A DNA stretch of 35,183 bases from the NCBI GenBank assembly GCA_024641925.1, contig JAHECB010000013.1, positions 1 through 35,183 on the forward strand. The letters are read 5' to 3'. Under the pieces are notes generated by a model that was not told the DNA's origin, made no database searches, and worked only from the letters and a program-made list of their open reading frames with translations. The stretch's first letter is position 1, and each line of letters opens with the position of its first letter. This DNA is from Betaproteobacteria bacterium (GTDB taxonomy: Bacteria; Pseudomonadota; Gammaproteobacteria; Burkholderiales; Burkholderiaceae_C). Made by a program: the position numbers and the translations under genes. Of this stretch, positions 1 to 35,183 are shown piece after piece.

Positions 1-297
1 CGACTCTCGGGACAGGTCGACGCCCACGAAGTCGCGCAACGCCTGGCTGTCATACAGCGCGTCTTCCAGCGCTTCGTCGGCCAAGGCGTACCACTGTTGC
101 AGGCAGTACATGCGGAGCATTCTGCTGACCCCGATGGGTGGGCGCCCGACGCGGCCGCTATTCGGATACAGCGGCTCGACCATAGCCATCAGCCGAGCCC
201 ACGGCACGACGCGCTCCATCTCGCCCAGAAACTTCTCGCGCCGCGTCCGCTTCTTCTTCATCGCGTACTCAGCACCGGCAAAACTGCGTTGGCTCAT
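1..297 (-). CDS. IS5-family transposase, N-terminal part (runs off the window)
   Basis: Reading the minus strand from an ATG at 297 gives an open frame of 99 codons that continues past base 1. It starts MSQRSFAGAEYAMKKKRTRR and goes on through RGRPPIG-like (VGRPPIG) and LQQWYALADEALEDALYDS. This is the typical beginning of IS5-family (DDE) transposases, including the conserved YDS..LRDFVG.DLSRES stretch that precedes the catalytic core. The ORF track omits it because it has no stop inside the window. No terminal inverted repeat could be placed confidently upstream of the start. Whether the gene is intact depends on sequence outside the window. Family assignment is firm; activity is unknown. 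Confidence 0.85.
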   Translation of the reverse strand, partial: MSQRSFAGAEYAMKKKRTRREKFLGEMERVVPWARLMAMVEPLYPNSGRVGRPPIGVSRMLRMYCLQQWYALADEALEDALYDSQALRDFVGVDLSRES

Positions 298-353
298 GGT
301 CGTGGAGCTCTTAAAGTGAACTACCTCTACAACGCTTCGAGGGCCGCGTTTGA

Positions 354-500
354 CGACTGGCACGGCCGATAAATCAGCGTTTCCCTAACGGCATCACCGC
401 CTATGGCGCCCAATGTGCCCGGCAACTGGCGGTCGAGGATTCGGGCAAGGCGCTCAATGACGCCGAGAACTGGGGCCTGTTCATTGAACATTTCCGGTAG
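354..500 (+). pseudogene. C-terminal remnant of an M35-like (Lys-specific/deuterolysin) metallopeptidase
   Basis: The frame ending at the TAG of 498-500 reads FPNGITAYGAQCARQLAV, then KALNDAENWGLFIEHFR and stop. The pattern AYG..C..LA......A..NA.N...F.E resembles the extreme C-terminus of M35-type peptidyl-Lys/deuterolysin metalloproteases. Upstream the frame is closed by stops at 312 and 351, and no HExxH zinc motif is present, so at most the tail of a gene survives. It sits directly beside the IS5-type transposase start, which suggests that an insertion or deletion removed the rest. The match is by eye and short, so the family call is tentative. The 501-725 stretch after it shows no recognisable gene. 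Confidence 0.4.
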
Positions 501-725
501 CAGCAGTCACCTCGGGTTGCGCAGCGCGCATCGTTCGGACAGACGGCACCACCCTCTTCGTGATGTCGTCGCTGGAGTCATGCAGCGGCTGGCGGCGCCG
601 GTGCGTCTTGCCAGGCTTCACCATGGAACGACCGCTTCGAAGCCCTGAATTCCGCCGATCAGATGACCGCAATGGGCCATTGGCCGTAATAGTCCGACCA
701 TGGCCGTCATTGACGGCCGCTGCGT

Positions 726-974
726 TCAGATGTCAACGATAGGCCGTAGCAGGCCGAACCCGACGCGCCAGGTCTGACCGTCGCAATCCAGCGTGGCGGT
801 GCGCTGGTTGATGCGCACGATCAAGCCCACGCGATACTGCAGGTTCTGGTCAGTGAAGCTTACCCGGTTGCCGACGCGGAAGTCGGCGCGGCTGGCGATC
901 TCCGGCGGCGGTGTCGGCTTGGCCGCAACTGATGCATCGGCGCCGTCAGGTGCACTCCAGCACCGCACGTGCAC
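726..974 (-). CDS. Small conserved hypothetical protein (C-terminal SH3/KOW-like segment)
   Basis: The last 50 residues (DFRVGNRVSF, then GLIVRINQRTATLDCDGQ and WRVGFGLLRPIVDI) look like a real conserved domain. Many proteobacterial hypothetical proteins carry a 'VGDRVSF...G.I.RIN..TA.v...G..WRV.f.lLRPV' module, probably a small beta-barrel. The first 25-30 residues are low complexity and overlap the VirB1-like remnant on the other strand, so the native N-terminus may be lost or the start wrong. Proteins of this type occur next to conjugation genes, in keeping with the VirB1 fragment beside it. Function unknown. Confidence 0.5.
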   Translation of the reverse strand: MHVRCWSAPDGADASVAAKPTPPPEIASRADFRVGNRVSFTDQNLQYRVGLIVRINQRTATLDCDGQTWRVGFGLLRPIVDI

Positions 975-1279
975 TCATCACCGTCGAAAGTGCCTTCAAC
1001 CCCTGGGCCATCGGCGTGGTGGCCGGCGCCCTTCAACGACAGCCCAGAAACCGCGCCGAGGCACTTTCAACTGCACAGGCCCTGCAGCGCAATGGCTGGA
1101 ACTTCAGCGTCGGCCTGGGACAGATCAACGTCGGCAACTATGTGCGCCTGGGCTTGACCATTGAATCTGCCTTCGAGCCCTGCACCAACCTGGCCGCCAT
1201 GCAGAGGGTGTTGATCGATTGTTTCGACCGAGCGGCATACACCAGCACGGTGGCGGCCACTCAGATCCGTGCACAGTAG
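950..1279 (+). pseudogene. VirB1-like lytic transglycosylase remnant
   Basis: In the frame of the 911-1279 ORF, the stretch VHSSTARALITVESAFNPW followed by GWNFSVGLGQINVGN and LGLTIESAFEPCTNL matches the SLT/VirB1 family. These are periplasmic peptidoglycan-cleaving enzymes that open the wall for type IV secretion. The catalytic Glu (ALITVES) and the GLGQIN motif are visible. The N-terminal signal peptide is missing: the residues before VHSS belong to unrelated sequence. The C-terminus stops soon after NLAAMQRVL, where the family normally continues, so both ends are truncated. This is most likely debris from a conjugative element. Family call is good; a functional product is unlikely. Confidence 0.65.
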
Positions 1280-2034
1280 GCCGCGTCCGGCCAGTGGCCG
1301 GTCTCTTCGCCAGGGCCTCCGTGCCCTGGCAGCCTGTCATCGAGATGATCCTCTGGCAAATGGGATTACGGGCCCGGGCGCCGCCAGGCTTGCCTGACCG
1401 TGACCAGGCGCTCCAAGCGGCCTGAGCACAGGCCAGCCACCGTTGATGGAAAGGCCATGCAGCGCGGGCCGCGGGTACAGGCGGTGCCCGCGGCTTCTGT
1501 GAGGGCTCAAAGCGACCCGCGGATCAGGGTTCAACTCTTGGGCGACACCCATGACGGGATCGTCTCGGCGGCGCCGTGGGCGCTGTGCAGGTTGCAGCCA
1601 ACCCCAGACGAGATCATCCAGCGGAATCAGCGGCCGTACAGCGGCGGGCAGCCGCGAAAAAGAGGGTGTTTGAATTTCCTATCCTCGGTTCGCCGCGCAT
1701 TCGTTGCCCACGGTTATGGCAAACCCGTGGTTGTCCACTGTGAACGACGCGCTTCGGCAGCACCGTCGGCTCTCAGCAGGTCGCCGCCACGCGGCAAGCA
1801 ACGCCTGAGTCGGTGTCGATCGTCTTGCCCGCGGAACCGGCGCGAAGAAGATATTGTGTTTGCATTTTCTATCCTCACAGTTTGTATTGATCGCGTATCC
1901 TGAAGGCTGGATCAAGCCGCTGGCCCGCCGCGGCGGATGAGAAGCCGATTGCATGAAAAAGGCCCAGCGACTGGAACCGTCAACTGCCACACCGGCCGTG
2001 CGAACCGCGGCATCGCACTGGCGCATCCGGCCCA
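1280..2034. other. Gene-poor stretch of about 750 bp
   Basis: Overlapping ORFs exist on both strands (1400-1903 on +, 1679-2119 on -), but neither translation shows a recognisable domain, hydrophobic segment or family motif. Both are rich in Arg, Ala, Pro and Ser, as expected of random frames in GC-rich DNA. The only structure seen is a 21-nt imperfect direct repeat (1666-1686 and 1856-1876). No clear ribosome-binding site or strong sigma70 promoter leads into the kinase gene that follows. Confidence 0.4.
1666..1876. repeat. Pair of 21-nt direct repeats, 19/21 identical
   Basis: GTGTTTGAATTTCCTATCCT(C) at 1666-1686 and GTGTTTGCATTTTCTATCCT(C) at 1856-1876 differ at two positions and are 190 nt apart centre to centre. 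Both are AT-richer than their surroundings. On the minus strand each contains GAGGATAG, which resembles a ribosome-binding site. They may be paired regulatory sites or relics of a duplicated gene start. Confidence 0.5.
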
Positions 2035-4056
2035 ATGCCTGATAACAGCGGCGGCGATCCTGCGCGCATCGACAGCGCGTCCCAGTCCACTCTCCAGCGG
2101 GGTGGCCCGCCGGATTCACATGCGCTGCCCAAGGGCATGCGCCTGTCCGAGTTCGAGATCGTCAGCCTGCTCGGCGAAGGCGGCTTCAGCGTCGTCTACC
2201 GTGCCTGGGACCATTCGCTCGACCGCGAAGTTGCGCTCAAGGAATACATGCCGGCGTCGCTGGCTGCGCGCGGCGAGCGCACCGCGGTGTACCCGCGCTC
2301 GGAGCGCCTACGCGAAACCTTCGAACTCGGCCTGAAGAGCTTCGTCAACGAGGCCAAGTTGCTGGCCCGGTTCGACCACCCTACTCTGGCCAAGGTGTTC
2401 CGGTTCTGGGAGGCCAACGGTACAGCCTACATGGTCATGCCCGTCTACGAGGGGGTCACGGTGAAGGACACCGTGCGCGCAATGGCGCAGCCGCCCGACG
2501 AAGCCTGGCTGCTCGGCTTGCTGGACCCCTTGACGCAGGCACTGTCCGTGATGCATGCCGAGCAGGTCTACCACCGCGACATCGCACCCGACAACGTGCT
2601 GTTGCTGGCGGGCACCGGCCAGCCCGTGTTGCTGGACTTCGGCGCAGCGCGGCGCGTCATCAGCGACCAGACACAGGCGCTGACTGTGATCCTCAAATCG
2701 GGCTACGCACCGCTGGAGCAGTACGCCGAGGTGCCCGGCATGCGCCAGGGGCCATGGACCGATGTCTATGCATTGGCGGCAGTCGTCTATTGGGCGGCGA
2801 TGGGGCGCACACCGCCGCCTTCGGTCGGGCGCCTGGTGAACGACAGCCACGTGGCGCTGGCCGCCTGTGCGGGCGACCGTTTCAGCGCGCGCTTCACAGC
2901 TGCGGTCGACCGCGCCCTGATCGTGCGGCCGGAATTGCGCACCCGCAGCGTCGAGGACTTCCGCGCCGAATTCGGGCTTGACGAGATGCGCCCCCCGGAC
3001 GCGCCGGCGGCACCGGCCACGCCGGTTGACAGCGATGCGACCGTCATCCGCCCGATGGGTGCCCGCACGCGGGCCGGCAGTGCCACGAGCCCTGCAGCGT
3101 CGCGCACCGGAGTGGAGCCGGCAGCCGCCGCCATGCCGATGCCAGCCGCGCCCGGCCGCAGCGTCTGGATGGCCGCCGCCGTCGCTGGCATTGCGCTGTT
3201 CGGGGGCGCGGCGTGGTGGTGGGCCGGTCGTGATGCGCCGCAACCCGGTCCGAAAGCCGTCGACAAGCCCGTGCTGGCGCAAGAAAGCGCCGTACCGAGC
3301 CCGCAGCAACCGACGGCAGAAAATGTGCGGGCTGCCACGGTGCCGCCCGAAGCCAACAAACCGCCGCTGCCCCCGCTGGCGTCAGCTGCTGAGGCCCTGG
3401 ACCGCCTGCTGTCGCAACAAGACCCACGCGTGGGGCTGAAGCTGCAGCCAACCCAGTTGAAGCTCTCTTTCGTGGCGGCCGCGCCCGGCAACTTCTACCT
3501 CGTCGCGCAACGCCAGGGAGAAAACCAGCTGCGGCTTCTTGCACGGCCCGCCGAGGTCACCGTGCCTGATCGCGCATTGAACGAGGGCACTCGCGGCGAG
3601 CTCGACCTGACCCGGCTCGACCTGGCGCCCGGACACTGGCGCGCCGCTGCGGTGCTCACAAGGCGGCCCCGCGAGCTGGCCGCCGCCGGCTGGCAGGCCG
3701 AGGGGGCGACTTGGCTGCGCCGCTTCGGCGCCGGGGCACCTGACGTAACGCAAGCACTCGGGCCACCGCAATGCGACGCGGGTGCGACCACCTGCGACAG
3801 CGCGTTCGGCGCCGCCGAATGGTCGTTCGACATCGCACCACCCGCCGAGCCGGCACCCGCCCGCCCGGTGCCGGCGCCCAAGCCCGTGCTGCCCAAGCCC
3901 GAGGCCAAGACGCCGGCAAACACAAAGCCCGATCACACGGCCGACGCACCCCGGGCAACGCCGGACCCTGAATGCGCCCGCATCATGAGCCGGCTTTCCC
4001 TGGGCGAAGCCTCGCCAGACCTGTTTGCGCGCATGAAGACGCTGAAGTGCAAGTAA
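2035..4056 (+). CDS. Transmembrane Ser/Thr protein kinase with periplasmic C-terminal domain
   Basis: A 673-residue Hanks-type kinase. Catalytic features are complete: glycine loop GEGGFSVV (about 47-54), VALK lysine (69), helix-C Glu in NEAKLL (106), HRDIAPDN catalytic loop (180-187), DFG (201-203) and a GYAPLEQY activation-segment end. After the kinase domain a DATVIRP sequence (about 334-340) looks like a phosphothreonine/FHA-docking motif. One membrane helix (about 376-397, VWMAAAVAGIALFGGAAWWW) is followed by a Pro/Ala-rich linker and a roughly 250-residue exported region that ends in a small Cys-containing tail (CARIMS...LKCK). The exported part has a beta-rich segment (FVAAAPGNFYLVAQ) like DUF4384-type domains seen behind similar kinases. 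No strong ribosome-binding site precedes the ATG at 2035; a downstream ATG near 2137 (MRLSEFEIV) is an alternative. It is first in the + strand envelope cluster and probably its signalling component. Confidence 0.92.
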   Translation: MPDNSGGDPARIDSASQSTLQRGGPPDSHALPKGMRLSEFEIVSLLGEGGFSVVYRAWDHSLDREVALKEYMPASLAARGERTAVYPRSERLRETFELGLKSFVNEAKLLARFDHPTLAKVFRFWEANGTAYMVMPVYEGVTVKDTVRAMAQPPDEAWLLGLLDPLTQALSVMHAEQVYHRDIAPDNVLLLAGTGQPVLLDFGAARRVISDQTQALTVILKSGYAPLEQYAEVPGMRQGPWTDVYALAAVVYWAAMGRTPPPSVGRLVNDSHVALAACAGDRFSARFTAAVDRALIVRPELRTRSVEDFRAEFGLDEMRPPDAPAAPATPVDSDATVIRPMGARTRAGSATSPAASRTGVEPAAAAMPMPAAPGRSVWMAAAVAGIALFGGAAWWWAGRDAPQPGPKAVDKPVLAQESAVPSPQQPTAENVRAATVPPEANKPPLPPLASAAEALDRLLSQQDPRVGLKLQPTQLKLSFVAAAPGNFYLVAQRQGENQLRLLARPAEVTVPDRALNEGTRGELDLTRLDLAPGHWRAAAVLTRRPRELAAAGWQAEGATWLRRFGAGAPDVTQALGPPQCDAGATTCDSAFGAAEWSFDIAPPAEPAPARPVPAPKPVLPKPEAKTPANTKPDHTADAPRATPDPECARIMSRLSLGEASPDLFARMKTLKCK

Positions 4057-4103
4057 GCGGACTTCTACATTCGTGCGATTGCTTCCTCCACGTAACTATG
4101 GAT

Positions 4104-4125
4104 GCGCCTTTGGGGATTAAGGCGC
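4104..4125 (+). terminator. Hairpin after the kinase gene
   Basis: GCGCCTT (4104-4110) and AAGGCGC (4119-4125) form a perfect 7-bp stem with an 8-nt loop, 48 nt after the kinase stop. No T-run follows, so it could be a weak terminator, an RNA-stabilising stem or an operator. Confidence 0.35.
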
Positions 4126-4158
4126 CTACTGTGTTCTGAGCGGTGATCGCCTGTGGTC

Positions 4159-4174
4159 TGCGGTGGCCACCGCA
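4159..4174. promoter_or_regulatory. Perfect 16-bp palindrome upstream of the heme-motif lipoprotein
   Basis: TGCGGTGGCCACCGCA is a perfect palindrome with no spacer, lying 42 nt before the preferred ATG at 4217. Its position between the kinase gene and the next gene fits a dimeric-regulator operator. No cognate regulator is encoded in the cluster. Confidence 0.35.
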
Positions 4175-4216
4175 ACCGGGTCGACAGGGTTGAACACTGA
4201 GATGAGGGGATTTCGG

Positions 4217-6478
4217 ATGCGGACGCAATCGAGAGAACGCCGGATCGGCATTTTCAGCGCGCTGGCGGCGGCCTTGTTGCTCGGCTCCTGCGGTGGCGGC
4301 ACTGGCACCAAGGCCGGCAGCGGGACCGAGAAGACCACGCTCACCGTCGAGGCCACCGATCCCGACGGCGACACGCTGCACTACAACTGGCGCGTCACCG
4401 CCGGCGCCATCGACAACCGCGACGCCCGGTCCACCGTGTGGACACTGCCCGCCGGCCCGGGCCTGCATTTCGCCTATGTCACGGTGACCGACGGCAAGGG
4501 CGGCGTTGCTGAACAGCAGTACGCGGTGTCGTCCGACACGCTCGACATCGCGGCCCCGGTGCGCGCGCCAGTGAACCGCACCGCCTTGGCCTTCACCGGG
4601 TCGGAGGGCGGCACCGGACGGCTCAGCTTCGTTCGCACGGGGTACTTTTTTGCCAACCCCAACGGCGGCAACGATGTTGAGCGCTACATCTACATGCCGT
4701 CGGTACGGGTCGAACTGCGCAACGCGGCGAACGAGGTGGTGTTTGCCGGCGAGTCCGACGCCACCGGGCGCCTGGACCTGCCCCAGCTGGCGAACGACGC
4801 TGCGCTGAAGGTCTACTGTGCAGCCGGCCGCGGCATTGCGCTGGCGCCCTGCAATGCGAGCAGGCCGCTGGACGCGCCCGTCGTCACCCCCACGGCGATC
4901 AGCGCCATCTCGAGCACGCTGCAGCCCCCCACGGACCCGGCCCATAACCTGCGGCTGTACGGCCACCTCGGCTTCGCCGACGGCGGCGTGTGCCACCACC
5001 GCAACGAGTTCACCGGCCGGAGCTTGCGCGCCACGGCGCAGCTTCAGCTGATCGACGGCAGCGCCCTCGCGCCGGCGGTCGAGGTCAACCAGTTTGGCGA
5101 CTACGCCATCGACGCCGCGGTGCCGGTGCAGGCCCAGCTGAATTTGCGCGTGCGCTGCGAGGGCATCGACATCCTGCTGCCCGTGCGCGCTGCCACGGGC
5201 GCGGGCTACGATGCCGACACGAAGGTCGAACTGTCAGGGGTGCTGCCGAACAAGCACCCGCGCATCGTCAAGATGGTGGCCAACGGCCCCGAAGGCAGCG
5301 TGCGTGGCGCGGTGGTGGAACTGGCGCTTGCGGGCGCGCCTTCCAACAGCCTGCCAGGCACCAACCGGTTCCTCGCTTTCCGGGGCCTGGACACACGCGC
5401 CGGCGCCTGCCTCTACTACAAATCGTTCGGCGCCGTCCAGGACTGCGACGCCCAGGGCAACATGCTGAACCCGATTTCGCTGGCGGACTGGCGGCGCCAG
5501 CACAAGTTCGGCGCCCATGCCACGGGCAATGTCGAAGTGGCTGCCACCTACGTCAACAAGATGGACCTGAACCTGGTGCGCCGCATGGTGGCCACCCAGT
5601 CGGCGCCCGACAACATCGCCTTTGTCGTCTGCAACCACCCGGGACCAGAGGGCCGCAGCCAGCGAGAGGTGGATCAGGTGATCGACACGGCGCTGGCCGA
5701 CGAGAAGCTGGTCGCCTGCGTGGCCATGGAATGGTCGGTGACGCCGGGCGTCAACGGCAGCAAGCCCTTCACCAAGTTCCTGACCTTCGGGCCGGACGGC
5801 GGGCTGCTGCTGTCGGTGAACCTGGACGGGCGAGGCGAGAAGTACATGCCGGGCACCTGTGTCGCCTGCCATGGCGGCAATCAGTACCGCGGACGCTTCC
5901 CGCAGGCCGGCAACCCGTCGCCCAACCTGGGCTCCGGTTTCCTGCCCTTCGACAACGGCAACTACCTGTTTTCATCGTCCGGCGCGCTGCGCAAGGACAC
6001 GCAGCAGATGTCGATCCACGGCCTGAACAAACTCGTGCGCGAAACCTGGCGCGACAGCGCCAGCAACGCGGTGCGCAACCTGGTCAACGGCTGGTATGCC
6101 AACGACACCCGCAGCGAACTCCAGGAGTCCTACGTGCCGCCGGCGTGGCAGGCGCTGGATGTGACGCGCCCGGGTGCCGCGACCGTGTACCGCGAGATCG
6201 TCGGTGCCTCCTGCCGCACCTGCCATGTCGCCTTCCAGGGTTTCGACTGGGACGCCGAGCCGCAGCGCATCGTCGTGCCCGCAGGCTCGACACAGAAGAA
6301 CGTGCATGTGTGCGGCGGCTCGCCCGATCTGGCGGTCAACGCCAGCATGCCGAACGCCCTGATCTCACGCGATCGCGCCTTCGAGCGCGTGGCCGAAGAA
6401 CCCGCTCTGGCAGCGCTGATGCAGCAGTTTTTCGGCTGCACCAAGGCGCTGCCCGACCCCGCGTACACGCGCCAATGA
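4217..6478 (+). CDS. PKD-domain lipoprotein with two c-type heme-binding motifs
   Basis: The preferred start is the ATG at 4217 (753 residues), because it gives a proper lipoprotein signal: basic MRTQSRERR, a hydrophobic run, and a lipobox LGSC with Cys25. The 4163 start of the ORF track is a GTG that gives no signal. After the lipid anchor comes a PKD/Ig-like beta-domain (about 40-105, with ATDPDGD and VTVTDGKGG), then a long region of beta-rich sequence. Two CxxCH motifs follow: CVACHGG at 548-554 and CRTCH at 666-670, which should bind covalent heme c once exported. The spacing and lack of other cytochrome landmarks mean it is not a classical small cytochrome c. The following OmpA lipoprotein starts 32 nt downstream. 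Likely a membrane-anchored periplasmic or outer-membrane electron carrier or sensor; partner and substrate are unknown. Confidence 0.8.
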   Translation: MRTQSRERRIGIFSALAAALLLGSCGGGTGTKAGSGTEKTTLTVEATDPDGDTLHYNWRVTAGAIDNRDARSTVWTLPAGPGLHFAYVTVTDGKGGVAEQQYAVSSDTLDIAAPVRAPVNRTALAFTGSEGGTGRLSFVRTGYFFANPNGGNDVERYIYMPSVRVELRNAANEVVFAGESDATGRLDLPQLANDAALKVYCAAGRGIALAPCNASRPLDAPVVTPTAISAISSTLQPPTDPAHNLRLYGHLGFADGGVCHHRNEFTGRSLRATAQLQLIDGSALAPAVEVNQFGDYAIDAAVPVQAQLNLRVRCEGIDILLPVRAATGAGYDADTKVELSGVLPNKHPRIVKMVANGPEGSVRGAVVELALAGAPSNSLPGTNRFLAFRGLDTRAGACLYYKSFGAVQDCDAQGNMLNPISLADWRRQHKFGAHATGNVEVAATYVNKMDLNLVRRMVATQSAPDNIAFVVCNHPGPEGRSQREVDQVIDTALADEKLVACVAMEWSVTPGVNGSKPFTKFLTFGPDGGLLLSVNLDGRGEKYMPGTCVACHGGNQYRGRFPQAGNPSPNLGSGFLPFDNGNYLFSSSGALRKDTQQMSIHGLNKLVRETWRDSASNAVRNLVNGWYANDTRSELQESYVPPAWQALDVTRPGAATVYREIVGASCRTCHVAFQGFDWDAEPQRIVVPAGSTQKNVHVCGGSPDLAVNASMPNALISRDRAFERVAEEPALAALMQQFFGCTKALPDPAYTRQ

Positions 6479-6510
6479 GCGGCCAAGCCAACCGCGCCGA
6501 GGAAACCTCC

Positions 6511-7929
6511 ATGATCAATCCGCGCCATCGCCAACGCCATCGCACCGGCGCCTGGCTGCTCTGCCTGGGCCTGCTCGGCGCCTGCGCCGGTGTCGAGCGG
6601 CCAATGCAGGCACCGACCGCCCCGGCGGCTGCAGCGGCCACGCCCAAAGCGGCGCCCGTGCCCGCCGCAGCACCCCAGGCCGCACCCATGTCGCCACAAC
6701 CGGCCGCAGTCCGGGCCGCAGCACCCACCGCCGCCCCGGTCGCGCGGCCTGTGGCCCAGGCGCCTGTCGCCACCACGCCCAGGACGCAGACCCCGGCGCC
6801 GCCCGCGCCGGAGCGCGAATTTGTCGCCCCGCCGCCGATCGAGTTCAAGGCCGCGGTCAGGCGTGCCGGCGCCCAGTTGCTGGCCGACGCCGGCGGCGTG
6901 CTCGGCGCCGAGGCGCGCGTGCTGGTGATCGACCCGCTGATCGACGCCAACACCGGCGGCCAGACCGTCAGCACCGTCAGCATGGGCGACCAGCTCGAGG
7001 GCCTGGTGAAAGCGCGCGCCGACGGCTGGAAGGTGCAGCCGCTGACACGCGAGGCCCTGGCGGGCCGACCCCTGCTGCTGATCGGCACGCTGACACCGGT
7101 GACGGTGGAACGTTCCATCGACACCGTACCCGACGCCTTTCGGGTCTGGCTGACGCTGATCGACCTGCGCACCGGCACCGTGGTGGCCAAGAGCCTGGAC
7201 CGCGCCACCACGGCATCGGTCGACCCGACGCCGCTCAAGTACTACAGCGACAGCCCGACCTGGCACAAGGACAAGACGGTTGCCGGCTACATCAACTCCT
7301 GCCAGGTCAAGACCCGCATCGGCGACCCGGCGGACCCGGACTATCTGGCGCGCCTGCCCGCAGCGGCGGTCGTCAACGAGGCTGCCATCGCCTATGACGA
7401 CGGCAAACTCGCGCAGGCCAATCAGCTTTACAAGGAAGCCAGCAAGCTGGCCGACGCGGGCGACCTGCGTGTGCTCAACGGCTTGTACCTGACGAACTGG
7501 CAGCTCGGCCAGCGCGACGCCGCGCGCGACGCCTTCGACCGCCTCGTCGCTTCCGGCCTGCACGAAGAGAAGCTGCCGCTGAAGTTGCTGTTCAAACCCG
7601 GCGGCACCAACTTCAACAGCATCGGCGACCTGGCCCAGCAGTACGACATGTGGATCAAGTCGCTGGCCCAGGTGACCGGCCGGGTGGCGGTTTGTGTGCG
7701 TGTCGTCGGGCACACCAGCCGCACCGGCAGTGCGCGGCTGAACGAGACCCTGTCACGCAAGCGCGCCGAAGCCGTGGCCGACATGCTGGTGCGCCAGAAC
7801 CGTGCCCTGTCCGCCCGCCTCAGCATGGCCGGCGTCGGCTCGCGCGAGGCCCTGGTCGGCCTGGGCACCGACGACCTGCGCGATGCGCTGGACCGGCGGG
7901 TGGAGTTTCGGGTCGTGGATTGCGTTTGA
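6511..7929 (+). CDS. OmpA-domain lipoprotein
   Basis: The true gene is 472 residues from the ATG at 6511, preceded by GAGGAAA. The much longer 979-residue ORF of the track is an out-of-frame extension through the previous gene. The N-terminus is a lipoprotein signal (hydrophobic run, lipobox LGAC with Cys25), then a Pro/Ala-rich linker (about 30-105). The middle carries a segment that fits assembly of a small domain with short TPR-like helices (AIAYDDGKLAQANQLYKEA). The C-terminal 80 residues are an OmpA/Pal peptidoglycan-binding domain (VVGHTSRTGSARLNETLSRK; DALDRRVEFRVVDC). It should tie the outer membrane or a bound complex to the cell wall. The next gene starts 44 nt downstream, so the two are probably cotranscribed. 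Confidence 0.88.
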   Translation: MINPRHRQRHRTGAWLLCLGLLGACAGVERPMQAPTAPAAAAATPKAAPVPAAAPQAAPMSPQPAAVRAAAPTAAPVARPVAQAPVATTPRTQTPAPPAPEREFVAPPPIEFKAAVRRAGAQLLADAGGVLGAEARVLVIDPLIDANTGGQTVSTVSMGDQLEGLVKARADGWKVQPLTREALAGRPLLLIGTLTPVTVERSIDTVPDAFRVWLTLIDLRTGTVVAKSLDRATTASVDPTPLKYYSDSPTWHKDKTVAGYINSCQVKTRIGDPADPDYLARLPAAAVVNEAAIAYDDGKLAQANQLYKEASKLADAGDLRVLNGLYLTNWQLGQRDAARDAFDRLVASGLHEEKLPLKLLFKPGGTNFNSIGDLAQQYDMWIKSLAQVTGRVAVCVRVVGHTSRTGSARLNETLSRKRAEAVADMLVRQNRALSARLSMAGVGSREALVGLGTDDLRDALDRRVEFRVVDCV

Positions 7930-7973
7930 CTCTCACTGCACTTGTGCTCGACCCAGTTGCTCAGGAGCCCATC

Positions 7974-10900
7974 ATGTCGAATCACTTGACGCCAAATGGC
8001 GGCCGGTCGCTGCGCAGGGCTGGGCTGACCCTGGCGCTAGCGGTGGGCGCTGTCAGTGCGGTGCAGGCCCAGACTGAACCACCCTCTGGCGCTTGCGTGG
8101 CACCGGTGCAATGGACCACCACCAACTACGGCGTGGGCACCTGCGCAGCTTGTCACGGCGGCACGGGCAACCCGCCCGCCATCGCCGCCAGTACCGGTGC
8201 CGGTTCAACGACGCTCGGGCTGTTCGAATCGTGGCTGGGCACATCGCCCCCGGACAACGATGCCACGCGGCTCTCTCGCCTGAGAACACGCATCACCGGC
8301 GTCAACGCGTCGATGACCGGCCTGGCTGGCGCTGCCGACGCAGACGCACAGGCGGTGGTGAACTACCTGACGTGCGTGCGCGACCTGCGGGTCGACACGG
8401 GGAGCCTGACCCTCACGCCGGCCGCCGCCATCAACCAGGCGCGCACCGCCACTTTCGTGATTGAAAATCCGCGCAGCGAGTCGGTGGCGTTCACCACCAC
8501 CGTGGCCGCCAACACGCAAGACTTTCCACAATCCGGTCTTTCCAGCACCTGCGGCGGCACCGTCCCGGCCGGCACGCCGGGCACGCCGGGCTCGTGCACC
8601 GTAACCGTCACGTTCAAGCCCCAGCCGGGCACCCCGACGACCCGGACGGGCACGCTCGCTGTTGCCTTCCTGACGCCGGTGTCCGCCGTGTTGCCCCATT
8701 CGCGGTCGATCACCCTGACCGGAACGGTCCTGCCGCCGGTCTACCAGTTCACTGCCGCCGCCGGACCGTTTTCGGCGCGACTGAACCGGTCCGCCGACCT
8801 GTTGGTAGGCACGCTGAAAAACACGGGCAATGCCAGCTTGGCCGTTTCCAGCATCACACGCGCCAGCGGATCGACGGCCTTCACGCAGTCCCCGGCGGAC
8901 ACGGCGCGCCCCTTGGCCTGCAGCAGCACGCCGCTGCTGGACGGCAACGCCAGCTGTGAGGTCTGGCTGCGATTCACACCCACCGCGGCAAACTTGACCA
9001 CAGCGCCCGACACCTACGCCGCCACCTTCACTGTGGCGCACAACGCGGCCGGCAGCCCCGGCAGCGTCAGCGTCACGGCCACAGGCCCGCAGCCGCTGAT
9101 CAGCCCGACCACGTTGTCGCTGCTGTTCGGTGACGTGCAGTCGGGCGTGGCCACGCCGAAAACCGCGCAGTTCAGCGGCGTAGGCACCATGCCCCTGACT
9201 TTCACCGCTGACCCGAAACTGCCCGGCGCGCTCAGCGGCACCAATCCGGCTGACTTCAGCGTCGGCACCAGCTGCAACAGCGGCGTCAACGCCACCTTGG
9301 CATCGGGGTCACCGTGCACGGTCACGGTCACTTTCACGCCACCGTTGAACGCACCGGTGAACGTAGAGCGCAGCGCGACACTCACCATCAACACCGACGC
9401 CGACAACAACGCCGGCGCGCTGGCCATCACCTTGCGCGGCACCCCGGTTGCGCTGCCCTCGCCGACGGTCACTTTCCCGACCAGTGCGTTTGCCAGCACA
9501 GCCATCGGTTTTGCCACGACAACCACAGCCACGGTGACCCTCAACAACCCGCGCACACGGGCGGTCAACTACGCCGTCACGTCTACCCGTGCGGCGGACT
9601 TTGCCGTCGTCGGCGGCACCTGCCCCGGCACCGCGGGGCAGGTGGCGGGCGGCGGTGGATCCTGCACCCTGCTGTACCGGTTCCAACCCGCAGCACCTTC
9701 GCCGGGCGATACCGACGACCGCAGCACGACCTTGACCGTGTCGTTCACCGGCACGGGCGGCGACGCCAACCCGGCCGCGCAGTCAGGCACGCTAAGCGGT
9801 CGTGCAGTGCTGCCGCTGACGCTGTCGACCGCCGTCCTGAGCCCGTCGTCGATCGTCAACACCGCCACCACGGCCACGCTGCTGCTGACCAACAACACAC
9901 CGTCGCCATTGACACCCACCGGGCTGCCCGTCACCGGTGCGGCGCTGGCCGACTACAGCGTCGACGCGGCCAGCGCCTGCCGTGCCGGCCTGGCCATCAA
10001 CGCCAGTCAGAGCTGCGCGCTGACGCTGCGCTTCCTGCCCACGCTGGAAGGCCTGCGCGCGGCAAGCCTGGGTATCGAGCACGCCGCCTACGGCAGCCCG
10101 CAAGCGGTTGCACTGCAGGGCACTGGGCAGCCGGTGCCCCAGGGCGAGGCCGCGTTCTCGGCACAAGCGCTGAACTTCGGTGACCAGCAACGGGGCAGCA
10201 CCAGCAGTGCCTTGACGGTGTCGCTGACCAACACCGGCACGGCGCCCTTGACCGTGAGCGCCCTGACGCTGGGCGGCGCCCATTTCGCCGACTTCAGCCG
10301 CAGCGGCAGCTGCGTCATCGGCTCGCCGCTGGCCATCGGCGCGCGCTGCGAAATGCTGTTGCAGTTCACCCCTGCGCAGCTGGGTGCACGCAACGCCACG
10401 CTGCGGGTGCAGTCCAACGCCCGGGTCAACGCGGACGTCACGATCGCGCTGTCGGGCAACGGCATCCCGGTGCCGGTGCCAGTGGTAGGGCTGTCGCCGC
10501 TGCCGCTGAACTTCGGCGACCAGGCGGTCGGAGGCCTTTACCCGACACGCAACCTGCAGCTCAAGAACACCGGCACGGCCGACCTGCTGTTGGCCAGCGT
10601 GACGGTGCAGGGTGCAGGCTTCAGCCTGGTACCGGGTTCGTCGTGCGGCACGACGCTGGCGGCGGGCGCGACCTGCGACATCCCGGTGGCTTTCGGTGCC
10701 TCGTCGGCGGGCGCTGATTACAGCGGTACGGTGACGCTGGCCAGCAATGCGGCCGACTCGCCGCACAGTGCGCAACTGGTGGGCAAAGGCGCCCTCGCTG
10801 CAGCGCCGGTGCTGGCCTGGGAGCCGGCATCGGCAACGCTGAACTTTGGCGAAGTGGCCGTGGGCACCGCCTCGGCGCCCCAGCCGTTGACGCTGGCCAA

Positions 10901-11597
10901 CCGCGGCCCGGGCGGCGTGAAACTGACCTTGCTGAACGCGGTCGGCCTGGACCGTGCGAACTTTGGCCATGTCGACGGGGCTGACGCCTGCCAGATCGGG
11001 GTCGTGCTGTTCGAAGGCACAACCTGCCGCGTCTACGTGGTGTTTGCGCCGGTACAGTCCGGCGTCAAGCAGGTGGCGCTGCAACTGGCTGCCGGCAACA
11101 GCCTGCCACCGGCCTTGACGCTGCAGGGCACCGGCATCGGCGGGCCCACCGCCGCGATGTCCACCTCGGTCGACGCGCTGTCGTTCGGCACGCTGGCGGC
11201 CGGTTCGCGCTCGGCACCGCAGTCCATCACGATCACCAGCAGCGGGGCCGCGTTGCGCATGACGGCGCTGCGGGTCACGGGCCCGTTTGCGCTCAGCGGC
11301 GGCAGCTGCCCCGCCCTGCCGTTCGATCTGCCCGCCGACAGCGCCTGCAGCGTCGACATCACGTACCAGCCGCAGGCTGAAGGCGCATCAACAGGCTTGC
11401 TGCTGATCGGTGAAGACAGTGATCCGGCGCAGCGCAAGTTGCAGCTGAGCGGCACGGCGAGAAAGGTCGATGCGCTCAGCGGTGGGGGCTGCACGATCGT
11501 GAACCGGCCAACGCTGACCGACCCCACGCTGTGGCTGCTGGCGTTGGGGGCCGCGCTGGCGCTGTGGCGGCGCGAGTCGGCGCGCCGGCGCCGCTGA
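7974..11597 (+). CDS. Large exported cytochrome-like protein with choice-of-anchor-D repeats and a JDVT-CTERM-type sorting tail
   Basis: The start is the ATG at 7974, with AGGAG about 8 nt upstream; the longer 1315-residue ORF start is rejected because it lies inside the previous gene. The product is 1207 residues. It has a Sec signal peptide ending near VQA-Q (about residue 32) and one heme c motif, CAACHGG (57-63), in a short cytochrome-like domain. About ten hundred residues of repeated beta-sandwich domains follow, many opening with L.FG....G and closing in TV.F.P (for example LNFGDQQRGS, LNFGDQAVGG, LNFGEVAVGT, LSFGTLAAGS), typical of the choice-of-anchor-D/ASH-Hydin-like fold. The last 38 residues are tripartite: GGGC, a hydrophobic helix (DPTLWLLALGAALALW) and a basic end (RRESARRRR). 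That is the architecture of C-terminal sorting tails, closest by memory to JDVT-CTERM. The next gene is a candidate processing protease 2 nt away. Confidence 0.85.
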   Translation: MSNHLTPNGGRSLRRAGLTLALAVGAVSAVQAQTEPPSGACVAPVQWTTTNYGVGTCAACHGGTGNPPAIAASTGAGSTTLGLFESWLGTSPPDNDATRLSRLRTRITGVNASMTGLAGAADADAQAVVNYLTCVRDLRVDTGSLTLTPAAAINQARTATFVIENPRSESVAFTTTVAANTQDFPQSGLSSTCGGTVPAGTPGTPGSCTVTVTFKPQPGTPTTRTGTLAVAFLTPVSAVLPHSRSITLTGTVLPPVYQFTAAAGPFSARLNRSADLLVGTLKNTGNASLAVSSITRASGSTAFTQSPADTARPLACSSTPLLDGNASCEVWLRFTPTAANLTTAPDTYAATFTVAHNAAGSPGSVSVTATGPQPLISPTTLSLLFGDVQSGVATPKTAQFSGVGTMPLTFTADPKLPGALSGTNPADFSVGTSCNSGVNATLASGSPCTVTVTFTPPLNAPVNVERSATLTINTDADNNAGALAITLRGTPVALPSPTVTFPTSAFASTAIGFATTTTATVTLNNPRTRAVNYAVTSTRAADFAVVGGTCPGTAGQVAGGGGSCTLLYRFQPAAPSPGDTDDRSTTLTVSFTGTGGDANPAAQSGTLSGRAVLPLTLSTAVLSPSSIVNTATTATLLLTNNTPSPLTPTGLPVTGAALADYSVDAASACRAGLAINASQSCALTLRFLPTLEGLRAASLGIEHAAYGSPQAVALQGTGQPVPQGEAAFSAQALNFGDQQRGSTSSALTVSLTNTGTAPLTVSALTLGGAHFADFSRSGSCVIGSPLAIGARCEMLLQFTPAQLGARNATLRVQSNARVNADVTIALSGNGIPVPVPVVGLSPLPLNFGDQAVGGLYPTRNLQLKNTGTADLLLASVTVQGAGFSLVPGSSCGTTLAAGATCDIPVAFGASSAGADYSGTVTLASNAADSPHSAQLVGKGALAAAPVLAWEPASATLNFGEVAVGTASAPQPLTLANRGPGGVKLTLLNAVGLDRANFGHVDGADACQIGVVLFEGTTCRVYVVFAPVQSGVKQVALQLAAGNSLPPALTLQGTGIGGPTAAMSTSVDALSFGTLAAGSRSAPQSITITSSGAALRMTALRVTGPFALSGGSCPALPFDLPADSACSVDITYQPQAEGASTGLLLIGEDSDPAQRKLQLSGTARKVDALSGGGCTIVNRPTLTDPTLWLLALGAALALWRRESARRRR

Positions 11598-11599
11598 TC

Positions 11600-12007
11600 A
11601 TGCGCACCGAACCGCACACGGTCGTGCCGGTGGCTGCCACCGTACTGCTGGCAGCGGCGGCGCTGTCCAGCGCCAGCGCTGCTTCGGCCGCGCCCAGCCT
11701 GGTCGTCATGCTGTTGCTGGTCGCTCCGCTGCTGGAAGAAACCGTGTTCCGCGTCGGCCTGCAAGACGCCCTGATGCGGTCGCGCCACGCGCTGTCGCCG
11801 ACGGCAGCAGCGCTGGCGCTGGCGCTGGTGGTCGCGCTGGTGCATGTCTGGGCACGGCAGGACCTGCTGGCACTGGGCGTGGTGGTGCCAGCAGCGGCCA
11901 TCGGCCTGCTCTACAACCGCTGGCGCCGGCTGCGCTGGTGCGTGCTGGCGCACGCCGCCATGAACGCGCTGTGGATCCTGTTCACCACGTCGACGACGGT
12001 CAGCTGA
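11600..12007 (+). CDS. mrtJ: CPBP-family glutamic intramembrane protease, MrtJ-like (JDVT-CTERM sorting)
   Basis: A 135-residue integral membrane protein starting at the ATG at 11600, two bases after the stop of the sorting-tail protein; the 11531 ORF start lies inside that gene. The CPBP (Abi/CAAX-like) catalytic motifs are complete: EETVFR (E46, E47, R51), a His on a later helix (VHVWARQD, H82) and HAAMN (H118, N122). It is far shorter than typical CPBP proteases, which is a feature of dedicated sorting enzymes such as MrtJ. Immediate linkage to a protein with a GGGC/helix/Arg tail strongly suggests that it cleaves that tail in the inner membrane. The gene name rests on motif and context, not on an HMM search. 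Confidence 0.8.
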   Translation: MRTEPHTVVPVAATVLLAAAALSSASAASAAPSLVVMLLLVAPLLEETVFRVGLQDALMRSRHALSPTAAALALALVVALVHVWARQDLLALGVVVPAAAIGLLYNRWRRLRWCVLAHAAMNALWILFTTSTTVS

Positions 12008-12043
12008 GCCATGACCCATTCAAAAAACAACCCGGGGGAACAC

Positions 12044-13060
12044 ATGGTCACCGCGATGCAAAGGGCACGCCACGCGTGCGTAGCGGTCGGTCTGGGTCTG
12101 ACAGCGCTGGGCGCACAGGCCCAGGCCGACTACGGCTACTACGGCGTGCTGGACCTGTCTTACGGCCGCTTTGAGCCCAGCGGCCTCTACCGCGAGCACC
12201 GATTCAACAGCAACTCGATGACCGCCACCTTTGGCGGCGTCAACTTCAGCTATGGGCTGGAAAACGGCTGGACGCCCGGCGTCACGCTGGAAGCCTTCTA
12301 CCGGCTGCAGGACGCGCAGGGCGGCCGCAGCAACCGGGACCCGCTGCTGTCGCGCAATGCCTTCGTGTCGCTGGCGCATCGCGAGTACGGCACCTTGCGT
12401 GCCGGCCGCCTGCAGACCACGATGTTCAACCTGACGACGCGTTTCAATGCGCTGGGCAACTCGGTGGCCTTCTCGCCGGCGGTGCGCCATGTCTTCACCG
12501 CCGGCAACCTGATCGGGGTGCAGGGCGACTTCTACTGGAACCAGGCGCTCAGCTACACCAGCCCCAACCTGGAAGGTGTGACGACGACGCTGATGCTCGC
12601 GCGCGGTGAGCAGCAGGACCCGGGCGATCTGGCGGGGCTGAGCGTGCTGTTCTCGCGCGGCCTGCTGGCGCTGTCGGGGTCGGTGCAGCGTGTCCATGTG
12701 GACGACGGCATCAAGGACCCGACGAAAGAAACGGCCTGGCAGCTCAGCGGGTCCTACAACGTCGGACTGGTGCAGGTCTTTGCCATGGCTTTCGGCACCC
12801 ATGACAGAGGCTTGGACGTACGCAGCCACACCCTCTCGGCCGGCGCCAGCGCGCCGCTCGGGCCCGGAACCTTGTCGCTGCAGATGGCGTACTCGCAGGC
12901 CGACGGCCCGGCGGTGGACCGCCGCCAGACCACCACCAGCGCGGCCTACGTGTATGCCTGGGACAGTCTGACCGATCTCTACGTGGTCATGATGGACGAC
13001 CGCGCCAGCGGTCAGACACGCGGTGTCTCGATGGCCAGCGGGGTGCGTTGGCGCTTCTAG
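12044..13060 (+). CDS. Gram-negative porin
   Basis: An outer-membrane beta-barrel protein of 338 residues if started at the ATG at 12044, just after GGGGGAA; the track start at 12011 lacks a ribosome-binding site and gives a poorer signal. A signal peptide ends at AQA-QADYGYYG. The mature part has the alternating aromatic strands, turn glycines and internal loop segment (REYGTLRAGRLQTTMFNLTT) of beta-proteobacterial general porins (Porin_4/OmpC-like), and it ends in Trp-Arg-Phe, the C-terminal aromatic recognised by the BAM machinery. At 338 residues it is close to the usual size. It lies 36 nt after the protease gene, so it may belong to the same transcript and offer a route across the outer membrane for whatever the cluster handles. 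Confidence 0.85.
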   Translation: MVTAMQRARHACVAVGLGLTALGAQAQADYGYYGVLDLSYGRFEPSGLYREHRFNSNSMTATFGGVNFSYGLENGWTPGVTLEAFYRLQDAQGGRSNRDPLLSRNAFVSLAHREYGTLRAGRLQTTMFNLTTRFNALGNSVAFSPAVRHVFTAGNLIGVQGDFYWNQALSYTSPNLEGVTTTLMLARGEQQDPGDLAGLSVLFSRGLLALSGSVQRVHVDDGIKDPTKETAWQLSGSYNVGLVQVFAMAFGTHDRGLDVRSHTLSAGASAPLGPGTLSLQMAYSQADGPAVDRRQTTTSAAYVYAWDSLTDLYVVMMDDRASGQTRGVSMASGVRWRF

Positions 13061-13126
13061 GCGACCGCCGGTGGGGCCAGCGCTGGTGTCAGTGCAACCG
13101 GTACTTTTCATCTTCCGGGGTTTGTC

Positions 13127-13816
13127 ATGATTGAAACCAGTGCCGCCGACTTTGCCGCCCTCACCCGCGACGTGTACCGCAGCAGCCCCAAGGGGTCGAA
13201 GGTCTACGCCTGGTCGCGGCAGAACTTTCTGGGCGACCCGACCAACGGGTTCTTCGCCGCCGCGTACCAGACGCCCCGCACCGGAAAACTGGTGGTGGCG
13301 TTCCGAGGCACGCAGCCAACCAGCGCAGTCGACTGGGCGAACAACCTGGCCAACACGACCGGTTGGTCCAGCGGCCAGTGGGACAGCCAGCTCAATACGG
13401 CGCTGGCCTACTTTCGTGCCGTCCGCAGCATCTACGCCGCAACCGACGTCGCCGTCTGCGGCCACTCCCTCGGCGGGTTTCTGGCCTCCATGGTCGCCAT
13501 CAAGGAGCGCGTACTCGGCGTCACCTTCAATCCGGCGCCGCTGGGCCTGTCCGGGCTGGGCACCCGGCTGCAAAGCGGGGCGCGCGACGCACCTCGCATC
13601 GTCAACTTCCGCCTGAAGGGCGACCTGGTCTCCGGGCTACGTCGGTACAACATCGGTCCGGTCATCGAACTCTCGCACTCGCGCGCCGAGCTGTGGGCCC
13701 GCGCGCCCGGGATCATGGGCGACCTGGACCCGATCATGCACGACATGGGGCTGATGGAAGAGGCCGTGCTGCTTCACCGGCATTCGGGCCTTGCACCAGA
13801 ACGCTGGGCACGTTGA
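13127..13816 (+). CDS. Lipase-fold (class 3-like) alpha/beta hydrolase
   Basis: A 229-residue protein with the lipase class 3 pattern: VVAFRGTQ oxyanion-side strand (about 56-63), nucleophile elbow CGHSLGG (Ser114), catalytic Asp candidate in LKGDLVSG (Asp166) and a late His (DPIMHDMG, His205; His184 is an alternative). No signal peptide or membrane helix is visible, so it is either cytoplasmic or exported by an unusual route. GGGG lies about 6 nt before the ATG. It is 66 nt after the porin on the same strand and is the last gene of the envelope cluster. Substrate unknown; esterase or phospholipase A1-like action is the family expectation. Confidence 0.8.
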   Translation: MIETSAADFAALTRDVYRSSPKGSKVYAWSRQNFLGDPTNGFFAAAYQTPRTGKLVVAFRGTQPTSAVDWANNLANTTGWSSGQWDSQLNTALAYFRAVRSIYAATDVAVCGHSLGGFLASMVAIKERVLGVTFNPAPLGLSGLGTRLQSGARDAPRIVNFRLKGDLVSGLRRYNIGPVIELSHSRAELWARAPGIMGDLDPIMHDMGLMEEAVLLHRHSGLAPERWAR

Positions 13817-13861
13817 AGCGCCTGGTTGGCCGACGCAATGGCTCCAGCCATCCTGCAGGTC

Positions 13862-14053
13862 GATGATGCCGACGACGCACATTCCGCCAAGCGGTGGCCA
13901 GCGACCGTTTCAGCGTTGCCCGAGCGGGCCCTGATCTCGATGACCGTGCTGTTGGAACTTGAATGGGTCCGGCGCGGGTTTGATGAACCGCCACCGAAGG
14001 ACATTGCCCGCGTCTGGCGGGCGCTGGCGCAGCGGGTGGAATGGCTGATCTGA
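13862..14053 (+). pseudogene. VapC (PIN-domain toxin) remnant
   Basis: The frame contains ERALISMTVLLELEWV and FDEPPPKDIARVWRAL, close to the second-helix region of VapC/PIN ribonucleases (the family commonly reads LISMTVLLELEWVLRGFY.L...). The N-terminal segment with the first catalytic Asp is replaced by unrelated residues, and the frame stops at 14053 before the C-terminal Asp-containing part. No VapB antitoxin is present. Up to the IS630 left end (14214) the same frame stays open after the stop but is not recognisable. It is a broken toxin gene, probably from an earlier plasmid or integrated element. Confidence 0.6.
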
Positions 14054-14223
14054 AACGCGATTGCGGCGCGGCAGAAGGGGATGCAGGCGCAGCTGAGTCA
14101 ACGGGCTGAGCCCTGCTGGACGCAGAAGTGGCTCACCGCGAAGGCCTGGTCGCCCGCAGAGCGCCGATTCACCGCAGATTCCTTGAGGCTGGCCGGCTGC
14201 ATCGGAGAGCGCTATAGATAAGG

Positions 14224-14249
14224 CCCACAAATAGATTGAACTTTGTGGG
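14224..14249 (+). promoter_or_regulatory. Hairpin in the left end of the IS630 element
   Basis: CCCACAAA (14224-14231) pairs with TTTGTGGG (14242-14249) across a 10-nt loop, 21 nt before the transposase ATG. It could fold in read-through transcripts and limit transposase translation, as left-end stems do in other insertion sequences, or it could be part of the transposase-binding site. Confidence 0.4.
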
Positions 14250-14270
14250 TCTGAGCGGGTCAGACTGAGC

Positions 14271-15308
14271 ATGGAAAAAGACGATGCCAGAAGACTGAGC
14301 CCGAGTGAGCAACACGAGCGACGCAGACAAGTCATTCGAGCGCACAAGCGGGGGCGAACCCGCACGCAGATTGCCCAAGAAGTCGGCCTGAGCTACACAT
14401 CTGTGAGCAAGACCATTGCGCGCTACGAGGAAGAAGGTCTTGCTGCATTGGCGCCGCGCACACGCGGTCGTCGAAGCGGAGAAGATCGCGCGCTGACCGA
14501 GCTGCAAGAGCAGACCATCCAGCGCACCATCTGCGACAAGCGACCTGAACAATTGAAGATGGAGTTTGCGCTGTGGAGCCGCGCCGCCGTGATGCAACTC
14601 ATTGAGCGCGAATTCGGTGTTGTGCTTCATGTGCGCTCGGTGGGCAAGTACCTCGCACGCTGGGGCTTCACGCCGCAAAAGCCGATCAAGCGCGCGTACG
14701 AGCAATCCCCTGCAGCAGTCAAAGATTGGCTCGACAACCAGTACCCGCAGATCGCCAAGCGCGCAAAGGCCGAGGGCGGCGAGGTTCACTGGGGCGACGA
14801 GACTGCGCTGGTGAACACCGATGTTCGGGACCGTAGCTTCGCGCCCAAAGGCAAGACGCCCGTGACGATGGCCATCGGTGGGACACGCCAGAAGCGATCG
14901 ATGATTGCCACGGTCACCAACCAGGGAAAGGCGCGCTGGATGATCATCGACGGCGCCTTCAATCACGAACGGCTGATCGAATTTTTCGAGTCGTTGGTCA
15001 AAGACACGGGCAAGAAGATCTTCTTGGTCCTGGACAACCTGGGCGTTCATCACTGCAAGCCAGTGAAGGCCTGGTTGCTAGAAAACGCCACCAAGATGGA
15101 GGTGTTCTACCTGCCCAGTTACAGCCCTGAGTTGAACCCCGAAGAACGACTGAACGCAGACCTCAAGCACGTCATCAGAAGCAAAGTTCCGGTGCGCACG
15201 AAAGCCAAACTACAGGCTGCCGCTGATGATCACAGGACGGCGCTGCAGGCCAAACCTGAACGCGTTAAGACCTTCTTCCAAGAGCCGTTTGTGAAGTATG
15301 CGGCCTGA
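14271..15308 (+). CDS. IS630-family transposase
   Basis: A 345-residue DDE transposase. The N-terminal helix-turn-helix (RTQIAQEVGLSYTSVSKTIA, about 31-50) and a second winged-helix region precede the catalytic core. The triad is visible: HWGDE (Asp176), LVLDNLGVHH (Asp255) and PELNPEERLNADLKH (Glu291). The length is normal for the family and the frame is uninterrupted. The ATG at 14271 has only a weak ribosome-binding site. A nearly identical 3' part of the same gene is at 34435-34957. Confidence 0.93.
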   Translation: MEKDDARRLSPSEQHERRRQVIRAHKRGRTRTQIAQEVGLSYTSVSKTIARYEEEGLAALAPRTRGRRSGEDRALTELQEQTIQRTICDKRPEQLKMEFALWSRAAVMQLIEREFGVVLHVRSVGKYLARWGFTPQKPIKRAYEQSPAAVKDWLDNQYPQIAKRAKAEGGEVHWGDETALVNTDVRDRSFAPKGKTPVTMAIGGTRQKRSMIATVTNQGKARWMIIDGAFNHERLIEFFESLVKDTGKKIFLVLDNLGVHHCKPVKAWLLENATKMEVFYLPSYSPELNPEERLNADLKHVIRSKVPVRTKAKLQAAADDHRTALQAKPERVKTFFQEPFVKYAA

Positions 15309-15520
15309 AACTGTTTGAGGGCCGAATCAATAGGCCGGGAACCTGACTTTTTGCAGCGGTGAACGCGGCAGGTTTTCATGGTTGACAAGGTGAGGAGCCC
15401 AAAAACAACAACCCTTGATTCCTTCAACAACACCAGCAGCGCGCTGCAGCATGTACATGTTGCAAAGGCGAACGCGCCCACGCTCGGGCTGTTGACGCCA
15501 CCCCAGCACAAGGCCAGTTT

Positions 15521-15994
15521 CTATCCTGGCGGTGTGTCCGGATCCAACGCCGCCAACGACAGGCCCAGCATGTCTGCCATGGCCCTCAGGCTCAGTTCAT
15601 AACCCAGCGCACCGAAACCACAAATCACGCCGCGCGCTGTCTGCGACACCAGGGAGTTCCGGTAATAGGCTTCGCGCTGATGGATGTTCGTGATGTGGAC
15701 TTCGATGATGGGCAGTGCCGACGCCTTCAACGCGTCCAGCAATGCGACCGACGTGAAGGAGTAGCCGGCCGGATTGATCACGATGCCGGCAGCCGTCCGG
15801 CGCGCTTCATGAACCCAGTTGATCAGCTGCCCCTCTTCGTTGCTCTGCCGGAAGTCGACCTTCAGACCCAAGGTGTGTCCCATCGCATGACAACGTTGCT
15901 CGATCTGCTGGAGCGTGGTGTGTCCGTAGAGCGCGGGCTCCCGTTCACCAAGCAGGTTCAGGTTGGGGCCATTCAGCAGGAATATCGGGGTCAT
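15521..15994 (-). CDS. aroQ: Type II 3-dehydroquinate dehydratase
   Basis: A 157-residue enzyme starting at ATG 15994 (MTPIFLLNGPNLNLLG); the 16036 start adds 14 residues without family support. Class II dehydroquinases interconvert 3-dehydroquinate and 3-dehydroshikimate in the cytoplasm, usually as dodecamers. Active-site signatures are all present: NGPNLNLLG.REP.LYG (Asn, Arg and Tyr), NPAGYSFTSVAL (Asn), VHITN (His) and GFGALGYELSLRA at the end. It lies 94 nt after dctM in the same direction, last in the cluster. The class II form can serve either aromatic biosynthesis or quinate/shikimate breakdown. Association with a TRAP transporter and IclR-type control hints at a catabolic copy, but no quinate dehydrogenase or dehydroshikimate dehydratase is seen here. 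Confidence 0.93.
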   Translation of the reverse strand: MTPIFLLNGPNLNLLGEREPALYGHTTLQQIEQRCHAMGHTLGLKVDFRQSNEEGQLINWVHEARRTAAGIVINPAGYSFTSVALLDALKASALPIIEVHITNIHQREAYYRNSLVSQTARGVICGFGALGYELSLRAMADMLGLSLAALDPDTPPG

Positions 15995-16088
15995 GGTTTT
16001 ACCTGGTGTCGCACGGTTCGACGTCAATCTTGTCATTCACCGAACGGCTTGGGGGCAAAGACCCCTGCGCCGAGACATCGTCAGAATG

Positions 16089-17393
16089 TCAGGGCCCCTT
16101 GTAGCCTGCCAGCCTGGGCAGGAACAGCACAAAGTCGGGAAAAAGGGTGATCAGCGCGAGTGCCACCAACATGACACCCAGGAACGGCAGCACTTCGCGG
16201 ACCAGATCCTTCAAGCGCACCCCCGCGATCTTGGTCATCATGAAAAGCAGCAGACCATAGGGTGGCGAGACGAGCCCGATCATGATGTTGACGATGGCCA
16301 CCACGCCGAAGTGGACCGGGTCGATGCCCAGGGCCTGTGCCGTCGGCAGCATCACCGGCAGGATGACCAGGATGATGGTCGACCCTTCAAGAAAACAACC
16401 CAGCACCAGCAGCACGATATTGACCAGAAGCAGGAAACCAAGCGGCGACAGGTCGTAGGCCTTCAGCACCACACTCAGCGACGCGGGGATGTTCTCTGCC
16501 GTGATCACGTAATTGAACACCAGCGCACCGGCAATCAGCATGCCGATGGAGATGCTGATGCGTGCGCTGGACAGCAGCGAGTTGTAGATGTCCTTCCAGC
16601 GGATGGATCTGTAAAGTACCGCCGACACCAGCAACGCATAGGCTGCGGCCACGGCCGCGGCCTCCGTCGGGGTGGTGATCCCGCTGTACAGGCAGCCCAG
16701 CAGGATGACGGGCAGCATCAACGCCGGGATGGCCTCCTTGGTAATCCGGGGCATGTCGCGCAGCGGCACCGGTTCTTCGGTGGCGAAGCCACGGCGCTTG
16801 GCCATGACGTAGATCAGAGTCATCTGTACGGCGCCCAGTAGCAACCCCGGCAGGACCCCGGCCATGAACAAGTAGCCGATCGAGGTGTCGGACACCAGCG
16901 CATACAGCACCATCGGTATCGAAGGCGGCAATATCGGCCCGATGACGGCGGACACGGCGGTCAGCGCGGCGGCAAACTCCTTGGAATACTTTCCGCCGCG
17001 CGTCATCAACTCCTGCATCATCTTGCCAGAGCCGGCGGCGTCGGCCAGAGCAGAACCCGACATGCTCGCGAAGACGATGCTCTGCAGCACGTTGACCTGC
17101 GCCAGTCCACCCGGGAACCTGCCCACGAGTGCATTGCAAAACCGCAACAGGCGGTCCAGGATGCTGCCTGTGCTCATGAAGGTCGCGGCCAGTATGAACA
17201 GCGGTATGGCCAGGAGCAGGTAGCTGCCGTAGGTACCGTTGAGCAACTGTTCGGCCGCGGTGCCCATGTCGGCACCCTTCAGGTACAGGTACAGGATGGA
17301 GCCGCCGATCATGGCGTGGCCGACGGGCACCCCCAGCAGGCTGAGCGCAACGATGGCGACCAGGCCGAGCGAGAAGGGACTGGTGAAGTTCAC
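16089..17393 (-). CDS. dctM: TRAP transporter large permease, DctM family
   Basis: A 434-residue, very hydrophobic protein with about 12 helices and DctM signatures (GVPVGHAMIGGS; AIPLFILAATFMSTG; GPILPPSIPMVLYALVSDTS). It forms the sodium-driven channel of a tripartite ATP-independent periplasmic transporter. The start is GTG at 17393, overlapping the dctQ stop as GTGA, with GGGGAG about 6 nt upstream, so translation is coupled. Substrate class cannot be read from this subunit. Confidence 0.93.
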   Translation of the reverse strand: MNFTSPFSLGLVAIVALSLLGVPVGHAMIGGSILYLYLKGADMGTAAEQLLNGTYGSYLLLAIPLFILAATFMSTGSILDRLLRFCNALVGRFPGGLAQVNVLQSIVFASMSGSALADAAGSGKMMQELMTRGGKYSKEFAAALTAVSAVIGPILPPSIPMVLYALVSDTSIGYLFMAGVLPGLLLGAVQMTLIYVMAKRRGFATEEPVPLRDMPRITKEAIPALMLPVILLGCLYSGITTPTEAAAVAAAYALLVSAVLYRSIRWKDIYNSLLSSARISISIGMLIAGALVFNYVITAENIPASLSVVLKAYDLSPLGFLLLVNIVLLVLGCFLEGSTIILVILPVMLPTAQALGIDPVHFGVVAIVNIMIGLVSPPYGLLLFMMTKIAGVRLKDLVREVLPFLGVMLVALALITLFPDFVLFLPRLAGYKGP

Positions 17394-17914
17394 GAGGTCT
17401 CCCCGGTGCCTGGCGAGTCCGTCGGCGCCGGATCGATGCCGCGCAACAATTGCACGAAGTTCCAGGCGTAGCGCACAATGACGGCTGCGGCAAACAGCAG
17501 GTAGATGGAAAACAACCAGTCAAAACGCACGTTCAGGTAAGAGGTGCGCTCGACCTTCATGAACGATACATAGGCAAAGGTCGCGGGAAAGGAAATCACG
17601 AACAGCACCACGATGCTTGCCGTGCCGATGAGGCCGGCAACAATGCGGCTACGGCGCCCCAGCATGGCTGTCAGCAAATCAAAGCGGATTTCCTCGTCGT
17701 CCCGGAGCACAAACGCGGCGCCCCACAGGACCAGCCACAACCAAGCGACCACCGACAGTTCCGACGTCCAACCCACCGGCAGATTGAACACGTACCGGAA
17801 GACGATCTGGATGATGAACGCTACAAAGATGATCGCGATGAACGCCGCCGCAACGTGTTCGGCGAATCGCCGCATGGACGCGGTCAGCTGGCGCCCACTC
17901 GTCCTGAAAGCCAT
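17390..17914 (-). CDS. dctQ: TRAP transporter small permease, DctQ family
   Basis: A 174-residue protein with four membrane helices; the central VFRYVFNLPVGWTSELSVVA is the family hallmark. The chosen start is the ATG at 17914 (MAFRTSG), with AGGGA about 9 nt upstream. The track start at 17947 is a TTG whose GGAG sequence touches the start codon, so it is unlikely. It lies 71 nt after dctP and overlaps dctM by 4 nt. Confidence 0.9.
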   Translation of the reverse strand: MAFRTSGRQLTASMRRFAEHVAAAFIAIIFVAFIIQIVFRYVFNLPVGWTSELSVVAWLWLVLWGAAFVLRDDEEIRFDLLTAMLGRRSRIVAGLIGTASIVVLFVISFPATFAYVSFMKVERTSYLNVRFDWLFSIYLLFAAAVIVRYAWNFVQLLRGIDPAPTDSPGTGETS

Positions 17915-17985
17915 GGCACCGGTCCCTTTTTCAGGATTTTGAATCAACTCCGCCAGTCACGGTCTGTGGCCAGCGGAGTGCAGGA

Positions 17986-18972
17986 TCATTTCAGTGCGTT
18001 GATCTTGTCCAGCATGCCTGCAGGCCAGCTCTTGGCCTCGTCCGACGCCAGATAGACCTTCTGCGCGTAGTCCCGGAAGGCATCAATGTTGGGCTTGTAG
18101 ACGTCCAGCCCCTGCTTTCTGAAATTGTCGGCCAATTCATTTTCGCGCTTCGTATGTTCCGCGGCACTCCAGGCCAGGGCCGAGTCGGCTGCGGCCTGAA
18201 CCTTGCCTTGCATCGCCGGCGACATCGATTGCCATGTTTTCAGGTTCATGGTCAGCAGGTCGAAGGCCACCAGGTGCGAGGTCAACACGATCTGCGACAT
18301 CACCTCGAAGAACTTCATGTTCTGGACGTTGGGCATCGGATTGTCCTGGCCGTCAATGGCGCCGGTCTGCAGGCCCGTGTACACCTCGGCGTAGGCCATT
18401 GGCGTGGGATTGGCGCCAAGAGAACGCCCGAGCAATTGCCAGGCATCCCCGCCGGGCATCCGCAGCTTGATCCCTGCCATGTCGGCTGGTGTGTTGATCT
18501 TCTTCTTGACCTTCAGGCCAACCTGGCGGGTGCCGAAGAAGGTGGGGCCCAGAATCTTCACCTTCACCTGATCTTCAACCATTTTCTTCATCTGAGCGCC
18601 CAAGTCGCTGGCGAAGAAAGTCTTGAGGTGGTCGGCGTCGCGGAACAGATAGGCCGAGGTCAGGATCGACCAGGCCGGAATCTGCTTGGAGAAATCCTGC
18701 GGGGCGATATTGCCCATATCCAGGTTGTTGCGTTGCAGCGCAACCAGTTCGGTACCCTGCTTGAACAGCGTTGAATTGAGGAAGGGCTCGACCTTGTAGT
18801 CAGGCTCGATCGCCTGGGCGAACATGCGCATCATTTCGGCACGGATGTCCTTGTCCGAAAAGACGGCGGCGAAGCGCAGGGATTTGCTCTGCGCCCAGGC
18901 GGGCAGCGTCGCAGTGGCAGCCAGCGAGGCGCTGGCTAAAAGGGCCGAGCGGCGATTGATGGTGAAAGTCAT
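17986..18972 (-). CDS. dctP: TRAP transporter substrate-binding protein, DctP family
   Basis: A 328-residue periplasmic binding protein. The start is ATG 18972 (MTFTINRRSALLASASLAA), with AGGAGA 8 nt upstream; a Tat-like NRRSALL signal with AWA-Q cleavage follows. Family motifs include FGTRQVGLKVKKKI, the conserved PxA-Y region (GANPTPMAYAEVYTGLQTG) and AIDGQDNP. The conserved Arg in GIKLRMPG normally binds a carboxylate, so an organic acid ligand is expected. The gene is separated from the ThDP enzyme by 249 nt, which carry no recognisable gene and may hold a second promoter. Confidence 0.92.
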   Translation of the reverse strand: MTFTINRRSALLASASLAATATLPAWAQSKSLRFAAVFSDKDIRAEMMRMFAQAIEPDYKVEPFLNSTLFKQGTELVALQRNNLDMGNIAPQDFSKQIPAWSILTSAYLFRDADHLKTFFASDLGAQMKKMVEDQVKVKILGPTFFGTRQVGLKVKKKINTPADMAGIKLRMPGGDAWQLLGRSLGANPTPMAYAEVYTGLQTGAIDGQDNPMPNVQNMKFFEVMSQIVLTSHLVAFDLLTMNLKTWQSMSPAMQGKVQAAADSALAWSAAEHTKRENELADNFRKQGLDVYKPNIDAFRDYAQKVYLASDEAKSWPAGMLDKINALK

Positions 18973-19221
18973 GATTAGGTCTCCTGTGGCAAAGCGGGTG
19001 GTTGGTGAGTCGGTTGCGTCAAGGCCCATCGCCATGGCGGTGGGGTGCAGGCCAGTGGCAATTCTCGACGCATCCCCGTCGGCGCCGAGTACCGGGGAAA
19101 GCCCCCCGAAGCGCGACCTCTTGCGATGCATGACGCCAGGCGAACAGGCGCGGGCTTGCATGGCGGCGGCATGGGGGAAACCTTGGTTGTCGCCAGCAGC
19201 TGCAAGCTACGGCGGGCAGGC

Positions 19222-20982
19222 CTAGTTGACGGCTGCATGGTGTACCCGCCGATCAGGTGAATAGATGTCCATGATGTTCCAGTGCCCCGCTGTGGGCACG
19301 GGCTCGTTCATCATGGCCACGTCGATCACACACGGTCTGCCAGAGGCCACTGCCGCCTCCAGCACCGGCTTGAACTGGGCTGCGGATTCGATGCGAACGC
19401 CATCCAGCCCGTAGGCCCGTGCGATGGCGGCATAGTCGACATGGTAGGGCTCGCCGTCACGCCGGAAGACACAGCCGAAGGCCGTGCCGAAGTGGGCCAT
19501 CTCCAGGCCTGCGATGGTGCCGAAGGCGTTGTTGTTCATGATGATCCAGACCACCGGCACCTGCTGTTCGGCGGCCGTTGCCAACATCGCGGGGTTCTGC
19601 CCGAAGCCGCCGTCGCCGACCAGCGCCACAACGACCCGGTCGGGGCAGGCGATCTTCGCGCCGATAGCCGCGGGCGCTCCGAACCCCATCGTGGCAAAAC
19701 CACCGGGTGTGAGGATGCTGCCCGGTGTGAAGATCGGGAACTGCTGGCCCACACCGTTTTTGTTCCAGCCGACGTCGGTGGTAATGATGGCATCCCGGGG
19801 CAGCACCGCGCGCACCGTGGACAGGATGCGCTCGGGGCGCATCGGATAGGCATCGTTGCCCTGGTGTGGAACCTGTTCGGCCGCAAAATTTGCGCGGTAC
19901 GCCGCAATCTCGCGCTGCAGGGCCTCGCTGGAGCGGCCCTTGGGGAACAGGCGGCGCGCCACGCGGTTCAGCACACTCAGGGCCTGTTTGAGATCGGCAA
20001 CCGCACCGATCGCGACAGGGAAGTTCCGTCCGATTTCGCTGGGGTCGATGTCGATGTGAATCAACTTGGCCGGCGGAAAACTGAAGGTGTACTCCGGTTC
20101 CCATGAACTGCAGTCGGCCTCCGCGAACCGGGTGCCCAGGCCGATCACCCAATCGGCGGTGCGGCACTTTTCATTGATGAAGCGGGTGCCCCAGAAGCCA
20201 GTCATGCCCAGCGTCAGTGGATGGTCGTCTGGCAGCACACCCTTGCCCATCAGGCTGTGGGCCACCGGCAGACCCATGTGGTCCACAAATGCGCGGAACT
20301 CCTCTGCGGCATCGGCCAGGATCACCCCGCCGCCGGCCTGCACCACCGGCGAATGGGCATCGGCCAGTGCACGCACGATGCGTTCGGCGGTCTCGTCGTC
20401 GATCGACGGCGCGCTCAAGGCGCGGGTGTGCCGGCTCAGGCACTCGAACAACTGGGTGTCCACCTGCATCGAGAAGATGTCCATCGGCACCGACACCAGC
20501 ACCGGACCGGGCCGACCCGACGCGGCCAACTGGAAGGCCTTGTCGATGATTTGCGGGAACAGATCGGGCCGCTCGACGCGCCACACGCGCTTGACGAAGG
20601 GGCGGTAGATCTCGGACTGCGCGGCGTCCGCATGAAGGTTCACTTCCTGATGCGGATGCTTGCCGTAGTAGTGACTGGGCACGTCGCCCGCAATCACCAC
20701 CATCGGGATCGAATCCAGCGCCGCATTGGCCACGCCCGTGGCCGCGTTGGTCAATCCCGGGCCCAGGTGCGACAGCACCACGGCGGTCGTCTTCCTGGCG
20801 CGGGCGTAGCCGTCGGCGATGTGCGCCGCCACCTGTTCGTGGCGTGTGCTGATGAACTTGATCTTGCTGTTGGACAGCGCCGACAGCACGGCGATGTTGG
20901 TGTGCCCGCACAGCCCGAAGATGTGCTCAACACCCCGCTCTTCCAGGTAGGTGACCAGTTGCTCTGAAATCAGCTTCTTCAT
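19222..20982 (-). CDS. Thiamine-diphosphate-dependent enzyme (acetolactate synthase/2-oxo acid decarboxylase-like)
   Basis: The gene begins at ATG 20982 (MKKLISEQLVTYLEERGVEH), giving 586 residues; the 768-residue ORF of the track is an extension into the upstream gene. The three-domain ThDP fold is complete: catalytic Glu in STRHEQVAAHIADGYAR (Glu49), a central Rossmann-like domain, and the ThDP/Mg motif GDGGFGQNPAM through IMNNNAFG. It is not close to sulfoacetaldehyde acetyltransferase or oxalyl-CoA decarboxylase by eye; the nearest look is IlvB-like proteins of unknown substrate. The start overlaps the lyase stop as ATGA, so the two are translationally coupled. Within the operon it would decarboxylate or carboligate a 2-oxo acid released by the lyase. 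The specific reaction is inferred. Confidence 0.88.
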   Translation of the reverse strand: MKKLISEQLVTYLEERGVEHIFGLCGHTNIAVLSALSNSKIKFISTRHEQVAAHIADGYARARKTTAVVLSHLGPGLTNAATGVANAALDSIPMVVIAGDVPSHYYGKHPHQEVNLHADAAQSEIYRPFVKRVWRVERPDLFPQIIDKAFQLAASGRPGPVLVSVPMDIFSMQVDTQLFECLSRHTRALSAPSIDDETAERIVRALADAHSPVVQAGGGVILADAAEEFRAFVDHMGLPVAHSLMGKGVLPDDHPLTLGMTGFWGTRFINEKCRTADWVIGLGTRFAEADCSSWEPEYTFSFPPAKLIHIDIDPSEIGRNFPVAIGAVADLKQALSVLNRVARRLFPKGRSSEALQREIAAYRANFAAEQVPHQGNDAYPMRPERILSTVRAVLPRDAIITTDVGWNKNGVGQQFPIFTPGSILTPGGFATMGFGAPAAIGAKIACPDRVVVALVGDGGFGQNPAMLATAAEQQVPVVWIIMNNNAFGTIAGLEMAHFGTAFGCVFRRDGEPYHVDYAAIARAYGLDGVRIESAAQFKPVLEAAVASGRPCVIDVAMMNEPVPTAGHWNIMDIYSPDRRVHHAAVN

Positions 20983-21878
20983 GTCTCGCTCCGTGAATGC
21001 GTCTGCCCGGTCGCACCGTCGGCCGTTGGGGCTGCGGTGTCCGTGCTGACATCGAATGGGCGCCGTGCGGGCCCCGTGTAGCGGTAGCCGAAGCTGGGTG
21101 GCATCGGCCCCTTGATGCGGCCACCCTGCTCGATCTGTTCCCAGGCGTGTGCCAGGATGCCCACCGAACGCGACAGGATGAACAGGCCGCGCCCGAGTTG
21201 CGGGTCGAACCCGAGTTCGCAATAGATCATCGCGGTGGCGCCGTCGATGTTCATCGGGATCGGCACCCCTTTGCGCTTGCTGATCACCTGCTCGATCAAC
21301 GAGCTGACGGTGGCGTAACGCCCGCCAACATAGCCCGCTTGCCGGGCCTCGTTGACCAGCGCCGGCAGCCGCACCGCGCGGGGGTCGACGTCGTGCCACC
21401 GGTGGCCGAAGCCCGGGACGATCTTGCCCTGCTTGGCCGCAAACGCGTCCAGCGCCTGCTCGACATGGTCCCGCGTGACCGCGTTGTCCCCGCACTGCTG
21501 CACGATGCCGTACATCAGACTCATGCACTGCTGACCCGCGCCGCCGTGGATGCCATCCAGCGCGTTGATGGCCGAGGCCATCGCACCATTGACCGGCAGG
21601 CCGCAGGTGGTGGCCATGCGGGCAATCGCGATGGACGGCGCATGCGGCCCATGGTCGACCGCGGCAACCATGGCCGCCTCCATGAGCCGCACCTGGGCGT
21701 CCTGTGGCAGTTCGCCACGCAGCATCAGCCAGACCATCTGCGGATAACTCAGGCGCCCAATCAGGTCCTGGATCGGATAACCGCGGATATTGATTTTCCC
21801 GGGCTCAATGTCGACGATGGCCGTCGACCACCAGCGGCGTGCCTCGTCGGCCATGCGGCCCACATCGGTCGTGGTCAT
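20979..21878 (-). CDS. Citryl-CoA lyase-like / short citrate synthase-fold protein
   Basis: A 299-residue protein starting at ATG 21878 (MTTTDVGRMADEARRWW); the longer ORF start at 22166 is inside the previous gene. It has the reduced citrate synthase fold used by citryl-CoA lyases: GYPIQDLIGRLSYPQMVWLML, DHGPHAPSIAIARMA, GIHGGAGQQCM and GFGHRWHDVDPR with the active-site histidines. Such enzymes cleave citryl-CoA to acetyl-CoA and oxaloacetate, and related ones may act on similar 3-hydroxyacyl-CoA acids. It overlaps both neighbours by 4 nt (ATGA), between a CoA-transferase that could supply its thioester and a ThDP enzyme that could use its 2-oxo acid product. Exact substrate unknown. Confidence 0.85.
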   Translation of the reverse strand: MTTTDVGRMADEARRWWSTAIVDIEPGKINIRGYPIQDLIGRLSYPQMVWLMLRGELPQDAQVRLMEAAMVAAVDHGPHAPSIAIARMATTCGLPVNGAMASAINALDGIHGGAGQQCMSLMYGIVQQCGDNAVTRDHVEQALDAFAAKQGKIVPGFGHRWHDVDPRAVRLPALVNEARQAGYVGGRYATVSSLIEQVISKRKGVPIPMNIDGATAMIYCELGFDPQLGRGLFILSRSVGILAHAWEQIEQGGRIKGPMPPSFGYRYTGPARRPFDVSTDTAAPTADGATGQTHSRSET

Positions 21879-23077
21879 ACGGCACCTGCCTTGCGGAGTT
21901 CCTCGATCTCGCCGGCCGTGTAACCCAACTCGGCGAGGATGGCCTGTGTGTGCTGACCCAGGCGCGGCGGCGGCATGGCCGCGACGGGATCGCCGCCGCT
22001 GAGCTTGAAGCCAGCGCGTGCCACCGTCACGTCGCGCCCGACACCGGGTGCGTCGGCGAAGGTCTGCAACAGGCCCCGTGCAGCGATCTGGGGCGAGGCG
22101 AGTGCATCGGGCACGCTGGCCACCCGCCCGGCCGGTACGTCGATGGCGCTGAGCAACTGCTCCCACTCGATGGCGGGCCGTGCTGCGAGCGCGGCTTCGA
22201 TTTCTGCCGTCAGGGCTGCGCGATTTTTCTTACGGCCCTCGCGTTCAGCGAATCGGGGGTCGGAGATCAAGGCTTCGCGTCCGATCACCCCTGCGAGCGC
22301 CTCGAACTGCTCCTGCTTGTTGGCTGCGATGTTGATCAGGCCCTCGCCGGTCCGGAAGGTGCCTGACGGGGCCGCGGTGAAGTTGCTGTTGCCGTGCGGC
22401 TCGGGTTCGGTGCCGGCGATCAGGTAATTCGACACAACCCAGCCCATCGTGACCAGCGCCGAGTCGAGCATGGAGACGTCGATGAACCCGCCTTCGCCGG
22501 TGCGCTGGCGCCGCACCAGCGCCGCAGCGATGGCAAATGCCCCGGTGATGCCGCTGATGGTGTCGGCCACCGGGTACCCGGCGCGCAGCGGCGCACTCGT
22601 GGCGTCACCGGTGATGCTCATCATGCCGGACAAGCCCTGGATGATCTGGTCGTAGGCCGGCGCGGCGCTAAGCGGCCCCTGCTGCCCAAAACCGCTGATG
22701 GCGCAATAGACCAGCGACGGGTTGATGGCCCGCAGATCCTCGTGCGACAGCGAAAGGCGCGCCATCACACCGGGCCGGAAGTTCTCGATCAGCACGTCGG
22801 CGCGCGCCACCAGCCGCCGCAGCACCTCCTTGCCCTGCACTGTTTTCAGGTCGACCGTGACCGACCGCTTGCCGCCGTTCTGCGCCAGGAACGAGGCTCC
22901 CATGAGGCTGGCATTCAGGCCCGCGTCATTGCCAAGCTGGCGCGCCAGATCGCCACTTCGAGGCGTTTCGACCTTGATGACCTCGGCCCCCAGCAGCGCC
23001 AGCTGGTAAGCACACAGCGGCCCGGCCAGCACATTCGTCAGGTCCAGCACTCGGATGCCGTCCAGCGCTTTGCTCAT
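21875..23077 (-). CDS. CaiB/BaiF-family (class III) CoA-transferase
   Basis: A 400-residue enzyme from ATG 23077 (MSKALDGIRVLDLTNVLAGP). Class III transferases move CoA between carboxylic acids through an aspartyl-CoA intermediate. The nucleophile is probably Asp143 in APAYDQIIQGLSGMM; LIENFRPGVM and the GGFIDVSMLD stretch are also typical. Its stop overlaps the lyase start (ATGA), and it follows the aldehyde dehydrogenase by 39 nt. In this setting it would activate the imported acid using succinyl- or acetyl-CoA. Confidence 0.9.
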   Translation of the reverse strand: MSKALDGIRVLDLTNVLAGPLCAYQLALLGAEVIKVETPRSGDLARQLGNDAGLNASLMGASFLAQNGGKRSVTVDLKTVQGKEVLRRLVARADVLIENFRPGVMARLSLSHEDLRAINPSLVYCAISGFGQQGPLSAAPAYDQIIQGLSGMMSITGDATSAPLRAGYPVADTISGITGAFAIAAALVRRQRTGEGGFIDVSMLDSALVTMGWVVSNYLIAGTEPEPHGNSNFTAAPSGTFRTGEGLINIAANKQEQFEALAGVIGREALISDPRFAEREGRKKNRAALTAEIEAALAARPAIEWEQLLSAIDVPAGRVASVPDALASPQIAARGLLQTFADAPGVGRDVTVARAGFKLSGGDPVAAMPPPRLGQHTQAILAELGYTAGEIEELRKAGAV

Positions 23078-23116
23078 CGCAGGTTCACCAGGGCAGGGCA
23101 CATCATCACGTCGCGC

Positions 23117-24604
23117 TCAACGGCGGATGAAGGGGTTGGGCACGTCCAGATCGGAGGACACCCACACGCACTTGGTGTTCAGGTATTCCTTGATCGTTTC
23201 GCTGCCCGATTCGCGGCCGATGCCGGAGGCCTTGTAGCCGCCGAAGGGCGAGGTGAAACTAGTAGCGCGGTAGTTGTTGACCCAGACCGTGCCCGCCTGC
23301 AGTCGCTCCGTCATCATCATCGCGCGCCGCAGATCGCGGGTCCACACGGCGGCAGCCAGTCCGAACTCGATGTCGTTGGCGATGCGGATGGCGTCTTCCT
23401 CGTCGTCGAAGCGGATCACCGACAGCACCGGCCCGAACACCTCTTCCTGCGCGATGCGCATGTCGTTGCGCACGTCCACGAAGATGGTCGGTTCGACAAA
23501 CTGGCCGGCACCCAGGTCGGGCCGCGACCGCCCGCCAAACACGCAGCGTGCACCGTCCGATTTGGCCAGTTCGATGTACGACATAATCTTGTCGAACTGG
23601 GGCCGCGTCGAGATCGGGCCGATCTGGGTGTCTGGCAGGGCCGGGTCGCCGAGCTTGGCCGAGGCGATGAAGTCGACCAGCATGCCGACAAAACGATCGT
23701 GGATCGACGACTGCAGCAGCAGTCGCGAACCCGCCTGGCAACTCTGCCCCGAAGCGGCAAAGATGCCCGACACCGTGCCCTTGACGGCCTGTTCGAGGTC
23801 TGCATCCTCGAAGACCACGTTCGGCGACTTGCCACCGAGCTCCAGCGTGACGGTCTTCAGGCCCCTGGCGGCCAGTTCGTAGATGCGACGGCCCGCCACC
23901 GTGCCACCGGTGAAGCCCACGTGGGCCACCGCCGGGTGCGTCACCAGCGCTTCGCCGACCTCCGGGCCCAGGCCGGTGACAACGTTGACCACGCCGGCGG
24001 GGATGCCGGCCTGCTCCATCAGCCGTGCAAATTCGATCATCGAGGCCGAGGTGAATTCGGACGGCTTGACCACCGCCGTGCACCCGGCAGCCAGCGCCGG
24101 CGCCAGTTTCCAGCTGGTCAAGGTCAGCGGCGAATTCCAGGGCGTGATGATCGCAATGACACCTTTGGGCTCGTAGCGGGTGTACGCAAAGACGCCAGGC
24201 TTGTCGGTGGGCAGCACCGAACTTTCGATCTTGTCGGCCAAGCCGGCGTAATAGCGGAAGTAGTCGCCCATGTAACGCACCTGCGCGCGCACCTCGGTGC
24301 CCAGCTTGCCGTTGTCGCGCTGCTCGATCTCGGCCAAGTGGTCGACATGGGCGACGATCAGGTCGCCTAGACGCCACAGGCGACGACCGCGCTCGGAGGC
24401 GGTCAGCCGCGGCCAGGGGCCGGTGGTGAATGCACGGTGCGCCGACTCGACGGCGCGACGCGCGTCTTCGGCGTCACCGCGTGCGATCGAGGCCCAGACG
24501 CGCCCCGAAAACGGGTCTTCCGTGGGCAGGTAGCGGCCACTGGCCGGCGCGGCATCCGCGCCTTCAATCCAGTGTTCGTACCGCGGTAATGTCTCGCTTC
24601 CCAT
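23117..24604 (-). CDS. NAD(P)-dependent aldehyde dehydrogenase
   Basis: A 495-residue ALDH-superfamily enzyme. Start ATG 24604 is chosen over the adjacent GTG at 24607 because AGAGGGGG is better spaced. Catalytic residues are in place: PWNSP (Asn157), LELGGKSPN (Glu255) and SGQSCQAGSR (Cys289), and the NAD site VGFTGGTVAGRR is typical. The length is standard. It is first in the operon and divergent from the IclR regulator. The likely job is oxidation of an aldehyde produced by the ThDP enzyme; substrate range cannot be read from the sequence. Confidence 0.93.
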   Translation of the reverse strand: MGSETLPRYEHWIEGADAAPASGRYLPTEDPFSGRVWASIARGDAEDARRAVESAHRAFTTGPWPRLTASERGRRLWRLGDLIVAHVDHLAEIEQRDNGKLGTEVRAQVRYMGDYFRYYAGLADKIESSVLPTDKPGVFAYTRYEPKGVIAIITPWNSPLTLTSWKLAPALAAGCTAVVKPSEFTSASMIEFARLMEQAGIPAGVVNVVTGLGPEVGEALVTHPAVAHVGFTGGTVAGRRIYELAARGLKTVTLELGGKSPNVVFEDADLEQAVKGTVSGIFAASGQSCQAGSRLLLQSSIHDRFVGMLVDFIASAKLGDPALPDTQIGPISTRPQFDKIMSYIELAKSDGARCVFGGRSRPDLGAGQFVEPTIFVDVRNDMRIAQEEVFGPVLSVIRFDDEEDAIRIANDIEFGLAAAVWTRDLRRAMMMTERLQAGTVWVNNYRATSFTSPFGGYKASGIGRESGSETIKEYLNTKCVWVSSDLDVPNPFIRR

Positions 24605-24742
24605 CACGCCCCCTCTGGAGAAACACCTTGCAGTTCATTCGTTTCACTGAGCATAACGAGGTTCTAAAAAAAAGTAACCAGGGTTGCCTCTAGGTTGTAT
24701 GCCCTGACAGGCCGCTACGCTGTCGTGGCGCCAACGGTTCGT

Positions 24743-24760
24743 GGCAGTCTGTAAACTGCC
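24743..24760. promoter_or_regulatory. Inverted repeat, candidate IclR-family operator
   Basis: GGCAGT (24743-24748) and ACTGCC (24755-24760) are a perfect 6-6-6 inverted repeat, 22 nt upstream of the regulator ATG in the divergent intergenic region. The arms can be lengthened to GTGGCAGT/ACTGCC.CAC with one extra base. A second, looser pair (GGTT...AACC around an A-run, about 24660-24679) lies nearer the dehydrogenase gene. Binding by the neighbouring IclR protein is inferred from position. Confidence 0.4.
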
Positions 24761-24782
24761 CACTCTGGCTAAGGGAGAAAGC

Positions 24783-25544
24783 ATGAGCGATGAAGGCGGC
24801 GTGGCCGCGGTAGAACGCGCCCTGTCCATCCTGGATGCGTTGTCCGACGAGCGGACGTCTCTGTCCGATCTGTCCAAGAGGACGGGCTTGTACAAGAGCA
24901 CGGTGTTGCGTTTGGCGGTATCGCTGGAACGCTTCGGCTACATCCAGCGCACCGAGGACGCCCAGTACCGACTGGGCTCCAAGGTTTTGTTGTTGGGAAC
25001 GCTGTACCAGCGCCACTTCAAGACAGGCGATATCGTGCCGCCGGAGCTTCGAAAGATGGTGCAGGAACTGCATGAAGGCGTTTCGTTTTACATCGCTGAT
25101 GGCGACCGGCGTGTCGTGCTGCACCGCATCGAGGCGCCGCGGGCCGTTCGGGACTCGGTGCATGAAGGCGACCGCTTCCCCTTGACCCATGGCGCCTCGG
25201 GCCACGTGCTGCGTGCCTTCAACGGCCAGCGCGGCGAAAAGTTCGACCTGATCCGCGAGACCATGTTTGCTGCCTCGTATGGCGAACGTGATCCTGAGAC
25301 TGCGGCCATGGCAGTGCCCGTGTTCAGCCACGGTGGAGTCCTGATCGGCGCACTGAACGTCTCGGGACCGCGATACCGGATCGAGGCACTGGGTGAAGCC
25401 AAAATATTGCCGGTCCTGTTCAAACACGCACAGACACTGACCAAGACCTTTGGTGGCGACCCGATGGCGCAGGCGTTCTCCGGCTGGCACCGGGTGCCTG
25501 CCGTTGGCGCGCGGCCCGCCGCCAAGCGCAGCGGCAAGGTCTAG
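24783..25544 (+). CDS. IclR-family transcriptional regulator
   Basis: A 253-residue regulator from ATG 24783 (MSDEGGVAAVERALSILDAL), with GGGAGAAA about 4-10 nt upstream; the 24741 start has no ribosome-binding site. The N-terminal winged helix (TSLSDLSKRTGLYKSTVLRL) is followed by the IclR effector domain (PLTHGASGHVLRAF; AAMAVPVFSHGGVLIGALNVSGP). It is divergent from the catabolic operon with a 178-nt shared regulatory region, so it almost certainly controls that operon in response to its substrate or an intermediate. Confidence 0.93.
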   Translation: MSDEGGVAAVERALSILDALSDERTSLSDLSKRTGLYKSTVLRLAVSLERFGYIQRTEDAQYRLGSKVLLLGTLYQRHFKTGDIVPPELRKMVQELHEGVSFYIADGDRRVVLHRIEAPRAVRDSVHEGDRFPLTHGASGHVLRAFNGQRGEKFDLIRETMFAASYGERDPETAAMAVPVFSHGGVLIGALNVSGPRYRIEALGEAKILPVLFKHAQTLTKTFGGDPMAQAFSGWHRVPAVGARPAAKRSGKV

Positions 25545-25564
25545 TCGGCCGGGGCCGCGGGGCA

Positions 25565-25627
25565 CCGCGCGTCGAGTCTTGACGCGCGGCTCCCTGCAAC
25601 CCGCCGCGCCCGGTGTCGGGCGCGGCG
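25565..25627. terminator. Two strong hairpins between convergent genes
   Basis: CCGCGCGTC/GACGCGCGG (25565-25573 and 25581-25589, 7-nt loop) and CGCCGCGCCCG/CGGGCGCGGCG (25602-25612 and 25617-25627, 4-nt loop) are perfect 9- and 11-bp stems. They fill the 94 nt between the ends of the IclR gene (+) and the quinoprotein gene (-). No long T-run follows either stem, but placement fits a bidirectional transcription stop. Confidence 0.6.
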
Positions 25628-25638
25628 CTCCTGCCCGC

Positions 25639-28299
25639 TTACTTGACGACCTGCACCGTGACCGTCGACGACAGTTGCTTCTGCACACCCTGGTGGATGA
25701 AGTTGGCATACAGCGTCAGCGGGACAGCATCACCCTGCGGGATGTTGTTGTCGATGTCGGCTTTCCTGAACTGCGCCACCAGCACCCGGCCATTTGAAGT
25801 GGCATTGGACGACGACGACGGAATCAGCGTCTCCGACAACGGCGTCTTGAGCACGACGCCGCCGTCGAGCTGGTAGCCCGTTGGAACCTGGAAGTGCGCC
25901 GTGACGACACCATAAACATCCGTGAAGATGCCGCTGGGCGATCCCAGGTCCAGGCGCTGGGGCGTGAAGCGCAATGCACCCGGCACGTCCTGCGGCGACA
26001 GCACCACCTCGATCTTGCCCGTGGGCCGCGGATCGGTGCAGTCGTTGAAGAAGTACTCACCCGCACGGTCGAAGGTGTACTCGAAGCTCTGACCCGGATT
26101 CAGCTTGGCATTGAACTTGCCTTCAAAGAACTGCGTTGCGCAATGCAGTTTCTGGTTGGGGAAGTTCGGGAACGTCGCCGCACCCGGGTTCAGGAACTTC
26201 ACTTTTGTGCCGACCGGCACACGAAGGTGCGCCGGGCTCATGGCGGACTGAGACGTGGAGTCGGGCGACGAGGCGATGTCCGCCGTTCTTGACGTTCGGG
26301 CCAGGTACACGGTGTTGCCCACGGTGCTGCCGTCGACGGGGCCGCCGCTGACCGGGCGGCGAATCGTCAATGGTGCCGTGGCAGGCCCTTCACTGCTGCC
26401 GGATGCCGTCTTGTAGGTACCGCCCAGCTTGAACGCCCACAACGAGTCGCCCTGGGTCACCGATCCGCCGTAGGGGTTGGTGCTCCCGGCGGCAAAGATG
26501 GCCACGTACTGTTCGCCATCGATGGTGTAGGTGATCGGACCGGCAGCGATGCCCGAGCCGGTCTGGAAGCGCCAGAGCTCCTCGCCAGAGCGCCCGTTGA
26601 GCGCGAGGAAGTTGCCATCGATCTGGCCCACGAACACCAGGTCGCTGCCTGTTGTCAGCGGGCTCTGCCCGTGCGACATGTCCAGTCCGATATGGTTGGT
26701 CCAGCGCACGGTGTTGGTGGTGGCGTCTACCGCCAGGATGCCGCCGGTCTGGTACTGGCCATAGGCCCGCTGACCGTTGGCGCCGGCGCTGCGCCAGTGC
26801 GCAACCGGGTTGGTGCCGTAGGGCACGTAGATCAATCCCAGGCTGTGGTTGAAGGCGTAGCTGGACCAGTCGGGGCCGCCGTTCTGGCTGGTTGTCGAAA
26901 GCACCGGCAGGTCCCACTGCGGGTCGTACATGCAGCCCTTGCGGTGCGTTGCGCCATAGGCCGGCGGATAGGTCACGAAGGCCTTGTCCGCGTCGAGGTA
27001 GTTGGGCTCGGTGTAGACGAGGTTACCCGCTGCGTCCGGCTGGTAGCCGTTGTAGTTGGGCACCGCACGCCAGGGGTCGCCCGGAATGTTGTTGGGGCCC
27101 AGCGCCTGCCAGACCAGACAATCCGGCAGCATCCGGGTGGGGAAGGGCTGCGTCGCCGGATTGTTCTGCCGCGAGTCCTGCGCCATGGGCTTTTCTGCGA
27201 TGGGCAGCAAAGCCTTGCCGGTTTTGCGGTCAAGCACAAAAAGGTGGCCTGACTTGCTGCCGTAGTAGATCGCCTGACGCACCTTGTCGTTGATGCGGAC
27301 GTCGGCCAGCAGCGGCGGGTGCACGTTGTCCATGTCCCAGACGTCGTGGCGGATCGACTGGTAGTGCCACTTGTAGGCACCGGTCTTCATGTCCAGTGCC
27401 ACCACCGAGTTGGCAAACAGGTTGTCTCCAGGGCGCAGTTCACCGTCTTGCGAGGAACGGCAGCTGCGCGCGTTGCCGTAGGTGACATAGGCCATGCCCA
27501 GGACGGGATCGATGGAACCGTGGATCCACGGCGTGGCGCCGCCGAGGGGCGCGCAGTAGGTGCCGTTGGGCTGCGGCGGGCCCCAGCTGTCGCCGGCATT
27601 GTGCGTGACGCCGTTGACATCGGTGAACGATTCGCCGGGGTTGGGGCCGCCGAAAAACGACCAGACGTAGGCGCCGTCGCTCGAGCGCACCGCGAACGCG
27701 GCGCCGCGGTTGCCGTCGTTGGTGTTCACGTACACCATGCCGTCGTGGTAGACGGTGGCGACCTTGGCAATGCGACCCAGCGACTCACCATTGGGGCCCT
27801 TCGGCTGCGAGACCCAAACTTCCTCGCCCGTATCCTTGTTCAAGGCGACGATGCGGTCGCCGCTGGCCAGGGTGTAGACCTTGCCGTCGCCCACCGACAC
27901 GCCACGGCGTGTGCCGCTGGTGCCATAAGCCTGCGGCTGCCACTTCCACTTGGTGGCGCCCGTGCGTCCGTCGACCGCGATCACACCGCCGATGGGCGTG
28001 TCCAGATAGATCACGCCGTCCACCACGATCGGGGTGGTTTGCTGGCCGGTGTCGTTGGTGGCCGGCGCCGCGGCCGATACATGTGACCGCCATACCGGGC
28101 CGAGCCGGCGGATGTTGGTGGGCGTGATCTGGGCCAGCGACGACGAACGCTGGTTGCCGAGATTGCCGCCGTGTGTGGGCATGTCTTGGCCGGTCGGCGT
28201 GCAGCACGACGACAGGCCTGCCACGTCACCCATGGACAGCGCAGGAACGGTGATGGCACCGGCGGCGACAAGCGCCGACGTGATGTGTCTGAGCTTCAT
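25639..28299 (-). CDS. PQQ-dependent quinoprotein dehydrogenase with C-terminal cupredoxin-like domain
   Basis: An 886-residue exported quinoprotein; ATG 28299 is preceded by GGAG. The N-terminal signal is hydrophobic; LSSCC at 29-33 could be a lipobox or an exposed Cys pair. The beta-propeller carries repeated W-motifs (VIAVDGRTGATKWKWQ; VVALDMKTGAYKWHYQ; FLALNGRSGEELWRFQ) and the catalytic/metal segment HDVWDMDNVHPP, which resembles the HHDxWDMD of membrane glucose dehydrogenases, as does GHLFVLDRKTGKALLP. After about residue 650 a cupredoxin-like domain appears (LRVPVGTKVKFLNPG; AGEYFFNDC), but the usual Cys-x-His-x-Met copper ligands read Cys-TDPRPTGK, so the copper site looks lost. A further beta-domain closes the protein. 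Substrate is probably a sugar or polyol; the electron acceptor is not encoded nearby. Confidence 0.85.
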   Translation of the reverse strand: MKLRHITSALVAAGAITVPALSMGDVAGLSSCCTPTGQDMPTHGGNLGNQRSSSLAQITPTNIRRLGPVWRSHVSAAAPATNDTGQQTTPIVVDGVIYLDTPIGGVIAVDGRTGATKWKWQPQAYGTSGTRRGVSVGDGKVYTLASGDRIVALNKDTGEEVWVSQPKGPNGESLGRIAKVATVYHDGMVYVNTNDGNRGAAFAVRSSDGAYVWSFFGGPNPGESFTDVNGVTHNAGDSWGPPQPNGTYCAPLGGATPWIHGSIDPVLGMAYVTYGNARSCRSSQDGELRPGDNLFANSVVALDMKTGAYKWHYQSIRHDVWDMDNVHPPLLADVRINDKVRQAIYYGSKSGHLFVLDRKTGKALLPIAEKPMAQDSRQNNPATQPFPTRMLPDCLVWQALGPNNIPGDPWRAVPNYNGYQPDAAGNLVYTEPNYLDADKAFVTYPPAYGATHRKGCMYDPQWDLPVLSTTSQNGGPDWSSYAFNHSLGLIYVPYGTNPVAHWRSAGANGQRAYGQYQTGGILAVDATTNTVRWTNHIGLDMSHGQSPLTTGSDLVFVGQIDGNFLALNGRSGEELWRFQTGSGIAAGPITYTIDGEQYVAIFAAGSTNPYGGSVTQGDSLWAFKLGGTYKTASGSSEGPATAPLTIRRPVSGGPVDGSTVGNTVYLARTSRTADIASSPDSTSQSAMSPAHLRVPVGTKVKFLNPGAATFPNFPNQKLHCATQFFEGKFNAKLNPGQSFEYTFDRAGEYFFNDCTDPRPTGKIEVVLSPQDVPGALRFTPQRLDLGSPSGIFTDVYGVVTAHFQVPTGYQLDGGVVLKTPLSETLIPSSSSNATSNGRVLVAQFRKADIDNNIPQGDAVPLTLYANFIHQGVQKQLSSTVTVQVVK

Positions 28300-28354
28300 T
28301 GATGGTCTCCAATGGTCAAGTCAGTGCCTGGCCGAGAACCGGACCCAGGCAGAA

Positions 28355-28370
28355 GCCTGCGTGCGCAGGC
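28355..28370. promoter_or_regulatory. Dyad upstream of the quinoprotein gene
   Basis: GCCTGCG-TG-CGCAGGC is a 7-2-7 inverted repeat 56 nt upstream of the ATG at 28299. A TTGACA-like hexamer (28396-28401, minus strand) lies just before it, but no good -10 follows. Candidate operator of low certainty. Confidence 0.25.
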
Positions 28371-28523
28371 GTTTGGACAAACGTTCAGGTGCGCTTGTCA
28401 AAGGCGCCGCCTGTCCCTGGCTGCGCAGGGCCATGACCAAGCCTTGGCCATCACCGGGTGCACAGGTGAAAGACGTGAATGGAACGGTGTTCTGGCAGCG
28501 CTCGTGATGCCTTGCGCCAACAA

Positions 28524-28546
28524 CCGCGGCGGGTCAGCCGCCGCGG
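28524..28546 (-). terminator. Hairpin after the ThuA-domain gene
   Basis: CCGCGGCGG and CCGCCGCGG form a perfect 9-bp stem with a 5-nt loop, 14 nt beyond the ThuA-gene stop. On the minus strand it is followed by TTGTTGG rather than a full T-run, so it may be partial, letting some transcription continue into the quinoprotein gene. Confidence 0.5.
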
Positions 28547-28559
28547 CCGATCGCTCAAC

Positions 28560-29567
28560 TCAGCGACAGAAGGGCAGATTGCCCATCGCCGACAGGATGC
28601 CGTTGACGATCATGCTCTTGAACTGCGCCTGGCCCGGGAAGTTCGAGCCGTCGGTGAAGGCGGCGCCGTCGTGGCCCATGGTGGTGACCCAGGAGCGACC
28701 CCCGTCGTAGTACTGGCACCAGGTGACCGGATGGAAGTCGCCATGCCCCGGGTGTGTCGTGCGGCGGGTCGCCAACGAGTTTTCGTCGACGTTGATCAAG
28801 TACTTGACCCGTGTGGGGAACGGCTCCAGGTTGTACCACTCGTCCTTGAAGGCCCAGCGTGCCGGCAAAGCGGCGGTGGAGGAGTCCTTCGACACAACCA
28901 CGGCCGTGCCATCCTGGTTCGCGCCGTGGTCGTAGTAGTTGGCGTTGCCCAGCAGGCCCTCGTACCAAGGCCAGTTGTATTCGGTGCCGAAGGCGTTGTG
29001 GATGCCCACAAAGCCGCCGCCGGCGCGAATGTACTGCCGCAGGTTGACCTTGCCCGCGTCGAGGTAAGCACTTGTGCGCGTGTTGACCGCCGCGTTCGCG
29101 TCGACGGCGGTGCCGTGTTTCCACAGCGTGTCGCGGCTGGTACTGGCGAAGATCACCGCTTTGTACTTGTTCAGACTGCTCAGGCGCGAAACGTCTTCGG
29201 TCCAGTCGACCGCAACGCCCTGTTCGCCCATCCACTGGATGATGGCGTTCTGGACGATGTGTTGGGGCGTCAGCAGGGGGTTCATTCCGCCGCCCAAGCT
29301 GGGGCCGAGATTGGCGTGACGCGGCCCAGCGGTGCGGGTGTACAGCAGCACCTTGTTCTCCCGGTTCTGCACCCAGGGGTGGTAGCACCGCGGGTCTGTG
29401 CCGCGGCACACGTTGTAAACGGGGTCGAAGTTGTCGTTTGCACCGGGCGTTGCGTGCACGCCCGTTGGCGTGGCCTCGGTGGGCTCGGCCGGTGCGGCCA
29501 TGGCGGACGTTCCGCACAGGGCCGTTGCCACGGCGGCCAGTGCCGTCTTCAGGGTGATGGGATTCAT
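28560..29567 (-). CDS. Periplasmic ThuA-domain protein
   Basis: A 335-residue protein. The ATG at 29567 (MNPITLKTALAAVATALCG) is preferred: GAGGAG sits 7 nt upstream, whereas the ATG at 29582 overlaps that ribosome-binding site. The signal peptide ends at AMA-AP. The mature part has the ThuA (class I glutamine amidotransferase-like) fold: KVLLYTRTAGPRHAN at the start, GGGFVGIHNAFGTEYNW in the middle, and HPVTWCQYYDGGRSWVTTMGH near the end. ThuA proteins are linked to disaccharide and 3-keto-sugar metabolism, and the domain is often found with quinoprotein or sorbosone-type dehydrogenases. Here a quinoprotein gene follows 260 nt downstream on the same strand. A joint role in periplasmic sugar oxidation is inferred. 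Confidence 0.82.
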   Translation of the reverse strand: MNPITLKTALAAVATALCGTSAMAAPAEPTEATPTGVHATPGANDNFDPVYNVCRGTDPRCYHPWVQNRENKVLLYTRTAGPRHANLGPSLGGGMNPLLTPQHIVQNAIIQWMGEQGVAVDWTEDVSRLSSLNKYKAVIFASTSRDTLWKHGTAVDANAAVNTRTSAYLDAGKVNLRQYIRAGGGFVGIHNAFGTEYNWPWYEGLLGNANYYDHGANQDGTAVVVSKDSSTAALPARWAFKDEWYNLEPFPTRVKYLINVDENSLATRRTTHPGHGDFHPVTWCQYYDGGRSWVTTMGHDGAAFTDGSNFPGQAQFKSMIVNGILSAMGNLPFCR

Positions 29568-29681
29568 GTCATTGCTCCTCATTGAACATCTGGGTTGGGT
29601 GGGTGGGAACCAGGGCCGAGCGACCTTTCTGCCGGCCCGCCCGACCTGGAGGTCCGGGTGTTGGCTGGTGTGTTTGCCGCA

Positions 29682-29698
29682 GTTCTGTCTAGTAGAAC
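29682..29698. promoter_or_regulatory. Inverted repeat just downstream of the ThuA promoter
   Basis: GTTCT-gtctagt-AGAAC is a 5-7-5 inverted repeat that falls about 15-30 nt past the expected transcription start. A repressor bound here would block the promoter. No regulator is encoded next to it; the IclR gene is 4 kb away. Confidence 0.35.
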
Positions 29699-29720
29699 AC
29701 TGTTATGTTTTAGTGGTTTA

Positions 29721-29748
29721 AGTATAGGGAGCCCCACCGTGATGTCAA
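29721..29748 (-). promoter_or_regulatory. Strong sigma70-type promoter for the ThuA/quinoprotein genes
   Basis: On the minus strand TTGACA (29748-29743) and TATACT (29726-29721) are 16 nt apart. The -35 box is perfect and the -10 box matches the consensus at five of six positions. It points toward the ThuA gene with a leader of about 145 nt. It is the clearest promoter in the window and lies in an unusually AT-rich patch. Confidence 0.7.
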
Positions 29749-29749
29749 T

Positions 29750-30447
29750 TACAGAAAGCTGAGGGAAAGCCCGCAAAGGGCCGCACCATCGGTGCTCGGG
29801 AAAAAAGAGGTCGAGCAGCGCTGGGGGCGGTCGACACTGGCCCAATTGCCCTCGTATTGCGATGGCTCGGCAAACACCACTGGCTGCTGTCCGGCCGCGC
29901 TGCCGCATTGGCAGAGAGCCGTTCCGACTCCCGTCTCGACTCTGGGGACGACTGTCATTACTAGTCGGCTTACGCGCGGCTGTGCGCTCCTGTCGACGAT
30001 CGACTGACGCTGCTGTTCAGGACCTGAAAACCGACCTTCCAGCGACCACAAGATGCCGCGGCGCCTGGCCTACCCGTTGGCTGACCGATGCAGAGGGGCA
30101 CGCCGCTTCAAACCGGCTACGCTCCCAAGTCATCAAGCTCGCTGATGAGTTGCCCAACTTTCAGCAGCACTCCACAGCCACAGCCATTGCGGACGGGATG
30201 TTTCTGAGTCGCGCAGATTTTGGGCTGATGCGCGATATCACGCTCATGCGCAGCGAACGTCGCGTGGCGTTCTTGGCGTTGCGCTCCAAACGGCGCTTGC
30301 CGCCGAACTCGGCGTCAGCGCGGCGGATTGTCGGCGCCGCAAGCCGAGGGTGTGATGTGATGGCGGCGCGCCAATCGTTTTGCAGCTACACGCAAGATGC
30401 CCTGTTAAACGGGCGACCGGCCCGATGTCGATGTATTGCATCGCCGG
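29750..30447. other. About 700 bp without a recognisable gene
   Basis: The + frame 29862-30515 stays open and contains a stretch that looks compositionally like real protein (LRSQVIKLADELPNFQQ; FLSRADFGLMRDITLMRSER), but no family is recognised. It runs into the antisense of the GNAT gene, so it cannot be intact as drawn. There is no plausible ribosome-binding site. It may be the remains of a gene cut by the arrival of the toxin-antitoxin pair, or spacer DNA. Confidence 0.35.
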
Positions 30448-30960
30448 CTATCCCAGCAGTTGAGCCACCAGGTGCATCGGCACAAATAGCCGGCCAGGCT
30501 GGGCCTGCAGAGTGAGGAAGCCATGGTGCCGATAAAAGGCGACAGCGCTTTCGTCGTTGGCGTCGACAACCACCGCCATCGCAGCAACTTGGCCGGTATG
30601 GTCCAGGCTGCGTTGCAGGGCGTCCAGAAGCAGATGTTCCCCAAGTCCCTGGCCCTTGGTGGAGTGATCAACGGCCATCCGGCCGAGCAGCACCACGGGA
30701 AGCTGCGGATATCGAGGCAGCTTGCGAGTCAGATTTTCCGGCAGGTCGGAAAGCGTGAGCACCGAGGCCGCCAGTATGCAGTAGCCTAAAACTCGGACGT
30801 CAGGCGGCCGGATGACAACGAGCGGCGCGGCGACTCGCTTGTCCGCGTCTTGCCGCGCCTGCTGCTTCAGGTAGCGGTTGAGTGAATCTGCACCGCAGTC
30901 GAAGGCCGTTCGGTCGTGTTGTCGGCTCAGGGCTTCGACCGTGATGCCGGTCAAGGCCAC
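30448..30960 (-). CDS. GNAT-family acetyltransferase toxin (TacT/AtaT-like)
   Basis: A 170-residue GNAT protein starting at GTG 30960. The acetyl-CoA-binding motif A is present (LLGRMAVDHSTKGQGLGEHL), and the opening CGADSLNRYLKQQARQD is typical of TacT-type toxins, which acetylate the amino group of aminoacyl-tRNA and stop translation. GYCILAASVL and AVAFYRHHGF support the family. It follows its DUF1778 antitoxin by 18 nt, the usual order. Both genes look intact. Probably a plasmid or genomic-island maintenance module. Confidence 0.9.
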   Translation of the reverse strand: MALTGITVEALSRQHDRTAFDCGADSLNRYLKQQARQDADKRVAAPLVVIRPPDVRVLGYCILAASVLTLSDLPENLTRKLPRYPQLPVVLLGRMAVDHSTKGQGLGEHLLLDALQRSLDHTGQVAAMAVVVDANDESAVAFYRHHGFLTLQAQPGRLFVPMHLVAQLLG

Positions 30961-30978
30961 GGGTCATGAGCCTGACCG

Positions 30979-31269
30979 TTAGCCGGCCTTTTGGCGATAG
31001 GCCTTGGCCGCACGCTTGAGGCGCGCGTTCGGCTCCGGTGGCTTCAGCAAAGCTTGAACAAAAGCCAACTGTTCTTTGCGCGACAGGCGGATCGATTCAT
31101 TTTCGGCAATCAGCCGGCGCGCTGCGTCTTGCGCGCTGGCGACGACAAATTCACTCATCGTGCGCCCGGAAAGCGCCGCCGCTTGCTGAAAGAGACTCTT
31201 CTGCGCCGCAGACACGCGGGCTTCAAGGCGGGCGTCACGGGCGTTGTCTGGGGTGTCTTGATTGGCCAT
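30979..31269 (-). CDS. DUF1778 (TacA-like) antitoxin
   Basis: A 96-residue protein from ATG 31269 (MANQDTPDNARDARLEARVS), preceded by GAGGAAACC; the 193-residue ORF start is rejected. The N-terminal ribbon-helix-helix (RLEARVSAAQKSLFQQAAALSGRT then MSEFVVASA) binds DNA and represses the pair. The C-terminal tail (LLKPPEPNARLKRAAKAY) wraps and neutralises the GNAT toxin, as in TacA. Autoregulation is expected; no clean operator was identified upstream. Confidence 0.9.
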   Translation of the reverse strand: MANQDTPDNARDARLEARVSAAQKSLFQQAAALSGRTMSEFVVASAQDAARRLIAENESIRLSRKEQLAFVQALLKPPEPNARLKRAAKAYRQKAG

Positions 31270-31502
31270 GGTTTCCTCGCTGTCGAAAATGCACGTCAGA
31301 TGTCCGTTCATAGCAAATGGGAGACAAACCCGTCCGCGATGGGGTTTGCGAAGCACCAGGTCAAGGGCGGGCAACGCTCGGCGTAGCGAACTCTTGACGT
31401 GGCGCGAAGCGTCAACACGCTCAAGTTCGCGTGCAGGCGGCTGCTGCAGTGGATTGCCCCCGAGCCCGTCCGGCGGCGAGGCCTTGCGTTTGCAGCCTGC
31501 CG

Positions 31503-32009
31503 CTACCGGTTGATGTCCGGGCCGCGGATGGGCTCCGGCGTCAACTGTTGAGCGATCCACCCGCGGTCCAAGCTCAAGCGGGGCAGTTCAGTCTCCCGCT
31601 GCGCAACACTCATGCGAGGCACCGCCTGCGCAGCCTCAGTCTGCATCTCGAAGTCGACAATTCGCTTGCTGTGCTCACGATCGGTCGAGTCCGGCGATGC
31701 AGCCAACGCCTTGGTGATCTCGGCCCAGGTCTTCATCGCGCCCGAGCGCGTGGCCTGTGACAACGCCTCGGCTTCGATGCCCCAATCGCGCAACTTCTCG
31801 GCAAAGGTTTCGCGCCATTGGTGCAGGTCTTTCTTGTGCGGGTTCAGGCGCTTGCCGTCGCGCCCCTCCACGCGCACGCTGACGTGAACGTGCGGATTGG
31901 CCTGGCGCGTGTGCAGCACCATCCCATGGCGGTGATTCGCCAACTCCGCTTTGGCAAATTCGTGCACCGCCTACTGCAGCACGCGGGAATCGGTGTCGGC
32001 TGGCATGGA
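31503..32009 (-). pseudogene. Relaxase (MobA/VirD2-type) remnant with an in-frame stop
   Basis: The frame 31967-31503 reads FAKAELANHRHGMVLHTRQ, then NPHVHVSVRVEGRDGKRLNP and LHQWRETFAEKLRDWGIEAEA, which is the His-rich metal-binding motif and following region of conjugative relaxases. Upstream in the same frame, SMPADTDSRVLQ continues the family pattern but is separated by a TAG at 31973-31971. The catalytic Tyr region is absent, so the protein cannot nick DNA. The stop codon and missing N-terminus mark a pseudogene from a mobilisable element. The 31270-31502 gap beyond its end holds nothing recognisable. Confidence 0.75.
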
Positions 32010-32293
32010 CGCATGATGTGGACCCACAGCAGCCGGCGACTGCTTTCTGAGTGAACGACCGGTCCAATCTGAGGCTGGAACTTCGACATTGCCGCGGCGC
32101 AAGTTCGAGTTGGGAACAGCCGTCGTTCGCGGAGGCTGGCCGAGAGTATCGTTAGATTTGCAGCAGCCGAGTGGCTTCGAGGGATGGTCGGAGGCCCCGG
32201 GCCGGTCGGCTCCAGGCGGCATGGCGATGCGGGAAGGCGAGGCCAAGCGCCGCTCAGGCGCCCATCTCTGATCTCCAGCCCTGGCGATGGCGT

Positions 32294-32311
32294 ACCCTCC
32301 TTGCGGGAGGT
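32294..32311. promoter_or_regulatory. 7-4-7 dyad upstream of the DedA-like gene
   Basis: ACCCTCC-TTGC-GGGAGGT is a perfect inverted repeat 14 nt before the ATG at 32326. The arm sequence resembles metal-responsive MerR-family (CueR/HmrR) operators, fitting the copper genes downstream, but no -35/-10 pair with the long MerR-type spacer is obvious. It could equally be an RNA hairpin near the start codon. Confidence 0.3.
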
Positions 32312-32325
32312 TGGTCCAAAGGCTC

Positions 32326-33015
32326 ATGAACGTTAGAACCAAACTGGCTGTCAGTGCTCTGATGCTGGCGTCGCTTGCTGGCGCGTATGGGCTGCTGCAT
32401 GAGACAGGGGCGATGGCGACGATGCTGGACACCAGCGCGCTGCACGCACGTGTAGTCCGGATGGGGCCCTGGGGACCCGCCGCGATCATCGCGCTCATGG
32501 TGCTGGCGATCCTGATCAGCCCGATCCCGAGCGCACCGATCGCGCTGGCGGCGGGCGCAGCCTACGGTCACGGATGGGGCGCACTTTACGTGCTGCTGGG
32601 GGCGGGCCTCGGGGCCATGGCGGCGTTCGGCGTCGCCCGATTCGTCGGCCATGAAACCGTGCAGCGTTGGTTCGGCGGCCGCCTTTCAGTCGGTTTGGTC
32701 GGATCCCAGAATATGCTGATGGGGGTCGTATTCGTGAGCCGACTGCTGCCGTTTCTCTCCTTCGACATCGTCAGCTACGCCGCCGGACTCACGGTGCTGT
32801 CGTTCTGGCGCTTTGCCATCGCAACGCTGGCAGGCATCGCTCCAACGAGCTTCCTGCTTGCTCACTTCGGTAGCGAGATGGGGACCGGTGAGACCAACCG
32901 CATCCTGTTCGCGGTGCTGGCGCTGGGCGGCCTGGGCTTGATACCGATCGCGACCAAGCTCTATCGAGTTTGGCGTACCAAGCGACAGGCTGCCGCGGCC
33001 ACGGAATCCGAATGA
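32326..33015 (+). CDS. TVP38/TMEM64 (DedA-like, VTT domain) membrane protein
   Basis: A 229-residue inner-membrane protein; ATG 32326 (MNVRTKLAVSALMLASLAG) is favoured over 32287 because AAAGG lies just upstream. The VTT/SNARE-associated core is clear: ISPIPSAPIALAAGAAYG, GAGLGAMAAFGVARFVG, then VSRLLPFLSFDIVSYAAGL and IAPTSFLLAHFG. Members flip lipids or keep membrane-potential balance. Many are encoded in mercury or copper resistance islands with unknown roles. Here it precedes DUF411 and CusF genes. The 363 bp that follow contain no convincing gene. Confidence 0.88.
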   Translation: MNVRTKLAVSALMLASLAGAYGLLHETGAMATMLDTSALHARVVRMGPWGPAAIIALMVLAILISPIPSAPIALAAGAAYGHGWGALYVLLGAGLGAMAAFGVARFVGHETVQRWFGGRLSVGLVGSQNMLMGVVFVSRLLPFLSFDIVSYAAGLTVLSFWRFAIATLAGIAPTSFLLAHFGSEMGTGETNRILFAVLALGGLGLIPIATKLYRVWRTKRQAAAATESE

Positions 33016-33378
33016 CCGGCCCTTGCATCGCGGCACTGGTGCCGCCTGCCGTCCCTTGGTGGCCCCCATCGCGTTTCGACCGCCGCAGCCTGGCCGTCAG
33101 CGTACGCCTGCATTTCCTCCCTCAGCGTCTTGAGTTGCCTGTGATCGTGGGTGCACCCGACCCACATCATCCGTCGTGTGTGTTGGCGCCGCCCGAGAAC
33201 CGAGCCACCGGGGGTGCGGCCTCAAATTTGGATCGGCGCCGAAACCAGGGAGCGATGCGGCCGGTGTCGCGTCCGGCCCAGGATGTCGGGGTCACTGTTC
33301 GAAAGCCTGTCAGTGCCCACAGAGGGCACTGAAATGTCTACATCCACTACATTTGAAAGCAGACAAGGAGAACGCACC
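33016..33378. other. Intergenic stretch before DUF411
   Basis: A minus-strand ORF (32961-33170) and several + frames exist, but none has a recognised domain. Features seen: a 9-bp hairpin at 33310-33332 and an AGGAGA ribosome-binding site for the next gene near 33364. Confidence 0.35.
33310..33332. promoter_or_regulatory. 9-bp inverted repeat upstream of DUF411
   Basis: TCAGTGCCC-acaga-GGGCACTGA is a perfect 9-5-9 inverted repeat 47 nt before the ATG at 33379. It could be an operator for a copper regulator or a leader hairpin; no T-run follows. Confidence 0.4.
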
Positions 33379-33861
33379 ATGCATGCGAAGCACACCCGCC
33401 GTCGGGCCCTCATGACAACGCTGGCTTCGCTGGCCACTTTGGGAATGTCCTGGTCAGCGTCGGCGCGCAAGGCGTCCGACGCCCCGCTGGTTGAGGTCTG
33501 GAAGAGCCCGACCTGCGGCTGCTGCAAGGACTGGGTGACCCACCTGGAAGCCAACGGCTTTCGAGTCGTGGTCCACGACACCGGTAACACCGCGGTGCGA
33601 ACCCGACTGGGCATCGACCTGAAGTACGCCAGCTGCCACACGGCCCAAGTCGGCGGCTACGCCATCGAAGGCCATGTTCCAGCGACCGACATCAAACGCT
33701 TGCTGAAGCAGGCGCCCGTCGCCACCGGCTTGGCGGTGCCGGGCATGCCAGTGGGCTCGCCCGGCATGGACGGTGCCGCCTATGCCGGGCGCCGCGATCC
33801 CTATGACGTGCTGCTGATTGCCAAGGACGGCAGCGCCACTGTGTTCCAACCCCACCGTTGA
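33379..33861 (+). CDS. DUF411 periplasmic metal-binding protein
   Basis: A 160-residue protein from ATG 33379, with AGGAGA upstream; the 33151 start is too long. A Tat/Sec-like signal (HTRRRALMTTLASLATLG) leads into the DUF411 domain: VWKSPTCGCCKDWVTHLEAN with its CGCC metal site, YASCHTAQVGGYAIEGHVPA, and GLAVPGMPVGSPGM. Such proteins accompany copper-efflux and copper-resistance genes and are thought to bind copper in the periplasm. The next gene is a CusF-like copper protein whose assumed start overlaps this stop. Confidence 0.92.
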   Translation: MHAKHTRRRALMTTLASLATLGMSWSASARKASDAPLVEVWKSPTCGCCKDWVTHLEANGFRVVVHDTGNTAVRTRLGIDLKYASCHTAQVGGYAIEGHVPATDIKRLLKQAPVATGLAVPGMPVGSPGMDGAAYAGRRDPYDVLLIAKDGSATVFQPHR

Positions 33862-34241
33862 AGGAAGAAACCAGGAAGACGATCAAGACCCTGTTCATCG
33901 CCATCGCGTTTGCCGCCCTTGGGGTCGCCCTTGTGGCCGCCGTGATGCCGGCCCTGGCGCAGACCACGATGGACCATAGCAAGATGGCTGACATGAAGAT
34001 GGCCGACACCGCAGCCGTCGGCATGAGCGACGGCGAAGTGCGCAAGATCGACAAGGCGCAGAGCAAGCTCACGTTGAAGCACGGCAAGATCAAGAGCCTG
34101 AACATGCCGGTTATGACCATGGTCTTTACCGCAAAGGACAAGGCCATGCTCGACGGCGTCAAGGTCGGCGACAAGGTCAGATTCCAGGCGACCAACGAAG
34201 GTGGCAAGCTGGTCGTCGTCGAACTGGCGCCAGCGATATGA
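33858..34241 (+). CDS. CusF-like periplasmic copper-binding protein
   Basis: A 127-residue frame if started at TTG 33858, which overlaps the DUF411 stop (TTGA). It has a signal peptide (KTIKTLFIAIAFAALGVAL through ALAQ), a Met/His-rich spacer (MDHSKMADMKMAD) and the CusF domain GEVRKIDKAQSKLTLKHGKI, LNMPVMTMVF and KVGDKVRF with the Met/Trp-site methionines. CusF carries Cu(I)/Ag(I) to the CusCBA pump. Related proteins usually begin M-K-T-I-K; here the matching codon (33873) is AGG, preceded by GGAAGAAACC, so the native ATG may have mutated and expression may depend on the weak TTG. No cusCBA is in the window. Confidence 0.85.
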   Translation: MKEETRKTIKTLFIAIAFAALGVALVAAVMPALAQTTMDHSKMADMKMADTAAVGMSDGEVRKIDKAQSKLTLKHGKIKSLNMPVMTMVFTAKDKAMLDGVKVGDKVRFQATNEGGKLVVVELAPAI

Positions 34242-34313
34242 GAGCCCGAGCGCAGGCTTCGAGAGCCGACAAAGAACGGCGCTGCACGCCAATTGAGGAC
34301 CGGGGCAGCAGCC

Positions 34314-34434
34314 ATGGTGAAGCGCAGTGTTCTGTCGCGACTGCTGCTCGCTTTGGGTCTTTGCATGGGCAGCGCCGGTGCGGCGTTGGCCCACACAAAC
34401 CTGGTGGCATCGGTACCCAGCGACGGTCAGGCCG
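34314..34434 (+). pseudogene. copC: CopC N-terminus, truncated by IS630 sequence
   Basis: ATG 34314 opens MVKRSVLSRLLLALGLCMGS, then AGAALAHTNLVASVPSDGQAV. This is the signal peptide and first strand of the CopC copper-binding domain (mature N-terminal His followed by a S.P..G motif). After about 41 residues the sequence switches to IS630 DNA, and the frame ends at 34463 after eight foreign residues. The usual copper ligands further into the domain and any copD are missing. The gene lies 72 nt after the CusF-like gene in the same orientation, so a CusF-CopC order existed before disruption. Confidence 0.7.
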
Positions 34435-34979
34435 TCACTGGGGCGACGAGACTGCGCTGGTGAACACCGATGTTCGGGGCCGTAGCTTCGCGCCCAAAGG
34501 CAAGACGCCCGTGACGATGGCCATCGGTGGGACACGCCAGAAGCGATCGATGATTGCCACGGTCACCAACCAGGGAAAGGCGCGCTGGATGATCATCGAC
34601 GGCGCCTTCAATCACGAACGGCTGATCGAATTTTTCGAGTCGTTGGTCAAAGACACGGGCAAGAAGATCTTCTTGGTCCTGGACAACCTGGGCGTTCATC
34701 ACTGCAAGCCAGTGAAGGCCTGGTTGCTAGAAAACGCCACCAAGATGGAGGTGTTCTACCGGCCCAGTTACAGCCCTGAGTTGAACCCCGAAGAACGCTT
34801 GAACGCAGACCTCAAGCACGTCATCAGCAGCAAAGTTCCGGTGCGCACGAAAGCCAAACTGCAGGCTGCCGCTGATGATCACAGGACGGCGCTGCAGGCC
34901 AAACCTGAACGCGTTAAGACCTTCTTCCAAGAGCCGTTTGTGAAGTATGCGACCTGAAACTGTTTGAGGGCCGAATCAA
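34435..34979 (+). mobile_element. 5'-truncated second copy of the IS630 element
   Basis: 545 bp matching the 3' half of the element at 14215-15330 with seven base differences counted by eye, in the same orientation. It starts inside the transposase gene at the HWGDE codons and keeps the right end, including GAATCAA and the flanking TA (34980-34981). The transposase frame stays open to 34957 and includes all three catalytic acidic residues, but the DNA-binding N-terminus is gone, so it is not autonomous. Confidence 0.9.
34438..34957 (+). pseudogene. IS630 transposase, C-terminal fragment
   Basis: The fragment begins at WGDETALVNTDVRG and ends KYAT plus stop; it corresponds to residues 174-345 of the full-length copy. 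Differences include Asp to Gly after VNTDVR, Leu to Arg in VFYRPSYSPEL and Ala to Thr at the end. The track joins it to 66 out-of-frame residues from the copC region, which is an artefact of the fusion. Confidence 0.88.
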
Positions 34980-35183
34980 TAGCGCATCGTCGAGCACTGG
35001 AGGCAGCTCCAGCCTCCCGCGAACTGGTGCTGCCGACCCACACCCGTCATTCATCTGCCAAGACAGTCCGCCTCAAAGCAGTCATGGCTGAGCAGTCATA
35101 GCTGAGCAGTCATAGCTGAGCAGGTAGTGGCGCACAGGAATGGACAGCTGTCTACCGGCGGTCTGGCCCGCGCGCACTGTCGT
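34980..35183. other. End of window, no gene seen
   Basis: About 200 bp with stops in most frames. It contains the 14-bp tandem repeat listed separately. No domain could be recognised on either strand. Confidence 0.3.
35077..35118. repeat. Tandem repeat, 3 x 14 bp
   Basis: Unit AGCAGTCATRGCTG occurs three times head to tail (first unit with G, next two with A at the variable base), followed by a partial AGCAG. The unit contains AGC..GCT arms (AGCagtcataGCT). Confidence 0.75.

Follow-up and report, generated by a model that had tools for sequence, protein, structure and literature searches.

A heme-associated branch of MrtJ and a conserved six-gene locus around a JDVT-CTERM/MrtJ pair

A 35,183-nucleotide stretch of betaproteobacterial DNA (the window) carries a gene for a large exported protein with a heme motif directly beside a gene for a small intramembrane protease, raising the question of what this pairing does and how widely it occurs. 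The larger open reading frame (positions 7974-11597, + strand) encodes 1207 residues, beginning with a signal-peptide-like N-terminus, RRAGLTLALAVGAVSAVQAQ, that was judged by eye with no predictor. A cytochrome c-like head containing CAACH at residues 57-61 is followed by about nine choice-of-anchor D domains (NF012200, 308 bits versus a cut-off of 45, in 9 stretches of the protein), and then by a C-terminal tail, GGGCTIVNRPTLTDPTLWLLALGAALALWRRESARRRR, made up of GGGC, one hydrophobic helix and an Arg-rich end (RRESARRRR). Two nucleotides separate its stop codon from the start codon of the second open reading frame (11600-12007, + strand), whose 135-residue product has the EExxxR, H and HxxxN motifs of a CPBP glutamic-type intramembrane protease, here EETVFR at residues 46-51, H82 and H118-x3-N122. 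The adjacency of tail protein and CPBP protease reported in the preliminary description is thus borne out by the coordinates, the 2-nt gap and the motifs.

The pair had also been assigned to the JDVT-CTERM/MrtJ type, and this assignment held when the family models were run. In the NCBIfam scan, the JDVT-CTERM model (NF033191) matched residues 1169-1200 of 1207 (11478-11573, + strand) with 34.9 bits against a cut-off of 27, and the MrtJ model (NF033192) matched the protease with 79.6 bits against a cut-off of 75, a narrow pass; the protease also matched the Rce1-like family of Pfam at 53 bits. By these models, the 7974-11597 product is a JDVT-CTERM protein and the 11600-12007 product is MrtJ. 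GGGC occupies residues 1170-1173, with the codon for Cys1173 at 11490-11492, and G1171, G1172, C1173, D1183, L1186 and R1200 are invariant across 43 aligned substrate tails. The core type of the window pair is already known, since JDVT-CTERM and MrtJ have been published as a two-gene neighbourhood of beta- and gammaproteobacteria, as cited in PMC11980579. The window resembles that system in that both proteins exceed curated cut-offs, the genes are adjacent, and there is one substrate per protease. The expectation of one protease with few substrates was likewise confirmed by a search of the source genome (a 4.94 Mb draft, 93% complete), which gave exactly one JDVT-CTERM protein and one MrtJ above cut-off.

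Co-occurrence of tail and protease was evaluated in a sample of 80 genomes, 8 of which had sub-threshold MrtJ matches and were excluded. JDVT-CTERM exceeded its cut-off in 44 of 45 MrtJ-positive genomes versus 4 of 27 without MrtJ (Fisher p ~1e-13, with genomes counted as independent of kinship), indicating that the pairing is not due to chance. In one of the 4 genomes with JDVT-CTERM and no MrtJ, a weak MrtJ relative (55.7 bits) adjoins the tail protein. A motif search of three genomes of the same genus (G584, G779 and G657) found no protease adjoining their JDVT-like proteins, and elsewhere in these genomes gave just distant CPBP matches of at most 44 bits. The loci themselves were then surveyed, using 60 further MrtJ-like loci plus the window, for a total of 61, and a tail model built from the substrates of the surveyed loci themselves. 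A JDVT-type protein adjoined MrtJ, either upstream or downstream, in 38 of the 61; among the remaining 23, several end at a contig edge or sit within type II secretion system (T2SS) operons. For the 43 substrates taken from MrtJ loci, JDVT-CTERM was found in 41 and choice-of-anchor D in 21. Subtilase-type proteases and esterase-like proteins are also present in the wider substrate set.

A tree of 73 MrtJ domains, calculated from few alignment columns, resolved into two clades of 35 and 38 rows with support of 99/81. An N-terminal CX2-4CH motif was found in 31 of 33 substrates of the window's MrtJ clade compared with 1 of 22 in the other clade, against a chance rate per protein of ~0.2% in shuffled N-termini, and almost every close relative retains the motif. 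The window's MrtJ clade is therefore nearly confined to heme-motif-headed substrates, unlike JDVT-CTERM/MrtJ systems in general. The sole heme-motif substrate outside this clade belongs to a Rhizobacter member of the six-gene locus described below (L139), where MrtJ comes from the other clade and the order is altered to substrate-porin-mrtJ, suggesting that the usual MrtJ was swapped for one from that clade. These counts also revise the earlier view of the substrate as unusual. The idea of a one-off architecture was rejected, because both the choice-of-anchor D domains and the heme head recur among the substrates of MrtJ loci.

The N-terminal monoheme cytochrome c-like domain (8139-8369, + strand) has CAACH and a candidate axial Met ahead of a C-terminal helix, and many heads follow the same plan, in which the motif precedes a Met-containing stretch and then a helix of YL..VRD type. 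When the head domain was scanned alone, the Pfam matches to Cytochrome_CBB3 (E=0.004) and Cytochrom_C (E=0.005) were both sub-threshold; among 17 aligned heads, cytochrome was the commonest Pfam match (10/17). The AlphaFold model of the head domain was poor (pLDDT 61.9) and gave no structural match in the PDB, leaving the fold unconfirmed. From its motifs and matches, the head is likely a cytochrome c domain.

The coordinates in the preliminary description cover just the two genes of the pair. The pair itself stands, but a wider conserved locus of six genes surrounding it had been missed, and the window copy differs in this respect from the published two-gene neighbourhood, being accompanied by heme proteins and a porin. 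The six genes, found in 22 loci, encode a kinase, a diheme lipoprotein, an OmpA-type protein, the JDVT cytochrome, MrtJ and a porin. In the window, all are on the + strand. The Ser/Thr protein kinase gene (2035-4056; Pkinase, 81.5 bits) has a homologue next to the cluster in the majority of relatives, in some of them downstream of the cluster or on the opposite strand. The diheme lipoprotein-like protein (4163-6478) has a lipobox-like LLGSC, a PKD-like N-terminus and two CxxCH motifs, and the CVACHGG region and CRTCH are invariant in 18 aligned homologues with 51-57% identity. It matched no Pfam family above cut-off and had no sequence relative in the PDB, and its AlphaFold model (pLDDT 71) gave, with Foldseek, just generic multi-domain beta-sandwich matches with poor TM-scores; for this reason we assign it no function. 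The OmpA-domain protein (6490-7929, exact start approximate; OmpA, 36.4 bits) has a C-terminus of peptidoglycan-binding type and cluster homologues that are 59-75% identical. The last gene (12011-13060) encodes a Gram-negative porin (Porin_4, 91.7 bits), and in every informative cluster locus a homologue (51-65% identity) comes after the gene for MrtJ or after that for the substrate.

Other MrtJ loci carry homologues of the kinase, diheme lipoprotein, OmpA-type protein and porin, arranged as in the window. A scan for the diheme lipoprotein returned 17 named loci, in Piscinibacter, Rhizobacter, Massilia, Zoogloea, Caldimonas, Variovorax, Roseateles, Polaromonas, Ramlibacter and MAGs. From these, the window and five further genomes, we judged the 22 loci that were distinct and sufficiently long; a JDVT-tailed heme-motif protein was present in 22/22, a porin in 22/22 and a local MrtJ in 20/22. 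The two loci with no MrtJ of their own (G718 and G581) come from genomes in which a MrtJ-like gene scoring under the curated cut-off is located elsewhere, and in G581 it adjoins a second JDVT protein. In the family sample, a MrtJ match was found in all 10 of the 10 genomes with a full-length diheme lipoprotein. The predicted surface protein itself shows 29-41% identity among cluster homologues and ranges from ~726 to 1534 residues, with head and tail persisting; this low identity and variation in length fit, as expected, a stalked surface protein.

How such a protein might reach the surface is suggested by the position of mrtJ in other genomes. In four loci (L067, L068, L069 and L073), mrtJ is found within a gsp operon, flanked by gspF and gspG, and in L073 GspD, GspE, GspF, MrtJ, GspG and GspK were confirmed by models. 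In L071, gspF and pseudopilin genes enclose mrtJ and, ahead of it, the gene for a JDVT protein of subtilase type. The placement between gspF and gspG in these four other genomes suggests that JDVT-CTERM substrates are exported by the T2SS. The source genome encodes GspD (569 bits) and GspN (82 bits), and in Acinetobacter, T2SS lipoproteins depend on GspN to reach the cell surface (PMC12802150). The presence of T2SS or GspN genes was rejected as a discriminating test, since they are near-universal in the window's family (family-only p=0.33), and gene order within gsp operons is stronger evidence for a T2SS link than their presence.

We found no MrtJ experiment in the literature, and the closest guide to mechanism is the sister MYXO-CTERM/MrtX system, where MrtX is responsible for the cleavage and surface anchoring of TraA, and cleavage needs the cysteines of the tail (PMC11980579). 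The order proposed for MYXO-CTERM proteins is lipidation, then cleavage, then T2SS export, with lipidation itself being a proposal (PMC11980579). The window pair shares with that system the invariant Cys, the helix, the Arg-rich end, a CPBP protease and likely T2SS export. It differs in having another tail model, in the minimal 135-residue size of its MrtJ, and in the number of substrates per genome, which is dozens in Myxococcota versus one here. Accordingly, the MYXO-CTERM model (TIGR03901) gave no match to the window substrate at E up to 10, and the Mrt_core model was not passed (26.8 bits versus a cut-off of 100). The GlyGly-CTERM/rhombosortase system is similar in its tripartite C-terminal tag, its removal by an intramembrane protease and T2SS export, but uses a serine rhomboid protease and has no invariant Cys; its model did not match the window substrate at E up to 10.

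Cleavage of the tail by MrtJ is a prediction well supported by homology, and given the homology to the MrtX system, the same order of steps is the best reading for MrtJ. The substrate would be exported by Sec, acquire its heme in the periplasm, and remain anchored through its C-terminal helix in the inner membrane. The cysteine of GGGC, Cys1173, would then be modified, with lipidation by a general enzyme as the most likely form, after which MrtJ would cleave C-terminal to it, removing the helix and the Arg-rich end, and the T2SS would carry the folded, lipid-anchored substrate to the outer surface. There, a choice-of-anchor D stalk of variable length would keep the N-terminal monoheme cytochrome c off the membrane. 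Sequence comparison itself establishes family membership, co-occurrence, the heme head specific to one clade, the conserved locus and, in other genomes, the link of MrtJ to the T2SS. We infer the lipidation of Cys1173, the cut site, the surface location and electron transfer, and we lean modestly towards the model as a whole, in which a branch of the JDVT-CTERM/MrtJ system is devoted to a T2SS-exported, lipid-anchored surface cytochrome c.

Two other outcomes of cleavage were considered. MrtJ might act as a one-step, sortase-like transpeptidase, joining the new C-terminus to lipid or another acceptor with no prior lipidation of the Cys, as rhombosortase in Vibrio is thought to do (discussed in PMC11980579), and the position of GGGC, immediately beyond the helix, is where such an enzyme would be expected to work. 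We regard this as unlikely, since an invariant Cys suits modification of its side chain instead, the CPBP relatives Rce1 and MmRce1 work as endopeptidases at a prenylated Cys (PMC11980579), and one-step transpeptidation was argued against by the MrtX authors (PMC11980579). Cleavage could, on the other hand, merely free the protein as a soluble secreted or periplasmic cytochrome, an outcome that is possible for intramembrane proteases and that recalls M. xanthus, where part of TraA is extracellular (PMC11980579). We consider release equally improbable, given that a pure shedding tag does not need an invariant GGC, and that head-tail stalks of variable length suit an anchored protein; anchoring is favoured over release by experiments on the sister MrtX/MYXO-CTERM system, which showed both that cleavage depends on Cys and that the protein is anchored at the surface (PMC11980579).

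For the anchored cytochrome, the diheme lipoprotein, the OmpA-type protein and the porin would be probable outer-membrane partners, either in transferring electrons or in sensing redox state, with the kinase possibly in control. With a porin, an OmpA-type protein and three heme motifs encoded in one place, the locus is most economically read as a redox module of the surface or outer membrane. The heme domain could instead sense redox state or a gas and signal to the kinase, and not be an electron-transfer station, which would fit the Ser/Thr kinase gene found with nearly all cluster copies. This seems doubtful, since that gene varies in position and strand, and the heme head is also found in loci of the window's clade that lack the six-gene cluster. 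The co-encoding of cytochromes, a lipoprotein and a porin resembles the Mtr/Mto porin-cytochrome conduits. In contrast to these, the window locus encodes just three heme motifs altogether, its porin is of the ordinary Porin_4 kind and not a conduit of the MtrB type, and NCBIfam and Pfam family scans of the window proteins found no homology to Mtr/Mto parts. The porin type counts against the model, as does the single heme per surface protein, which would make a weak electron conduit.

What sets the window pair apart is a branch of MrtJ specific to heme-motif substrates, together with the conserved locus. We tentatively propose that one of the two main MrtJ branches may be a dedicated cytochrome-display system, with the heme head placed on a stalk of variable length, and that its six-gene form may be an undescribed outer-surface redox module of Burkholderiales and relatives. 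From the genetic side, export of JDVT-CTERM proteins by the T2SS is supported by the occurrence of mrtJ inside gsp operons. MrtJ systems with one enzyme and one target are good test cases for the processing of Cys-containing C-terminal tags, and because strains of Massilia, Roseateles, Caldimonas and Variovorax have the locus, the idea that a surface cytochrome has a sorting protease of its own can be tested directly.

The diheme lipoprotein-like protein of the six-gene locus (window 4163-6478) is strongly conserved and matches no known family, and within the family sample, a MrtJ match was present in every genome carrying a full-length homologue. Beyond the porin gene, the window encodes a lipase-like alpha/beta hydrolase (13127-13816, forward strand), which was not detected in the other MrtJ loci examined, and a DDE_3 transposase (IS630-like; 14271-15308, forward strand) lies a short way downstream of the cluster.

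JDVT-like tails were also detected in three species that share the window's genus, on proteins encoded at 7858-9207 of locus L158 (forward strand) and 9074-10294 of L159 (reverse strand), and at the end of L161. No MrtJ was recognisable in these three species, and in two of them, the tail terminates a different protein, comprising a heme motif, choice-of-anchor-like sequence and a proline-rich linker.

Elsewhere, mrtJ is placed within type II secretion operons, between gspF and gspG, near position 9500 of loci L067, L068 and L073, and on the reverse strand near 9700-9950 of L069. In L071, mrtJ likewise occupies the gspF-gspG interval, together with a gene for a subtilase-type JDVT protein.

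A single MrtJ accompanies two JDVT-CTERM substrates in loci L096, L115, L088 and L091. The six-gene locus of Rhizobacter sp. (L139) has a changed order, substrate-porin-mrtJ, and its MrtJ belongs to the other main MrtJ branch; the protease of this locus was apparently replaced.
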